DNA of 60,417 nucleotides from Deltaproteobacteria bacterium (GTDB lineage: Bacteria; Myxococcota_A; Polyangia; HGW-17): the NCBI GenBank assembly GCA_016937155.1, contig JAFGWM010000084.1, forward strand, positions 1 to 60,417, written 5' to 3'. A model generated the notes under the pieces. The model was not told the origin of the DNA, did no database searches, and worked only from the letters and a program-made list of their open reading frames with translations. Of this stretch, positions 1-60,417 are shown in pieces. The position numbers were made by a program, and so were the translations under genes. Position 1 is the stretch's first letter, and each line of letters opens with the position of its first letter.

Positions 1-139
1 AAGTCAGTCAGAAACCACAAATCCCAGTAGGAAACACCTAAAATTCATCGCAAGAAACATAAAAATAGAGGACAAAAAGTATCAGGGGAGACAGAAAATA
101 CCAGAGGTTGAGCAGGAAAGAAGTAGGGAAAAAAACTAA

Positions 140-220
140 CCCGGGTTCCCTGTTTCCCTGATTCCCCGCTCCCCTGTTCCCCTGTTCCCCCGCCCCTTTC
201 TCCCTGACCCTGTCTCCCTT
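140..220. repeat. Low-complexity C/T tract (G-runs on the minus strand)
   Basis: The plus strand is a pyrimidine-rich stretch of short C3-C5 runs separated by 2-6 bases, with degenerate repeats of the form CCCCTGTT. Read on the minus strand, which is the mRNA sense of the hyd operon, it is a series of roughly ten G3-G5 runs. It starts directly after the hydF stop codon. This arrangement can form G-quadruplexes in the 3' untranslated RNA. No ordinary hairpin-plus-T terminator is visible here. Bases 1-139 show no convincing gene. Confidence 0.7.
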
Positions 221-228
221 ATCTGAAT

Positions 229-1473
229 TTATCCCTGCCTGCCTGTCCCCAGTTTTTCCTGATTTTCCAGATATTCTTCAAGCACATCTGGAAAAACACT
301 CAGTGCTCTCCTTATGATTCCATGTAAAAAGGCAATTGTCAGACCATAGTTTGTAACAGGAACCTTAAAATCCCTGCATTTTTGAATTCTGGAAACTACA
401 AGTTGCCTGTTGACCATACACCCGCCACACTGAATAACAAGATCATAGGGAGAAAGATCAACTGGAAAATCATTTCCACTTCTGACATCAAAATTGAGAT
501 TCAGCCCTGTATACTGTCTGAGCCATCTTGGTATTTTAACCCTTCCAATATCTTCGCTTACAGGTCTGTGGGAACAGTTTTCAGCTATAAGAATCCTTGA
601 ATCTTCCTTCAGATTATCAATAGCATTTAATCCTGCGACATACTCTCTGAGATCACCCTTTGCCCTTGCATAAAGAACTGAAAATCCCGTGAGAGGAATT
701 TCCGGAGGCACTTCCCCATCGACCTTCAGAAAAACCTGAGAATCAGTGATTACGAGATCAGGCTTGTCTTTAAGTACATCCTTAAGAGCGTACCCGATTT
801 CCTGCTCCTTTGTGACAGTAAAAACCACGTCTGAATCAAGGAGTTCCCTCATTACCTGCATCTGTGGGAGAATGAGTCTTCCCTTAGGGGCTTCTCTGTC
901 AATAGGAATAACCAGCATCACATTTGAATGAGGCTTAACCAGATCACTCACAAGGGGCAAATCAACTGATAATCGGGAAACTGACCCCACTATCATAGAT
1001 CTCAGTTTTTCAATTCCTGTCTTTTCCGGAACACATACACTGACATAGGGATAATCATCCACCTTGCACTCTGTACAGTTTTCCGGAGAGATATCAGTTT
1101 TTGTTCTGACATTTATAAAGGGTTTTTTCATCCTTTTGCATTCTGAAACTATCATTTCCTCCCATGGAGAACTTATATCACTGTCATTTACCAGCAGCAC
1201 CAGATCACATCTTTCAAGGGTCTGTGATGTTTTGGAAACACGTTTAAGACCCAGTTCACCCTCATCATCAACACCTGCAGTATCATGAAACACCACCGGA
1301 CCAACGGGCTGCAGTTCAAAAGCTCTTGAAACAACATCCGTAGTTGTACCTGCCACATCACTTACAATTGAATAATCCTGACCAATCAGAGCATTCATAA
1401 GAGAGCTTTTTCCGGTATTCCTCCTCCCGAAAAAGCCAATATGAGTACGATTTGATGAAGGTGTGTTATTCAT
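229..1473 (-). CDS. hydF: [FeFe]-hydrogenase maturation GTPase HydF
   Basis: HydF is the scaffold on which the 2Fe subcluster of [FeFe] hydrogenase is assembled before transfer to the apo-hydrogenase. The N-terminal GTPase domain has a P-loop near residues 14-24 (GRRNTGKSS), a GTTTD switch, DTAG, and a KTD in place of NKxD. The C-terminal cluster-binding domain has the CxH...CxxC ligands at C300, H302, C349 and C352. At 414 residues it is the normal family length. Its start overlaps the end of hydE by 4 bp, so translation is coupled. It is the last gene of the hydG-aspA-hydE-hydF operon. The hydrogenase structural genes are not in this window. Confidence 0.95.
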   Translation of the reverse strand: MNNTPSSNRTHIGFFGRRNTGKSSLMNALIGQDYSIVSDVAGTTTDVVSRAFELQPVGPVVFHDTAGVDDEGELGLKRVSKTSQTLERCDLVLLVNDSDISSPWEEMIVSECKRMKKPFINVRTKTDISPENCTECKVDDYPYVSVCVPEKTGIEKLRSMIVGSVSRLSVDLPLVSDLVKPHSNVMLVIPIDREAPKGRLILPQMQVMRELLDSDVVFTVTKEQEIGYALKDVLKDKPDLVITDSQVFLKVDGEVPPEIPLTGFSVLYARAKGDLREYVAGLNAIDNLKEDSRILIAENCSHRPVSEDIGRVKIPRWLRQYTGLNLNFDVRSGNDFPVDLSPYDLVIQCGGCMVNRQLVVSRIQKCRDFKVPVTNYGLTIAFLHGIIRRALSVFPDVLEEYLENQEKLGTGRQG

Positions 1474-2516
1474 GACTGAAAATATCCCTTTCTTATGGAA
1501 TGTCCATACCCTTGTCCCGTAATAAATCCTCTTGATTCAATCAGTTTTTTTGATGATTCAAATGACAGTTCCGCCGATTCATCCACAGATGTCTTTTTGG
1601 GATACAGATTATAATTTAGTTTAAATTTCAGCGGTGTAACATTGGGCATGAATACATTTGCAGCACTATCAAGTACCTTCACCCTGCCCTGCGGAGAAAA
1701 CGCATCAAAGGCTGTGGTGGCGGGAATATGAGCCCATGGACAGATAATTCTCATTATCGCCATTGTTCTGAAGGCAATTTCCTTTTCAAACGGAAAAATA
1801 AAATCTTTCATTGAAGTGGCGGGGTCAGCTATCAGTGGACCGCATCCGATCATATCCAGGTCAAGAGAGCGGCACAGCATTATATCATCGGTAAGTGAAA
1901 CCAGATCGGGAGTGATTCCTATAAGAAAACCACTTCCTGTCTGTATACCTGATTCGTAGATGCTATGAAGAGATTGAATTCTTTCCTGAAATTTCTGACC
2001 TTCATGCATTTTTGAGTAAATTTCCTCACTGGAAGTTTCAAATCTCAGGAGATATCTGTCACATCCTGACTGGTGGAGAAATCTGTACTCATCCAGTGAA
2101 TATTCCCCACAGCTAAGTGTTACAGCCACATCTGCCTTCTTTTTTATATTCTGAACTATCCTGCCAAGTGTTTCAGCTGAAAAATACGAGTCCTCCCCGG
2201 ATTGCAAAACAACCGTTTTATACCCTAAAGCGTTAGCATAAACAGCATTTTCAATAATTTCACCCTCAGACATCCGGTATCTGTTCACACCGCTGCATTC
2301 CCTTCCGATTCCGCAGTACGAACAGTTATGAATGCAGTAATTGGAGATTTCAATAATCCCTCTAAGATGAATCACTCTGTCGTGAACTTTGTTTCTTACA
2401 TTTGCCGAAAATTCATGGATTTCATCAGAAAACCTTTCATCCAGAGTCAGAACTGAATACACCAGTTCAGCAGTTGGATTTTTGTAAAGTTCCATGAGCA
2501 AAGATTGCGTCTTCAT
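1470..2516 (-). CDS. hydE: [FeFe]-hydrogenase maturation radical SAM protein HydE
   Basis: HydE is a radical SAM enzyme that acts on the HydG-made Fe-CO-CN synthon during H-cluster 2Fe-subsite assembly. The radical SAM cysteines are C61, C65 and C68 (CIHNCSYC), and the protein is 348 residues, typical for HydE/BioB-type TIM barrels. The start codon overlaps the aspA stop by 4 bp and the stop overlaps hydF by 4 bp. HydE is distinguished from the related biotin synthase and PylB by its position between hydG and hydF. Confidence 0.93.
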   Translation of the reverse strand: MKTQSLLMELYKNPTAELVYSVLTLDERFSDEIHEFSANVRNKVHDRVIHLRGIIEISNYCIHNCSYCGIGRECSGVNRYRMSEGEIIENAVYANALGYKTVVLQSGEDSYFSAETLGRIVQNIKKKADVAVTLSCGEYSLDEYRFLHQSGCDRYLLRFETSSEEIYSKMHEGQKFQERIQSLHSIYESGIQTGSGFLIGITPDLVSLTDDIMLCRSLDLDMIGCGPLIADPATSMKDFIFPFEKEIAFRTMAIMRIICPWAHIPATTAFDAFSPQGRVKVLDSAANVFMPNVTPLKFKLNYNLYPKKTSVDESAELSFESSKKLIESRGFITGQGYGHSIRKGYFQS

Positions 2517-3850
2517 TTTAACGGCCTAGCTGATATCAGTTTTGAAGGTTCAAGTGCCTTTTCGAGAGTTTCGATGCTGCAGTATCCAAGGGCAGCCACC
2601 GCTTTTCGGATATCGCATTTCTCACGGGACATATACTCCGCTACAAGTGCTGCTTTTTCATAACCAATCTCCGGAATAAGAACAGCGGTTGTCGAAACAC
2701 TGGACAAAAGATGCAGTCGGCAGTTTTCCTCATTCACTTTAAGAAATTTCAGACACTTCTCATTCAAAAGCACTACCCCCTGAATCAGCAGCTCCATATT
2801 TTCAAAAATCGTATGTGCCGCAGCTGGAAGAAATGCATTCAGTTCGAACTCCCCGGACGAAAGACACATTTCAATGAATACCTTTGATGAAATTACTTTT
2901 TTCGCACAGATGCTCATCATCTCAGGGATCACAGGATTCACCTTCCCCGGCATAACAGTGGACCCCATCTGAACGGTGGGGAGTGTAACTTCACCGAGAA
3001 GATGCATTCTTCTCAGATCCATGGAGATTTTTTCGAGATTCACTGCAGCTACACCTGCCATTGAAAAAGCCTCAAGGAGATCATCATGATTCTGAGTGGC
3101 TTCAAACATATTTTCAACACGACTCACTGGAAAAGAGGTATTGGTGCGAAGTTTTTCAATAACTCTGAAAATATACTTTCTCGGTGCAGTTATACCCGTT
3201 CCGATGGCGGTCCCACCAAGATTAAGCTGTCTGATTCTTTCTCTCGCCTTAAAAACCCTCCAGCGGTCCCTTGATATTATCTGAGACCAACTTCCAAACT
3301 CCTGTCCCATGGTACAGGGTAATGCATCTGTAAGCTGGGTTCTTCCCGTTTTCACCACTTTCCAGTTTTCATGCTCAAGTTTCTGCAGAGTCTGCAAAAG
3401 ATCCTCAAGAACATTCTCGAATTTCTCCAGATACATCAGCAGAGCAATTCGCACCGCAGTGGGATAGGTATCATTGGTGCTCTGATGAAGATTCACATGT
3501 TCAAGTGCACTGACCTTCTCAGATGACCCGAATTCTTTGAGCATACTGTTTGAGTAAAAACATGCCGTTTCATTTATATTCATATTTGTGGATGTTCCGG
3601 CGCCCCCCTGAAACGGATCAGTTATAAATAATTCGTAGTATTCACCATGAGCCATTTTCTCCAGCACCGCATAAAGTACCTTGAATATTTCCTCATTGAG
3701 ATAGCCAAGTTCATAGTTAGCCTCACAGCAACTGAGCTTTACCAGAGAATAGGCTCTGTAGAAAACTTCACTCATTTTACTCAGAGAACGGGGAAAATTA
3801 TAATAACTTTTTCGGGTTTCGGGGCCTGAGAATTCGGGAATATCAGTCAT
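2513..3850 (-). CDS. aspA: Aspartate ammonia-lyase (fumarase/aspartase superfamily) in the hyd operon
   Basis: The product should deaminate L-aspartate to fumarate and ammonium. The superfamily regions are all present: TSTNMNINE at 86-94, HQSTNDTYPTA near 122-132, TGRTQLTDA at 168-176, and the flexible catalytic loop GSTVMPGKVNP at 296-306. The loop keeps the catalytic Ser but has Thr where most members have a second Ser. At 445 residues it is slightly shorter than typical AspA (about 470). It lies 23 bp after hydG and overlaps hydE by 4 bp. Aspartase genes are known neighbours of hyd maturases in other bacteria. A role in supplying ammonium for the azadithiolate bridge is plausible but inferred. 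Fumarase activity cannot be excluded from sequence alone. Confidence 0.85.
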   Translation of the reverse strand: MTDIPEFSGPETRKSYYNFPRSLSKMSEVFYRAYSLVKLSCCEANYELGYLNEEIFKVLYAVLEKMAHGEYYELFITDPFQGGAGTSTNMNINETACFYSNSMLKEFGSSEKVSALEHVNLHQSTNDTYPTAVRIALLMYLEKFENVLEDLLQTLQKLEHENWKVVKTGRTQLTDALPCTMGQEFGSWSQIISRDRWRVFKARERIRQLNLGGTAIGTGITAPRKYIFRVIEKLRTNTSFPVSRVENMFEATQNHDDLLEAFSMAGVAAVNLEKISMDLRRMHLLGEVTLPTVQMGSTVMPGKVNPVIPEMMSICAKKVISSKVFIEMCLSSGEFELNAFLPAAAHTIFENMELLIQGVVLLNEKCLKFLKVNEENCRLHLLSSVSTTAVLIPEIGYEKAALVAEYMSREKCDIRKAVAALGYCSIETLEKALEPSKLISARPLK

Positions 3851-3873
3851 AAGAGTCTTACCTCGTATAGGGT

Positions 3874-5244
3874 TTATACAAAAACATCCCTCTTTCCATC
3901 CCTGACAATCTGTATAAGAGCCTTTGTTTTTCCGGCTGTTTCGGGATCAGTTTCTGCCAGTTCTCTTGCTATCAGTTCCATTCCGGCATTTTTCACTTTA
4001 TCTGATGCAAAATCCAGAAGATATTCGGTAAATGTTATCAGTGCATTTGGCTGGCACTTCTTCTTTATTTCACCGGGTTTCGCAAATTCCATGAAATCAA
4101 GACCGGTTCTTCCCAGACGATAGCAGCTGGTGCAAAAGGAGGGAATGAAACCCGAACTTACCACATCATAAATTACATCATCAAGAGATCGATGATCCCC
4201 CAGTGAAAACTGTTCGCAGCTGTCGTTTTCTCCGTATCCCCCGGGGTTTGTTTTACTGCCGGCACTTATCTGACTGATACCAAGTTCAAAGGCTGCCTTT
4301 CTCATTTCCGGGGTTTCTCTTGTTGAAAGAATCAACCCGATATACGGCACTGCAAGTCGTAAAACAGAGATAATAAGTTTAAAATCCTCATCAGTGACTT
4401 CAAACGGAGGTTTAGTTGATATTGAACTCCCTGTTGCAGGCTCAAGTCTGGGAACACTTATTGTGTGTGGGCCCATACCGAATTCCCTCTCGAGATACTC
4501 CACATGACTCAGTATGGAAAGTACTTCATACTTCCAGTTATAAAGACCAAACAATACTCCGATTCCGACATCATCTATCCCACCATGAAAGGCCCGACCG
4601 ATCGTATTCAACCGGTAGTCATAGTCAGTCTTGGGACCAAGGGTGTGCAGTTTATGATATGTCGGTTTATGATATGTCTCCTGAAAAAGTTGATAGGTAC
4701 CGATATTATGTTCTCTCAGACGCCTGAAATCATCGGTTTCCACAGGAGCAATATTAACATTAATCCTTCTTATTCCATGCTCACCAACTCTTGCATTGTA
4801 TATTGTATCTATTGAACGCAGCACATAATTCAGCCCGTCCCTCGGATAAGCCTCCCCACTGACCATAAGCACTCTTTTCTGACCGGTTCTCAGTAAATGT
4901 TCGGTTTCAGATGTTATTTCCTCCATGGAAAGAGCTTTTCTCTTGAGTCCACGGTTGGATACACGAAAACCACAGTATGCACAGTCATTTTTGCAGAGAT
5001 TTGAAATATAAAGAGGAGCAAATATAACCAGACGATTTCCGTATATTGATGATTTCACCATTTTGGCTGTATGATGAATGCGGTTTCTGGTTTCCTCATC
5101 GGTAACATTCAGCAGTGCAGCGGCTTCCTCAAGCTCAAGACGACTCAGAGATAATGCCTTGTTTAAAATAGCATCAATATCCCCGGATGAAGTTCCATGA
5201 TTTACAAGCTGCGTTATTTTTTCGGTTTGAATTATTTCACTCAT
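3874..5244 (-). CDS. hydG: [FeFe]-hydrogenase maturation radical SAM tyrosine lyase HydG
   Basis: HydG cleaves tyrosine to p-cresol and dehydroglycine, which yields the CO and CN- ligands of the H-cluster. The radical SAM motif is C84-x3-C88-x2-C91. The C-terminal auxiliary cluster motif CX2CX22C is complete at C371, C374 and C397; it separates HydG from ThiH, which lacks it. Length (456) is normal. The ATG at 5244 has a strong GGAGG Shine-Dalgarno (plus-strand cctcc at 5255-5259). It is the first gene of the operon, with a 500-bp AT-rich region upstream. Confidence 0.95.
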   Translation of the reverse strand: MSEIIQTEKITQLVNHGTSSGDIDAILNKALSLSRLELEEAAALLNVTDEETRNRIHHTAKMVKSSIYGNRLVIFAPLYISNLCKNDCAYCGFRVSNRGLKRKALSMEEITSETEHLLRTGQKRVLMVSGEAYPRDGLNYVLRSIDTIYNARVGEHGIRRINVNIAPVETDDFRRLREHNIGTYQLFQETYHKPTYHKLHTLGPKTDYDYRLNTIGRAFHGGIDDVGIGVLFGLYNWKYEVLSILSHVEYLEREFGMGPHTISVPRLEPATGSSISTKPPFEVTDEDFKLIISVLRLAVPYIGLILSTRETPEMRKAAFELGISQISAGSKTNPGGYGENDSCEQFSLGDHRSLDDVIYDVVSSGFIPSFCTSCYRLGRTGLDFMEFAKPGEIKKKCQPNALITFTEYLLDFASDKVKNAGMELIARELAETDPETAGKTKALIQIVRDGKRDVFV

Positions 5245-5296
5245 AATTATCTAACCTCCAGGGTTAAAATAGTACAATTTTTTATTTTTCCAAGTC

Positions 5297-5318
5297 TTTT
5301 GTGAATAATATCTCAAAA
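5297..5318. promoter_or_regulatory. Crp-like near-palindrome upstream of the hyd operon
   Basis: Two 8-bp arms, TTTTGTGA and TCTCAAAA, are separated by ATAATA. Seven of eight arm positions are complementary, and the core differs by one base from the TGTGA-N6-TCACA Crp consensus. The site lies 53-74 bp upstream of the hydG start. Possible promoter elements around it (TATTTT at 5266-5271 with TTGGAA at 5288-5293, minus strand) would give a very short leader, so the start site is uncertain. Confidence 0.4.
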
Positions 5319-5719
5319 ATGTATAAATTTTCACACTTAAAAGAAATACTTCATATCTTCATAATGTTAGAAAAATATGACATTTTCCCTGATTTTTAAG
5401 AAACCCGAATTTTTCAGCGTTTTTTATTACGATAACAGGAAAATCACAATTTAAAAAAATCATACTCCGGCTGTTAGATTACAAAATACCGGACCTGCTA
5501 AACAGACTTTACCTTCGAAAAGTAAATTACTCAGCACATCAGGATCTCACATGCGAAACTTCTGCATAATAATTCCCTTTTATTTTTATTTATCACAGTA
5601 AATACAAACATGATACCGGCCAGTTTGCGAAATCAATGAAAAATCATAAAAACCGGATTAATAATACTTCTGTAATTTCAATATATTAAAACAGCTTCTA
5701 GTACATATCAAAGAATATG
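5319..5719. other. AT-rich intergenic region without a recognisable gene
   Basis: This spacer between hydG and the small membrane protein has no ORF with coding character. It is rich in A/T runs, and the motif TTTGCGAAA near 5626-5634 recurs in the hairpin just downstream at 5720-5739. Upstream regulatory DNA for the hyd operon is the simplest reading. Confidence 0.5.
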
Positions 5720-5739
5720 TTCGCAAACCGTTTTGCGAA
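5720..5739. promoter_or_regulatory. Perfect inverted repeat TTCGCAAA-ccgt-TTTGCGAA
   Basis: An 8-bp perfect dyad with a 4-base spacer sits 11 bp beyond the stop codon of the small membrane protein gene. It may fold as a transcript hairpin after that gene, although no T-run follows on the minus strand, or it may be an operator; a half-site copy occurs about 95 bp away. Confidence 0.45.
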
Positions 5740-5750
5740 AATCCCTACAA

Positions 5751-6149
5751 TTAAAAATACCCTGCAATTTTAATAACATAAAAAAAAATCAAGCAAACCA
5801 CACCAAAAAACAACAAAAACCAAAGCCAGTTATAAGTTCCGATAATATGTGTTATGTCAACTCCCACATGACTAAAACCTTCTGTTTGGGGTACTGGTTT
5901 TGAACCTGATCTGTGATTTTCGAAAACTTTCCATGTGCCTTCCCTTTTTTCAAGAAAATACTTTTGTCTGTTTGTTTCCCTGTATGCGTAAACATACTTA
6001 CTGAAGTTCTGACTCCACCAGTGCAGATACCAGTACTCAGTTGTCGGAAGATCTGCTTCCCTGGCAGTGATTTGCTTAATCACTACACTCATCATCCTCT
6101 TACTTGAAGGATTGTATGGATTTGTAATTATCAAATTTTTTTCCGGCAA
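5751..6149 (-). CDS. Small hypothetical protein with a C-terminal membrane anchor
   Basis: I do not recognise this 132-residue protein. Residues 1-100 are polar with many aromatics (EYWYLHWWSQ), and the C-terminus is one strongly hydrophobic segment (about 109-130), giving a tail-anchored single-pass topology. The longest frame starts with TTG at 6149 without an obvious Shine-Dalgarno; ATG codons at 6095 and 6092 follow a purine-rich stretch and are alternatives, so the N-terminus is uncertain. It stands alone between the hyd spacer and ettA. Confidence 0.5.
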   Translation of the reverse strand: MPEKNLIITNPYNPSSKRMMSVVIKQITAREADLPTTEYWYLHWWSQNFSKYVYAYRETNRQKYFLEKREGTWKVFENHRSGSKPVPQTEGFSHVGVDITHIIGTYNWLWFLLFFGVVCLIFFYVIKIAGYF

Positions 6150-6237
6150 AAATGCATGCTATCGTTGATTTTTGATACAAGTCTGAGAATCCGGTTAATC
6201 TGATTTTTGAACATACACTTATTTCTGATTTGGCATC

Positions 6238-6341
6238 TTGGATGGATGCAACCGGGGGAGGATTTTACAAAGATAGTTGGATAGATACAGCCGGGGGAGG
6301 ATTTTACAAAGATAGTTGGATGGATGCAACCGGGGGAGGAT
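6238..6341. repeat. 39-bp tandem repeat (2.7 copies) abutting the ettA stop codon
   Basis: Copies span 6238-6276, 6277-6315 and 6316-6341; copy 2 differs from copy 1 at only three positions. The third copy is cut off exactly at the ettA stop codon (TGA, plus-strand tca at 6341-6343). The period is a multiple of three and the array is open in frame on both strands. On the plus strand it would read as a 13-residue unit SWMDATGGGFYKD. Confidence 0.9.
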
Positions 6342-8026
6342 CAGTCTCTGGTCAGTTGGCGGTATTTAATTCTTTCGGGGATCAGAGCTGCTTTTCCGAG
6401 GGTCTTTTTACGGTATTCTTCATATTCAGTATAGTTTCCGTCGAACCAGACAACCTTTGAATTTCCTTCAAACGCCAGAATATGTGTAGCAACACGATCC
6501 AAAAACCATCTGTCATGGCTGATTACAACACTGCATCCTGCAAAGTTCTGCAGAGCCTCCTCAAGGGATCTTAATGTATTTATATCAAGATCGTTGGTGG
6601 GCTCATCCAGAAGGATTACATTTCCTCCTTCTTTCAGCATATTCGCCAGATGCACACGGTTTCTTTCACCACCACTGAGATTCCCCACTTCCTTTTGCTG
6701 ATCCTGACCGGAAAAGTTAAATCTTGAAACATATGCTCTGGCATTAACTTCCTGATTACCCAACATAACAGTGTCGGAACCGTTGGAAATAACTTCATAT
6801 ACAGTTGAATCATCATTCAGAGAATTTCTGGACTGGTCCACATATGCAAGTTTAACTGTATCACCAACTCTGAACGTACCGGCATCAGAATTTTCCTGCC
6901 CTGTAATTAGACGGAAAAGGGTAGTTTTACCCGCGCCGTTGGGACCAACAACACCAACTATACCACCAGGAGGCAATGAAAAACTCAGATTTTCAAACAG
7001 GACTTTTTCTCCATAACTTTTGGAGATACCGTCAGCTGAAATAACCTGTTTTCCAAGCCGTGGACCAGGGGGAATAAAAATTTCAAGTTCATTCAGTTTT
7101 CCTTTGGTATCCTGATTCAACAGTCTGTCATATGATTCAATTCTGGCCTTCGAAAGTGCATGCTGTGATTTTGCACTAAGCCGGTGCCATTCAAGTTCCC
7201 TCTGTAGAGTCTGAACAAAAACCTGATCCGAGGATTTACCATGTGAAAGCTTTTCAAGCTTCTGTTCAAGCCATGATGAATAATTCCCCTTCCAGGGGAT
7301 TCCTTCTCCCTTGTGGAGTTCAAGAATCCAGGTGGCAATATTGTCCAGAAAAAATCTGTCATGGGTTACCGCAATTACTGTACCCTCATATTTCTGAAGA
7401 TGCTGTTCGAGCCATGAAACTGTTTCGGCATCAAGGTGATTTGTGGGTTCATCAAGCAGTAAAATATCCGGTTTCTTCAGTAAAAGTCTGCAGAGAGCCA
7501 CACGACGCTTTTCTCCACCACTCAGCACACTGATTTTTGTCTCAGCCGGAGCACACCTGAGGGCTTCCATGGCCATTTCAAGTCTGGAATCAATATCCCA
7601 TGCATTAACTGCATCAAGTGCTTCCTGAACCTCACCCTGCCTTTTAATGAGGGCATCCATCTCATCATCATCCATGGGCTCGGCAAACTTCATATTTATT
7701 TCATCAAACTCAGCTAAAAGTTCATACGCTAGTGAAGCACCTTCTTTCACCACTTCAATTACCGTACGTTCTTCATTCAGAAGCGGTTCCTGTTCAAGAT
7801 ACCCCACAGTAAAACCTTCAGCTATGTGAGTTTCACCCTGAAAGGAATCATCAACCCCTGATAAAATCTTCAGTAAGGAGCTTTTACCGGAACCGTTAAG
7901 TCCTAAAACTCCAATTTTTGCTCCATAAAAGTACGAAAGATAAATATTTTTCAGAACAGTCTTTTGTCCATGGGTCTTTGTAACCCCCACCATTGAATAA
8001 ATTATTTTCTGCTGATCCTCGCTCAT
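6341..8026 (-). CDS. ettA: ABC-F ATPase EttA (energy-dependent translational throttle)
   Basis: EttA is a soluble twin-ATPase that binds the ribosomal E site and gates entry into elongation according to the ATP/ADP ratio. Two ABC cassettes are visible: Walker A GLNGSGKSS with signature LSGGEKRR and DEPTNHLD in the first, and GPNGAGKTT, LSGGERNR and DEPTNDLD in the second, with no membrane segments. The length (561) and the N-terminal sequence (YSMVGVTKTHGQKTVLKNI) match EttA better than Uup or other ABC-F members. It is the last gene of a run rsmD-coaD-aminotransferase-ettA, 13 bp after the aminotransferase. The 39-bp repeat array begins at its stop codon. Confidence 0.92.
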   Translation of the reverse strand: MSEDQQKIIYSMVGVTKTHGQKTVLKNIYLSYFYGAKIGVLGLNGSGKSSLLKILSGVDDSFQGETHIAEGFTVGYLEQEPLLNEERTVIEVVKEGASLAYELLAEFDEINMKFAEPMDDDEMDALIKRQGEVQEALDAVNAWDIDSRLEMAMEALRCAPAETKISVLSGGEKRRVALCRLLLKKPDILLLDEPTNHLDAETVSWLEQHLQKYEGTVIAVTHDRFFLDNIATWILELHKGEGIPWKGNYSSWLEQKLEKLSHGKSSDQVFVQTLQRELEWHRLSAKSQHALSKARIESYDRLLNQDTKGKLNELEIFIPPGPRLGKQVISADGISKSYGEKVLFENLSFSLPPGGIVGVVGPNGAGKTTLFRLITGQENSDAGTFRVGDTVKLAYVDQSRNSLNDDSTVYEVISNGSDTVMLGNQEVNARAYVSRFNFSGQDQQKEVGNLSGGERNRVHLANMLKEGGNVILLDEPTNDLDINTLRSLEEALQNFAGCSVVISHDRWFLDRVATHILAFEGNSKVVWFDGNYTEYEEYRKKTLGKAALIPERIKYRQLTRD

Positions 8027-8039
8027 GGTCTGATTCCTT

Positions 8040-9254
8040 TTAAACTCCGGGCTCTCTCAGTTGAATAACAGCCTCTGCGATTCTGTTTAGTGCATCCTCA
8101 ATACGATCGTTATTAAGGGCATAACTCAAACGTATATGGCTCGGAGCACCGAATGAAGTACCGGGAACAAGAGCAACCCCTGACTGATCAAGGAAATAGT
8201 TGGCGAGATCAACATCAGTTTTTAAGAGATCACCTGTGGGGGTAATTTTTCCCAACAGGTTACTTATTCTGGGGAGCACATAAAAAGCACCACGGGGATG
8301 ATGAAATTCAAAATTCTCAAGTCTGGAAAGATGCTTCAGCATATAATTACGTCTGGAAACAAACTGACCCACCATATCATCCACCGGCTGCTGAATCCCG
8401 GTGAGAGCAGCAAGGGAAGCCATCTGACTCACTGCTGCAGGATTTGAAGTGGTATGACTCTGAATATGCGCCATCGCTTTGGTCACCTGTCTTCTGGCTA
8501 TGGAAAATCCAATGCGCCAGCCGGTCATTGCATAAGCCTTTGACACACCATCAATGATTATAGTTCTCTTACGGGCCTCTTCACTGAAGGATGCAATACT
8601 TGTGAATTTTGCATTCCCGTAAATCAGTTTTCTGTATATTGCATCCTCGAGAATCATAATGTTAGGAAAATCAAGGATAACATCAAGCAGTGCCTTCAGT
8701 TCCTTGCGGTTATACACTGTTCCTGTGGGATTTGAAGGATTATTGAGAATAACAAGTTTAGTCCTTCTGGTAATAGCAGCTCGGAGTTTCTCAGGTGTGA
8801 GAATAAAACGCTCCTCAAGTGAGGTTGGAATGAACACCGGAATACCACTGGCGAGAGTTGCAATCACCGGATAACTGACCCAGTAGGGAGCTGGAATAAT
8901 AACTTCATCACCGGGATTGATAATCGCCATCATTGCGTTGTAGAGACTGTGTTTTGCTCCACTGGATATAATGACATGATCACTTGTTATCTTATCAAGA
9001 CCATAATTGGCAGAAATCTCATCTGCCACAGCCTGTCTCAGTTCGGGAATTCCAGCTGCGGGAGTATATTTTGTAGCTCCATTATCCAGAGCAACCTTTG
9101 CCGCTTCAATTATGTGTGCCGGAGTAGGGAAATCCGGTTCACCGATACTCAGACTGATAATATCCCTTCCTTCACTCTTCATTTTCAGAGCTTTGGCTGT
9201 GATGGCCAGAGTTGGAGAATTCGGAACAAAACGAATCCTGTGTGCTAACTGCAT
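8040..9254 (-). CDS. Aspartate aminotransferase (class I/II PLP enzyme)
   Basis: A fold-type I PLP aminotransferase of 404 residues. Visible motifs are SIGEPDFPTP near the N-terminus, NNPSNPTGTVY around the PLP-ring Asn, the Schiff-base lysine in SKAYAMTGWRIGF, and RLSYA for the carboxylate-binding Arg near the C-terminus. These fit the subgroup I-beta aspartate/prephenate aminotransferases (AspB/AspC type). It would interconvert aspartate and oxaloacetate. It lies 1 bp from coaD. Substrate range (aspartate, prephenate, aromatic) cannot be settled from sequence. Confidence 0.88.
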   Translation of the reverse strand: MQLAHRIRFVPNSPTLAITAKALKMKSEGRDIISLSIGEPDFPTPAHIIEAAKVALDNGATKYTPAAGIPELRQAVADEISANYGLDKITSDHVIISSGAKHSLYNAMMAIINPGDEVIIPAPYWVSYPVIATLASGIPVFIPTSLEERFILTPEKLRAAITRRTKLVILNNPSNPTGTVYNRKELKALLDVILDFPNIMILEDAIYRKLIYGNAKFTSIASFSEEARKRTIIIDGVSKAYAMTGWRIGFSIARRQVTKAMAHIQSHTTSNPAAVSQMASLAALTGIQQPVDDMVGQFVSRRNYMLKHLSRLENFEFHHPRGAFYVLPRISNLLGKITPTGDLLKTDVDLANYFLDQSGVALVPGTSFGAPSHIRLSYALNNDRIEDALNRIAEAVIQLREPGV

Positions 9255-9255
9255 A

Positions 9256-9750
9256 TTATTCCACCTTTGAAAATTTATCCTTTAGTGCTGCATAAACCGG
9301 AGGTGGGACGATATCTGAAATATCCCCACCGAATCTGGCAACCTCTTTAATTACAGATGAACTTATATAATAATATTTCTGACTTGTCATAAGAAACACA
9401 GTATCAACATCCGGTGATAAACTGTTGTTCATTGATGCAATCTGAAATTCATAATCAAAATCAGATATAGCCCTCAGACCCCTGAGGATAGTATTTATCT
9501 TGTTTTCTCGCAGATAATCAACTAAAAGCCCCGAAAATGAAACAACCTCAACTTGTGGAGTATCAATAAAGGTTTTCCTTATCAACTCCACTCTCTCTTC
9601 CATATCGAAAAGACCGGATTTAGTTGTATTTACCGCAACGGCAACTATTACCCTGTCAAAAACTCTCAGCGCCCGCTCGATGATATCCACATGTCCCATT
9701 GTGACTGGATCAAAACTGCCTGGATACAGTGCCACTTTATCCTGCCTCAT
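9256..9750 (-). CDS. coaD: Phosphopantetheine adenylyltransferase
   Basis: CoaD transfers AMP from ATP to 4'-phosphopantetheine, the penultimate step of coenzyme A synthesis. The nucleotidyltransferase signature GSFDPVTMGH is at the N-terminus and the ISSSVIKE motif is near residue 130. The length of 164 is standard. It overlaps rsmD by 14 bp, a common bacterial rsmD-coaD pairing. Confidence 0.95.
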   Translation of the reverse strand: MRQDKVALYPGSFDPVTMGHVDIIERALRVFDRVIVAVAVNTTKSGLFDMEERVELIRKTFIDTPQVEVVSFSGLLVDYLRENKINTILRGLRAISDFDYEFQIASMNNSLSPDVDTVFLMTSQKYYYISSSVIKEVARFGGDISDIVPPPVYAALKDKFSKVE

Positions 9751-10300
9751 ATATACATACCTCAGTTTCTCCCCATTTGTGACATTTGGATAAAACTACA
9801 GAACCATCAGGAACGTGCGGAGGCTCAGTCTTAATGCTTTTTTCCAGCATTAAAACACCATCCCTGCTTAAAATTCCCGATTCAAAAATCTGAAAAATAA
9901 AATCGCCGGGAATTCCGGTTTTATACGGGGGATCCATATAAACAACGGAAAACCGGATATCAAGCGATTTAAGACGATTCAAGGCCTTTTCCACCTTCAT
10001 GGGCAAAACTATAACCTGCTTTACCATGTTCAGCAATTCTAAATTACTTTTAATCATAAAACACTGTTGCCTCGAAGCCTCCACACATACGGCACTGTCA
10101 AAACCACGGCTGATGGCTTCGCACGCCATAATACCACTTCCTGAAAACAGATCCAGAAATGCACCCCTTATTTCTCTTGAATCAAGAATGCTGAATATTC
10201 CCTGTCTTGTCATGGACGTGGTGGGCCTCACAAAATCATTGCCTGAATGGGTGATAACTCTGCCTCTTGCACTGCCGCCGGTTATTGAAATTTTACTCAT
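9737..10300 (-). CDS. rsmD: 16S rRNA (guanine966-N2)-methyltransferase RsmD
   Basis: RsmD methylates G966 of 16S rRNA in the assembled 30S particle. The family N-terminus (GSARGR and RPTTSMTRQGIFSIL), the SAM-binding loop LDLFSGSGIMACEA and the catalytic DPPY motif are all present in 187 residues. It is the first gene of the rsmD-coaD-aminotransferase-ettA run and is divergent from the Crp-like regulator, with a 121-bp shared upstream region. Confidence 0.93.
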   Translation of the reverse strand: MSKISITGGSARGRVITHSGNDFVRPTTSMTRQGIFSILDSREIRGAFLDLFSGSGIMACEAISRGFDSAVCVEASRQQCFMIKSNLELLNMVKQVIVLPMKVEKALNRLKSLDIRFSVVYMDPPYKTGIPGDFIFQIFESGILSRDGVLMLEKSIKTEPPHVPDGSVVLSKCHKWGETEVCIYEAG

Positions 10301-10421
10301 AAAGATCAGTTACCTCAGTGAAATTCACACTTTTCTGAAGAAGTTTTAACTTTGCAGACTTCAATTGTCACGGAAAAATGCTATAAGTGATGAGATGTCT
10401 ATTATTTTATAAGGATAAAAT

Positions 10422-11066
10422 ATGATTTCTGAACAGGAAGCAGCCAGACAATATATCAAGGAATATCCAGCAGGTACGATACTTTTTCAGGAAGGTGATC
10501 AGGGAACAGAACTGTATGTGGTGCGAACAGGAAAAGTTCAGATCAGTCGAAAAATCGCTAATAAGGATTTCATTATTGCCCTGATTCCTGAGGGAAGTTT
10601 TTTCGGAGAAATGTCCCTTCTTCTGAATCGCCCAAGAAGTGCCTCTGCTATTGTACTTGAAGACAGCCAGATAATGGTATTTGATCAGCAAACATTTCTA
10701 AAAATGGTCAGTACCCAGTCCAATATTGCCATCAGAATAATGAAAAATCTGGCTCAGAGACTCTACAAGGCAAATATTCAGATAGAAACACTGCTTTTAG
10801 GAGACAAAACTCATAGAGTTGTCAAGGCTCTGCATTATATGGCCCGGGAAGAAGGAGAAAAACGGCCAGACGGTATTTTTGTATCTTCCTCACTGAAAAG
10901 ACTGAGTGGATTTGTAGGTTTTCCTCTTGGTCAGGTGGCTGCAATAATTGATAAACTGGCTGATGCATATCTCGTTCTTCCTCAAACGGATGGATTCCTC
11001 ATTGCAGAAGAGGGGCGTTATATCGAATTTCTTGAATTTCTGGACATGAAGGAAAAATTTTCCTGA
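10422..11066 (+). CDS. Crp/Fnr-family transcription regulator
   Basis: The N-terminal cyclic-nucleotide-binding fold (about 1-125) has a phosphate-binding cassette with GEMSLLLNRPRSASA, keeping the Glu and Arg that contact cyclic nucleotides. A C-terminal region follows with a helix-turn-helix-like segment (LSGFVGFPLGQVAAIIDKL). That segment lacks the Arg-Glu-x-x-x-Arg contacts of E. coli Crp, and no Fnr-type cysteine cluster is present. The binding site and ligand are therefore unknown. It is 2 bp upstream of folC and divergent from rsmD. Length is 214. Confidence 0.8.
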   Translation: MISEQEAARQYIKEYPAGTILFQEGDQGTELYVVRTGKVQISRKIANKDFIIALIPEGSFFGEMSLLLNRPRSASAIVLEDSQIMVFDQQTFLKMVSTQSNIAIRIMKNLAQRLYKANIQIETLLLGDKTHRVVKALHYMAREEGEKRPDGIFVSSSLKRLSGFVGFPLGQVAAIIDKLADAYLVLPQTDGFLIAEEGRYIEFLEFLDMKEKFS

Positions 11067-11067
11067 C

Positions 11068-12333
11068 ATGATATCAAATATAGAACAGGCAATTAATTAT
11101 CTTTTCAATCTTAGACGGTTCGGGGTAAAATATGATATTCTTCCGGTGATGAGCTGCCTGCGAATACTTGGAAATCCTCAGAAAAGTTTTCCATCAATTC
11201 ATGTTGCAGGAACAAATGGAAAAGGCTCCACATGCGGTATTATAAATACTCTTTTTATGGCACACGGTTTTAAAACCGGACTTTTCACATCACCTCATCT
11301 CACCAGATTTTCAGAACGTATTCAGATTAACGGAAATGAAATTTCAGACATCGAAATTCTTGAGTATCTGAATCAGATTATATCCACAGATGTTGAACTC
11401 AGTTTCTTTGAAACTGCCACTGTTATGGCCATGCTTCATTTCAGTAAAAACAGAATTGATTTCGCAGTTATTGAAACCGGACTCGGTGGACGACTCGATG
11501 CCACAAGAGTATGCGAAAGTGATATTCAGGTAATAACATCAATTGAAAACGATCATCCCATTGCACTTACAACTTCACTTGTTAAAATTGCCTGGGAAAA
11601 AGCCGGAATTTTTTCCTATAACAGCACTGTTGTACTTCCTGAATTTCCTTCTGACATTCAATCGGTAATTTCCCGAAGAGCTCACGCATCCGGAAGTCAT
11701 ATTCTTCAACTCAATCGCGATTTTCATGTAAGCCATCAGGGGGAACAACTGGTAAAATATTTTGATGATTCCGGTGATTTTATTTTCAAGGCACCTTTAG
11801 TTGGTAATTTTCAGTATAAAAACATAGCTCTGGGTATAACAGCCTTTATAAAAGCCACTGGAATTCAATGCACGGATATTTCACCGTCATCATTCAGTCA
11901 TTTCAACTGGCCCGGTCGGTTTGAACGTATTGAAAACTTCATACTTGATGGTGCCCATAATCCAGCAGCAGCAAAATCCCTGGTGGATATTCTCGAATCC
12001 ATGAAGATCGATAAAATCAATCTGATTATCGGGGGTATGGCAGACAAAAATCTGAAAGATTTTATCATTACACTTAGGGACCATATTCATGGCTATTATG
12101 TTACTGCCATCAATTCAGATCGTGCAATGCCACCGGATAAACTTGCACTCTCCATATCCGAAATCGGTGGTGAAGTTTTGGGCGTCCATAGTGATATTGA
12201 GTTACTTATTGATTCCCTCCGGGGAAAGGAAACTGTGCTGGTTTCAGGTTCATTTTATCTGGTGGGAAAGGTTCGTTCCATACTTCTTGGAATCAGAGAT
12301 GATTCTTTATTCTTGACCGATCCCTCCACATAG
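11068..12333 (+). CDS. folC: Folylpolyglutamate/dihydrofolate synthase
   Basis: FolC adds glutamates to folates and, in many bacteria, also makes dihydrofolate from dihydropteroate. The Mur-ligase P-loop HVAGTNGKGST is near residue 47, followed by the family motif IETGLGGRLDATRV, and NFQYKN and DGAHNP in the later domains. 421 residues is normal. The ATG starts 1 bp after the stop of the Crp-like gene, which suggests cotranscription. Together with fhs downstream it supports active C1-folate metabolism. Confidence 0.9.
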   Translation: MISNIEQAINYLFNLRRFGVKYDILPVMSCLRILGNPQKSFPSIHVAGTNGKGSTCGIINTLFMAHGFKTGLFTSPHLTRFSERIQINGNEISDIEILEYLNQIISTDVELSFFETATVMAMLHFSKNRIDFAVIETGLGGRLDATRVCESDIQVITSIENDHPIALTTSLVKIAWEKAGIFSYNSTVVLPEFPSDIQSVISRRAHASGSHILQLNRDFHVSHQGEQLVKYFDDSGDFIFKAPLVGNFQYKNIALGITAFIKATGIQCTDISPSSFSHFNWPGRFERIENFILDGAHNPAAAKSLVDILESMKIDKINLIIGGMADKNLKDFIITLRDHIHGYYVTAINSDRAMPPDKLALSISEIGGEVLGVHSDIELLIDSLRGKETVLVSGSFYLVGKVRSILLGIRDDSLFLTDPST

Positions 12334-12348
12334 GTCAACATTATCGCT

Positions 12349-13587
12349 ATGGAAAATGAAAATTTACAAAATCTCCCTCCTCTTTTAGAAAATATCATCA
12401 AATCCGGTCTGCTTTTGCCAACACAGGTAAAAACCATAGTCAAGTTAGCTGAGATTTCCGGAACTGATATAGAGATACTGATGATCGCACTGGATCTGAT
12501 TAGTGAGAAAACTCTTCAGGAACAGCTTCAGGATATGTATGGAGTTGAAAGTATAACTGACCCATTTCTTCTCCCTGATGAGGATGCTATCTCCAAAATC
12601 AAATCGAAAGATGCTCTAAAGTATCGTTGTATACCTCAAAAAGAATCCGGAGGTTCACTAAGCGTACTTTTCAGGCCTCCTATTGAGTCAGAGATCATAG
12701 AAAAACTTGGCAAAAAATGTAACTGTTACATAGCACCAACTATAATCTCTGAATTGAGATATCAGTATCTTCTTAACAAATTTTATAATATTCCTATGAG
12801 TGATGATCTTGCTGAACTTGCATTTTCAACTCTTGAAAAGGGTGAATATTTCAAAAACGTTCAATCTGAAAAATCCAATATCTACGATCCTTTTACAGGA
12901 GGTGTTCCTTCACTGCCTGATGATGATCCCCTTAACCTTGCGAGTCTTCCTTTCTCAGAAGACTTTGAACATGTTCTTGATGATTTCACCGCTTCAACAG
13001 GAGTACTCATTGAAGAACAGGTTGCCAGCTTCATAGAAATGGTAACTGAAACAAGAAACGAATCGACCTCACATATTCATACCCTTTCGGGTAATTATGA
13101 GCCACTTACCAGAGAAGAACTTCCTGAAATTCTCAGTATGATTCAGAGCAGAAATGAAATACCTGATATTTTCTACCGTTTTGGTTCGCGGGCATTAAGA
13201 AATATTTCCCTGTTCAGTTGTGTGGATGATTTCATACTTGGTTGGACCGGCGCAGGGTTAGGCCTGATTTCATTTCGCATGGAAGGTATTATTGCTCCTG
13301 CCACAGGAGGAACTCTTTTATCCGATGTCCTCAATGACCGCTTCTATATCGGTAAGGCTGATCCCACTTTTGTCAATAAGCGTATTTTATCCCTGATAGG
13401 TGGTGATATAGAGGATACTCTTATTGGTGGTAGTGTTTTAATCAAGGACAGGCCGGTTATTCTCTGTGTTGGTATTTTAGAGGATGAATCAGACGGACCA
13501 TCTGAAATAGAATTTCTACAAGAAATCTGTGACCAGCTTAAAAACGTTCTTGTAAGGCTGGTAAGAGCTAAAAAATCATCCAGCTAG
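12349..13587 (+). CDS. MshEN/GspE-N domain protein of unknown function
   Basis: Residues about 10-150 resemble the MshEN domain found at the N-terminus of type II secretion/pilus ATPases, which in some proteins binds c-di-GMP: LLTPQ-like helix pairs followed by DMYGVESITDPFLLPDEDAI. No Walker A or B ATPase motif follows. The middle (about 170-250) is acidic and flexible, and the last 170 residues form a separate alpha/beta domain that I cannot name. It follows folC by 15 bp. A c-di-GMP or pilus-regulatory role is an inference. Confidence 0.6.
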   Translation: MENENLQNLPPLLENIIKSGLLLPTQVKTIVKLAEISGTDIEILMIALDLISEKTLQEQLQDMYGVESITDPFLLPDEDAISKIKSKDALKYRCIPQKESGGSLSVLFRPPIESEIIEKLGKKCNCYIAPTIISELRYQYLLNKFYNIPMSDDLAELAFSTLEKGEYFKNVQSEKSNIYDPFTGGVPSLPDDDPLNLASLPFSEDFEHVLDDFTASTGVLIEEQVASFIEMVTETRNESTSHIHTLSGNYEPLTREELPEILSMIQSRNEIPDIFYRFGSRALRNISLFSCVDDFILGWTGAGLGLISFRMEGIIAPATGGTLLSDVLNDRFYIGKADPTFVNKRILSLIGGDIEDTLIGGSVLIKDRPVILCVGILEDESDGPSEIEFLQEICDQLKNVLVRLVRAKKSSS

Positions 13588-13657
13588 ATTACTGCTCATC
13601 TTATTAAAACCCCTTATCAGATTATTTTAATGAAGTATCAACTTACAGACGGAGAGG

Positions 13658-15472
13658 TTATTTTTTACCTTTTTTGGGAGCGGCCTTTGGTGCAGTTTTA
13701 GGAGCATTTTTTGCTTCCTTGAGTCTAATGAGAGTTGATTTAATATCTGCACTGTATTTTTTAGCCATGGCAGCGGTATTTTTATCAACACCCTTCATTG
13801 AGGATACCTTACTGAACATATCAAGTGCTTTTTTCATGTTACCTTCGGAATCACCCATGAGGTCACCTGCCTTGTACATAAGCACTGCAAGATTGAAAAC
13901 CGGGCGATAATCCCCAGAGTGTTTTCCAATATACCGTTCATAGGTTGATTTGGATTTTTCAAAGTTTGTTTTCGCATCAGACTTGAGTTTATTAACGTCG
14001 GCAAGTTTAGTCAGTTCAGCTTCCATATTCTGAATACGTTTAGGAATCTTGTTGTTTACTGCATCATCAAGGATGTTTTTGGCAAATTTCACATCAGCCT
14101 TAATCTGCTTAACTGTAATTTCACCCTTATCAAGACCCTTGCGGATTGCAGCGGCATTCCAAGCTCTTCTTTTTACTTCTTCGATGTATGGCTGAAGTTT
14201 TGTCAGAAGTTTTCTTACATCACCACCGCCGAGGGCTTTTTCACAAAGTTCCAGACCTTTTTTGTAAGCCTTGTGAACTTCCTTGATTCCCTTGAGTGAA
14301 TTTTCCAGTCTATCTTTATTCTCATACTGGTTATCAGCCATATCCTGAAGTTTCATACCATAAACCTTGTATGCAACACCCAGAGCCAACTCAGCTTCAG
14401 ATGTTCCGGATTTACTGGGATATTTTGAAATAACAAGTTCAAGACTTTTAATAGCAAGCAATGGCTGACGGAATCTGATACCCATCATACCGATATTAAG
14501 ATTTGCACTGTAATCGTTTGGATCACACTCAACAGCCTTTTTGAATTCTTCAAATGCTCTACCGATATTTTTCTCATATATCGCATGAAGTCCTGCAGCA
14601 TTGTGGTAATTCGCAAGTGCAATCATTGCCCATTTGTCAGTGATAGCACCCTTGCCAGAACATGTTTTTCCAACAAACTCTCTTGCCTGCTGGGTAAAAA
14701 CATTTGCGAGATCGATATTTGCATCTTTTCTTCTGTCAGCCTCAAGATAGAATAACAACGTCAGAGCATATACCTGACTTCTGATTCGGACAGCCTCAAG
14801 TGTATCCTTGTTAATTTTACCAATATTAGCCAGAGATCTTCTGAGATAATCAAGTAGCTTTTTCATATGAACACTACGACCGGATTTTTTATACATCTGA
14901 TAATAAATCATGGCGTAGTTGTAATTGATATCGGGATCACTGAGGGATTCAGTATCCTTCATAAGGTCATTTTCATATTTCAAAAGTGCTTCAGGATTAT
15001 TATTTGACTCAATGATAGCTATTGTCATCTGAGCGGCTGGATAACTGCCTGCCATTGAAACAGCCTTTTTCATATAATCCATAGCTTTGTCGGTTTTACC
15101 GCATCTGAAATAGGTAACTCCAGCATTGTAGGCAAACGTGGCAACTTTTTCTCCGCCTTTTTCCTTTAAAAGATCACTGAACTCATCAGCTACCTTTTCA
15201 CAGTCCTTGCTGTCCCATCCCTTGGCAGCAAGTTTGTAGTACTTACTCATGATGGCAGCAAACTTTTTAGAAAGACCTTTGGAAACTGCAGTTGTATGCG
15301 GTTTTCTGGCGACTCCCGGTCCTTTGACTGGAGCTGTGGGATCATTTGGATCCACGCGTGGACCACCGGTGGTCACGTTATTACCGCCATCGGGGGTTGT
15401 TTTTGAATCATCCTTGCCTTTACATCCAACTGTTAAGACAAGTGCCAATGATAATAATATAAATCTACGCAT
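13658..15472 (-). CDS. TPR-repeat lipoprotein
   Basis: The signal peptide ends in lipobox LTVGC (Cys17), so the protein should be lipidated. A Gly/Pro/Thr-rich linker follows, then helical repeats consistent with tetratricopeptides (several A-x-Y and A-x-x-x-F/Y pairs, such as NAGVTYFRCGKTDKAMDYM), and a basic Ala/Pro/Lys tail. Length is 604. It is the third gene of a minus-strand TPR operon, 15 bp after the 1206-residue protein. It probably scaffolds an envelope complex with its two neighbours. No enzymatic motif is visible. Confidence 0.75.
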   Translation of the reverse strand: MRRFILLSLALVLTVGCKGKDDSKTTPDGGNNVTTGGPRVDPNDPTAPVKGPGVARKPHTTAVSKGLSKKFAAIMSKYYKLAAKGWDSKDCEKVADEFSDLLKEKGGEKVATFAYNAGVTYFRCGKTDKAMDYMKKAVSMAGSYPAAQMTIAIIESNNNPEALLKYENDLMKDTESLSDPDINYNYAMIYYQMYKKSGRSVHMKKLLDYLRRSLANIGKINKDTLEAVRIRSQVYALTLLFYLEADRRKDANIDLANVFTQQAREFVGKTCSGKGAITDKWAMIALANYHNAAGLHAIYEKNIGRAFEEFKKAVECDPNDYSANLNIGMMGIRFRQPLLAIKSLELVISKYPSKSGTSEAELALGVAYKVYGMKLQDMADNQYENKDRLENSLKGIKEVHKAYKKGLELCEKALGGGDVRKLLTKLQPYIEEVKRRAWNAAAIRKGLDKGEITVKQIKADVKFAKNILDDAVNNKIPKRIQNMEAELTKLADVNKLKSDAKTNFEKSKSTYERYIGKHSGDYRPVFNLAVLMYKAGDLMGDSEGNMKKALDMFSKVSSMKGVDKNTAAMAKKYSADIKSTLIRLKEAKNAPKTAPKAAPKKGKK

Positions 15473-15487
15473 AATTCCTCCAGCTCC

Positions 15488-18400
15488 TTATCTTGACGGT
15501 ACAGGCATAATTGTTGCTTTGGACAGCTCAGGCTCTTCATAAGCAGGTTTTGCCCAGACTTCATCAGAAAGAGGACTTACTGAACGTTTTAATACAGCCA
15601 GTTCGTTTTCACAGAATTCAAACCACTCATCATAGCGGCCACTTCTTTTTGCCTGTTTAACACATGCCTGGAAACCGTTCTTGGCTATATCAAGCATTGG
15701 TTCAACAGCATTGGAAAGAGTATCCTTGAACTCAAGTTTAGCTGTAATATTCTTCTCAAGTTCTTTACCAAATTTAATGTTATTAACCTTGGTATAGAAA
15801 TTCTTATAGATTGCGCCAAATCTTCCTGCAGCAGGAATATACCATTCGTTTTTCTTTTTCTTGCTGAGTGTGATTTTTCCAACTTCCTCATAAAGTTTTT
15901 TAACTTTGAGCATCAATTTAGACTGTTTTCCCATCCAGCTCTTTATATCCTTAAGAGAACGGGCAACTTCCTTTGCATTCTTTGCCTTAAGCATTGGGAT
16001 TTCTGCACTGATAATCTCTTCATAGTTAGCTTCAGCTAAGTGGAATTTTGCCATGGCAACATCATTCAGACAGCTGTTGACACGATTTTTCTTATCAGTT
16101 GCATCAACACTACCCTTGGTGGATTTTCCACCTTTCCATCTGTTGTAAATTCTTACAGCCTGATTGAACTGATTTACAGCAGCTCTTACCACACCGCGTT
16201 TACGTGGAACAAATTTTACCACGGCTTCTTTCCATGTGTCCGTTTTTGATTTCTTGGTCACATAGACGATTCTCATACAGACACCGTATTTTGGTTTTAC
16301 AGGACATGAGCTGTCCCAGAGTATTTTACCAAGTTTGGAATATGCCCTAATAAGAAGGTCATCAGTACCTGCTCTGCTCATTTTCTGAGTGAAGAAACTG
16401 AGATATTCCTGAACTTTTGCAACTTTCTTGCCCTCATAGAAACTATGAAGCATGAAGTACATGGATGCCATATCACCCATAAACTGTCTTGCACCCATGT
16501 TGTTCAGACGTGTTATGAACTCACGGTTTTTGGCTTCAGCTTTTTTAATCTGTCCTGACCACCAGTAAAGTTTGATAGCTCTTCTTGCTGCCTTTACAGC
16601 GTCAGGGTCACGAGGATATGACTTAAAGAATGCCTCATAACTTTTTGCTGCATATTCAAACATAGCGATTTTTTCAAACAGATTACCTATTTTAAGGTTG
16701 GCATCAACGATACTTTTGTTTTTCTTGTAGCTTGATGCATACTCTGCCTGCATCTGCCTCAGTGAACGAATTGCACGACCAATCTGACCGGCTTTTTCAA
16801 ATGCTATGTAAGCACTGTTATAATACCTGATAACTCTTTCTGGATCAGACTTGTACTGTGACGCCATTTCCATGAGGAGTTCACCGGCATCAACGTATCT
16901 GCCTTCTTCACCGCGTTTCGCAACTTCATTCTCAAGATTCTCAAGTTTAGCTTTTTCCAACTGAGCACGAAGTTTTCTGGCCTTGTCATCAATGTTAAAC
17001 ATAACATTATACTGAGGTTTAAGAAGCTCAGTGATAGTTTCAACCATATCTGAGAATCTGTCTTCAGCATCGTAAGCAATCATCATGAAGTTTACTGACC
17101 AGTAGGCCATCTGAGGATTTTCCTTGTAGGAACTGAGTGCAGTATCCTTGAAGAGAGGAATTGCTTTATTGAAGTGTCTGTAGATGTAATAAATCATAGC
17201 ACGGTTGTATTTTATTGTTCCAAGATACTTACCGCCCTTGACATATTTAGTGTAAAGGTCAAAAACCTCAATTACACTTTTCAACTGTGCCGGAATATCA
17301 AGATTCTTTTCGAAAGTCGGGCATTTTCTTCTCCACTTTCTACCTGAATCTTCTGCCTTTTTCTTGGCCTTGAGACAGTTACGACGCTTGATGTAATCCT
17401 GAGCTTTTTTATTACGACTTTTTTCTTCCTTATTGAAGTCAACAGCAAGAACCTTCATCCATGCGGCAACAGTATCATTACCAATCTGCTCTCTCTGTTT
17501 TTCAAACTGGGACTGAGTCATACTTTTCGGCTTGCGATCCCATTTCAGAAGTTTGGTATATTCCATTGCAGCAAATTTATAACGTTCTCTCTGCTCGTTC
17601 TCGTTTTTACCTCTGGTTTCCTCTTCATAAATCTGAGCCAGTCTGTAAAGAAGATAGGCATAGTCACCTCTCATCTCGTAGGTGTCATCATCATTAGGGA
17701 ATTTATCAAGGAATCCCTTGTAGAGTTTGGCAGCGTTGATCATGAGTTTCTTCTGCTCATCAAGCTCTTTGGCTTTACCTTTTTCAACAAGAGAGAACCA
17801 GCGTTTGGCCTGATCGATAAGAGCTCGCTTTGTAAAATCACGACAAACCATGTACTGCATTTTCTTTTCACCCAACTGGGCTTTCAAACTATCCATGGTT
17901 TTAACGATATTAGTGAGGGTATCAGCCATTTTTTCAACGGCCTGATCAAGTTTATATCCAAGATAGATTTCCCTGAACCACTCACATCTTGCGTGATCCT
18001 TAGGGAATTTTTTAATCATATCTTCATATACCCAGATCATTGAAGGCATATTACCCTGAGCAAAATATTCCTTTGCAAGCTGCAGATAAAGCGGTCTGGC
18101 AAAATTCTGTCCCAACTGACCACGGAAGAAATTATATGCAAGTTCCTTTTTCCCCTGGAAGGAATAGGCCATTACAACTTCACGTCTTGCACTGGATTTG
18201 AGAGCTTTTCTTTTTGCATTTTTAGCAACAAAAAGGAACTCACTCTGAGCAAGAGGATACTGCTGGAGGTTGAAATAACACCAGCCAAGCATTCTTCTGG
18301 CATAGAAATAAATACCTGTGTTTTTTGCAGCCTTGTTTGCAACAACCTTTTTGAAATAAGCAGTAGCTCTGGTGAGACCGGTACGGCCTTTTCTGAAGTA

Positions 18401-19108
18401 ATACTCAGCAAAAGCCAGATAAACATGAGGAACAAATTTTGAGGTGGGATATCTGCTGAGGAGTTTTTGGAATTTGTCCTTCATGATATCCTGATAACCA
18501 AGCTCACGAGCAATATCACCAAGCTTGAACAGAACCTCATCCATTCTGTTCCAGTCTGCGTAATTTGGATTTGTGGAAATGTCGTTTAATTCCTTGAGGG
18601 CTTCTTCGATATATTTTTTCTGCCCTCTCATATACAAGGCTTTACGTTTCAGAAGCTTTGTTTTGGTGGCACCTGTTGCGGTACTTGCCTTTTCAATTGT
18701 TTCACCAAGTTTGAACTTGTAAATCTGTTCAAGCTGCAAAAAAGCATCAGCAATACGGAATTTGTATTCTCTTGCTCTTTTATCATTTGCACGGATGATT
18801 CTCAACTGGCGTCTATTCTGCCTGATGAGAGATTTTAGAATAGGAAGTTTAGCATCCTGAGCTTTTTTCGCTCTCTGGATAAAATCTTCATATTTAATTT
18901 CTGTCTTACCCTTGGCTGCATCAGCTTTTGCTTTTGCAATAGCTTCTTCTTTAGTCATATTAAGACTTTTATCAGCCTTATAAGTAATTTTTCTCGAACT
19001 GTCGTGTTTAACATCTTTCGATGCTCTATTTTTCCTTCTCTGAGCATTGGAAGTAGATGAAAAAATAAGGACAGAACAGGAAGCAATGAGTAAAATCTTG
19101 TTCAGCAT
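15488..19108 (-). CDS. Large exported TPR-repeat protein
   Basis: A cleavable signal peptide (about 1-22, ending SNA-QRR) precedes about 1180 residues of alpha-helical TPR-like repeats with a high Lys/Ala/Tyr content. Repeated A-x-x-Y/F signatures are visible (HVYLAFAEYYFRKG, GWCYFNLQQYPLAQ). No catalytic domain is visible. It resembles in size and layout the periplasmic TPR scaffolds of myxobacterial envelope machines such as AgmU/GltD, but the glt partner genes are not here, so this is only an analogy. It is the middle gene of the operon, 18 bp after the first gene and 15 bp before the third. Confidence 0.75.
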   Translation of the reverse strand: MLNKILLIASCSVLIFSSTSNAQRRKNRASKDVKHDSSRKITYKADKSLNMTKEEAIAKAKADAAKGKTEIKYEDFIQRAKKAQDAKLPILKSLIRQNRRQLRIIRANDKRAREYKFRIADAFLQLEQIYKFKLGETIEKASTATGATKTKLLKRKALYMRGQKKYIEEALKELNDISTNPNYADWNRMDEVLFKLGDIARELGYQDIMKDKFQKLLSRYPTSKFVPHVYLAFAEYYFRKGRTGLTRATAYFKKVVANKAAKNTGIYFYARRMLGWCYFNLQQYPLAQSEFLFVAKNAKRKALKSSARREVVMAYSFQGKKELAYNFFRGQLGQNFARPLYLQLAKEYFAQGNMPSMIWVYEDMIKKFPKDHARCEWFREIYLGYKLDQAVEKMADTLTNIVKTMDSLKAQLGEKKMQYMVCRDFTKRALIDQAKRWFSLVEKGKAKELDEQKKLMINAAKLYKGFLDKFPNDDDTYEMRGDYAYLLYRLAQIYEEETRGKNENEQRERYKFAAMEYTKLLKWDRKPKSMTQSQFEKQREQIGNDTVAAWMKVLAVDFNKEEKSRNKKAQDYIKRRNCLKAKKKAEDSGRKWRRKCPTFEKNLDIPAQLKSVIEVFDLYTKYVKGGKYLGTIKYNRAMIYYIYRHFNKAIPLFKDTALSSYKENPQMAYWSVNFMMIAYDAEDRFSDMVETITELLKPQYNVMFNIDDKARKLRAQLEKAKLENLENEVAKRGEEGRYVDAGELLMEMASQYKSDPERVIRYYNSAYIAFEKAGQIGRAIRSLRQMQAEYASSYKKNKSIVDANLKIGNLFEKIAMFEYAAKSYEAFFKSYPRDPDAVKAARRAIKLYWWSGQIKKAEAKNREFITRLNNMGARQFMGDMASMYFMLHSFYEGKKVAKVQEYLSFFTQKMSRAGTDDLLIRAYSKLGKILWDSSCPVKPKYGVCMRIVYVTKKSKTDTWKEAVVKFVPRKRGVVRAAVNQFNQAVRIYNRWKGGKSTKGSVDATDKKNRVNSCLNDVAMAKFHLAEANYEEIISAEIPMLKAKNAKEVARSLKDIKSWMGKQSKLMLKVKKLYEEVGKITLSKKKKNEWYIPAAGRFGAIYKNFYTKVNNIKFGKELEKNITAKLEFKDTLSNAVEPMLDIAKNGFQACVKQAKRSGRYDEWFEFCENELAVLKRSVSPLSDEVWAKPAYEEPELSKATIMPVPSR

Positions 19109-19126
19109 GCTTTTCCTCTTTCAAAA

Positions 19127-20860
19127 TTATTGTCCACAACTGGAACGCACAACAAACCGGTAGTAACCAAGTTCATCCTGCCAGTATTCACCGGTGAAGG
19201 GCCATATAACATGTTCATCATCAACAGTAACACCAAGAACCTTAACTTTTGGTGTCTGCTGTGCCATAGCCTTTGCACTCACCTTTTTGAGCTTAAGGTT
19301 TTCAATTTCGATTTTAACGTCACCATACTGAAGAACCAGTTTGGTAAGGTCATCGTCCAGACGCCTGACACGATCCCTTGCGAGTTTACCTGCGGCGGCC
19401 TGAGCAGTTGATTTCTGGAATTCAAGATCCTCTCGAATCTCTCTTGCTATATCTGTTGTTTTCCAGGATTTGTCTGCTCTTTCAAGCTGTTTGATTTCTC
19501 TAACCAGCTCATTTATAAACTCTACTCTTCTTTCAAAAGTACGATCCTTGAGCACTGATTTGATAAGTCTTCCGAGTTTTACTTCAAGACCGGCTTTATC
19601 AGACTGAATTTTTTTAACATATTCAAAATATGCATCATTTTCTTCGTCATCGCCCTGTTTGTATTTATCGGAAACTGTACGAACACCCTTCTGAAGATTC
19701 GGATAAACTTTACCAAACTCAGCTAAGGCTTCCTCTGCGCTCTTAACACGACAGTTGTTGAAATAAATAACAGCTCTGAGAATCAGTGATTCGGGGAAGA
19801 ACCATTTTTCAAAGAATGGAGCGTTAAGAGTATGAATATTACCGAGTGCTTTCTGATATCCGCCGTAGTCTTTTTTGAATACACTTCTGAGCATTGCATC
19901 CAGGAGGAAATATGCCCATGATTCCTCAAAAAGACTCTGTGGCCAGTTTACGCTGGTTCTCGGCACCTTTTCATAAAAGGTAATGGAAAGTTTGAGATAT
20001 TTCTCAGCTAAAGTAGCAAGCCTGAGATTCTTTGTCTGTTCGTAGGCACCGACACCAACACGACCTGCCTGATAATATACTCTGGCGAGGGAAATGTTAG
20101 CAAGTTCCACGTATTCAGATATGTTTTTAAATTTAGGATTTTTCTGTGCAAATCTTAAAATATTATTGAATTCCACCAGAGCGTCCTGGGGTTTATTGGT
20201 TCTTACCAGTGTAATTCCCTGAAAAACTTTGGCTTTAAGATAATAAGAAGTACCCTTTGGAACTTTGGAGAACAGATCTGTAGCCTTTTTCAGTCTGCCT
20301 GCAATGTAGTGGAATCTTCCAAGATAATAAAGAAGCTGGGGTCTGAAAGGTCTGAGGGCTCTTGCATCAAGATATTCCTCTTTATATTTACCAATCAGAG
20401 GGAGAATACCAGCACTTTCAGGCATTTTTTTCTGGAGAGAAACCAGCCATTTAAGGGTCAGTTTATAGAAGGGATGGGATTCGCCCTGCTCTACTATTTT
20501 CTCAAAATAATTTTTGGAAGCACTGTAATATCCCATGTGGTAAAGACTTTTACCCATGTAAAACTGAGCCTTGTTTTTAATTTCCTGGCTGTCATCCATA
20601 TTATCCTTGGCCATTACGCCTTTGAATAACATTGTAGCACTCTGAAAATACACAAGAGGATTATCAGAGGTGGGGGAAAGAGCTTTCTTATAAAAGTCCT
20701 CTGCCTTATCCATCTTGCGGGACTTTTTGATTTTCGTAACATCCTCTGCTTCGAAAGTCATTTCGTCGCCATTCTTTTTACCCTGCGAAAAAGCAGGTCC
20801 AGCATAAGAAACTACGGTCGCTAAAACAATTATTTTGCTTAACAGTCGAGCTGATATCAT
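19127..20860 (-). CDS. Exported TPR-repeat protein (first gene of operon)
   Basis: A signal peptide (about 1-26, ending AFS-QGK) precedes TPR-like repeats (residues about 50-330, for example YYLGRFHYIAGRLKKATDLF) and a long charged helical/coiled-coil segment (about 400-530). The C-terminus ends with a compact segment containing EYWQDELGYYRF and a single Cys close to the end. Length is 577. It heads the three-gene TPR operon, with an AAGGAG ribosome site and a well-matched sigma70 promoter upstream. Confidence 0.75.
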   Translation of the reverse strand: MISARLLSKIIVLATVVSYAGPAFSQGKKNGDEMTFEAEDVTKIKKSRKMDKAEDFYKKALSPTSDNPLVYFQSATMLFKGVMAKDNMDDSQEIKNKAQFYMGKSLYHMGYYSASKNYFEKIVEQGESHPFYKLTLKWLVSLQKKMPESAGILPLIGKYKEEYLDARALRPFRPQLLYYLGRFHYIAGRLKKATDLFSKVPKGTSYYLKAKVFQGITLVRTNKPQDALVEFNNILRFAQKNPKFKNISEYVELANISLARVYYQAGRVGVGAYEQTKNLRLATLAEKYLKLSITFYEKVPRTSVNWPQSLFEESWAYFLLDAMLRSVFKKDYGGYQKALGNIHTLNAPFFEKWFFPESLILRAVIYFNNCRVKSAEEALAEFGKVYPNLQKGVRTVSDKYKQGDDEENDAYFEYVKKIQSDKAGLEVKLGRLIKSVLKDRTFERRVEFINELVREIKQLERADKSWKTTDIAREIREDLEFQKSTAQAAAGKLARDRVRRLDDDLTKLVLQYGDVKIEIENLKLKKVSAKAMAQQTPKVKVLGVTVDDEHVIWPFTGEYWQDELGYYRFVVRSSCGQ

Positions 20861-20909
20861 ATCTAACTCCTTACAAAAAGTGAAAAATGTGCAAAAACCC
20901 AGTGGGGCG

Positions 20910-20938
20910 AATATAAAAAGAACTTATGGATATGGCAA
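20910..20938 (-). promoter_or_regulatory. Sigma70-type promoter of the TPR operon
   Basis: On the minus strand TTGCCA (20938-20933) is followed after 17 bases by TATATT (20915-20910). Transcription would begin near 20903, about 43 bases before the start codon at 20860. Confidence 0.7.
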
Positions 20939-21008
20939 GTAAAAACATTCTTTTAGTTGCCTATTTTATGTAAAACTGTTACTGGACGTTACCTTAGAAG
21001 GGACTTTT

Positions 21009-21022
21009 ACCCGAATGCGGGT
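21009..21022. promoter_or_regulatory. Short hairpin ACCCG-aatg-CGGGT upstream of holB
   Basis: A perfect 5-bp dyad with a 4-base loop lies just upstream of the Crp-like palindrome and the putative holB promoter. It is small and its role is unknown. Confidence 0.3.
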
Positions 21023-21029
21023 GATAATT

Positions 21030-21047
21030 ATGTGAGTGTTATCACAT
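21030..21047. promoter_or_regulatory. Perfect Crp-consensus palindrome ATGTGA-N6-TCACAT
   Basis: The site matches TGTGA-N6-TCACA exactly, with one extra paired base on each side. It overlaps the candidate -35 element of the holB promoter, and its centre is about 56 bp upstream of the holB start codon. Position over the -35 would favour repression or close activator contact. The window's Crp-like regulator lacks the classic recognition residues, so the cognate factor may be encoded elsewhere. Confidence 0.6.
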
Positions 21048-21067
21048 GGTCGCGGAAAACATATTAT
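21039..21067 (+). promoter_or_regulatory. Candidate promoter of the holB operon
   Basis: TTATCA (21039-21044), a 17-base spacer and TATTAT (21062-21067) give 4/6 and 5/6 matches to consensus. Transcription would start near 21074, leaving a leader of about 20 bases before holB. Confidence 0.5.
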
Positions 21068-21094
21068 TATCAATATGTCTGAGAAGCTTAAGCA

Positions 21095-22033
21095 ATGGAT
21101 TACTTTAATAATTTATTTGGTCATGAAGAGATAAAAGAATCAATCAACAGGGCTTTTGACACAGGAAGACTCCATCATGCCCTGATGATTTGTGGAATTG
21201 ACGGAATAGGAAAGAGATCTCTTTCAAATGCCATCGCTCGAAAACTTTTATCCGAAAATTCTGCGAATCCTGAAAAAACACTCTCGAGAATTGAAAATGG
21301 AACCCATGAGGATCTCATTGTGGTTGATATTAACTGGGGAGTAAAAAATCCCGGTTCAACAATAAAAGTCGAGGCCATCAGAGAATTGGAATCACGCATT
21401 CATTCAGGCCCCTTTGAAAGTGACTCACTTGTTGTAATTATTGATTCCGCGATCAAAATGACAACCCAGAGTGCAAATGCTCTGCTGAAAACCCTTGAGG
21501 AACCTCCCGGAGGAACCTATCTTTTACTTCTCGCCCCTTCACCTGATGCTGTGTTACCCACCATCAGGAGCAGGTGTCAGATCTACCATCTGAAACCACT
21601 CAGCATAGCCAGAATGCGACAGTTTGCAGCAATTGTTACGCCCCAACTAACTGAAAAACAAAGTGATTTTGCAATAGATATTTCTCAGGGAAGCCCAGGA
21701 ATATACAAGGAATTCACTGGTTCCGAAATGTTCATTGAACTGAGTCAGTTGGTTGAGAAAATGATTGAATCAGTTATCAGCGGAAACCTGAGGGATATAT
21801 TTACCCTGACAGACAGATTATCTTCCCTGGATGCGGAAAATATGATTAAAGTATTCGACCTTTTTCAGTTCAGGATATCCAGGATTCTGAAAAATGGACC
21901 GGTTAAAAGAAATCCGCCTGTAAATGCGGATAAATGGTATGAAACTCTTGTTAGTGCCACCGGGAGCCTAAAAACAAACGTTAACAAGCGACTCTTTTTT
22001 GAACAGTTGCTTTGGACCATGAGAAGAACATGA
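21095..22033 (+). CDS. holB: DNA polymerase III delta' subunit
   Basis: Delta' is a clamp-loader subunit that helps open the sliding clamp. The AAA+ fold shows GIDGIGKRS (Walker A-like), LVVIIDSAIKM (Walker B-like), NALLKTLEEPPGGTY and the sensor SRC motif in IRSRCQIY. The four-cysteine zinc module usual between Walker A and Walker B is absent; the equivalent stretch (about residues 45-70) has no Cys. The gene overlaps ricT by 4 bp (ATGA). The holB-ricT order is a conserved pairing also known in Firmicutes. Confidence 0.87.
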   Translation: MDYFNNLFGHEEIKESINRAFDTGRLHHALMICGIDGIGKRSLSNAIARKLLSENSANPEKTLSRIENGTHEDLIVVDINWGVKNPGSTIKVEAIRELESRIHSGPFESDSLVVIIDSAIKMTTQSANALLKTLEEPPGGTYLLLLAPSPDAVLPTIRSRCQIYHLKPLSIARMRQFAAIVTPQLTEKQSDFAIDISQGSPGIYKEFTGSEMFIELSQLVEKMIESVISGNLRDIFTLTDRLSSLDAENMIKVFDLFQFRISRILKNGPVKRNPPVNADKWYETLVSATGSLKTNVNKRLFFEQLLWTMRRT

Positions 22034-23217
22034 AATCATCCCCTGACAACAGACGGAGAACAAGAAATCCCAGAAATTCAAAAAACCGCACCAGAAATCC
22101 GCGGAGGGACAATCCCAGACAGAACTCCGGTTCATCTCAGGTGGCTTTTGATATCAGTATTGAAAATCATCAGAACCGCTCCGGCGATCTTGATAATCAG
22201 GATGTCAAAATCGTTAATTATGGCGATATTGATGAAAAATCTGAGAACACAGAAACCATAATCAATTATGCAAGTCATGATCCGGTACCTGAACCTGATC
22301 CTTTTGGTGACGATCTGTACTGCAACATAAAATGTGGTTATATTCCGGAAAAATCAGACCTGAAAACGCGTACAGCAGTCAGATGGGGAATCCCACATAA
22401 AGTAAGTTGGTTTATAAGCGATGATCAGAGATTCATACCCGGACAGAAAGTTATTGTAGATACTGAAAAAGGGCAGTTTCTGGGGGAGGTTGTTGTTGGC
22501 TCAGAATTAAAAATTGAAGCACACGTTTCAACTCCAAGAACAATACTGAGACTAGCTGACGAATCGGATTTTCATCAGGAACAGAAACATATTGAACTTG
22601 CTGCAAAAGCTATGGAGTTTGCAAAAACAAGAATTTCAGCTCTCAAGATGGATATGGATCTTTTTTTCGTTCATGTCCTTCATAGCGGGGATAAAATTCT
22701 GTTCTTCTTTACATCGGATAATCGCGTTGATTTCCGAAGACTTGTGCGTGATCTTGCAGCAAGATTTTCAATGAGAATCGAAATGAGACAGATGGGGGTG
22801 AGAGATGACGCAAAAGTTCTTGGTGGACTTGGACCCTGTGGGAAAGAACTCTGCTGTTCAAGACATCTCAATAAGTTTATTCCCGTCTCCATAAGAATGG
22901 CCAAGGATCAGAACCTTGTACTTAACCCTCAGAATGTAAGCGGCCAGTGTGGAAGACTTAAATGCTGTCTGGCATATGAACAGCAGTTTTATCAGGATAT
23001 GCGCAGGGATATGCCCAGAAATGGTAAAAGGGTGAATACACCGGATGGAACCGGAAGGGTTGTGGAAGTTAATGTACTCAGGGGAACGATCCGCTGCGAA
23101 CTTGAAAACGGTCATTTTGAAACTTATGACAAGAATCTGGTTCAAAAAATTACGGATCACCGTGAAAAACATGATGAACCGGAATCTGATAATGACAGCA
23201 GTGACAAACTTGAATAA
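22030..23217 (+). CDS. ricT: PSP1-domain protein, RicT (YaaT) family
   Basis: RicT family proteins in Bacillus form the Y-complex that binds Fe-S clusters and affects RNA processing by RNase Y; the role in Gram-negatives is unclear. The PSP1 core shows the cysteine-rich signature CGKELCCSRHL followed by SGQCGRLKCCLAYE. The first ~100 residues are a polar Arg/Asn/Asp-rich low-complexity extension. I chose the ATG at 22030 because it overlaps the holB stop as ATGA; a TTG at 22012 would add six residues. Confidence 0.85.
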   Translation: MKSSPDNRRRTRNPRNSKNRTRNPRRDNPRQNSGSSQVAFDISIENHQNRSGDLDNQDVKIVNYGDIDEKSENTETIINYASHDPVPEPDPFGDDLYCNIKCGYIPEKSDLKTRTAVRWGIPHKVSWFISDDQRFIPGQKVIVDTEKGQFLGEVVVGSELKIEAHVSTPRTILRLADESDFHQEQKHIELAAKAMEFAKTRISALKMDMDLFFVHVLHSGDKILFFFTSDNRVDFRRLVRDLAARFSMRIEMRQMGVRDDAKVLGGLGPCGKELCCSRHLNKFIPVSIRMAKDQNLVLNPQNVSGQCGRLKCCLAYEQQFYQDMRRDMPRNGKRVNTPDGTGRVVEVNVLRGTIRCELENGHFETYDKNLVQKITDHREKHDEPESDNDSSDKLE

Positions 23218-23249
23218 GAATTAAACTGAATCACAGGGTAATAAAGCAG

Positions 23250-24353
23250 ATGAATAAAAAAGAAGAACTGGCTGAAAAAATCTGGGGAAATATTCCAAAT
23301 GTCTCCCAGAAGGAGCTCCACCGAATGGTCAGTGAGTTGGGAAGAGTTTCAGAAGATCTGAAATGTGATGCATCACTTCTAGCATCATACTTCCTCCCTC
23401 ATGGTGACGGAGCCATCAGGCATGCGGCTTTGGTCAGTATCATGGAACTGGATGATATAGATACTCATCTGGAGCAGATTCTTGAAATGCTTGATGATAT
23501 GTTCCCAATGGTCAGGGAAGCAGCAGTTATTGCTCTGGGAAGATGTAAATCCGATACAAAAGAAAAACTTTTGTCACTGGTTGACAATGAAAATCCCGAA
23601 GTGCGTTATCAGGTTCCAATATCACTGGTTGAAAAAAACTATTTTGATACTGCACAGGTTCTGGTTGATCATTTAAAAACAGAAGGTGACAATGAAATCA
23701 GAATAAATATTCTTGCAGCACTGGGAGATATGAATTTCACCCAGGCCCTTGATACTGTACATGATTTTATTGATAATAATGTTTATGAAATACTCAGATT
23801 TGAAGCTGCATACACCAGTGCCAGACTGGGAAGCACTTATGCTTTTAATTTTCTTTTAAAATACTCGTCTCATGCAGTTTATGGTGAACAGGCAATTTCT
23901 GCTCTGGAAATGATGACCCTTTCAGAGGAGCAAATCCCGGTTCTGGTGAAAACTCTTAAAAATAAATTCAGAAGACCCTTCCTGAGTACTGAACGGAGAA
24001 TTTCTCTGGGTTCACTTCTAGCCAGATACGGCGAATCAGTTTTTCTTGATTTTGCTGGTAAAAAAACAACAAGCTTCAGTTTTCAGACCAGAGTTCATGC
24101 CTTTGAAAAACTTGGACACACCAAATCCATCAAAGCTATCAAATATCTTGATCGTAAAAATTTCAGAACCCTCCAGGAAATGGAGGTTGCAGTTTCATCC
24201 CTTTTGAATATTGCAAATGATCTGACTGAATTTGGCAGTGACATCGGTTCAATAAAACAGATTATAAAAAACTGGCTCACAAAAAAGGAATTCACTGAAT
24301 ACGCTCATGAGGACACTCTCAGGGATATGAAAGCTCTGGTGAACCATGACTGA
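23250..24353 (+). CDS. HEAT-repeat protein
   Basis: The protein (367 residues) is a solenoid of HEAT-like repeats without signal peptide, as in DDMFPMVREAAVIALGRC and NEIRINILAALGDM. It is probably cytoplasmic and binds another protein. It sits between ricT (33 bp upstream) and tatD (8 bp overlap). No enzymatic motif is seen. Confidence 0.7.
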   Translation: MNKKEELAEKIWGNIPNVSQKELHRMVSELGRVSEDLKCDASLLASYFLPHGDGAIRHAALVSIMELDDIDTHLEQILEMLDDMFPMVREAAVIALGRCKSDTKEKLLSLVDNENPEVRYQVPISLVEKNYFDTAQVLVDHLKTEGDNEIRINILAALGDMNFTQALDTVHDFIDNNVYEILRFEAAYTSARLGSTYAFNFLLKYSSHAVYGEQAISALEMMTLSEEQIPVLVKTLKNKFRRPFLSTERRISLGSLLARYGESVFLDFAGKKTTSFSFQTRVHAFEKLGHTKSIKAIKYLDRKNFRTLQEMEVAVSSLLNIANDLTEFGSDIGSIKQIIKNWLTKKEFTEYAHEDTLRDMKALVNHD

Positions 24354-25131
24354 ACTGTTTGACACACATGCCCATCTGTTTATGAAACAGTATGAATCCA
24401 TTACGCCACAGGATCTGATTGAAGAAGCCAGAATAAACGGTGTCAAAGGAATTACCAGCGTTGCCCTGAATATGGAAGAAATGGTACTTTCCCTAGAGTT
24501 AAGACAGAACTCCAGAGATATCTACGTTGCTGCGGGAACGCACCCACACAGTGCAAAAGATTATGATGAGAATTTCTCATCATCAATTGTGAAAAATGCA
24601 GGCAACATCAGTTTATGGGGAGAAATAGGACTGGACTATCATTATAACTTCAGTCCTGTGGAAACTCAGAAAAAAGTTTTTCGCACTCAACTGGAACTGG
24701 CCAGAGAACATTCCATTCCGGTTATGCTTCACATCAGAGATGCTCATGAAGATGCTCTGGAAATAATAAGGCATCATGGAGCAATTCCCGGAAGTGTACT
24801 GCACTGTTTCACAGCTGATGCACCCATGGCAAAAAAGTTTCTGGATCTTGGATTTTATATAAGTTTCAGTGGTATTGTAACGTTCAAAACTGCTGATGAT
24901 ATAAGAGATGCCCTTAAAATAGTTCCCATGGAAAAACTACTTCTTGAAACTGATTCGCCCTTCCTTGCCCCTCATCCGCTGCGGGGAAAGACATGTCATC
25001 CTTCTCATATTCAGCATACATTCAATTTTGTATCTGACTTTTTGAGAACTGATCCGGAGCTGCTGTCAGAACAGATAAAACTTAACTCAGAAAAAGTAAT
25101 GAATTCACATTTCCATGGAGATGAAAATTGA
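24346..25131 (+). CDS. tatD: TatD-family metal-dependent deoxyribonuclease
   Basis: TatD enzymes are 3'-5' exonucleases acting on DNA and RNA. The metal-binding residues are visible: DTHAHLF at the N-terminus, GEIGLDYH, VMLHIRDAHEDA, VLHCFTAD and ETDSPFLAP. Length is 261, as expected. It overlaps the HEAT gene by 8 bp and the antiporter gene by 4 bp, so translation is likely coupled. Confidence 0.9.
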   Translation: MTELFDTHAHLFMKQYESITPQDLIEEARINGVKGITSVALNMEEMVLSLELRQNSRDIYVAAGTHPHSAKDYDENFSSSIVKNAGNISLWGEIGLDYHYNFSPVETQKKVFRTQLELAREHSIPVMLHIRDAHEDALEIIRHHGAIPGSVLHCFTADAPMAKKFLDLGFYISFSGIVTFKTADDIRDALKIVPMEKLLLETDSPFLAPHPLRGKTCHPSHIQHTFNFVSDFLRTDPELLSEQIKLNSEKVMNSHFHGDEN

Positions 25132-26072
25132 GCATTTTTCTGAATATTCTATTTCTTTCCGGTGGACTGGCGTTCCTTCTGGCTGGAGCAAGCCTGCTGG
25201 TAAGCGGCGGAAGTAATATTGCGTATCGTCTTGGAATAAGTGTAACAATTGTCGGCCTGACTATCATCAGTTATGGTACATCACTTCCGGAACTGGTGGT
25301 CAGTACTGCATCGTCAATATCGGGAAGTTCAGAACTTGCACTTGGTAATGTTCTGGGAAGCAATATCGCAAACATTGGTTTAATCCTTGGTACAACAGCA
25401 CTTTTAAGTGCTCTAACAGTCAAAACGGAAATTCTGAGACGGGATTTCACAGTGCTGATGATTGCTACAGCAGTTTTTATTTTCATCATACTGGATGGGA
25501 AAGTAACCAGAATAGAGGGAATTATCCTTATGGTATCGGGATTTTCATATACTGTTTTCCTGATACACAGTGCTGGAAAATCAAGGAAAAATATTGATTC
25601 CGAGGATTCTGAAAAAAGCAGATCGTTATGGCTGAATATACTATTCATAGTATCTGGAATATCGTTTCTTGTAATCGGTGGAAAACTTTGTGTGGACAAC
25701 GCTGTAAAACTTGCCGGTGTTATGGGAATCAGCCAGAAAGTAATTGCAATAACCATTGTCAGTATAGGCACATCACTTCCTGAGCTGGCAGCATCAATGG
25801 TTGCAGCCTGGCACAAAAAAGGTGAAATGGCTTTGGGTAATGTTGTTGGAAGTAACATATTCAACATTCTCTTCGTTCTTGGAACTGCTGCCGTTATCAG
25901 CCCTTTTTCCATACCTTCGGGAAGCTTCTCACTTATTGACATCACTGTTCTGGTTTTCTTAACTCTGATGCTTGGGCCGGTCATGTACACGGGAAGAAGG
26001 ATTTCAAAGGGAGAGGGTGCGTTTCTTTTGATTTCCTACACCGGATACCTTGCCTACCTGGTGATTCGATGA
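25128..26072 (+). CDS. Calcium/sodium antiporter (CaCA family, YrbG-like)
   Basis: A membrane exchanger of 314 residues with the internal duplication typical of CaCA proteins. The alpha-repeat motifs GTSLPELVVS...GNVLGSNIANIGLILG and GTSLPELAAS...GNVVGSNIFNILFVLG are both intact. About ten hydrophobic segments are evident. Translation starts at TTG 25128, overlapping the tatD stop (TTGA). The transported ion pair is assumed from the family. Confidence 0.88.
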   Translation: MSIFLNILFLSGGLAFLLAGASLLVSGGSNIAYRLGISVTIVGLTIISYGTSLPELVVSTASSISGSSELALGNVLGSNIANIGLILGTTALLSALTVKTEILRRDFTVLMIATAVFIFIILDGKVTRIEGIILMVSGFSYTVFLIHSAGKSRKNIDSEDSEKSRSLWLNILFIVSGISFLVIGGKLCVDNAVKLAGVMGISQKVIAITIVSIGTSLPELAASMVAAWHKKGEMALGNVVGSNIFNILFVLGTAAVISPFSIPSGSFSLIDITVLVFLTLMLGPVMYTGRRISKGEGAFLLISYTGYLAYLVIR

Positions 26073-26102
26073 TACAAACCTGAATGTTTCTGGAGAAATT
26101 AA

Positions 26103-27209
26103 ATGGCTGTTGATCATTTTGAAATAAAAGAAAATCTGTCAAGTATTTCGACAAAATTGAAAGAACTTGGAAATCATCTGGATATCCTGGCACTTGAAAA
26201 AGAACTCTCTTTACTTGAGGAAACAAGCACTTCTGAGGATTTCTGGAACAACAGGGAAAAGGCTCAGGATATACTTAAGAAATCTTCTGAAATCAGGGAT
26301 ACACTTGATAAATGGAAAAACATCTCAACAAAGTTTGAGGATGCAGAAATCCTGATATCAATGTCTCTGGAAGAGAAGGATGAGGATTCCCTTCTTGACG
26401 CATGGAACGAACTTCAGACTGTAAAACGGCTTCTGGAGGAAATGGAAATGGAGGAAATGCTATCCGGTGAAATGGATGGTAACAATGCTCTCCTTGCTAT
26501 AAATGCCGGTGCTGGTGGTGTAGATGCCATGGACTGGGCGGAAATGCTTCAACGCATGTACCTGAGATGGTGTCAGTTAAGAAAGATGAAAGCCACCATT
26601 GTGGATCTGACCGAGGGAGCTGAAGCCGGTATTGCTTCCTGTACGATTCTGGTGGAAGGGCCTTTTGCATATGGGTATCTCAAAGGGGAGTCAGGTGTTC
26701 ACAGACTCGTCAGGATAAGTCCATTCGATTCAAATGCAAGGAGACATACCGGATTTGCAAGTGTTTTAGTGACACCTGATCTTAACGAGGATATTGATGT
26801 TGAAGTCAGAGATGAGGATCTGAGGGTTGATGTTTACAGAGCCAGTGGCGCCGGAGGACAGCATGTGAATAAAACTGAAAGTGCAGTTCGCCTGACCCAT
26901 CTGCCCACAGGTATCGTGGCTGCCTGTCAGAATGAACGGAGTCAGCATCAGAACAGAGCCATGGCAATGAGAATGCTTAAAGCAAAACTCTATCAGTTGA
27001 AAAAAATTGAGCATGAAAAGAAAATGGAAAATATTGTTGGGACAAAACAGAAGATTGACTTTGGAAGTCAGATCAGAAGCTATGTTCTTGCCCCATACAG
27101 ACTGGTTACGGACCATCGTACCGAGTTAAAAATTGGTAATGTTGATTCAGTCCTGGACGGGGATCTTGATCCCTTTATCAGGGAATATCTGCTAAGTGAT
27201 CTGGAATAG
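26103..27209 (+). CDS. prfB: Peptide chain release factor 2
   Basis: RF2 terminates translation at UGA and UAA. The SPF tripeptide for stop recognition is at residues 206-208 and the catalytic GGQ at 251-253. The gene is one uninterrupted frame of 368 codons: the site equivalent to the usual CUU-UGA programmed frameshift near codon 25 reads CTG-GAT, so the autoregulatory frameshift is absent. GGAGA lies ahead of the ATG. Confidence 0.95.
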   Translation: MAVDHFEIKENLSSISTKLKELGNHLDILALEKELSLLEETSTSEDFWNNREKAQDILKKSSEIRDTLDKWKNISTKFEDAEILISMSLEEKDEDSLLDAWNELQTVKRLLEEMEMEEMLSGEMDGNNALLAINAGAGGVDAMDWAEMLQRMYLRWCQLRKMKATIVDLTEGAEAGIASCTILVEGPFAYGYLKGESGVHRLVRISPFDSNARRHTGFASVLVTPDLNEDIDVEVRDEDLRVDVYRASGAGGQHVNKTESAVRLTHLPTGIVAACQNERSQHQNRAMAMRMLKAKLYQLKKIEHEKKMENIVGTKQKIDFGSQIRSYVLAPYRLVTDHRTELKIGNVDSVLDGDLDPFIREYLLSDLE

Positions 27210-27217
27210 GTGGCTGA

Positions 27218-28888
27218 TTGATTAGTGTTTTTGAAAGTCTTGTGGCATTCAGATATCTGAGAGCAGACAAATTCAGACTCCACGTATTTTTTGCATCCTT
27301 TCTCATACTGACAATGGGACTTGGATTACTGGGGGCTGACACTCTGCTCACTACATCCAAAAGCTATCTGCTTCCCATTATTTCCGGTATCGTTTTTATT
27401 TCCGGGATTTCCATTGTTTTTGCAAGAATCCTTAAAAAAATTCCACGGGTTGTGTTCTTATCAGGTCTGTGGCTTGCATTCCTCAGCATCATGCCACTGA
27501 TCGTTTCACTGCAGTTCAGGGTTCTGGGTATTCCAACAGCCGCTCTCAGTTTGATTAACTCATATCTGATAATTATTTCAATAACCCTGGGTGCACTGGT
27601 TGATATTTTTGGAGTTATTCTTATATTTTTCAATGTTTATTCAACAATTTCTATTTTTGGAGTTTTTCTCGGAACCACAACAATGGTGGTGGTACTCAGT
27701 GTTTTGGGAGGACTGGAAACAGAGCAGAAAAGCCAGATTCTAAGTTTTTCACCACATATCGTTATCACACATCCAAGAAATGAAAGTATTGGAAACAGAA
27801 AAAAAGTCTCTCTGAAAATAAATAAAACCCTTGAGAAAAATGGAATAAAGGCGGTTGCGGCTCCTTATCTTGAGGAGGAAGTACTCCTCAAAAGCAGCAG
27901 CTTCGATGCCACTCAGGGTATTCTTCTAAGGGGGATTGATCCTAATTTCCCAACATTTAATCTTGAGAAACACATGGTTAGCGGAACTCTGACCAATCTT
28001 ATTAATGAAAAACGCGTAAAATGGCTTGATAGCGGAGTTATATACGGTGTTTCAAACTCAAACTACAACCAGTTTCATTCCTCCTGGCCTGCGGACAGTC
28101 CGGGAATAATTATCAGTAGCGAACAGGCAAGGACCCTTGGAGTATCTCTGGGCAGTCCGATTGATATTATTTCACCAAGAGGAACCATGTCACCCAGCGG
28201 TCCTGTTCCTAAAATGCTGCGTTTTCGTGTAGCAGGGATTTATTCCACAAGATATTTTAAATATGATCTGAAATACAGTTTCGTTTCCCTTGACATGGCT
28301 CAGGCTTTTTCTTCAAGAAAAAACTCTGTTTCCGGTTGGGAACTGAGACTTGAAAATATGAAAAAGATTAACTCAGCAGCTGATGTTTTACGTAAAAACC
28401 TTGGCAGCGATTTTTCTGTGGGAACATGGGAAACCAGAAACAGGGCACTTTTTAATGCCATGAAACTTGAGAAGTTTGTCATGTTCTTAATTCTCATTGT
28501 AATTATTCTCGTAGCTGCTTTTTCCATAACAGCTAATCTTATTATGGTTGTTATGGATAAACAGCAGGAGATTAGTGTTCTGAAAAGTCTTGGAGCAACA
28601 AACAGATCAATCAGTAATATTTTTATGCTTCAGGGTGTCTTTATTGGAATGATGGGACTTTTACTTGGTCTTGCAACGGGACTTGGAATTTGTGGTTATC
28701 TGGCAAAAGTCGGTATCAGAATGAGCGAAAACATTTTTCTCTTTGCAAGAATTCCCGTGAGTGTGGAACCTTCAGACATAGTAATGATCGCATTGACAAG
28801 TATATTGCTGACACTTGTGGCAACAATGTATCCATCACATAAAGCCATGAAAGTCAGTCCAATAGAAGGACTTTATGATGACAAATAA
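27218..28888 (+). CDS. LolC/LolE-type ABC transporter permease with extended N-terminus
   Basis: The C-terminal ~410 residues fit the FtsX-like permease/LolC-E plan: a membrane segment, a large extracytoplasmic domain (about 170-390), then three membrane segments including the LKSLGATNRSI coupling-helix region. Unlike standard LolC/E (about 400 residues), roughly 120 extra N-terminal residues carry several further hydrophobic segments. The TTG at 27218 follows an AGGTGG ribosome site, 8 bp after prfB. No LolD-type ATPase is adjacent. Lipoprotein release to the outer membrane is likely but not proven. Confidence 0.78.
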   Translation: MISVFESLVAFRYLRADKFRLHVFFASFLILTMGLGLLGADTLLTTSKSYLLPIISGIVFISGISIVFARILKKIPRVVFLSGLWLAFLSIMPLIVSLQFRVLGIPTAALSLINSYLIIISITLGALVDIFGVILIFFNVYSTISIFGVFLGTTTMVVVLSVLGGLETEQKSQILSFSPHIVITHPRNESIGNRKKVSLKINKTLEKNGIKAVAAPYLEEEVLLKSSSFDATQGILLRGIDPNFPTFNLEKHMVSGTLTNLINEKRVKWLDSGVIYGVSNSNYNQFHSSWPADSPGIIISSEQARTLGVSLGSPIDIISPRGTMSPSGPVPKMLRFRVAGIYSTRYFKYDLKYSFVSLDMAQAFSSRKNSVSGWELRLENMKKINSAADVLRKNLGSDFSVGTWETRNRALFNAMKLEKFVMFLILIVIILVAAFSITANLIMVVMDKQQEISVLKSLGATNRSISNIFMLQGVFIGMMGLLLGLATGLGICGYLAKVGIRMSENIFLFARIPVSVEPSDIVMIALTSILLTLVATMYPSHKAMKVSPIEGLYDDK

Positions 28889-29591
28889 GATGAAAACATC
28901 GTTGCTGGCTATGGCAGTATTTTTCCAGATCCTTTCCAGTTGTGATGATAATAGTGAGAAAACCTCAGATATTACCAACAATGTCACTAACAATAATACC
29001 AGCAGCACCAATAATACTTCCACCAACAATGTCACTAACAACAATACAAACAGTGTAACCAATAACTCAACCAATAACTCAACCAATAACTCAACCAATA
29101 ACTCAACCAATAACACAGTTCACTTACCTGCCAATGTAGAAAAAACCATATCGGAAGCAATAGAAAAAATCTGGCCTGGGTCTGATTACACCGAAGTTTC
29201 CGAGGATGATATAACTTACTATAAAGTCAATGCGTCTGATGGTTCGTTGGCAGGATATGCCTTTAGCGTGGAACATTTCGGTTTCAACGGATTTGTTGAA
29301 ACCCTGAGCTGTTTTTCCATGCAGAACGAAATAATCAGTGTTGAAACAATTTCTCAAATGGAAAGCTGGTGGAACAGAATAGGACTCGATTTTTTTGAAC
29401 AGTTCAATGGAATTTCCTCTTCTGATGTAACTCTTTTAACAGACTATAACAGTGAATGCTCCCCGAACTGTAGTTATATTTACAATGCGATAGGTGATGT
29501 GGATTCAGTAAGTGGAGCCACTTATACTTCGGATGCCATTACAATGAACATCATGGATTCCTTCATAAACCTGAATTCTATTCCAAAATAA
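28875..29591 (+). CDS. FMN-binding-domain lipoprotein with an Asn/Thr-rich stalk
   Basis: The lipoprotein signal ends at lipobox ILSSC (Cys23). Residues about 30-82 are an Asn/Ser/Thr stalk with tandem TNNS units. Residues about 85-235 form a domain like the FMN-binding domain of RnfG/NqrC, ending in D210-S-V-S-G-A-T216, which fits the Dxx(S/T)GAT motif where ApbE attaches FMN covalently to the Thr. It is therefore probably a surface or periplasmic flavoprotein for electron transfer. The start overlaps the permease gene by 14 bp. No ApbE is in the window. Confidence 0.72.
   Translation: MMTNKMKTSLLAMAVFFQILSSCDDNSEKTSDITNNVTNNNTSSTNNTSTNNVTNNNTNSVTNNSTNNSTNNSTNNSTNNTVHLPANVEKTISEAIEKIWPGSDYTEVSEDDITYYKVNASDGSLAGYAFSVEHFGFNGFVETLSCFSMQNEIISVETISQMESWWNRIGLDFFEQFNGISSSDVTLLTDYNSECSPNCSYIYNAIGDVDSVSGATYTSDAITMNIMDSFINLNSIPK
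29057..29115 (+). repeat. 12-bp in-frame tandem repeat (AACCAATAACTC)
   Basis: Nearly five exact copies encode the TNNS stalk units of the FMN-binding lipoprotein. Copies are almost identical at DNA level, so length changes by slippage are expected. Confidence 0.9.
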
Positions 29592-29741
29592 GCTCTACTT
29601 ATTTAATCCATACCACAGACAATTTTTTTTTCGATATTGCAGGGTTTTTTATCAGTACGTCTTTTGGTTTTTCAAAATAAAAATACGAAATGAGTAAAGA
29701 AGCATTTTCTTTTACCGAAGGGAAAGTACTGGAGGACTTCA

Positions 29742-31589
29742 ATGTCAATAAACACAAGGCTGAAACTTATAATGTTCCTTTTCATCGCTGGCATAGGGTC
29801 TCTTAGCCTGATAAGTTATGTTTTCGTGGAAAAAATTACTCATAAAGCAGATGATATCTATAAAATAAGGCTTGTTTCTGTTAACAGGCTTGTGGAAGCT
29901 GACAGGGATGCTTATCAGTCCAATGTGGCTCTTGTGGAACTGTTACGGCTTCTGTCAGCAGGTAAAGTGGAACTAAAAATTAAAAAAGAACTCCTGCAGG
30001 ATATCACTGAAAACCGGCAGCAGGTAAAGGATCGTTTCACATATTTCAGCAGTCTGATGAGTAAAGAGAATTCTGATATTTCATCCTTGAAAAATAAATT
30101 CGATCCACTCTGGAACAAATGGTCCATCACCATTGATAGGATCCTTAAAAAAATTCAGGAGAAAAAACTGAACGAAGCAATCTCAATATATAATGGCCAA
30201 TATAACAATGCATTCAAACCAATGCGCACTATAATGGATAAACTTACAGAACACAGCCTGAATGAAGCCAAAACAAATCATAATAACATCAGTAAATTTG
30301 GTGGGTTTCTTTATTTCTTTTATGTTTTTTTCGGGATTGGTTCACTCATCTTTGGCGGATTCGCTATTTTCATTGTTAAAAGAAAAATACTCACTCCAAT
30401 AGATAATCTTGACAACCAGATGAAAGAACTTGCATCGGGAGATGGGGATCTGACAGCAAGGCTCATTACTTCAGGAAAAGATGAAATGTCGTCTGTGGCG
30501 GCAAATTTCAATATTTTTGTAGAAAAAATTCAATCCAGTATCAAAACTGTCAATGATGTCACCAGATTAATACTGTCAGTAACTGAAAAGATAACTGAAA
30601 ATGTACTCCAAATGAATGAGAATTCTGAGATAATTGCAGAATTAACTCAAAGCTCAACAGCAAGCATGGAAGAACTGAGTATAACATTCAATGAAGTTGC
30701 CAGGAAAACTGAGGAATCATCAGATGATGCTGAAACAGCCAGTACTGCAACTGATGATATTGCATCCTCTGTAAACACCATCTCAGCTGGAACTGAAGAA
30801 CTTACACTCACAGTTTCAGGAGTTGCAGCCGCAATAGAGGAAATGTCAACTGCACTCAATGAAATCAGCAGCTCCAGTGCAAATGCGGCAACTGTAAGTA
30901 AACAATCCAGTGAAATGACCAAATCAGCTAAATCCCTCATGGAAGAAATGAAAAAAGCAGCGATTGATATATCAAAAGTAATCTTAATTATTAACGACAT
31001 TGCTGGCCAGACCAATCTTCTTGCTCTAAATGCCACTATTGAAGCTGCAAGTGCAGGTGAACTTGGAAAAGGATTTGCTGTTGTTGCAAAGGAAATTAAA
31101 CAGCTTGCAAGACAGACTGCTCAAAGTACTGATGAAATCAGCAATCAGGTCAACAGGATGCAGTCCACTACAGATTCTTCAATTGAATTCATTCTAAACA
31201 TAAGTGAACATATTGAAAACATTAATACTCTATCAAATACAATTGCAGTAGGTGTTGAAGAGCAGAGTGCCACAATCAATGAGCTCAGTGCATCCACTCA
31301 GGGAGGGGCAGCAGCATCCATAGAAATCAGTTCAAATATTTCTGAGATTTCAACCAATGTAAATGTATCAGCTGAGAAAACATGAAATATTGCAATAGCA
31401 GCAAAAGAAATCTCATATGCAACAATTGAAGTGATGAATGTAGTTGATGAGGTCAGCAACAAGGTATCCGATATCAATGAAAAAATATCATTATCAAATT
31501 CAGGAATAAAGGAAATCAGAGAGGAAATTTTAAGTCTGAAGGAAACAGCAGAAAATCTGGAGTCAGTAATCAGTCAGTTTAAAATATAA
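29742..31589 (+). pseudogene. Methyl-accepting chemotaxis protein interrupted by an in-frame TGA
   Basis: Two membrane segments (about 8-28 and 187-208) flank a helical sensor domain, followed by HAMP and a signalling domain with the conserved hairpin tip ([18 protein letters not shown]). Codon 548 is TGA (31383-31385). The same frame stays open for 67 more codons to a TAA at 31587-31589, and that tail has a normal receptor C-terminus (ESVISQFKI). The truncated product (547 residues) keeps the CheA/CheW-binding tip but loses most of the returning helix. A nonsense mutation, readthrough or a sequence error would each explain it. GGAGG precedes the ATG. Confidence 0.8.
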
Positions 31590-31776
31590 ATACAAATTTC
31601 CAGAATCCCTGAGACATCTGTTTTTAAATAACTCATCTGATGATTTCAGCTCACCACACTCATTCTGAAGTTATATTTCCAGCACAAAATACTCTCTTTC
31701 TGAACAATGGCTGTATCATTATAATTACTGTTATTCTTGATTATATTTAAAAATCCCGACAAATAAATTGTACCTT

Positions 31777-31806
31777 TTTACTGGTAATCCAATACCTTAG
31801 TATGAT
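31777..31806 (+). promoter_or_regulatory. Candidate sigma70 promoter for the zinc-ribbon protein
   Basis: TTTACT (31777-31782), an 18-base spacer and TATGAT (31801-31806) lie 29 bp upstream of the chosen start codon. The upstream stretch 31590-31776 has no recognisable gene. Confidence 0.5.
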
Positions 31807-31834
31807 ATACACTACCACTTGGAGGTTGTTTAAT

Positions 31835-33109
31835 ATGATAGTATGTCCACGCTGCTATGAACAGGTCACTGAGGATTTTAGAGCCAACGATGAGCTTTGT
31901 CCTTATTGTTTTCATACACTTCCGGAACCGGAACCTGAACCGGAACAGATAGTTGAAGCTGTTGTTGAAGCTCCGCCTCCAGTCAGAACATACGGAGTTG
32001 CGGATATGTCCGGAGCTCACAGTGATCCCACTATTTACGAGCCTGAAAAGAAATCCAAGGGGATGGTTATCGGTATCGCTGTCGCTGTTATTTTAGCTGT
32101 TGCTGTGGGCGGCTATTTCATGTTCGGAAGAAGTGATGAAGGCGGTGCCGGAGGCCCTAAAAAGGCAAAAGGTCTCGATCCTAAGCTGGTGGCATCTCTT
32201 AACAGGCTGGACAAACAGATAGGTGACAGACTTGATTTCTTTTTCAAAAAAACCTGTGAAAGTTTCCAGAAAACAGGATACACCTATAAAATTAAACTCG
32301 GTTATGATAACAGCGAAATATGGAAATCCTCAATTCAACCTGGTGATGGTGGAGCCACAACAAATGAAAACTGGTTCCTTTGTCCCATCAGATTAGCTGA
32401 AATCCGATCAAAATCTGACATGACACTGGTTGTTAAAAGTCGTTTCCAGCCACCACCAGATCTTTTCTCCAAAGCCTCCAGATACGTGAAAGTGTCCTTT
32501 GAAGGAAAAAATGTTGTACCAATTGAAGAAGTACCCGAAAAGGATCTTTACACAGGAACATGGGAAAAAGTTAAGGATAAGTTTGTAATCAGTGTTGGTG
32601 CACTCTATAAAGCCCCCAAATATCTGAAGGATATTAACGGTCGACATGATTACAAATACAAAAGCAAACTTGTACAGGTCAGTATAGGCAAAAATACTCT
32701 TTCCCAGCAGGAAAGAAAAGGACCAGGTAATATATATGGAAAATTTACTGCTCTGGTTCCTGGATGGTTTGGTGAAACCTTTACAAAATACATCAAGGAC
32801 TGGGGAACCGGTTGTGCTAACGATGTAAATGAGCAGTTCAAGAAGATACGCCAGAGTATGATCGACAAACACGATGATCTGGAACTTTTTGCTGATTCAA
32901 AACAGCTTACGGGTTATATGGAATTAGCTGAAAAAGGTGGAAAAAAACTCTGCACTGCAATGCCCAAAGCATATAAGATAATCAATCTTTATGATGAAGG
33001 AAAGGCAAGTGAGGCTGAAGCTCTGACTAAAGAGTTCGAACTGGATCTCAAAGCTGCTAAAAAAATACTCAGAGAAGAACTTCCTGCTTATATTAAAAAC
33101 CTCAAATAG
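31835..33109 (+). CDS. Zinc-ribbon, single-pass membrane protein
   Basis: The ATG at 31835 is preferred because GGAGG lies 9 bases upstream and the reading frame from 31802 would begin inside the promoter. The N-terminus is a cytoplasmic four-cysteine zinc ribbon (CPRC...CPYC), followed by a Pro/Glu linker, one membrane helix (about 72-95 of this start) and a ~330-residue extracytoplasmic domain that I do not recognise. A zinc-ribbon-anchored envelope protein is the safest description. It precedes the transglutaminase lipoprotein by 23 bp. Confidence 0.65.
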   Translation: MIVCPRCYEQVTEDFRANDELCPYCFHTLPEPEPEPEQIVEAVVEAPPPVRTYGVADMSGAHSDPTIYEPEKKSKGMVIGIAVAVILAVAVGGYFMFGRSDEGGAGGPKKAKGLDPKLVASLNRLDKQIGDRLDFFFKKTCESFQKTGYTYKIKLGYDNSEIWKSSIQPGDGGATTNENWFLCPIRLAEIRSKSDMTLVVKSRFQPPPDLFSKASRYVKVSFEGKNVVPIEEVPEKDLYTGTWEKVKDKFVISVGALYKAPKYLKDINGRHDYKYKSKLVQVSIGKNTLSQQERKGPGNIYGKFTALVPGWFGETFTKYIKDWGTGCANDVNEQFKKIRQSMIDKHDDLELFADSKQLTGYMELAEKGGKKLCTAMPKAYKIINLYDEGKASEAEALTKEFELDLKAAKKILREELPAYIKNLK

Positions 33110-33132
33110 ATTTCCAAAAGGCCCTTCCCAAA

Positions 33133-34767
33133 ATGAAAAGTTATTATAAATCAGTTCTAGCGGTTATTGTAATATCCACTCTTTCCTGTTGTAAGAATTC
33201 AGAAGATTCCAAACCGAAAAACGACATTAAGCCGTTAGTTGAGAAAAAATCTGATTCAGGGAAAAAACCAGACAAAGTAATTCCTGCACCACCCACTGAC
33301 AAAGTGGTTCCAGGAGTATGGCTGGATGAAAAAATTTCAGATATCGTATCGTCCTTTGAAAACCTGAAGGGTGAAAGCTGGTATGGACTTTATATGTTCA
33401 ACAACAAGGTTGGATACAGTGTGAACAACTGGAAAATGGAGAAATCTCCCAAGGGTCCGGTGTTTATCAATACCCAGAAATTCCATATGGAAATTGTGAA
33501 CATGGGTGATAAAAAAGTTGTTGAAATTCTGGCTGTATTAAAATTTGAAGGATACGGAAAAGGTGCCACGATTTCTCAGGAAAATCTGCAGACAACTAAT
33601 ACAGAAAGCAGACGTTACGTACTCAAATTGAATGATGATGGCAAATATTCTTTCTCTGTAGGAACTGGAAAACCCGGTGAAAAATCCTTCAAAATGAGTA
33701 AACCGATCATTATTTCAGAAAAAATCGGAGGTCTTTCTGAAAGTGAACTTGCTCTCGCTTATAAAATTTCCCGTGGAAAAAAATACTGGAAGAACCAGAC
33801 CGTTTGGAAAAGTCGTAAATTCAATTACTCAACAGGCGGAATCAGTGTAGAAACAGTCAGTATTCTCAATAGTGACAAAATAATGGTGGGTGGGCTTAAA
33901 AAGGTTGTATACAATATCATGGTGAATACTGATAAACCCAAAATGCAACTGAAAACTGTTGTTGATTCAGATGGCTCCATGGTAAGCGGAAATTTCGGAC
34001 CGATGATTCTCAAAAGAGAAGAAAAGAATATTGCTGTAAAGCTTGATGCCAGTCTTGATATCGGTATCATGGCCATGATCAAAGTATACTACAAGGATTT
34101 TAATCCTAAAAAAACAGATATACTTAAAATTGCCTTAAGTGGACCCTTCCCTGATGTAAGTGGCTACAACAATCTTAGATACTCCTATAAAAAAACTGGT
34201 AAAACCGGTGAACTGACTTTAAAAAGGGATTCATTAAAAGGTCTGGCTAAAGTTGACAAAAGCAAAATAAAGGATCCTGAAATTCTGAAATTTACAAAAC
34301 CTGATCACAATATAGAATCCAATGATCCTGTTATAATTGCTCTTGCAGACAAAATCCGTAAAAAACACAGTGATCCCATTGATCAGATAAGGGCTACTGT
34401 AAGTTTTGTTTCAGAATACGTTACAGACACCATGAAAGCTGATTTTGACAGCGCTGTAATGGTTGCCAAAGAAAAACGCGGTGACTGTACCGAACACACT
34501 CTTTTAACCACGGCAATTTTGAGAGCACTTGGCTTTCCAGCCAGAAGTGTGGGGGGAGTGGGTTATGTAAATCTGGGACCTAAAAACAGTGGACTTGGTT
34601 ATCACGCATGGGTTCAGGTCTGGGTTTCCAGATGGATTGATATTGACCCTACATGGAATCAGTTTCCTGCTGATGTCTCCCATATCCTTCTTGGAACACC
34701 GACAGATCTGACCTGGATCAGTGCCATTGGTTCTCTCAAAATAGAAAAAATCCTTGAAATGAAATAA
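33133..34767 (+). CDS. Transglutaminase-like lipoprotein
   Basis: A lipobox (TLSCC) near residue 18-19 marks it as a lipoprotein. The C-terminal third is a transglutaminase-fold domain with the complete Cys-His-Asp triad: Cys in RGDCTEHT, His in GYHAWVQVW and Asp in IDIDPTW. The middle ~300 residues form a beta-rich domain typical of envelope transglutaminase-like proteins. It may cleave or cross-link peptides on the cell surface; the substrate is unknown. It probably shares a transcript with the zinc-ribbon gene. Confidence 0.8.
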   Translation: MKSYYKSVLAVIVISTLSCCKNSEDSKPKNDIKPLVEKKSDSGKKPDKVIPAPPTDKVVPGVWLDEKISDIVSSFENLKGESWYGLYMFNNKVGYSVNNWKMEKSPKGPVFINTQKFHMEIVNMGDKKVVEILAVLKFEGYGKGATISQENLQTTNTESRRYVLKLNDDGKYSFSVGTGKPGEKSFKMSKPIIISEKIGGLSESELALAYKISRGKKYWKNQTVWKSRKFNYSTGGISVETVSILNSDKIMVGGLKKVVYNIMVNTDKPKMQLKTVVDSDGSMVSGNFGPMILKREEKNIAVKLDASLDIGIMAMIKVYYKDFNPKKTDILKIALSGPFPDVSGYNNLRYSYKKTGKTGELTLKRDSLKGLAKVDKSKIKDPEILKFTKPDHNIESNDPVIIALADKIRKKHSDPIDQIRATVSFVSEYVTDTMKADFDSAVMVAKEKRGDCTEHTLLTTAILRALGFPARSVGGVGYVNLGPKNSGLGYHAWVQVWVSRWIDIDPTWNQFPADVSHILLGTPTDLTWISAIGSLKIEKILEMK

Positions 34768-34819
34768 ACTGTAAACTAGATTCCTTCTAGAACATTCTTC
34801 TCATAGAAAAGAGGCCAAT

Positions 34820-35188
34820 ATGTCAAGAAAAGATCTGGAAGACAGTTTGAATTTCATCCACAATTGTCGACGTTCCCATGACAGAATTCCCTGGAAATCA
34901 CAGGTAACCGTTGATTTTGAAACCGGCCGGGTAGATGGCGAAACTGTTAATATCAGCCTTGGAGGGGCGTATATTGTTTTTTCAGGTAATGCCGCACCTG
35001 GGGATATTCTTAAAATTGAACTTCCAATTCCTGGTGTGGAAAACTGCCATTTAAATGCAGAAGTTCGCTGGTTTCTCCCTCATCGGGACAACAAAACCGG
35101 TTGTGGTTTAAAATTTCTTAATATTACTGATTCCATGCTGAAAGCTCTGGCCAATATTACAAATAACTCTGAACTTCGTGATATCTGA
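34820..35188 (+). CDS. PilZ-domain protein (putative c-di-GMP receptor)
   Basis: A stand-alone PilZ domain of 122 residues. The Arg-rich N-terminal motif (RRSHDRIPWK) and the later NISLGGAYI motif match the RxxxR and (D/N)xSxxG c-di-GMP-binding elements. GAGG precedes the ATG. It likely links c-di-GMP to surface or motility functions; its partner is not visible. Confidence 0.8.
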   Translation: MSRKDLEDSLNFIHNCRRSHDRIPWKSQVTVDFETGRVDGETVNISLGGAYIVFSGNAAPGDILKIELPIPGVENCHLNAEVRWFLPHRDNKTGCGLKFLNITDSMLKALANITNNSELRDI

Positions 35189-35214
35189 CCGATAAATAAA
35201 CAATTCTAATTATA

Positions 35215-35242
35215 TTGAAATAATTTGATAATCTGGTATAAA
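35215..35242 (+). promoter_or_regulatory. Sigma70 promoter with extended -10
   Basis: TTGAAA (35215-35220), a 16-base spacer and TATAAA (35237-35242) with an upstream TG (TGGTATAAA). Transcription near 35249 rules out the in-frame TTG at 35225 as the start of the following gene and supports the TTG at 35267. Confidence 0.65.
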
Positions 35243-35266
35243 CTCTTGTCACTGAGGGGTGGTAAA

Positions 35267-36292
35267 TTGAAAACTATTTTATTTATTCTAGCTGGTACAG
35301 TTTTTATCACGGCATGTTCTTTTGATGTTCAGGGGCCGGCTTTACCTATAGAGGTGTGTGACAATGGCCTCGATGATGACAATGATGGTTTTGTAGATTG
35401 TTTTGATATGGATTGCAGCGAGTTTTCCGGCTGTAATACCACGGAAAACTGCAGCAACCAAATTGATGATGACGGCGATAACCTCATTGACTGTGATGAT
35501 CCCGACTGCTCCCAGAATGAAACCTGCATGAGTACGGAAAACTGCTTCAATCAGATTGATGATGACGGCGATAACCTCATTGACTGTGATGATCCCGACT
35601 GTGAAAATCTGGAATACTGTAATCCCACGGAGGACTGTTTCAATCAGATTGATGATGACGGCGATGACCTCATTGACTGTGATGATCCTGACTGTGAAAA
35701 TCTGGATTACTGTAACCCACTGGAAGACTGTTTCAATCAGATGGATGATGACGGCGATGATCTCATTGACTGTGATGATCCTGACTGCGCCACTCAGGAT
35801 GAATGTATTCCTCCTGAAATCTGTGGAAACGATACCGATGATGATGGGGATACCCTCATTGACTGTGATGATCCCGATTGTACCACTGATCCTTCCTGTG
35901 CCCATGATGAAACATGTGATAATCACTCAGATGATGATGGGGATGGCCTTACTGACTGTCTGGATGATGACTGTTTCGGAACCTATACAACCTGTGGTTC
36001 GTGTGATCCATTCAATAATAACGGATGTTCTCAGGATCAGTACTGTTATATCGACAAATATAATGGTTTCAGAACTAAATGTTTTGATGATGCCGGGACT
36101 GCACACCTTTATGATTCCTGTGGAATGGGTAACTCCTGTGAAGAAGGTCTTTACTGTACCAGTGCCACCAATCCTGTCTGCCTTGAAATTTGTTATCCAG
36201 GTGTGCTGGATAACTGCCCTTCTGAGGCTCCATGTAAACCATTTACAGACTGGAATATTTATACTGACTGGGGTGTCTGCTGGCCCTGGTGA
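35267..36292 (+). CDS. Acidic Cys/Asp-repeat surface lipoprotein
   Basis: The TTG at 35267 follows a GAGGGGTGG ribosome site and gives a lipoprotein signal with lipobox ITAC. About seven repeats of 31 residues follow, each with the pattern C-x-N-x-x-DDDGD-x-x-DCDDPDC. The spaced Asp residues look like calcium-binding loops and the Cys pairs probably form disulfides. A Cys-rich C-terminal segment of ~110 residues follows. Such repeats are frequent in Myxococcota surface proteins. The function may be adhesion or calcium-dependent structure; no enzyme motif is present. Confidence 0.75.
   Translation: MKTILFILAGTVFITACSFDVQGPALPIEVCDNGLDDDNDGFVDCFDMDCSEFSGCNTTENCSNQIDDDGDNLIDCDDPDCSQNETCMSTENCFNQIDDDGDNLIDCDDPDCENLEYCNPTEDCFNQIDDDGDDLIDCDDPDCENLDYCNPLEDCFNQMDDDGDDLIDCDDPDCATQDECIPPEICGNDTDDDGDTLIDCDDPDCTTDPSCAHDETCDNHSDDDGDGLTDCLDDDCFGTYTTCGSCDPFNNNGCSQDQYCYIDKYNGFRTKCFDDAGTAHLYDSCGMGNSCEEGLYCTSATNPVCLEICYPGVLDNCPSEAPCKPFTDWNIYTDWGVCWPW
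35355..35975 (+). repeat. 93-bp coding repeats (about seven units)
   Basis: The repeats encode the acidic Cys/Asp units. Two adjacent units share a long identical run (starting at 35461 and 35554, exactly 93 bp apart), showing recent duplication or gene conversion within the gene. Confidence 0.85.
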
Positions 36293-36299
36293 GAAATTG

Positions 36300-36328
36300 T
36301 TCCACCCCAATGCATTTTCTGGTATAAA
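36300..36328 (+). promoter_or_regulatory. Candidate promoter for the receiver-mevalonate operon
   Basis: TATAAA (36323-36328) with an extended -10 TGG and a weak TTCCAC 17 bases upstream. The 12-mer TCTGGTATAAAC around it is identical to that in the promoter at 35215-35242. Confidence 0.4.
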
Positions 36329-36377
36329 CGGAAGCCGGATTAATATTTTTATATAAATTGTTCCCATGAGGCTGCTA

Positions 36378-37403
36378 ATGAGTACACAGTACATAGGCCG
36401 TGAAATACTTCTTGTTTCAGAAAACAAACCACTCGTTCAGGATCTTCAAACGGTTCTGTCCAGAGAAGGATTTTTGGTAACAAACATATGTGAGTGGGGA
36501 ACTCTCGAGGATCTCCTGGAAAATAAGTTTTTTATTATTGCCATCATTGATTTTGATATAAAGGCAAAAGGCGATGGTCTTGAAATTCTGGAAATGACAA
36601 AAAAACTTTCTCCGGTAACTCACGTTTTTATGATCACCGCCAGAGAAGATTTCAAGGCAACGGTAAATGCGTTCAGAAGCGGGTGCGAAGATGTAATTCA
36701 CGTACGTCCTGAAGAAATTTTATTCCTTATTGAGAGTATCAAAAAAAGTGCAGCCAGAATTTCCCATGAAAAGGAACGAGATCTTCTGCTCAAGGACATG
36801 TATACAGTTCATAATAATTTTTTCAAAAGAATGCTCTCATTGCATATAAAACTCACAGAAACCGAAGAGGCTCAAAGATACAGAGATGGAGTTGATGACA
36901 GTGAGCTCCCTCCACTTGATATTCTGATTGTTGACAGTGAATCAAATCTAACCCAGGAACTGACTTCTTCTCTGAATGACTCAAAGGGTTGGAATATAAA
37001 AAGCGTGGGCTGGGGCAGCGAAGGTCTTGATCATGGAACTAGTGGAAAATACAAGTTTGTTTTCGTAGGGAAAAATCTTCCGGACTTTCCTTCAAGTATG
37101 GTTGTCTCATCAATAAGTGCATCGAGTCCTGAAACCACAATTATAGTGGTCGAATCAGCCGGTGATGGAAGTTTCAGGTTATCTTCACCCGATTCAGAAG
37201 ATGTGCAGATATCACCTGTTGGAGATATTATTTCCTGGCTGAGAGATAAGCGAATTGATCTGGCTGCCAAATCAACAAAAAAACAGCACATTAAAACTTT
37301 TAAGGCTCAGAATTTTGATTTTCTTCAGAAGTACAGCAAAATCAAATCACGGGTTGAGAAACTTTTTGGAGAATTACTGAAAGATGAATCACAGGGGGAT
37401 TAG
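36378..37403 (+). CDS. Response-regulator-like protein with two receiver-type domains
   Basis: Residues about 5-130 form a receiver domain with a plausible phosphoacceptor in IIDFDIKAKGDG and the switch Thr in MITAR; the usual Lys before Pro is replaced by Arg (HVRPEE). A linker helix follows, and residues about 175-300 look like a second receiver fold that has lost the acidic pocket (LIVDSESN is kept, but VFVGKNLPD stands where the phosphoacceptor should be). No DNA-binding output domain is seen. The start is uncertain: 36378 has GAGG six bases upstream, 36366 is the alternative. Its end overlaps the UbiD-like gene by 20 bp. Confidence 0.65.
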   Translation: MSTQYIGREILLVSENKPLVQDLQTVLSREGFLVTNICEWGTLEDLLENKFFIIAIIDFDIKAKGDGLEILEMTKKLSPVTHVFMITAREDFKATVNAFRSGCEDVIHVRPEEILFLIESIKKSAARISHEKERDLLLKDMYTVHNNFFKRMLSLHIKLTETEEAQRYRDGVDDSELPPLDILIVDSESNLTQELTSSLNDSKGWNIKSVGWGSEGLDHGTSGKYKFVFVGKNLPDFPSSMVVSSISASSPETTIIVVESAGDGSFRLSSPDSEDVQISPVGDIISWLRDKRIDLAAKSTKKQHIKTFKAQNFDFLQKYSKIKSRVEKLFGELLKDESQGD

Positions 37404-38616
37404 TCAGTTTCTGACTTCAGAAAAATTTAAAAGATTTGATTATAATGAAAATTCAAAAGAACGGGGAAATCAACTTTTTCAGGCTACTTCAGGGTTCACA
37501 ACTGAAAACAGCCCTTCAGGGATTAATTACTGCGGTCATATTTATAACAGTATAATACCTGATGCATTTTCTGATCTTGAAACAAAAGCAATATCCGCAT
37601 GGGAAAAACCCGGCACTGTTAAAATAACTGATCTCCCGGATGATTTTAAATTATCTGATTATAACTTCGATGATATACCATTTTTCAGCCTCGGTGAAAG
37701 TATGACTGACTATCTGACCGGAACTGTTGCTGTTATTCCCACCGGGAATTCATGGAATCTGAGTTTTCACAGATTCCAGAAAAAATCTGCAGATACTGCG
37801 GTGGTACGTATTGTAGACAGACATCTTAATGCTGTTTTAAATGAAAGTTCAGATAAAATTCCTGTAAGCTTTATTACAGGGGCTTCTCCTGAAATTGCTC
37901 TTGGCGCATCAATTTCACTTAAGACTCCCGGAGGAGAACTGGAATTTGCAGCGTCCTTAAAAAATGATGATATTCACCTGATAAAATCCGATGAATGGTT
38001 TTTCCCGGAAGACTGTGAACTGGTTTTTTGCGGTTATCTTGAAAAAAACTGTCTACTTCCTGAAGGTCCTTTTGTTGATATTACAGCAACTTCTGATTTT
38101 ATACGAAATCAGCCCCGGTTTAGTCTGAAACACATATATTCAAGACCACATCCGGTAATTCCTCATATTCTGCCTTCAGGTCCCGAGCATGGATATCTGA
38201 TGGGTGAACCAAGGCGACTTCATATTATTTCAGGGCTGAAAAAAAGTGAATTCAATGTACATGATATTTCTCTCACCAGAGGAGGAAGTCACTGGCTGTA
38301 TGCTGTTATATCTCTTGATTATACTGAAAAAACAGATGAACTTTCAGAACTTGTTTTTTCGCTGCATCCTTCTCTCAAGAAGGTTACTTTTGTCAATACG
38401 GATATAAATGTAAACTCTTCAGAACAGGTTGAATGGGCTGAATCAACCAGATGTCAACCCCATCGTGATATAATTGTTTTCAATGATCAGCTAGGTTCCA
38501 GTCTTGATCCAAGTTCTCAAAACGGACAGACATCCAAGTGGTCAGTAAATACACTTGTGAAGGACATTAAAAACTCTGAAAAGTACAGAAGGCAATTGCC
38601 ATTTTTGAAGGTATGA
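37384..38616 (+). CDS. UbiD-family decarboxylase, probable anhydromevalonate-phosphate decarboxylase
   Basis: UbiD enzymes decarboxylate with prenylated FMN. Visible features are GNSWNLSFHR at 121-130 (the family Asn/Arg cofactor and metal region), the RIVDRH segment near 142-147, SFITGASPEIALGA, GGELEFAASL, and the catalytic-loop motif EGPFVDIT at 227-234. At 410 residues it is on the short side of the family. With the following genes the best assignment is decarboxylation of trans-anhydromevalonate 5-phosphate to isopentenyl phosphate, as in the archaeal modified mevalonate pathway. Sequence alone would allow another UbiD substrate; the context decides. It needs prFMN from a UbiX, which is not in the window. 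It lies 3 bp before the AcnX gene. Confidence 0.75.
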   Translation: MNHRGISQFLTSEKFKRFDYNENSKERGNQLFQATSGFTTENSPSGINYCGHIYNSIIPDAFSDLETKAISAWEKPGTVKITDLPDDFKLSDYNFDDIPFFSLGESMTDYLTGTVAVIPTGNSWNLSFHRFQKKSADTAVVRIVDRHLNAVLNESSDKIPVSFITGASPEIALGASISLKTPGGELEFAASLKNDDIHLIKSDEWFFPEDCELVFCGYLEKNCLLPEGPFVDITATSDFIRNQPRFSLKHIYSRPHPVIPHILPSGPEHGYLMGEPRRLHIISGLKKSEFNVHDISLTRGGSHWLYAVISLDYTEKTDELSELVFSLHPSLKKVTFVNTDINVNSSEQVEWAESTRCQPHRDIIVFNDQLGSSLDPSSQNGQTSKWSVNTLVKDIKNSEKYRRQLPFLKV

Positions 38617-38619
38617 GAC

Positions 38620-39753
38620 ATGAGAGATATTTCTGTTCTGGAAAAGATTTTTTCCGGTGAGTTAACCTGCGGCCAGAAGCTGTCTCTGGAGATAATCAGA
38701 GGATTATCTGAAAGCAGTGCAAGTCGATATGTTGTTCCAAGCAGCAGTGCTCAGATAAGTGGAGTGTCTTTTTATAATATTGGACCTGAAGGCATAGATT
38801 TTCTTGATACTTTCGCGAAAAACACCAGAGTCAAAATAAAAACCACATTAAATCCCGGTGCATTTGATACCGATAATCCCGGGAATCATATTAATTCCAG
38901 GGAAGTGGAATTTCAGAAAAAAATATATTCCATATATGAATCCATGGGAATTTCACTTTCCCTGAGTTGCTCACCATATTTCACAGGAAATCTCCCACTT
39001 TACGGCCAGCATATTAGTTGGTCTGAATCCAGTGCGGTGGTTTTTGCCAATTCTGTTCTTGGAGCAAGAACCAACAGAGAAAGCGGTATAAGCGCCCTTA
39101 GCAGTGCGGTAACAGGTTTTACTCCAGCTATCGGGTTACATCTCAGCAAAAACCGGTTTTCCGATGTGGAAATTGATGTAAAGGATAAACTTGACGATCC
39201 AGTGCTTTTTGGACTGCTCGGAGCATGGTGTGGAAAAAACATACCCGGAAAAATCCCACTTTTTCATATGAACACTGATAAACACGTTGGTGTTACTCAT
39301 CTTCAGGCATTGAGTGCTTCAATAATAACATATGGTGGAGCATCCATGTTTCATATAGAAGACTTTACACCGGAATGGAAGGATTATCCGCTCCCACAAT
39401 CTTCAAAATCAGTAACCCTAAAAGACCTTAATTACTTATGGAATGAACTGAGTGATGATTTTGAATATGATAAAAACACACTATTTTTCACCGGTTGTCC
39501 ACATAAAAGCATGGAGGATTCTCTATCTATTATTTCCAGAACAAACAGAACAAATTTTCTGTGTGCTGGCCCTAGGGGTTCATGTAAAATAAATAATAAT
39601 TCCTACATGGCAGGAGGCTGTCTGGCGGTCTCCAGGCTACCGGATAATATCAGGAAAATAGTTACTGACAGCGTCAAGGCAATGTTCTATCTAAAAAACA
39701 GAGGTTTTTCAGTAAAACTGGTATCGGCTGAAGAAATGGATAATCTGAAATGA
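38620..39753 (+). CDS. Aconitase X large subunit, probable phosphomevalonate dehydratase large subunit
   Basis: The aconitase-X core is clear: SAQISGVSFYNIG at 43-55, TTLNPGA at 75-81, CSPYFTGNLP from Cys117, GQHISWSESSAVVFANSVLGARTN in two parts at 129-152, and TGCPHKSMED from residue 291. Cys117, Cys293 and Cys334 are the likely iron-sulfur ligands. The archaeal enzyme dehydrates mevalonate 5-phosphate to trans-anhydromevalonate 5-phosphate; other AcnX proteins dehydrate hydroxyproline. The small-subunit domain is on the next gene, and the IPK fusion there favours the mevalonate role. Length is 377. The stop overlaps the next start as ATGA. Confidence 0.82.
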   Translation: MRDISVLEKIFSGELTCGQKLSLEIIRGLSESSASRYVVPSSSAQISGVSFYNIGPEGIDFLDTFAKNTRVKIKTTLNPGAFDTDNPGNHINSREVEFQKKIYSIYESMGISLSLSCSPYFTGNLPLYGQHISWSESSAVVFANSVLGARTNRESGISALSSAVTGFTPAIGLHLSKNRFSDVEIDVKDKLDDPVLFGLLGAWCGKNIPGKIPLFHMNTDKHVGVTHLQALSASIITYGGASMFHIEDFTPEWKDYPLPQSSKSVTLKDLNYLWNELSDDFEYDKNTLFFTGCPHKSMEDSLSIISRTNRTNFLCAGPRGSCKINNNSYMAGGCLAVSRLPDNIRKIVTDSVKAMFYLKNRGFSVKLVSAEEMDNLK

Positions 39754-40958
39754 ATCAGTCAGTTATTCACGGCAAAAAGATTTTTGGCCACAACATCTCA
39801 GGAGATATACTTTATTCTGAAAATTCACTTTCATTTTACGGTGGAATTAATCCTGAAACTGGAACTGTCGTACAAAAATCCCATCCACTTGAAGGAAAAT
39901 CAGTGGCGGGGAAAATACTGGTTATTCCCTTTGCAAGTGGTTCAACTGTAGGAAACTGGTCCCTTTACAGGCTTGCAAAAAGGGGGCTTGCTCCTGCAGC
40001 AGTCATAATGTCAAAAACTGATAATGTGACAACTGTCGGATGTATTATGGGGAATATTACACTTTTTGCATGCAATAATATCTCATTACTGAAATATATA
40101 AAATCACTGGAAATTAAGGAAAATGAATTATTCATTGACAGCACTGCTGATAAACCTGTGACAGAGAAACTCTTCTCGGAATCAGTTTTTGTAATAAAAG
40201 TGGGCGGAAGCCTGATAACTCATAAGGAAAGTTCTGAGCCTAGTTTTAACCGTGAAAACGCAGAGATTTTTGCTTCAGCATTCTCACAATGGAATAAAAA
40301 GGCAATTCTGATTCACGGGGCAGGCAGTTTCGGCCATTCAGTTGTAAGACAAAAAGGACTTAAAATTTCTTCTGAAGTTAAATCTGATACCATTAAGGGA
40401 TGGTCTGAACTGATTTCACTTCAGTATCAACTGAATATACTTTTTACTGATGTATTGAGAAAATACGGAATAAACCCCTGGCCTGTTCAACCTGACAGTT
40501 TCTTTGATTTCAACAGGGAAGGAAAAATTATCACCACTGGAAATTCACTTTTACAGATTATAAACCGTGGATTTACTCCTGTTTTTTATGGAATACCTTT
40601 TAACTTTGGAAAAAAAACAGGTATTTTGAGTGGGGATGATATTGCTCTCAATCTTGCTGTTTTTCACGGTTTGAAAAACATCATTCATTTTACCTCCACT
40701 GATGGGTTTTATGACCCTGAAACAAAAAACCCCATTATGGAAATTAACCGTGGTAACTGGAATATTCACAAAAACAAACTGCATTCGTTGAATTATGCTG
40801 ATGTTACCGGAGGAATAGGGGGGAAAATAGAATCACTGCTCAAAGCATCAGATAGTGGAATAACAGGTCTGATAACCTCCGGACTCACAACTGAAAAAAT
40901 CATTTCAGCACTTAATCTTGATTCAAATCACACATGGATCAGGCCGGAAAACAGTTAA
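39750..40958 (+). CDS. Fusion of aconitase-X small subunit and isopentenyl phosphate kinase
   Basis: Residues 1-140 are the swivel domain of aconitase X (DUF126): HPLEGKSVAGKILVIP at 45-60, GSTVGNWSLYRL and GLAPAAVI. Residues 147-390 are an amino-acid-kinase domain of the IPK type: VIKVGGSLIT at 148-157, HGAGSFGH at 189-196 with His196 at the place of the diagnostic IPK catalytic His, LSGDDIALNLA at 293-303, and DVTGGIGGKI at 351-360. IPK phosphorylates isopentenyl phosphate to IPP. The two functions are normally separate proteins and flank the decarboxylase step. There is no frameshift or stop between them, and the linker is short. Confidence 0.85.
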   Translation: MNQSVIHGKKIFGHNISGDILYSENSLSFYGGINPETGTVVQKSHPLEGKSVAGKILVIPFASGSTVGNWSLYRLAKRGLAPAAVIMSKTDNVTTVGCIMGNITLFACNNISLLKYIKSLEIKENELFIDSTADKPVTEKLFSESVFVIKVGGSLITHKESSEPSFNRENAEIFASAFSQWNKKAILIHGAGSFGHSVVRQKGLKISSEVKSDTIKGWSELISLQYQLNILFTDVLRKYGINPWPVQPDSFFDFNREGKIITTGNSLLQIINRGFTPVFYGIPFNFGKKTGILSGDDIALNLAVFHGLKNIIHFTSTDGFYDPETKNPIMEINRGNWNIHKNKLHSLNYADVTGGIGGKIESLLKASDSGITGLITSGLTTEKIISALNLDSNHTWIRPENS

Positions 40959-40963
40959 AAAAA

Positions 40964-41920
40964 TTACTCACCTCCTGTACCCATTTCAATACAGACGCCA
41001 ACCGTATTTCCACTCATGATGACATTGCATATTTCATTATCACCGCAGTTACCAAGCTCTCCAAGCCTGCAAAGGCTGGCACATTTACCAAGAGCAGGAA
41101 GACAAATTGAACCCTCCCTGCAGTCTTCAACTGTTGAGCAGTCACCACCTGCATTTGATGTACCTCTATACGGGCTGCAGTATGTCTGAAAATCACCTGT
41201 ACCGGGATTATCAAAATCTATCTCCGGGCGGCACACCATACTTTCAGGACAATCACTTTCCCCTGAGTTTAAGGGTGAACATGTCACATTTAAAATGCAG
41301 TAGCCCAGATTATGACTTTCATAAAGAGCACTTTTGAAAACCATACACAAGGAAGAAGCTGTATCATCAGGCCTAGGACAGTATGTATTATCCTGAGAAC
41401 ACACTGTCACACATGAATTGTCGTTACAGTAAGAACCCTTTGGGCATTCAGTATCGGAATTGCATCTTGAATAATGTGTCCCTGAATTAACCCCGCAGCC
41501 CACTGATGCATTGGAAAGAAAAGTACATGTTCCCTGAGAGCATGAAAAGGAAGGATCTGTGTTCCAGTAACTGTTGCCAATGGTACATTCATCACATGAT
41601 GAATTAAACCTGCAGTCTATATAATCGCAGCTTGACCACTCATCATTGACAGAGTCCATTGAGCATGAATCCGAAGTATTGCAGAAAGCAACTGAAGCAC
41701 ATTCAGGATCTTCACAATCCATCATGGTGTCATTTTCATCATCAACATGGTTGAAACACACTTCCCCATTGATATTTGTAATATTATTGGTTGAATTATT
41801 AACAGTGTTATTAGTGGTATTGTTACTGATTGCAGCATCACTATTATCTTCAAAATCAACAATCAGACTGCATGAGGATACCACCAGCAACAAAACCATT
41901 ACACCAAACAGTTTTTTCAT
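40964..41920 (-). CDS. Cys-rich lipoprotein with an Asn/Thr stalk
   Basis: The ATG at 41920 (GGAG upstream) gives a signal peptide ending in lipobox VSSC; the frame extends to 41992 but that N-terminus has no signal. After the lipobox comes an acidic linker and an Asn/Thr-rich stalk (NNTTNNTVNNSTNN), one Cys/Asp motif (DCEDPEC) like the repeat lipoprotein at 35267, and a long Cys-rich disulfide domain. The function is unknown. It converges with the mevalonate operon, with only 5 bp between the two stop codons. Confidence 0.7.
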   Translation of the reverse strand: MKKLFGVMVLLLVVSSCSLIVDFEDNSDAAISNNTTNNTVNNSTNNITNINGEVCFNHVDDENDTMMDCEDPECASVAFCNTSDSCSMDSVNDEWSSCDYIDCRFNSSCDECTIGNSYWNTDPSFSCSQGTCTFLSNASVGCGVNSGTHYSRCNSDTECPKGSYCNDNSCVTVCSQDNTYCPRPDDTASSLCMVFKSALYESHNLGYCILNVTCSPLNSGESDCPESMVCRPEIDFDNPGTGDFQTYCSPYRGTSNAGGDCSTVEDCREGSICLPALGKCASLCRLGELGNCGDNEICNVIMSGNTVGVCIEMGTGGE

Positions 41921-42054
41921 GACTATTTCTCCAGACAACATCACCTTAAGAATTAACTTCCCATTGGTCAATAAGGATATAACACCAGACACTATAGCAC
42001 ACCAGACTCCTAAATTTCAGAGTAATAATATCGAGTAAATCGAGAAAATTTTAA

Positions 42055-42068
42055 CCAGTATATACTGG
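42055..42068. promoter_or_regulatory. Perfect 14-bp palindrome CCAGTATATACTGG
   Basis: A self-complementary operator-like site lies about 90 bp upstream of the acyl-CoA synthetase gene and 135 bp upstream of the Cys-rich lipoprotein start, in the divergent region 41921-42158. It contains TATACT, which could act as a -10 element, but no matching -35 is clear. Confidence 0.5.
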
Positions 42069-42158
42069 AATATTGGGTAAAAATGTTCTAGTGTCAGACC
42101 CAGTTATGTATGAATTATTTTCTAACACATTGTTTTTTTAACATTTCAGGAGGAATCA

Positions 42159-44216
42159 ATGATCCGTAAAGAACTTGTTAATCCAAAAAGTATCGCAGTA
42201 ATAGGAGCTTCAAACGAAATCACAAAGCCAGGTGGCAAAGTACTTCGAAATATTCTTGATGGCAAATTTGCCGGTGATCTTTATGCTGTGAATCCAAAAG
42301 AGGAAATTGTGCAGGGAATAAAATGCTATAAGTCCCCTGATAACCTTCCCCTGAATGTGGATCTTGCAATTATTTCGATTCCTTCAAAATTTGTTCCACA
42401 GACAGTAAAAATTTTAGCTGAAAACTGTTCAACACGAGCATTCATTGTTCTTAGCGCTGGCTTTTCAGAAACCGGTGACAGAGGGGCTGCTCTGGAAAAA
42501 GAACTGCTTGAAATTGTTGATTCTTATGATGCTACTCTAATAGGTCCCAACTGCATGGGAATATTAACCACGTCATATCAGGGAACTTTTGCCGGACCTA
42601 TTCCTTCCCTTAAAACTGATGGAGTGGATTTTGCTTCAGGTTCGGGAGCTACAGCTGCATTCATCATGGAAGCAGGAATAGATATGGGACTGACTTTTTC
42701 CAGCATGTTCAGTGTAGGAAACAGCGCACAGACAGGTGTTGAAGACATTCTGGCCTTTTGGGATGAAACATATGATCCCGCTACATGTTCTCCAGTGAAA
42801 CTGCTTTATATGGAGAAGATAGATAAACCACAGATGTTTTTAAAACATGCATCTTCCCTCATTAAAAAAGGCTGCAGACTTGCCGCCATCAAGGCAGGAG
42901 CTAGCGATGCCGGAAATCGTGCTGCATCAAGTCATACCGGAGCAATGGCAAGCAGTGATGCTGCAGTTGATGCATTATTTTCCAAAGCCGGCGTTGTAAG
43001 ATGTTATGGAAGAGAAGATCTTATGCTCAGCGCTGCACTCTTTTCTCATCGGGAATTGAAAGGAAATTCAATAGCAATAGTTACTCATGCAGGTGGCCCT
43101 GGTGTTATGCTGGCTGATACTTTATCTAAGGCAGGATTTATAATTCCGGAACTCAAAGGTCCAGCTGCGGAAAAACTTTTATCGCAGCTGTATCCAGGAT
43201 CCAGTATTTCAAATCCAATTGATTTTCTGGCCACAGGAACTGCTGAGCATCTGGAAATTATTATCGATACCATTGACAATGATTTTCCGGAAATCGACGG
43301 AATAGTGGTAATTTTCGGAACCCCGGGGTTGATGGATGTAACTCCGGTTTATAAAGTACTCGATGAAAAAATGAAAAACTGTTCGAAGCCTATTTACCCG
43401 GTTCTTCCATCTGTGGTAACAGCAAAGGATGCTGTACAGTATTTCAAGTCACTCGGTCGAAGTAATTTCAGCGACGAAGTACTACTGGGACAGACTATGG
43501 GCAATATAGTAAAACGCAAAGAACCTGCCGATACAGATCCTGAACTTCCTGAAATAAATGTGGCCGCAATAAGGAAAATAGTTGATGAGTCCTCAGATGG
43601 ATACCTATCATCAACTAATGCCCTCGCATTAATTGATGCTGCCGGGATACCGCATGCAAAAGAAATAACCGTCAACAGCATCGATGAATTAAAATCAGCT
43701 TCAGGTATTGGATATCCTCTGGCCTTAAAAGTTTCCGGGGTTCTTCATAAAAGTGATTCGAATGGTGTTTCACTGAATATAAGTGACGAAAATCAACTTT
43801 TATCTGAATTCAACAGACTGATGGACATTCAGGGGGCCAACGGGGTTCTTGTACAGGAAATGCTTTCCGGCACAGAACTGTTTGCCGGAGTATCAAGACA
43901 CGATGGCTACGGGCATCTTATGATGTTTGGCATGGGTGGAATTTTTATTGAAGTTTTCAAGGATGTAGTAAGTGCCCTTGCACCGCTTGGACACGAGGAA
44001 GCCGGATTTCTTCTCAAAAAACTGCGTTCCTACCCACTTTTCAGAGGAGTACGAGGGCAAAAAGGGCTTGATGAGGAAAAATTCCTGGATATTATTATAA
44101 GAATCAGTGCCCTGCTGAAGGCAGCGCCTGAAATTGAAGAAATGGATCTCAATCCTGTTCTGGGAACTTATCACTCAATGGCATGTGTAGACTGGAGAAT
44201 TAGTTTAAAAAGGTAA
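42159..44216 (+). CDS. ADP-forming acetyl/acyl-CoA synthetase (alpha-beta fusion)
   Basis: This single-chain enzyme converts acyl-CoA, ADP and phosphate to the acid, CoA and ATP, a substrate-level energy step in fermentation. The N-terminal CoA-binding domain starts with KSIAVIGASN. The succinyl-CoA-ligase-like region holds the phosphohistidine motif SSHTGAMAS with His259. The C-terminal third is the ATP-grasp beta part (SGIGYPLALKVSGVLHKSD and FGMGGIFIEVFKDV). 685 residues is normal for the fused type. GGAGG precedes the ATG. The preferred acyl group cannot be read from sequence. Confidence 0.9.
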   Translation: MIRKELVNPKSIAVIGASNEITKPGGKVLRNILDGKFAGDLYAVNPKEEIVQGIKCYKSPDNLPLNVDLAIISIPSKFVPQTVKILAENCSTRAFIVLSAGFSETGDRGAALEKELLEIVDSYDATLIGPNCMGILTTSYQGTFAGPIPSLKTDGVDFASGSGATAAFIMEAGIDMGLTFSSMFSVGNSAQTGVEDILAFWDETYDPATCSPVKLLYMEKIDKPQMFLKHASSLIKKGCRLAAIKAGASDAGNRAASSHTGAMASSDAAVDALFSKAGVVRCYGREDLMLSAALFSHRELKGNSIAIVTHAGGPGVMLADTLSKAGFIIPELKGPAAEKLLSQLYPGSSISNPIDFLATGTAEHLEIIIDTIDNDFPEIDGIVVIFGTPGLMDVTPVYKVLDEKMKNCSKPIYPVLPSVVTAKDAVQYFKSLGRSNFSDEVLLGQTMGNIVKRKEPADTDPELPEINVAAIRKIVDESSDGYLSSTNALALIDAAGIPHAKEITVNSIDELKSASGIGYPLALKVSGVLHKSDSNGVSLNISDENQLLSEFNRLMDIQGANGVLVQEMLSGTELFAGVSRHDGYGHLMMFGMGGIFIEVFKDVVSALAPLGHEEAGFLLKKLRSYPLFRGVRGQKGLDEEKFLDIIIRISALLKAAPEIEEMDLNPVLGTYHSMACVDWRISLKR

Positions 44217-44293
44217 AAAACTGTAAAATATTTCAATTTTCGTGTATGGAAACTGAGTAGTAATGTGATATTAAATATTACTCGGAGGTTTTC

Positions 44294-45673
44294 ATGAAAC
44301 GGTTTTTTCTTTTAATACTTATTGCTTCCTTTGGCCTGAGTTGTAACAGCAATCCCGAAGATTCAAACAATTCTTTCAATAATCCATCAAATAATATTAA
44401 TAACCAGTTTGATGACAAGGATAAGGATGGATATACCATCGCAGGAGGAGACTGTGACGACAATGATCCCGATGTAAACCCTGGTAAGACTGAAGTTCCA
44501 GATGGTAAAGACAACAACTGTAACGGTTTTACCGATGATGATTATGATAATGATGGTTTTGGAGCAGATTCTGACTGTGATGACCATGATCCTAACAGAT
44601 CCCCAGCTCAGGTGGAAGTCTGCAACGATGGAATTGACAACAACTGTAATGGACTTGTGGATCTTGATGAAAGTGATGATGACGGCGACGGTTTCAACGA
44701 ATGTGATGGAGACTGTGCTGATAATGACGAAACAAGAAGCCCTATTGCTGTGGAAATTCCAGGTGATGGAATTGACAACAACTGCAACGGTGCCGTTGAT
44801 GAGATTAATGATCCCTGCGACTGCAACAGAGTTGAAGTAACAGGAGCACTGTCGAATTTAGGACCAGGCGCCAGACTGGGGGATGCACTGGGTCTTTGTG
44901 ATACTGGTGTTTTTCAGGAAACCATTCAGGTCCTTGGAGCTCAGAGTTACGCCATCATCAGTTATGATCCCGAAAACCTGACTCCTGGTGCTTTCGGGTG
45001 GGGTGATATTAAACCCATTCCTCCACGTCAGATCGAAGAGGGGGATCCGGAATATCCTGCCTCCTGCCAGATGGTGGCTCTTTTCACCGGAGAAGTTCTA
45101 AATAATGAACCTCAGGGTGCAGGCACTCAGGATCTTGAATATACATGTGATCATGACCCTGTGGAAGATATTGATAATGCTGAGGCAGATGATACTCCGG
45201 CAACCTGTACTGATCTTACCCAGATTAAACTGGTAATCCGTACTCCACCAAATGTAAACTCAATATCATTCGACTTTTTATTCCTCTCCTCAGAGTATCC
45301 TGAATGGGTGGATTCTCAGTTCAATGACACATTCTATGCAATTATGGGGAAAGCTTCAGGTGAAGGTGAAACAATTAACATCAGTTTTGATGGAAATGGT
45401 AAGGCCATAACCGTAAACAACAATTATTTCCAGACTCCACCTAACTGGAGCCAGTCAATCAATGGCACAGGATATGAAGTTGAAGAATATGGGGAGTATG
45501 TTGGAAGTGCAACCGGCTGGCTGACCACCAGAGCTCCTGTGGAACCCAATGAAATATATGAAATCGTCTTCTCAATACATGATGAAGGAGATCATGTTCT
45601 GGACAGTGCAGTGGTAATTGACAATGTAAGATGGGGATTTGAAGAAGTTGAAGGTCCTATAACTGTTGAATAA
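44294..45673 (+). CDS. MopE-repeat lipoprotein with choice-of-anchor-L domain
   Basis: Lipobox GLSC follows the signal, then an Asn-rich stalk (SNNSFNNPSNNINN). Three repeats of the myxobacterial metal-binding motif (GDCDDNDP...DNNCNG) span about residues 40-170. The remaining ~285 residues contain the choice-of-anchor-L domain (SISFDFLFLSSEYPEWV and NDTFYAI). It is a predicted cell-surface lipoprotein that probably binds calcium or other metal. CGGAGG precedes the ATG at a good distance. It converges with the DUF3467 gene with a 3-bp gap. Confidence 0.8.
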   Translation: MKRFFLLILIASFGLSCNSNPEDSNNSFNNPSNNINNQFDDKDKDGYTIAGGDCDDNDPDVNPGKTEVPDGKDNNCNGFTDDDYDNDGFGADSDCDDHDPNRSPAQVEVCNDGIDNNCNGLVDLDESDDDGDGFNECDGDCADNDETRSPIAVEIPGDGIDNNCNGAVDEINDPCDCNRVEVTGALSNLGPGARLGDALGLCDTGVFQETIQVLGAQSYAIISYDPENLTPGAFGWGDIKPIPPRQIEEGDPEYPASCQMVALFTGEVLNNEPQGAGTQDLEYTCDHDPVEDIDNAEADDTPATCTDLTQIKLVIRTPPNVNSISFDFLFLSSEYPEWVDSQFNDTFYAIMGKASGEGETINISFDGNGKAITVNNNYFQTPPNWSQSINGTGYEVEEYGEYVGSATGWLTTRAPVEPNEIYEIVFSIHDEGDHVLDSAVVIDNVRWGFEEVEGPITVE

Positions 45674-45676
45674 ATT

Positions 45677-45964
45677 CTAGTTAAGACTTGTTGGCTTTTC
45701 TTTTTTTGCTCCATAAACTGTCTTATACTTTTCAAGACTTTCTCCCATCAGCATAGTAAGTTTTTCCATCTGTTTAGGAGTGATTATTATTCTCTGCAGA
45801 ATTTTCACTTTTTCAATTCCAGGTGCCTGAAGTGCGAAATCCAGTATAAATTCATTTTCAGTATGATTCAGAATAAATGTGTTCGAGTACTGCCCTTTGG
45901 CAACATCCTCTGACATATCAATATCAAATGGTAATGCATTTCTTCCGGTCTTAATTGTGGTCAT
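45677..45964 (-). CDS. DUF3467 protein
   Basis: A 95-residue protein matching the DUF3467 pattern: YSNTFILNHTENEFILDFA, then an invariant-looking RIIITPKQMEKLTMLMGESLEKYKT. The function of the family is not established. It starts at the last base of the mltG stop codon (TAATG-like junction) and is the distal gene of the PHA-type/ruvX/mltG operon. Confidence 0.75.
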   Translation of the reverse strand: MTTIKTGRNALPFDIDMSEDVAKGQYSNTFILNHTENEFILDFALQAPGIEKVKILQRIIITPKQMEKLTMLMGESLEKYKTVYGAKKEKPTSLN

Positions 45965-47067
45965 TATCTGCCTTTCTTTCTTATAAATCGGTCAACTGCC
46001 TTTTCATGTTCCTCTATTGTTTCACTGAAATAGTGTTCACCACCTGGTGTCTTTGCGACAAAATACAGATATCTGGATGGGTCAGGTTTCAAAACACTTA
46101 ACATTGCGGCATATCCAGGTGAACAGATAGGACCCGGAGGCAGGCCTTCATGAGTGTATGTATTGTATAAATTATCCCTGTCCCGCAAATGAATATATCT
46201 GATTCTGCCATTGAATTTCTTACATGCTTCACTTTTATCCATAGAAACAGTACACCCATAGATAATAGTCGGATCAGTCTGAAGAAACTTGGGTTTGAAT
46301 CCTGGAAACAGTAGCCTGTTCTGGAAAACACCTGAAATCAGCGGCCTTTCCTTTTTCACACCAGTCTCTTTTTCAATAAGTGAAGCCATTATCAGCATCT
46401 TATGAGAATTGAAGCCCAGTTGTCCCTGAACCTTTCGGAATTCTTTGGGATATTTTCTAGTGAGACCCCGCCATACCCTGAAATGACTTTTTACGAGATA
46501 TTTCAGTATATCCACAACAGCCGTTCCCTTACGAAACTTATAAGTTTCAGGCATCAGATAGCCTTCAAGATTATCACCTTTAGCCCCAACCTCCTGAACA
46601 AAATCCGGATCTCTGATATATTTAAGGAATTCTTCTTTTTTCCCGAAACCGGCGTTTTCAAGAATTGAACTGACTTCCAGAATATTTTTTCCTTCAGGAA
46701 TAGTAACCCCCACAAGGGTTATTATGGGACCTGCCTTCAGTGTCTTAATCACCTGTCTTGGTGTGAAATTCCTTCTGAATATATAATTTCCAGTCTGAAC
46801 CTTAATATCCCCTGATTTCAGCATCGTATACAGTCTGAACATCAGAGGTTTCGAGATTATCTTTTTTTCATGAAGCAGTGATATGATTTTATTAAAACTC
46901 GCTCCCCTTGGAACAACAAATTCAACCTGTTCATCAGATGAATTCACAGGAAGACGATCTGGATAACCGTAAATAAATCCACTAACCTTCCAAAGAGCCA
47001 GAGCAACAATAATAACAGTTATTCCGGTGATTCCGATTGCAAGATAATGAAAGTACTGTTTTTTCAT
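45964..47067 (-). CDS. mltG: Endolytic peptidoglycan transglycosylase MltG
   Basis: MltG cleaves nascent glycan strands and sets their length. One N-terminal membrane helix (about 8-28) anchors a periplasmic domain; the catalytic Glu is in ASLIEKETG, and the family motifs FQNRL, LQTDPTIIYG and YNTYTHEGLPPGPICSPG are complete. 367 residues is standard. It overlaps ruvX by 4 bp. Confidence 0.93.
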   Translation of the reverse strand: MKKQYFHYLAIGITGITVIIVALALWKVSGFIYGYPDRLPVNSSDEQVEFVVPRGASFNKIISLLHEKKIISKPLMFRLYTMLKSGDIKVQTGNYIFRRNFTPRQVIKTLKAGPIITLVGVTIPEGKNILEVSSILENAGFGKKEEFLKYIRDPDFVQEVGAKGDNLEGYLMPETYKFRKGTAVVDILKYLVKSHFRVWRGLTRKYPKEFRKVQGQLGFNSHKMLIMASLIEKETGVKKERPLISGVFQNRLLFPGFKPKFLQTDPTIIYGCTVSMDKSEACKKFNGRIRYIHLRDRDNLYNTYTHEGLPPGPICSPGYAAMLSVLKPDPSRYLYFVAKTPGGEHYFSETIEEHEKAVDRFIRKKGR

Positions 47068-47474
47068 CTCAGAGAATCCAGATACGATTGTAAAATTAAT
47101 GCTGCAGCAACTTTATCAACAGTTTTCTTCCGCTCACTGCGTCTGACATTTCCGCTGATCAGTGCCTGCTGAGCTAATTTTGTAGTAAACCGTTCATCAA
47201 TAAAAAATATTTCACCCTGGAAACTTTCCTTTAGAGAATTATAAAATAAGTCCACAAGTCTTGTTGATGAATTTTTTTTACCATCAAGTCCTAAGGGATA
47301 ACCCAAAACGACAGCCCCGCACCGTTTTTCGACAGCAATGGTAATAATCTCCTGAACATCATTTTTGATGGAGGTTCTTGAAATAACACCATAGGGTGAT
47401 GCAATCAGTGCGGTCTCATCTGAGATGGCAACACCGATTCTTCTTGAACCAATGTCCAGCCCGAGGAATCTCAT
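47064..47474 (-). CDS. ruvX: RuvX/YqgF RNase H-fold nuclease
   Basis: The family member is involved in 16S rRNA 5' maturation or Holliday-junction resolution. It has the N-terminal motif LGLDIGSRRIGVAISDE with the first catalytic Asp, FIDERFTT in the middle, and the late DKVAAALIL segment with the last Asp. Length is 136. It overlaps both mltG and the upstream small gene by 4 bp. Confidence 0.9.
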   Translation of the reverse strand: MRFLGLDIGSRRIGVAISDETALIASPYGVISRTSIKNDVQEIITIAVEKRCGAVVLGYPLGLDGKKNSSTRLVDLFYNSLKESFQGEIFFIDERFTTKLAQQALISGNVRRSERKKTVDKVAAALILQSYLDSLR

Positions 47475-47752
47475 TTAAGGTTGGCATCCATATATTCAGT
47501 AATTTTACTCTCTATTTTTGATTTAAAAGGGGATCCGAGAAGGGAAAGATTAATTTCCACTTTAATTTCACCACTGTTTAGACTGATATTTCCTTTTTTC
47601 ACTCCGGTTCCTTTGATATTCAGAACTTCCTGACTTGTCCATGAACATTCAAGTCCATATTTCTTTTCAAGATCATTACGAAGCTCTTCTATTTTTGTTT
47701 TTACGTCATCATTGGTCATGGAATGTTTTCTTGTTATATCTATACTGGCCAT
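47471..47752 (-). CDS. Polyhydroxyalkanoic-acid-system family protein
   Basis: A 93-residue protein matching the small 'PHA system' family: IDITRKHSMTNDDVKTKIEEL at the start, a central beta region (VLNIKGTGVKKGNISL) and a C-terminal amphipathic helix. The family name comes from PHA clusters, but here it sits with ruvX and mltG, so a role in granules is doubtful. It heads this four-gene operon, with a GGAGG-like site upstream. Confidence 0.65.
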   Translation of the reverse strand: MASIDITRKHSMTNDDVKTKIEELRNDLEKKYGLECSWTSQEVLNIKGTGVKKGNISLNSGEIKVEINLSLLGSPFKSKIESKITEYMDANLK

Positions 47753-47777
47753 TTTAAACCTCCGTTAATGGTTTGGT

Positions 47778-47805
47778 TTTACTACCATAAATAATCTGTT
47801 ATAAC
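47778..47805 (+). promoter_or_regulatory. Candidate sigma70 promoter for the small Cys-lipoprotein
   Basis: TTTACT (47778-47783), a 16-base spacer and TATAAC (47800-47805), with a predicted leader of about 80 bases before the ATG at 47893. Confidence 0.45.
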
Positions 47806-47892
47806 AAGAGATCTGTGACAGGAACCTTTTGTATGCCTTTAAATTTAAAACTGCTCCTGAAACAGATTCTGAAAATATTAAAGTGAGGTTTT

Positions 47893-48303
47893 ATGAAACA
47901 ATTTCTTATTTTACTGACTGTGATGGTTGCAACTCTGGGATGTTCAGACAAAAAGAGCTCCGACAATGAACCTGACAAAAAGCCTATAGTGGAAAAAAAG
48001 AAAGTTGTCCCGGAAAAAAAGAATTTGAAAACTGAAAAGAAAACTCCAGAGACCATGAAAGCGGTGAACAAGGAAGTGTCTCTTCCAATTTGCGATAAAT
48101 ACATCAAATATGTCTGTTCCTGCTCAGATCGAATAGTTTCCAATGAACTTCTTAAATCCGCATGTGAACTGGCCAAAAAAAGTCTGCCTGCCTGGAAAAA
48201 ATCAGCTGGAATAAATCAGACTGTATTCGACAGCGTAGCCCAATCCTGTCAGGATGCCATCTATAATATTAAATCCACCGGCCAGTGCGGGGAAATCAAA
48301 TAA
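47893..48303 (+). CDS. Small Lys-rich lipoprotein with a C-terminal Cys domain
   Basis: Lipobox ATLGC is followed by a charged Lys/Glu/Pro linker (about 20-60) and a compact helical domain with six Cys (CDKYIKYVCSC ... SACELAKK ... SCQDAIYN ... QCGEIK), probably disulfide-bonded. I do not recognise a function. GAGG precedes the ATG. It probably forms an operon with the PASTA and DUF2723 genes. Confidence 0.65.
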   Translation: MKQFLILLTVMVATLGCSDKKSSDNEPDKKPIVEKKKVVPEKKNLKTEKKTPETMKAVNKEVSLPICDKYIKYVCSCSDRIVSNELLKSACELAKKSLPAWKKSAGINQTVFDSVAQSCQDAIYNIKSTGQCGEIK

Positions 48304-48320
48304 TAATCCCAGGAGTAATC

Positions 48321-49067
48321 ATGAGTCGTACTTCATCCACAGTAGCCATTTCCATAACAACATCCCTAATCACCAGTGCCGTGATGTTTTTAGCATTGCA
48401 GTTCTGGCTGGTACCACTTCTGGAAAAGGGTAAAAAAACCGAGGAAAAAACAACTGAAGTCCCAAAGATTATAGGACTCAGCCCTGATCAGGCTCAGACA
48501 ATACTTAAGGAAAAAGGTCTTTTGCTGAACCTTTCAAAAAAATCCTCACATCCAACTATTCTGGCTGGTTTGATTCATCATCAGGATCCTCTGCCTAAAA
48601 GTATTCTGAAAAAGGGGACCGCAGTAAGTGTGGAAGTATCAAACGGACCTCCTAAAATCAGTGTTCCCCTTGTGGTGGGCAAAAACCTCACAGAGGCCCA
48701 GAGTGTTATTATAAAACTTGGGCTTGCTGTAAATGTCACCTATCGTGAAGATTCAGAATCAAAAGCCAATCAGATTCTCAGCCAGGATCCCCCTCCAGGC
48801 AGAGAGGTTGAAAAATCAACTCAGATGAAACTTGTTGTCTCCAAAAAGAAAAGCGAAGTTGAAATTCCTGCATACAGAGGGAAAATATACAGTAAGAAGA
48901 AGATGACTGAAGAGCTGGAAAAACTCGGTCTGAAACTTGGCAAAGTCAACAGTATGGATACAAGTGACCGTCCCAATGGTTATATCTATTCAACCAAACC
49001 TAAAAAAGGCGAAAAAGTTGCCCCCGGAACCGAAGTAAATTTTAATATTCAATACTCTGACGACTGA
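48321..49067 (+). CDS. PASTA-domain membrane protein
   Basis: The ATG at 48321 has AGGAG upstream; the longer frame from 48285 overlaps the previous gene. One membrane helix near the N-terminus is followed by three PASTA domains (starting VPKIIGLSPDQA, VPLVVGKNLTEA and IPAYRGKIYSKK), each ending in the typical GTxVxVxVS-like strand. PASTA domains usually bind peptidoglycan or muropeptides, here without a kinase or transpeptidase domain. The stop shares one base with the next ATG (TGATG). Confidence 0.8.
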   Translation: MSRTSSTVAISITTSLITSAVMFLALQFWLVPLLEKGKKTEEKTTEVPKIIGLSPDQAQTILKEKGLLLNLSKKSSHPTILAGLIHHQDPLPKSILKKGTAVSVEVSNGPPKISVPLVVGKNLTEAQSVIIKLGLAVNVTYREDSESKANQILSQDPPPGREVEKSTQMKLVVSKKKSEVEIPAYRGKIYSKKKMTEELEKLGLKLGKVNSMDTSDRPNGYIYSTKPKKGEKVAPGTEVNFNIQYSDD

Positions 49068-51079
49068 TGCCGTTTTTTTCAACCCTCCGAATCCAAAAAC
49101 ATATCTGGATTACACTGTTAATCGCGGTGATATTCTTTTTCACTGCACTTTTCATGATCACCGGAGAAAGTGTTTCAGAGAATCCAAAAACAGTACTGGG
49201 AGCACTGAGTTTTTCCCCGGGATCCGCGCCTGGTGATGGACTTCTGGTGTTTTTGAGCCAACTGACTCTGGCTATTCCTCTTGGAAGCACTTTTTTCCGT
49301 CTCTCACTGATATCGATCCTAATATCAGGCGCTGCAGTTTTTATGTTCGGACAGTTGATTCATCGGACAACTCAGAATATTTACCTGACGACACTTTCAA
49401 CCGCTGCATTTGCTCTCACTTCAGCTCTCTGGTGCAGCACCATCACTTTCAGTTCCATACCTCTGACTCTTTTCATGATTTTGCTGACACTTTATCTTTT
49501 TGATGCAGATGATATCGAAAAAGATAACAGAAGCGGTATCATTATCAGTTTTCTTCTGGGAATTACATATTCATCACTCCATCCGGGTATAAGATTCATG
49601 CTGCCCCCACTGGTGTTATTGTGGCTGTTTTCCTGGAGAATTAATCCGGGGATGTTTGTAGCTATCCCATTTTTTTTCATAGCCGGACTAGGAACTGCTT
49701 TATTTTTACCATTGAGTGCGCACAGAAACCCTGACCCCCTGATTCAGAACATGGATTTTTCCCGTATGATGAACTTTATCAGAATGACAGAAAATGCACC
49801 CTATGCCACTGCTCATTTTTCACCACTGAATCCACAGGTTTTCATCCCCAATGCATCAGGACTGCTGAATACTGTTTTTACAAGTTTTCCACCATTCATG
49901 CTTCCCTTTTCATTACTTGGTATTTTCTCTCTGATTAAAACCAGATGCTCCAGAACTCTTGCATTTGCCAGTCTTGGTGTTGCAGTTTTTCTTCACACAG
50001 TATGGAACTCACCTTCCGGAATAGATTCGGCCTCCAATTCTCTGATAACTGTGGCAGCAATGTATTTTACAGCGGCCACAGGAATTCACTTCATTTCGCT
50101 GAAACTAAAATCAACTGTTATCTCTGCAAGTTTTATAATGATGTTTCTTATTCCCCTAGTACTGCTTAATATCATTCATAAAACTGAATATTCCGAATTT
50201 TCTTCAAAGGATCTTACATTTGAAGTGGCTCTGAATCTCCACAATACAGATGCTGTTATTCCCAAAACCAGTGAATACTATGATCTTATGCTTTTAACTG
50301 ACTACATCAGTTGCCGAAAGTCCTCCACCACAAAAAGCGATGGTGGTAATTTTGAAAAATCACGAATAGTTTCAAGTGATTCATTTCCAGGCAAAAGCAA
50401 AATGATAATTCCTGAGGGGATATTCACATACACCCCAGTGAGCAACAAGGATCGCAAACTTCCCCCCAGGGTGAAAATAAAATCTCTTTACACCAGGCTG
50501 TATGCATTCAGAAACACCACAGAGCCACTCAGGAGAAAAATTTCAAATCTATGCTGTCACTGGGCAGAACTTTTCCTAGAAATGGATATGACCTCCAGTG
50601 CCACCAGATTTGCACATCTCGGAAGACTTATTTATCCTCAAAATACAGCAGTTTTCACAATTCTCATGGGAATTTACAATGCTCAGAAAAGACATGACCT
50701 CACCCTCGTCACTTTCAGAAAACTTAAATCCCTATCAGCTCCATCAGGAAAATCATGGCACCTTGCAGCGGAAGCAATCTGGAAAGGCATAAATCTTTAC
50801 GACAAACTCCAGCGACCCCAAAAACTAGAAACAGCACTGGAATATATCAGTCAGAATCTTTCGGAAAATCCAGAACATGAAAATGGAATTCTGCTGAAAG
50901 CAAAAATACATAATGCTCTGGGTAACAATCAAAAAGCTGTAGCGACTGTTGATTCTCTGCTGAGAAAAAATCATGCTTTCATTCCCGCAAGAAAATTCGC
51001 CACTAAACTTAAAATGGATTTATCAAAATATCCGCCACTTGATCGGACTGAAATCAAAAAAATCAGAAGAGACCACTGA
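49067..51079 (+). CDS. DUF2723-family membrane protein with a C-terminal TPR-like tail
   Basis: About ten hydrophobic segments fill residues 10-370, starting with a DUF2723-like region (PGDGLLVFLSQLTLAIPLGS then RLSLISILISGAA). The remaining ~300 residues are soluble and end with TPR-like helices (YISQNLSENPEHENGILLKA). DUF2723 proteins are related to protein O-mannosyl-type transferases, so a glycosyltransferase role is possible but unproven. It follows the PASTA gene with a 1-bp overlap. Its 3' end overlaps that of convergent fhs by 17 bp. Confidence 0.7.
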   Translation: MPFFSTLRIQKHIWITLLIAVIFFFTALFMITGESVSENPKTVLGALSFSPGSAPGDGLLVFLSQLTLAIPLGSTFFRLSLISILISGAAVFMFGQLIHRTTQNIYLTTLSTAAFALTSALWCSTITFSSIPLTLFMILLTLYLFDADDIEKDNRSGIIISFLLGITYSSLHPGIRFMLPPLVLLWLFSWRINPGMFVAIPFFFIAGLGTALFLPLSAHRNPDPLIQNMDFSRMMNFIRMTENAPYATAHFSPLNPQVFIPNASGLLNTVFTSFPPFMLPFSLLGIFSLIKTRCSRTLAFASLGVAVFLHTVWNSPSGIDSASNSLITVAAMYFTAATGIHFISLKLKSTVISASFIMMFLIPLVLLNIIHKTEYSEFSSKDLTFEVALNLHNTDAVIPKTSEYYDLMLLTDYISCRKSSTTKSDGGNFEKSRIVSSDSFPGKSKMIIPEGIFTYTPVSNKDRKLPPRVKIKSLYTRLYAFRNTTEPLRRKISNLCCHWAELFLEMDMTSSATRFAHLGRLIYPQNTAVFTILMGIYNAQKRHDLTLVTFRKLKSLSAPSGKSWHLAAEAIWKGINLYDKLQRPQKLETALEYISQNLSENPEHENGILLKAKIHNALGNNQKAVATVDSLLRKNHAFIPARKFATKLKMDLSKYPPLDRTEIKKIRRDH

Positions 51080-52736
51080 TATTTCCATTATCATCAATAT
51101 CGATTTTTTCTGAAGCCGGTCTTTTGGGAAGACCAGGCATCCTCAGGATATCACCTGTAATAGGAACCAGAAATCCAGCTCCGTTTGCGATAACTATCTC
51201 CCGCACCGTGGCAACAAAGTTCTCGGGGCGCCCGAGAAGTCCAGGGTCATCACTCAGACTTTTTTGAGTTTTTGCTATACAAACCGGCAGATTATCAAAT
51301 CCGAGCTCTTTTATCTTTTTCAGATCCTTTCTGGCTTTTGGAGCATAATCCACATCTTGAGCTCCATAAATTTCGCGGCTGATAGTACTGATTTTATCTT
51401 CAACACTGTCTGTAAGCTCATAGAGCGGTCTGTAATCAATCCTGTTGTTATCAACCACAGTTAGTGTTATTTCAGCCAGTTCCCTTGCTCCGTCTCCACC
51501 CTTTCCCCATACATCACTTATGCTATAGGGAACACTGTTTTCTTTACACCACGAGGCAATAACTTCAAGCTCCTCAGGGGAATCCGTTGAGAAGCGATTA
51601 ATGGCAACCACTGCGGGAACATTAAACTTCTTTATATTTTCCACATGCTTTGCAAGATTGGGAATTCCCTTTTTTACTGCACCGGGATCAGTTTCATGAA
51701 GTTCTTTTCTCTTTTTACCACCATGCATCTTCAGGGCTCTGACAGTTGCCACTAAAACCACCGCTCTGGGCTTGAATCCAGCTTTTCTAGCTACTATATC
51801 AAAGAATTTTTCTGCACCCAGATCAAATCCGAAACCAGCCTCAGTTACAGTGTAATTTGATGTTTTCAGGGATAGCCGGGTCGCCATAATTGAATTTGTT
51901 CCCTGTGCTATATTTGCAAACGGCCCACCATGAATGAAAGCCGGGACACCCTCAATAGTCTGAACAAGATTAGGCTTAAACGCATCCTTCAGAAGTGCAG
52001 CCATTGCTCCAGAGGCAGAAAGAGATTTGGCATTTACAGGTTTTCCATCATAAGTAAAACCTATAAGAATATTATCAAGTTTTTCCTTCAGTTGAGAAAA
52101 ACTCTCCACAAGACACAGAGTCGCCATCACTTCAGATGAAGCTGAAATATCAAACCCTGATTCTCTGGGAAGCCCCATCGTTGTACCACCCAATCCAATA
52201 ACCATCTGTCTCAGCGAACGATCATTCATGTCCATAACCCGGCGCCATTCAACTGCACGGGGATCTATATTCAGAGCATTTCCCTGATATATATGATTAT
52301 CAATGACAGCACTCAGCAGATTATGCGCAGTGGTAACAGCATGTATGTCCCCGGTAAAATGAAGATTTATATCCTCCATGGGCAAAACCTGACTGTAACC
52401 GCCACCGGTGGCACCACCCTTCATACCCATCACAGGTCCCAGTGATGGTTCTCTCAGTGCAACACTTACACTTTTTCCCAGTTTTGCAATACCCTGAGCA
52501 AGGCCGATACTTACAGTGGTTTTACCTTCTCCGGCTGGAGTCGGAGTTATTGCACTCACCAAAATCAGTTCACCCTCATGGGAACACCCCAGTGATCTGT
52601 TGCAGCTTGAGGCACTCACTTTCGCCTTGTATTTTCCGTAATATTCAAGATCATCAGAAGAAAAACCAAGCTTTTCACCTATTTCAGATATAGGTCTCAT
52701 TTCAATACTGTTTGCAATTTCAAGATCAGTGGGCAT
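51063..52736 (-). CDS. fhs: Formate-tetrahydrofolate ligase
   Basis: Fhs makes 10-formyl-THF from formate, THF and ATP, for acetogenic or fermentative C1 metabolism. The ATP-binding loop TPTPAGEGKTT is near residue 66, followed by REPSLGPVMGMKGGATGGGYSQV in the family position. 557 residues is normal. GGAGG precedes the ATG. Confidence 0.95.
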   Translation of the reverse strand: MPTDLEIANSIEMRPISEIGEKLGFSSDDLEYYGKYKAKVSASSCNRSLGCSHEGELILVSAITPTPAGEGKTTVSIGLAQGIAKLGKSVSVALREPSLGPVMGMKGGATGGGYSQVLPMEDINLHFTGDIHAVTTAHNLLSAVIDNHIYQGNALNIDPRAVEWRRVMDMNDRSLRQMVIGLGGTTMGLPRESGFDISASSEVMATLCLVESFSQLKEKLDNILIGFTYDGKPVNAKSLSASGAMAALLKDAFKPNLVQTIEGVPAFIHGGPFANIAQGTNSIMATRLSLKTSNYTVTEAGFGFDLGAEKFFDIVARKAGFKPRAVVLVATVRALKMHGGKKRKELHETDPGAVKKGIPNLAKHVENIKKFNVPAVVAINRFSTDSPEELEVIASWCKENSVPYSISDVWGKGGDGARELAEITLTVVDNNRIDYRPLYELTDSVEDKISTISREIYGAQDVDYAPKARKDLKKIKELGFDNLPVCIAKTQKSLSDDPGLLGRPENFVATVREIVIANGAGFLVPITGDILRMPGLPKRPASEKIDIDDNGNISGLF

Positions 52737-52764
52737 AGGAACCTCCGGTAATAATCAGATGCGG

Positions 52765-52792
52765 AATGTAATTACTAACAGGGGTTTGTCAA
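52765..52792 (-). promoter_or_regulatory. Candidate sigma70 promoter of fhs
   Basis: On the minus strand TTGACA (52792-52787), a 16-base spacer and TACATT (52770-52765). Transcription would begin near 52758, about 22 bases before the start codon. Confidence 0.5.
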
Positions 52793-52855
52793 TAAACACC
52801 ATCAGACAGCCATCACTATCCCCTGATGTTTATAATTTCAATATGTAGAAAAATA

Positions 52856-53992
52856 TTAGAACTTGTACTGGGCGCCAATTGTAAACAGTGTAATATCCTT
52901 GTTCAGGGTTACTTCAAGAGCACCAGCATAACCATCATCCTCAAAATAAATTGATTTCAGAACAGCAGCATTGATGGAAAGTTCCTTTATCGGGGTGATT
53001 TTCAGACCGGCACCCATTGTAAATGCATCCAGGGGTGGTTTTAGAAAATCATATGTGTTTTTATCAGCACCGGCATTTGTATAAAGAATTCCTGCACTTA
53101 CAGTGAACATATCACTGATTTTATAACTTGCACTCATGGCGGTTTCAAATCCGTTGTCCACGTCCTTCTCAAGACCTTCCCAGTCAGCATTTTTGTTGAA
53201 ATAATAGTTCACGTTAAGTTCCAGAGTGATTTTTCTAAGTAAACTTGCGCTAACACCAAATCCCAATACAGCGGGAAGGTCCTCTCTGTATGTATCAGCA
53301 TCAGTTCCATAGTTACCTTCATTTTCAAACTCAAGTACTGTCTGGATTTCATACCTGAGAGCAATATTCAGCCAATCCATAGGATGTACATTTACACTTA
53401 TTATTCCGGTAAAACCCTGTGCATTGGACTCATAATCAAGAAGATATGAACCATCTCCAATGGGACCAAGTTTTGTTGTCTTGTGTGCGTACATGCCCCT
53501 CAGTCCGATGGCAACACTGATCATATCTGATACCTTGTATGCACCACCTGCTGTAATGGCATAATGTGCGGTGAATCCTTCAGCATTAACTCCAGGAGCA
53601 ATAGCCACACCATCCTTATATTCCAGATAACCACCACCGGCTGGTACAGTAAAACTTCCAAAAACTGCAAATTTACCCATATTTTTCACAGCAAAAAGGG
53701 AAGGAAAAATTAGAACACTTCTTTCATCACCAAAGGTTGCAGTATCGGTACTGTGGGAATATTTTTTTGCTATAAACTGATTACCCAAAGAGATGTAATT
53801 GCCTTCATTCATGAATACAAGACCGGCGGGATTATAATTTGCAATGTCAATGGCATCCAGAGCAGCATTTCTGGTAAGTGTACGGGCATATTCAGGACTG
53901 AGATTGGAATTGTGTATCATGCCACCTGCCTGAACACTTTCAGATAGACCCATCAATAAAAAAGCCGTTATTATAATAAGTTTCTTATTCAT
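52856..53992 (-). CDS. FadL/OmpP1-type outer-membrane transport protein
   Basis: A signal peptide ends near residue 22 (SVQA-GG). The mature N-terminus with the NPAGLVFMNEG region is typical of FadL/TodX channels for hydrophobic compounds, and the chain continues as alternating beta strands to a C-terminal aromatic (AQYKF). 378 residues is shorter than E. coli FadL. AAGGAG precedes the ATG. The substrate is unknown. Confidence 0.8.
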   Translation of the reverse strand: MNKKLIIITAFLLMGLSESVQAGGMIHNSNLSPEYARTLTRNAALDAIDIANYNPAGLVFMNEGNYISLGNQFIAKKYSHSTDTATFGDERSVLIFPSLFAVKNMGKFAVFGSFTVPAGGGYLEYKDGVAIAPGVNAEGFTAHYAITAGGAYKVSDMISVAIGLRGMYAHKTTKLGPIGDGSYLLDYESNAQGFTGIISVNVHPMDWLNIALRYEIQTVLEFENEGNYGTDADTYREDLPAVLGFGVSASLLRKITLELNVNYYFNKNADWEGLEKDVDNGFETAMSASYKISDMFTVSAGILYTNAGADKNTYDFLKPPLDAFTMGAGLKITPIKELSINAAVLKSIYFEDDGYAGALEVTLNKDITLFTIGAQYKF

Positions 53993-54226
53993 TTTGACTC
54001 CTTGAACTCAAATTCATTTGTTTTTTGAATTTTCTTACCCGCCCTTACTGATACTTTTAACGGACTTGGTCAACGGAAAAATTCAAATGTTTTTTCCCCT
54101 GATGCAATACACTGTAACTACTTGTTTTTTTAGATATTTTGATGCACTGTGTCATTAAAAAAAGAGAATTGAGATAATGTTCACGTATGTAAAAATCCGA
54201 ATTAAAACTTTGTTAGAGATTTAAAA

Positions 54227-54754
54227 TTAGAGTTTTTCAGCTTCGAGATACAGTTCTTCGGTACAGCTCATCTGATCAAAATATTTGTCTATAAGTTCGT
54301 AATGACAATCGTCACCTTCTTCAAGTGTCACTATTCCTTCAATTGTTGTGGTGGAAATACTTATTCCATCATCAGTATTAGCTAAAAGACCTTCTTTTAT
54401 CATCAAACGACATCCGTTAATATCCTGTGAACTCCACATAGTCTGCTGCATCCAGACACCATCCTCTTTGACAAAGGATAGTTCAAGATTCATGTAATCA
54501 TCACAGGTGTCTTTGGAATCATCAGTACATTCACTCCATCCGATAATCGGTGTCCCGAAAAGATTCGCAGCTTCAAGGAAGAAGTAATCATAATCAGGTG
54601 TAATATCAAACCATTCACCTTCACCACATTGATCCCGGGACTGATTAAGGGTAATGTGATAAAGACCGTTGTAACCATCCCCGGGTTCTCCGTCATCACA
54701 TCCTATTGAAAATGAACCAGACACCAGTAAAAATACAATTATCAGTTTTTTCAT
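54227..54754 (-). CDS. Small secreted lipoprotein
   Basis: The ATG at 54754 follows AAGGA and gives a signal with lipobox FSIGC; the longer frame to 54817 is unlikely. The mature part (~155 residues) is acidic with several Cys (ECTDDSKDTCDDYMNLE, DDCHYELIDKYF), probably a small disulfide beta domain. I do not recognise a function. Confidence 0.65.
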   Translation of the reverse strand: MKKLIIVFLLVSGSFSIGCDDGEPGDGYNGLYHITLNQSRDQCGEGEWFDITPDYDYFFLEAANLFGTPIIGWSECTDDSKDTCDDYMNLELSFVKEDGVWMQQTMWSSQDINGCRLMIKEGLLANTDDGISISTTTIEGIVTLEEGDDCHYELIDKYFDQMSCTEELYLEAEKL

Positions 54755-54864
54755 TAAAATTTTCCTTTCTGAAAATGTAACATCATGAGGAATGTCACAG
54801 AAAAAACTTTCTGACAATTACAACTTTTATTCACACTGAGAAAAGATTTATACAATTCCTTCTA

Positions 54865-56558
54865 TTAGTTTTCCTGATGATAATAATTGGTAAATCTTGG
54901 ATTTTCGATGAACATGCTTCCTCTGAGTTCAATTGAAACACCCCTGATATTTGAAGGAAGGAGAGATGAAGGAATCACAAGTTGCTGAAACCTGTTTTCC
55001 AGAGCAAGGGGCCCGATGAACTGATAAATATCAAGACTTATATCCCCCAATGAACTGTGAAAAACCACTCTTGCGGTTTCGGGAATCGTCTGATCATCCA
55101 TTCCCTTTACTGAAGCCTGGAAAGAAAAACCATCTGGTACTGGAATTTCGGTAAAATCATCCTCTTCATCCTCTGAAGAATCATCCCTTTCATCGGAAAA
55201 CCACATTGTAAAAACACCTGTTTTTCCATCTTCGGATACAAGCAGTCTTGATATAGTTTTCAGATACTGGGAAATCGGATTGTCATCGTCAGGTCTATAG
55301 GATGAAACCTCTTCGGATCTCTGAAGATCCGAGGAAATATTCACTCCCCCAAGAAGATTTACCTCCGTATCAGGCTCCTCAGAATATATGCCGTTAAAAT
55401 CATCTATAACAATATCCTGCGTATTCCATGAGTTCCAGCGTATAAATACACCCTGCTCAGATATATTCTCAGTAATCATACTGGCACCTTCCAAATCAAA
55501 AAGAATACTTACCACATTATATGAACCCAGATCAGGAATCTGAGAGTGTTCCAGTAAAAAGGCAGTAGCATAAAACTCCTGAATATCATGCTGCTGCCAC
55601 TGTTCAATCGAGGGATTATCCTCATTGCGCAAGGGTAAAGTTGAGGCAGTCCATGCATGAATCCCACCGTTTATTGTCACCCATGTATAAGGTGCCTTTA
55701 GTTGACCCTCAGTGGGTTCGCAGTACGGATAATCCAGATCAGTATCCTCTGAAGCTGTAAAACCCAAAAATGGAACACTGATATCAGGGCTTCCATATCC
55801 ATATCTGGTGATATCCACCCCTTCGAAATCAATAATTCCAGATATTGAATTTTGCATCTGAAGATAACTAATCAGTGAAGCACCCCCTCCTCTACTGTGT
55901 CCTGAGATAAAAATATTATCCGTGTTTATTCTACCGTAAAAAATACTTTCGGGATCTTCATTGAATGCTTTCATGGACTCCACTGCGGCAATCTGTTTTC
56001 CGATCTAAGAGCTAAATTTTCAGCACTACCGGGTGTGCAGTTTTCAGATGTGGAATCCACACTTACAACTATAAATCCCCATGATGCAAGATGATCAGTC
56101 AGCGTATAATACCGCTGGAAAATATTGCATATACTGTCATTATTTGCGTGAGCGAATACCACCAGAGGAAACGGACCATCAGATACTTCCGCACTTCCTG
56201 TCCTCAAAGGATTGTCCCTAACGGGAAATGTTGTATAAAGCTTGACCTGAGGTACCAGTGAATTCTCTGTGGTGACAGGATTATTCTCACAACTGTCCGA
56301 AGGACTTGTATTCCATATGTAAAAAGGACCTGATTTCCATAACTCATTATTTTCAAGAGCTAAAAACCCTTCAATGCGATACTGTTGCTCAGTACCTTCA
56401 GAAAATCCTATACTGCAGTAGTCAAATGCACTGTCATCATTATATCTGTCACTTCTGTCCTCATCAGTTCCAGATACACAGGAGGAAAATATAAAAATAT
56501 GGAGTAAAAGGATCCAGTATCTCAAATCAGTAAAGAAAAAAGAAAAAATATCCGGCAT
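54865..56558 (-). pseudogene. Secreted alpha/beta hydrolase lipoprotein with a frameshift
   Basis: Two overlapping frames form one protein. The upstream part (55971-56558) has a signal with lipobox FSSC and the hydrolase start (VVFAHANNDSICNIF, SWGFIVVSVDS). The downstream part (54865-55983) has the nucleophile elbow GHSRGGG, the acid region (TASEDTDLD) and the His (GGIHAWTAS), then a ~190-residue beta-rich domain. The fold resembles chlorophyllase/PAF-acetylhydrolase-type esterases. Frames join near an AAAA run at about 56005, where one base appears missing; the expected join reads SEKQIAAVESMKAF. A promoter is retained upstream. A sequencing error cannot be excluded. Confidence 0.75.
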
Positions 56559-56612
56559 ATTTATAAACCAATATGAAATTAAAGTAAGAATTTTAATAAA
56601 TCACCAGTAATA

Positions 56613-56640
56613 TCTATAGTTCACTAACAATATTTGTCAA
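56613..56640 (-). promoter_or_regulatory. Sigma70 promoter of the hydrolase locus
   Basis: On the minus strand TTGACA (56640-56635), a 16-base spacer and TATAGA (56618-56613). Transcription would start near 56606, about 48 bases upstream of the gene. Confidence 0.6.
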
Positions 56641-56937
56641 ACTTAAATTTGGTTAAAGGTAAACACTCCCTGATTGAATATTTAAATATACTCAGTATGC
56701 TATAGAACCGGAGTCTATCAGAAAATATATTGATAGATAAAATAAATAAAAACCAAATTAGAATTTCTATAATCAGCACAGCAAAAAACACATGAACATA
56801 TGAAAAACATTATATAATTAACAACAACAAAAACATACCGAGGTTAGTTATCTCCCCTATACACCCTTATGAAAAATAAATACCTGATTTTCTCTACTAC
56901 ATAACTGTAAATCACTCTGATGTTCAAACTCAAAACA
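56641..56937. other. AT-rich intergenic region with one dyad
   Basis: No gene is supported. A 7-bp inverted repeat TCTATCA (56714-56720) and TGATAGA (56731-56737) with a 10-base loop is the only structure noticed. It lies beyond the end of the Spy-like gene but has no T-run. Confidence 0.4.
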
Positions 56938-57537
56938 CTATCTGAACATAGGAGTTCTGACGGGAATACATAATAGGTTTTCGCTTTCGGGTGGAAAATG
57001 ACAAACACCATTTATCTCATGTCTGTTTCCATCAACAAACCTGCATTTTTCACCTAAGTTCATGCCACTACAGGCTTTAAAAGCACCAGCAGGTGGAACC
57101 ATACCAATGGTCCTCACAGGGTGATGAAGAAAACCTTCACGTTCTGTACGCATTGAATGTCTTATCCCGGGAGGCGGTCCCATTGGGGGTCCCACCCGGG
57201 CTCTACCGGTATCAAACAACTTACGCTGTGCGGGTGTAAGTACTTTTCTCAACTCTCTTTTCATTTTTTCATGAACAAGATCCAGCTGCGGCAGGAATTT
57301 TCTCTGAATTGCCTCAATTTCCGGAAGGTACTTGTCCCCTATCCTCCGGGCTTCCCTCAGTTGCTCCTCATCAAGACCGAGATCAAGTAATTCCTGCGGG
57401 TGAATGATGTGGGTTTTGTCCTTTGGGTTGAAAATAACACTGCCAAGGGCAAGTCCAGCAGTACCACCGGTGAAAAAAACCACCATGATTATCAGAACTG
57501 TTTTTACAAGGGCCGGGTCATTTTTCACTTTATCCAT
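56938..57537 (-). CDS. Spy/CpxP-like periplasmic protein
   Basis: An N-terminal membrane helix (about 11-35) is followed by a helical segment with the LTxxQ motif (VLTPAQRKLFDTGR) typical of Spy/heavy-metal-sensor-like proteins, a Pro/Gly-rich stretch, and a C-terminal Cys-containing tail (CSGMNLGEKCRF, NGVCHFPPE, LLCIPV). It is 199 residues. As the third gene after an ECF sigma factor, it may sense envelope or metal stress. GAGGGTG precedes the ATG. Confidence 0.65.
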   Translation of the reverse strand: MDKVKNDPALVKTVLIIMVVFFTGGTAGLALGSVIFNPKDKTHIIHPQELLDLGLDEEQLREARRIGDKYLPEIEAIQRKFLPQLDLVHEKMKRELRKVLTPAQRKLFDTGRARVGPPMGPPPGIRHSMRTEREGFLHHPVRTIGMVPPAGAFKACSGMNLGEKCRFVDGNRHEINGVCHFPPESENLLCIPVRTPMFR

Positions 57538-57854
57538 GTTTTCACCCTCATTTCATTGATTTTTTCCCATGCGTTATCAGATTTTTTTCCTTCACCCGAT
57601 TTCCAGTATTTATAAGCCTGACTCCAGCAATCAGCGGGTGCAGTTTCAGATCTCAAATTATACTTCAGGAATAATACAGATCCGAACATTACAAGAAAGC
57701 ACACAAGGAAAACAGGGATAAATCTCCTTGAAATTATAGTTGAAACAGTAGTTTTAACTGAAACTGATTCCATAATTTTCTTCAAGGCTGCCTCATAACG
57801 GTTTTTCTGTCCCCTGAAGTCAATGGAACTGAAGTCAATTGGATATTTATCCAT
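57525..57854 (-). CDS. Small single-pass membrane protein in the ECF sigma operon
   Basis: The ATG at 57854 has GGAGG five bases upstream and overlaps the sigma gene by 8 bp; a start at 57866 would add four residues. One central membrane helix (about 46-65) separates a polar N-terminus from a short C-terminal domain. Its position is that of an anti-sigma factor, but the zinc anti-sigma HxxxCxxC motif is absent. Confidence 0.6.
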   Translation of the reverse strand: MDKYPIDFSSIDFRGQKNRYEAALKKIMESVSVKTTVSTIISRRFIPVFLVCFLVMFGSVLFLKYNLRSETAPADCWSQAYKYWKSGEGKKSDNAWEKINEMRVKTWIK

Positions 57855-58386
57855 TTTTTCCTCCATTTTCCGAAAGGATCCTTTTCATTTTTTTTCTCGC
57901 CACAAACAGATGCTGCCTACTGTATTCCTCTGATATACCAAGCATCTCACCTACCTCTTTGTGATTCATTCCTTCCATATCATGTAACAGCATCACCTGC
58001 CGCTCCGATTCAGAAAGGGTTTTAAGACCTGAAAGAAGTACCTGTTTGTCAGATGTTCGTTTTTCATGATTTCTATCTTCCGAAGGTGTATTACTGAAAT
58101 CATAATCACACTGAACATCCTTTCTTTTTCGGAGATACCCCCGGGATGTGTTTCTAACAATCTGATAAAGCCAGGGTCTGAACTTTTCATTATCTCTGAG
58201 TTGATGTATTGAACTGATTGCATTCATCATGGCTTGTTGGGCAGCATCCTCAGCGTCCTCGGTGAGATGGAGAAACGAGAGAGCTATGGAATAACAGACA
58301 CTGAGATATCTGTCTGCCAGTCTCGTCACAGCTTCCGTGTTTCCTCTGCGAACATCGGCAATAAGTTCGCCATCCTTTGAATCCAT
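57847..58386 (-). CDS. ECF-type RNA polymerase sigma factor
   Basis: Region 2 (LADRYLSVCYSIALSFL, DAEDAAQQAMMNAI, FRPWLYQIVRNTSR) and region 4 (LSESERQVMLLHDMEGMNHKEVGEMLGIS) are both clear, without region 3, as in ECF sigma factors. I chose the ATG at 58386 because GGAGGT lies just before it; the ATG at 58398 would overlap that site. It precedes the small membrane gene and the Spy-like gene. Target promoters are unknown. Confidence 0.87.
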   Translation of the reverse strand: MDSKDGELIADVRRGNTEAVTRLADRYLSVCYSIALSFLHLTEDAEDAAQQAMMNAISSIHQLRDNEKFRPWLYQIVRNTSRGYLRKRKDVQCDYDFSNTPSEDRNHEKRTSDKQVLLSGLKTLSESERQVMLLHDMEGMNHKEVGEMLGISEEYSRQHLFVARKKMKRILSENGGKNG

Positions 58387-58449
58387 CCGCACCTCCATAC
58401 ATGCACGATGTTCAGATGAACAAAAACGTTATAACCCTGTGTGTGTTTT

Positions 58450-59844
58450 TTATCCCGGAAACTCTTTGAAATATTCCTTTGTGAGAGAAAATACCTGTGG
58501 TGCAAGGAAAAACAGTGCCACAAGATTCGGAAGAGCCATAAATGTTATTGCCATATCCGCAAAACTCCATACAAGCGTCATTGGCTGAACAGCACCCACA
58601 AAAATCATAATACTGAAAATAATCCGGTAGACAGTAACAGCTTTTGTAGACTTAAGTAAAAACTCAACGGCTCGATCCCCGTAGTATGACCAGCTTATTG
58701 CCGTGGAAAGAGCAAACAGAATTGTGGAAATTGCCACCATGTGTTTTCCGAAAATGCCCAGACCAATGGGGGAAAGACCTTTTTCAAATGAAAGTGTTGT
58801 GAGCACAGCACCATCATACATCGGTTTCACATCTGTACCTGAACTTGTCTGCATGTAAAGACCACCCATAATTATCACCAGTGCTGTCAAGGTGCAAATC
58901 AGAACTGTATCAATAAAGGGCTCAAGCATTGATACAAGGCCCTCCCTGACTGCATGATCTGTTTTTGCCGCTGCATGGGCGATGGGAGCACTTCCCTGAC
59001 CTGCTTCATTTGAGAAAAGTCCCCTCCGGATTCCCCATAACATGGTACCTATAAAACCACCCTTCAGAGCACTTTCACCAGTAAACGCTGAACTGAAAAT
59101 GAGGCTGAATGCCTTTCCCACAAGATTGTAATTCAGAATAATAACTGTCATCGCACCGATTATGTAAAATGCTGCCATTACAGGAACTAAAAATCCGGCT
59201 ACACTACCAATACGCTTGATTCCACCCACTATCACCGCAAAAACCAAGACTCCAACCACCAGCCCACTTGCCCATACAGGGATATGATAAACATTTTTAA
59301 GAGCAAGAGCCATTGAGTTTGCCTGAGGCATATTACCCGTTCCAAAACTGCATACAACAGCCCCTATAGCGAACATAACAGCCAGAAAAGTAGCAAAGGA
59401 TCCAATTTTTGGTTTTAAGGCTTTGCTTATATAAAACATAGGACCACCAGCAACCAGGCCATCCTCATCCTTTTCACGATATTCAACAGCGAGTGTGCAT
59501 TCTGCGTATTTAAGCCCCATACCTAAAAAGCCCGTTACCCAGATCCAGAATGCCGCACCTGGACCTCCCCATGCGATAGCCATTGCGACGCCGGCTATAT
59601 TTCCTATTCCCACGGTGGCACTTAAAGCAGCACTGAGTGCCTGAAAATGAGAAATATCACCGGGATCACCTCCGTGATCATATTTCCCGCTGACAATCTT
59701 CAGTGAAGTTCCCATTTTTCTGAACTGTATGAACTTTAAAATAATGGTAAACAGCAGGCCAGCAGGAATCAACAGCACCAGAAGTATATATGGACCTATG
59801 TTGTTATTATAAAGATTAAGAAATGATGACACTGTTTCTCTCAT
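58450..59844 (-). CDS. Sodium:alanine/glycine symporter (AGCS family)
   Basis: A membrane carrier of 464 residues with about ten hydrophobic segments and the family signature LSATVGIGNIAGVAMAIAWGGPGA, given here in part, followed by FWIWVTGFLGMGLKYAE. It should import alanine or glycine with Na+. It lies about 60 bp upstream of the ECF sigma gene on the same strand. AAGGAG precedes the ATG, and a small dyad (ACATAT-cag-ATATGT, 59861-59875) is in the leader. Confidence 0.9.
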   Translation of the reverse strand: MRETVSSFLNLYNNNIGPYILLVLLIPAGLLFTIILKFIQFRKMGTSLKIVSGKYDHGGDPGDISHFQALSAALSATVGIGNIAGVAMAIAWGGPGAAFWIWVTGFLGMGLKYAECTLAVEYREKDEDGLVAGGPMFYISKALKPKIGSFATFLAVMFAIGAVVCSFGTGNMPQANSMALALKNVYHIPVWASGLVVGVLVFAVIVGGIKRIGSVAGFLVPVMAAFYIIGAMTVIILNYNLVGKAFSLIFSSAFTGESALKGGFIGTMLWGIRRGLFSNEAGQGSAPIAHAAAKTDHAVREGLVSMLEPFIDTVLICTLTALVIIMGGLYMQTSSGTDVKPMYDGAVLTTLSFEKGLSPIGLGIFGKHMVAISTILFALSTAISWSYYGDRAVEFLLKSTKAVTVYRIIFSIMIFVGAVQPMTLVWSFADMAITFMALPNLVALFFLAPQVFSLTKEYFKEFPG

Positions 59845-59979
59845 ACAGTCTCCTTCGGAAACATATCAGATATGTCCTTATTGCTAATATATCCACAAGT
59901 TATGGATTTTTTCTTCTGTTTCTAACCCGGTAAACATAATACGCGGTATTACCAGTACCCTCAATAACTCTTTGCTATA

Positions 59980-59997
59980 GTTAAAAAATTTTTTAAC
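59980..59997. other. 18-bp perfect A6T6 palindrome
   Basis: GTTAAAAAA followed directly by TTTTTTAAC. Such A-tract palindromes bend DNA, and in RNA could fold only weakly. It lies in the 430-bp AT-rich region between the symporter gene and the tRNA promoter, where no gene is seen. Confidence 0.6.
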
Positions 59998-60227
59998 GTA
60001 GCATCTGCACATTCACCATATTTATTTTTAACCACATAAGATGATATTTTTTCGTCAGTTTCAGTATCATTACAGGTTGTTAAGCAAAACTGAAAAGAGT
60101 CCGGCATCAGAAAATTCTCCTGAAAAATTTAGAATCAGGAAATCTTAAAACATGAAAGTATTTGATATGCAATAGTTTTTTACACTATCATATTTCTCAG
60201 TAAAAAAATTATTCTAAACTTTTTCCC

Positions 60228-60256
60228 TTGACACAAATCAATGATTCGTCTATACA
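60228..60256 (+). promoter_or_regulatory. Sigma70 promoter of the tRNA-Leu gene
   Basis: A consensus TTGACA (60228-60233), a 17-base spacer and TATACA (60251-60256). Transcription would begin near 60263, about 13 bases before the mature tRNA. Confidence 0.8.
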
Positions 60257-60275
60257 CTTGCCTGCGTTTCCATTC

Positions 60276-60359
60276 GCGAGGATGGCGGAACTGGTAGACG
60301 CGCTAGGTTGAGGGCCTAGTGGCCGGTAGGCTGTAGGGGTTCGATTCCCCTTCCTCGCA
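60276..60359 (+). tRNA. tRNA-Leu (anticodon GAG)
   Basis: The acceptor stem GCGAGGA pairs with TCCTCGC, the anticodon loop TTGAGGG gives anticodon GAG (reading CUC/CUU), and a long variable arm and the T-loop GGTTCGATTCC are present. The 84-nt length is normal for a class II tRNA. The 3' CCA is not encoded and must be added by the CCA enzyme. Confidence 0.95.
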
Positions 60360-60360
60360 C

Positions 60361-60395
60361 AAAGCTGATGTTCTCAAAACGTCAGCTTTTTTTTT
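60361..60395 (+). terminator. Rho-independent terminator after tRNA-Leu
   Basis: A 12-bp stem (60361-60372 with 60378-60389, one G-T wobble) and a 5-base loop are followed by a T-run. This ends the single-gene tRNA transcript. Confidence 0.85.
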
Positions 60396-60417
60396 GCCTT
60401 TTCCGGTCCACTAGACT

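Follow-up and report, generated by a model that had tools for sequence, protein, structure and literature searches.

A short operon of an uncultivated Myxococcota bacterium encodes a predicted archaeal-type lower mevalonate pathway, and very probably this is the route by which the host reaches IPP. The operon lies in the window, a stretch of 60,417 nt that is contig 48 of an assembly of 4.1 Mb (85 contigs, 95% complete). ORF calling in the window identified three consecutive plus-strand genes that form the module (37384-40958). The first (37384-38616, 410 aa) encodes a UbiD-family decarboxylase that Pfam matches, a motif and a tree predict to be the prenylated FMN (prFMN)-dependent trans-anhydromevalonate 5-phosphate decarboxylase (AMPD). 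The second (38620-39753, 377 aa) encodes the putative large subunit of phosphomevalonate dehydratase (PMDh), of AcnX type IIb, as judged from Pfam, diagnostic residues and similarity to the Thermococcus kodakarensis enzyme (TkPMDh). The third (39750-40958, 402 aa) encodes a predicted fusion of the PMDh small subunit and isopentenyl phosphate kinase (IPK). There is a 3-bp gap between the UbiD and AcnX-large genes and a 4-bp overlap between the AcnX-large and fusion genes. An earlier note on this DNA had described adjacent genes for UbiD, AcnX large and AcnX small plus IPK, with which the ORF calls and the Pfam and NCBIfam matches agree. Of the interval that it assigned to them, 36300-40958, the end and the three enzymes were confirmed; its start has to be moved, as most of the first ~1 kb is a gene for a receiver-domain protein (36366-37403).

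From the genes, their residues, their order and the pathway complement, we infer the following route. HMGS, HMGR and MVK, encoded elsewhere in the genome, would supply mevalonate 5-phosphate (MVA5P), and a [4Fe-4S] PMDh, with the AcnX-large protein (38620-39753) and the N-terminal part of the fusion as its subunits, would convert it to trans-anhydromevalonate 5-phosphate. UbiD, with prenylated FMN provided by the single UbiX, would form isopentenyl phosphate, from which the IPK domain of the fusion would generate IPP; a type-2 IPP isomerase (IDI2) would then yield DMAPP. Family searches, from which the coordinates of HMGR, MVK, IDI2, UbiX and MDD in the various genomes were taken, located HMGS, HMGR, MVK, IDI2 and UbiX in the host genome outside the module, with MVK and IDI2 side by side. 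Together with the predicted PMDh, AMPD and IPK, the enzymes from HMGS to IDI2 are all encoded. MVK (153 bits; NCBIfam cut-off, 163), HMGR (257; 260), HMGS (349; 360) and IDI2 (275; 281) are divergent and score slightly below the curated cut-offs, yet they were the best matches by a wide margin; for HMGR, the best match was the class II-type model TIGR00532. UbiX (G000:C85:62568-63113) scored 159 bits, with a cut-off of 108.9. Diphosphomevalonate decarboxylase (MDD) and IspH had no match in the host genome or in any of the 8 family genomes, the MEP pathway being represented in the searches by IspH. The genome is thus one with a mevalonate kinase and no detected IspH, rather than one with a complete MEP pathway and no mevalonate kinase. 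The earlier note's proposal that the host makes isoprenoids by an archaeal-type late mevalonate module gains support from this pathway complement, and likewise from the residues and the UbiD clade described below.

Independent MAGs from the same genus (G141, on JAHJMN010000120.1), family, order and class contain the block in the same gene arrangement; it is therefore neither a chance arrangement nor an assembly artefact. These relatives were retrieved by scanning genome contigs with an alignment of AcnX-large, whereas the fusion protein as query gave none. Archaea and Chloroflexota share the order UbiD-AcnXL-AcnXS, in many cases with IPK next. In the genome G148, IDI2-HMGR-MVK-UbiD-AcnXL-AcnXS-IPK follow one another on the same strand of a single contig, corresponding to the pathway from HMG-CoA onward; UbiX adjoins the block in G153, G161, G166, G172 and G179. 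PMDh-type AcnX was present in roughly 20 of 318 class genomes, partial matches included. Among 11 sampled class members without the module, 10 had MDD and 1 had IspH, whereas the module and MDD coexist in G153 and G179. A single run in G153 (L087, G153:C209, 128-8753) contains UbiX, the AcnX small and large subunits, UbiD, HMGR, MDD, MVK, IDI2 and a weak GHMP kinase match, so that both ends of the mevalonate pathway are found together. In the order, the module-bearing G150 has an IspH match of 110 bits (G150:C22:9367-10218).

These relatives bear on an alternative that we consider improbable, namely, that the module works in a side role while essential IPP comes from another route, either a haloarchaeal-type pathway with MPD and IPK or the MEP pathway. 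The coexistence of module and MDD in G153 and G179 and of module and IspH match in G150 speaks for it. On the other side, the MDD-family search, which should also catch MPD, was as empty as the IspH search in the 8 family genomes, and the sampled relatives without the module possess MDD or IspH. We therefore favor the module as the host's route to IPP. Many of the sampled class members have the classical mevalonate pathway, whereas the archaeal one appears to be the sole IPP route in this lineage, as far as IspH represents the MEP pathway. Such pathway switching within one class is, as far as we have checked, new, and since the classical end, the archaeal end, the two combined or an MEP marker can each be found among close relatives, pathway replacement becomes directly testable here.

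The AcnX-large protein matched the Pfam AcnX family (3e-83), and of the solved structures TkPMDh was closest with 200 bits, as compared with 103 bits for cis-3-hydroxyproline dehydratase (type I). The [4Fe-4S] cysteines are Cys122, Cys297 and Cys356 in ApPMDh and Cys110, Cys283 and Cys342 in the T. kodakarensis enzyme (PMC8184944, PMC10040528). The latter three correspond to C117, C293 and C334 in the window protein and are invariant in the alignment; the three PMDh cluster ligands (sites A, 1 and B) are thus present, and site C is occupied by Ala instead of Cys. All large-subunit residues equivalent to those contacting MVA5P in TkPMDh (7CNS; PMC8184944) are conserved (Gly48, Val49, Ser50, Asn53, Asn79, Glu129, Ser130, Ser131, Lys361 and Tyr365), and the small-subunit contact Ser-Thr-Val, compared as a motif, is conserved in the fusion. 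These data indicate that the 38620-39753 protein, with the swivel domain of the fusion, is a predicted PMDh and not a hydroxyproline dehydratase. An AcnX of the hydroxyproline (type I) kind is a very unlikely reading. It could be argued from a type I-like AcnX branch in the same class (G294, G295 and G239) and from the match to NF051439, which is weak and far below the cut-off of 700. The AcnX fold is common to both enzymes, but the cluster ligands and substrate residues differ: the PMDh site-1 Cys and Ser50/Asn53 are present, the site-C Cys is absent, and the type I marker positions Asp203/Ile206 are Ser47/Ser50 here, so that the residues of the hydroxyproline enzyme are lacking. Furthermore, relatives show linkage of the block to IPK, MVK, HMGR, IDI2 and UbiX. 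On the almost twofold higher TkPMDh score, the cluster ligands and the substrate residues, we ruled out a hydroxyproline dehydratase.

A comparable distinction could be made for the decarboxylase. The 37384-38616 protein matched Pfam UbiD (7.7e-26) and UbiD_C (2.1e-19) and carries the motif EGPFVD. Nearly all sampled PMDh-linked UbiDs from archaea, Chloroflexota and Myxococcota have EGPF[VIL]D, as compared with EGPFGE in five, EGPFGD in one and no match in another of seven ordinary UbiDs. In the tree, the PMDh-linked UbiDs, that of the window included, form a clade separate from the ordinary UbiDs (support 97), so that the window protein falls with the archaeal PMDh-linked enzymes and not with unrelated UbiDs. 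The catalytic Arg and the acidic pair are represented by R130, E227 and D232, which do not vary among 18 PMDh-linked UbiDs and which we take to be the equivalents of Fdc1 R173, E277 and E282. We thus predict a decarboxylase of the AMPD kind. It is the only UbiD of its genome, and the one UbiX is therefore without another obvious client.

The fusion protein contains AcnX_swivel (1.9e-29, residues 27-105) and AA_kinase (3e-18, residues 146-376) domains. Its N-terminal part (residues ~1-135; 39750-40154), assigned to the PMDh small subunit by PF01989, matched TK1248 with 81 bits and, in Foldseek, the TkPMDh small subunit 7cnr_B with a TMt of 0.91 and an rmsd of 1.3. The C-terminal part (residues ~146-402; 40185-40958) scored 145 bits with NCBIfam IPPK_Arch (NF040647; cut-off, 120) and carries HGAGSFGH, corresponding to the HGxGSxGH stretch with the catalytic His, and the DVTGG motif. 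Its best PDB matches were IPKs, both by sequence and by fold, with FomA lower, and on these similarities we assign it as a predicted IPK. An AlphaFold2 model of the fusion consisted of two confident domains (mean pLDDT, 88) and a low-confidence linker at residues 134-139.

The small subunit and IPK share one frame in all six intact family loci (the window, L022-L025 and L027), whereas eight loci of the order or class, L193 and L194 among them, have the two in separate frames. Of ~30 mostly archaeal loci that lie outside the family and possess both genes, none showed a one-frame arrangement; since three of these are the same records as loci already counted, the fusion occurred overall in none of ~35 other loci. 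As far as we have checked, the fusion, found in all intact family loci, is new. In G166 (L006, 1201-3231), a different pair, the AcnX large and small subunits, shares one open frame, unlike the window's fusion. As a tentative joint proposal, the fusion may be bifunctional, tying the first step to the last, perhaps with UbiD in between, and channelling both intermediates, and the archaeal end may have replaced the classical one in part of the class, with G153 as a living intermediate. With the fusion, it could be probed in a simple way whether PMDh, AMPD and IPK act as a complex, a question of relevance also for the engineering of mevalonate routes.

An archaeal contamination of the assembly, to which we assign a negligible probability, would account for the gene order shared with archaea but was ruled out on four observations. 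Within the genus and the family, independent Myxococcota MAGs contain the block together with the response-regulator gene ahead of it; UbiD and AcnX-large are 46-52% identical to their same-genus counterparts but about 26-38% identical to archaeal sequences; the GC content is 0.37-0.40, near the 0.41 of the neighbours; and the fusion was in no archaeal locus examined. As to the origin of the module, in a concatenated tree a 100/100 branch set off the window's family and the main Myxococcota group, with another group of Myxococcota placed among archaea, and with Chloroflexota deep inside archaea. The trees suggest two independent acquisitions in Myxococcota; a single clade is likewise compatible (AU test, p = 0.336), and we do not claim two. 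Because of this p value, of the long branches of the family and of an archaeal sample drawn from the 80 loci most similar to the window, no donor, direction or number of transfers is claimed. The third-position GC of UbiD was 0.27, as compared with 0.36 ± 0.03 in the neighbours, with the other module genes closer, and a recent transfer was not clearly visible in the base composition.

The archaeal lower mevalonate pathway was still called unique to archaea in 2023 (PMC10040528), and a 2013 survey found a clear bacterial IPK in Chloroflexi only (PMC3857490). The earlier note stated that bacteria usually use the MEP or the classical route; an exception was already known: the archaeal pathway has been shown in "Ca. 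Promineifilum breve," a member of the Chloroflexota (Kanno 2024, doi 10.1128/aem.01106-24, as cited in PMC13001223). There, too, a bacterium has a lower mevalonate pathway of archaeal type, so far as the citation describes it, but one of another phylum than ours; moreover, the sampled Chloroflexota sequences sit inside archaea, and no AcnX-small/IPK fusion was found among them. The modified mevalonate pathway of Aeropyrum pernix consists of PMDh, AMPD and IPK (Hayakawa 2018, as described in PMC10040528). In terms of that description, the enzyme set, cluster cysteines and substrate contacts are the same here and the gene order is that of many archaea, but the host is bacterial and the PMDh small subunit is fused to IPK. 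The alternative pathway of Roseiflexus castenholzii (MPD and IPK) also involves a bacterial IPK; there, an MDD-like enzyme decarboxylates mevalonate 5-phosphate (PMC3857490), and no such gene was found in our genome. In the open-access literature searched, itself no proof of absence, there was no report of Myxococcota with the archaeal pathway or of an AcnX-small/IPK fusion. As far as we have checked, Myxococcota would thus be the second bacterial phylum, after Chloroflexota, with a predicted archaeal-type route.

The receiver-domain protein (36366-37403, plus strand; PF00072, 1.6e-15) is directly upstream of UbiD, the two genes sharing 20 bp at the start of UbiD. It is none of the pathway enzymes; its first receiver is clear, and a second receiver-like stretch (residues 186-267) is weak. 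Five other loci of the family likewise have this gene ahead of the module, and its product may be a regulator of the module or a mere operon neighbour. Proteins rich in Asp/Asn/Cys repeats flank the module (35225-36292, 40964-41992 and 44294-45673), the last with a Cu-binding MopE motif. Farther away, the segment 229-5244 encodes HydF, two radical-SAM proteins (one with a BATS domain, HydE/HydG-like) and an aspartase/fumarase-like lyase. The segment resembles a gene block for the maturation of an [FeFe]-hydrogenase and, as such, would suggest an anaerobic lifestyle.
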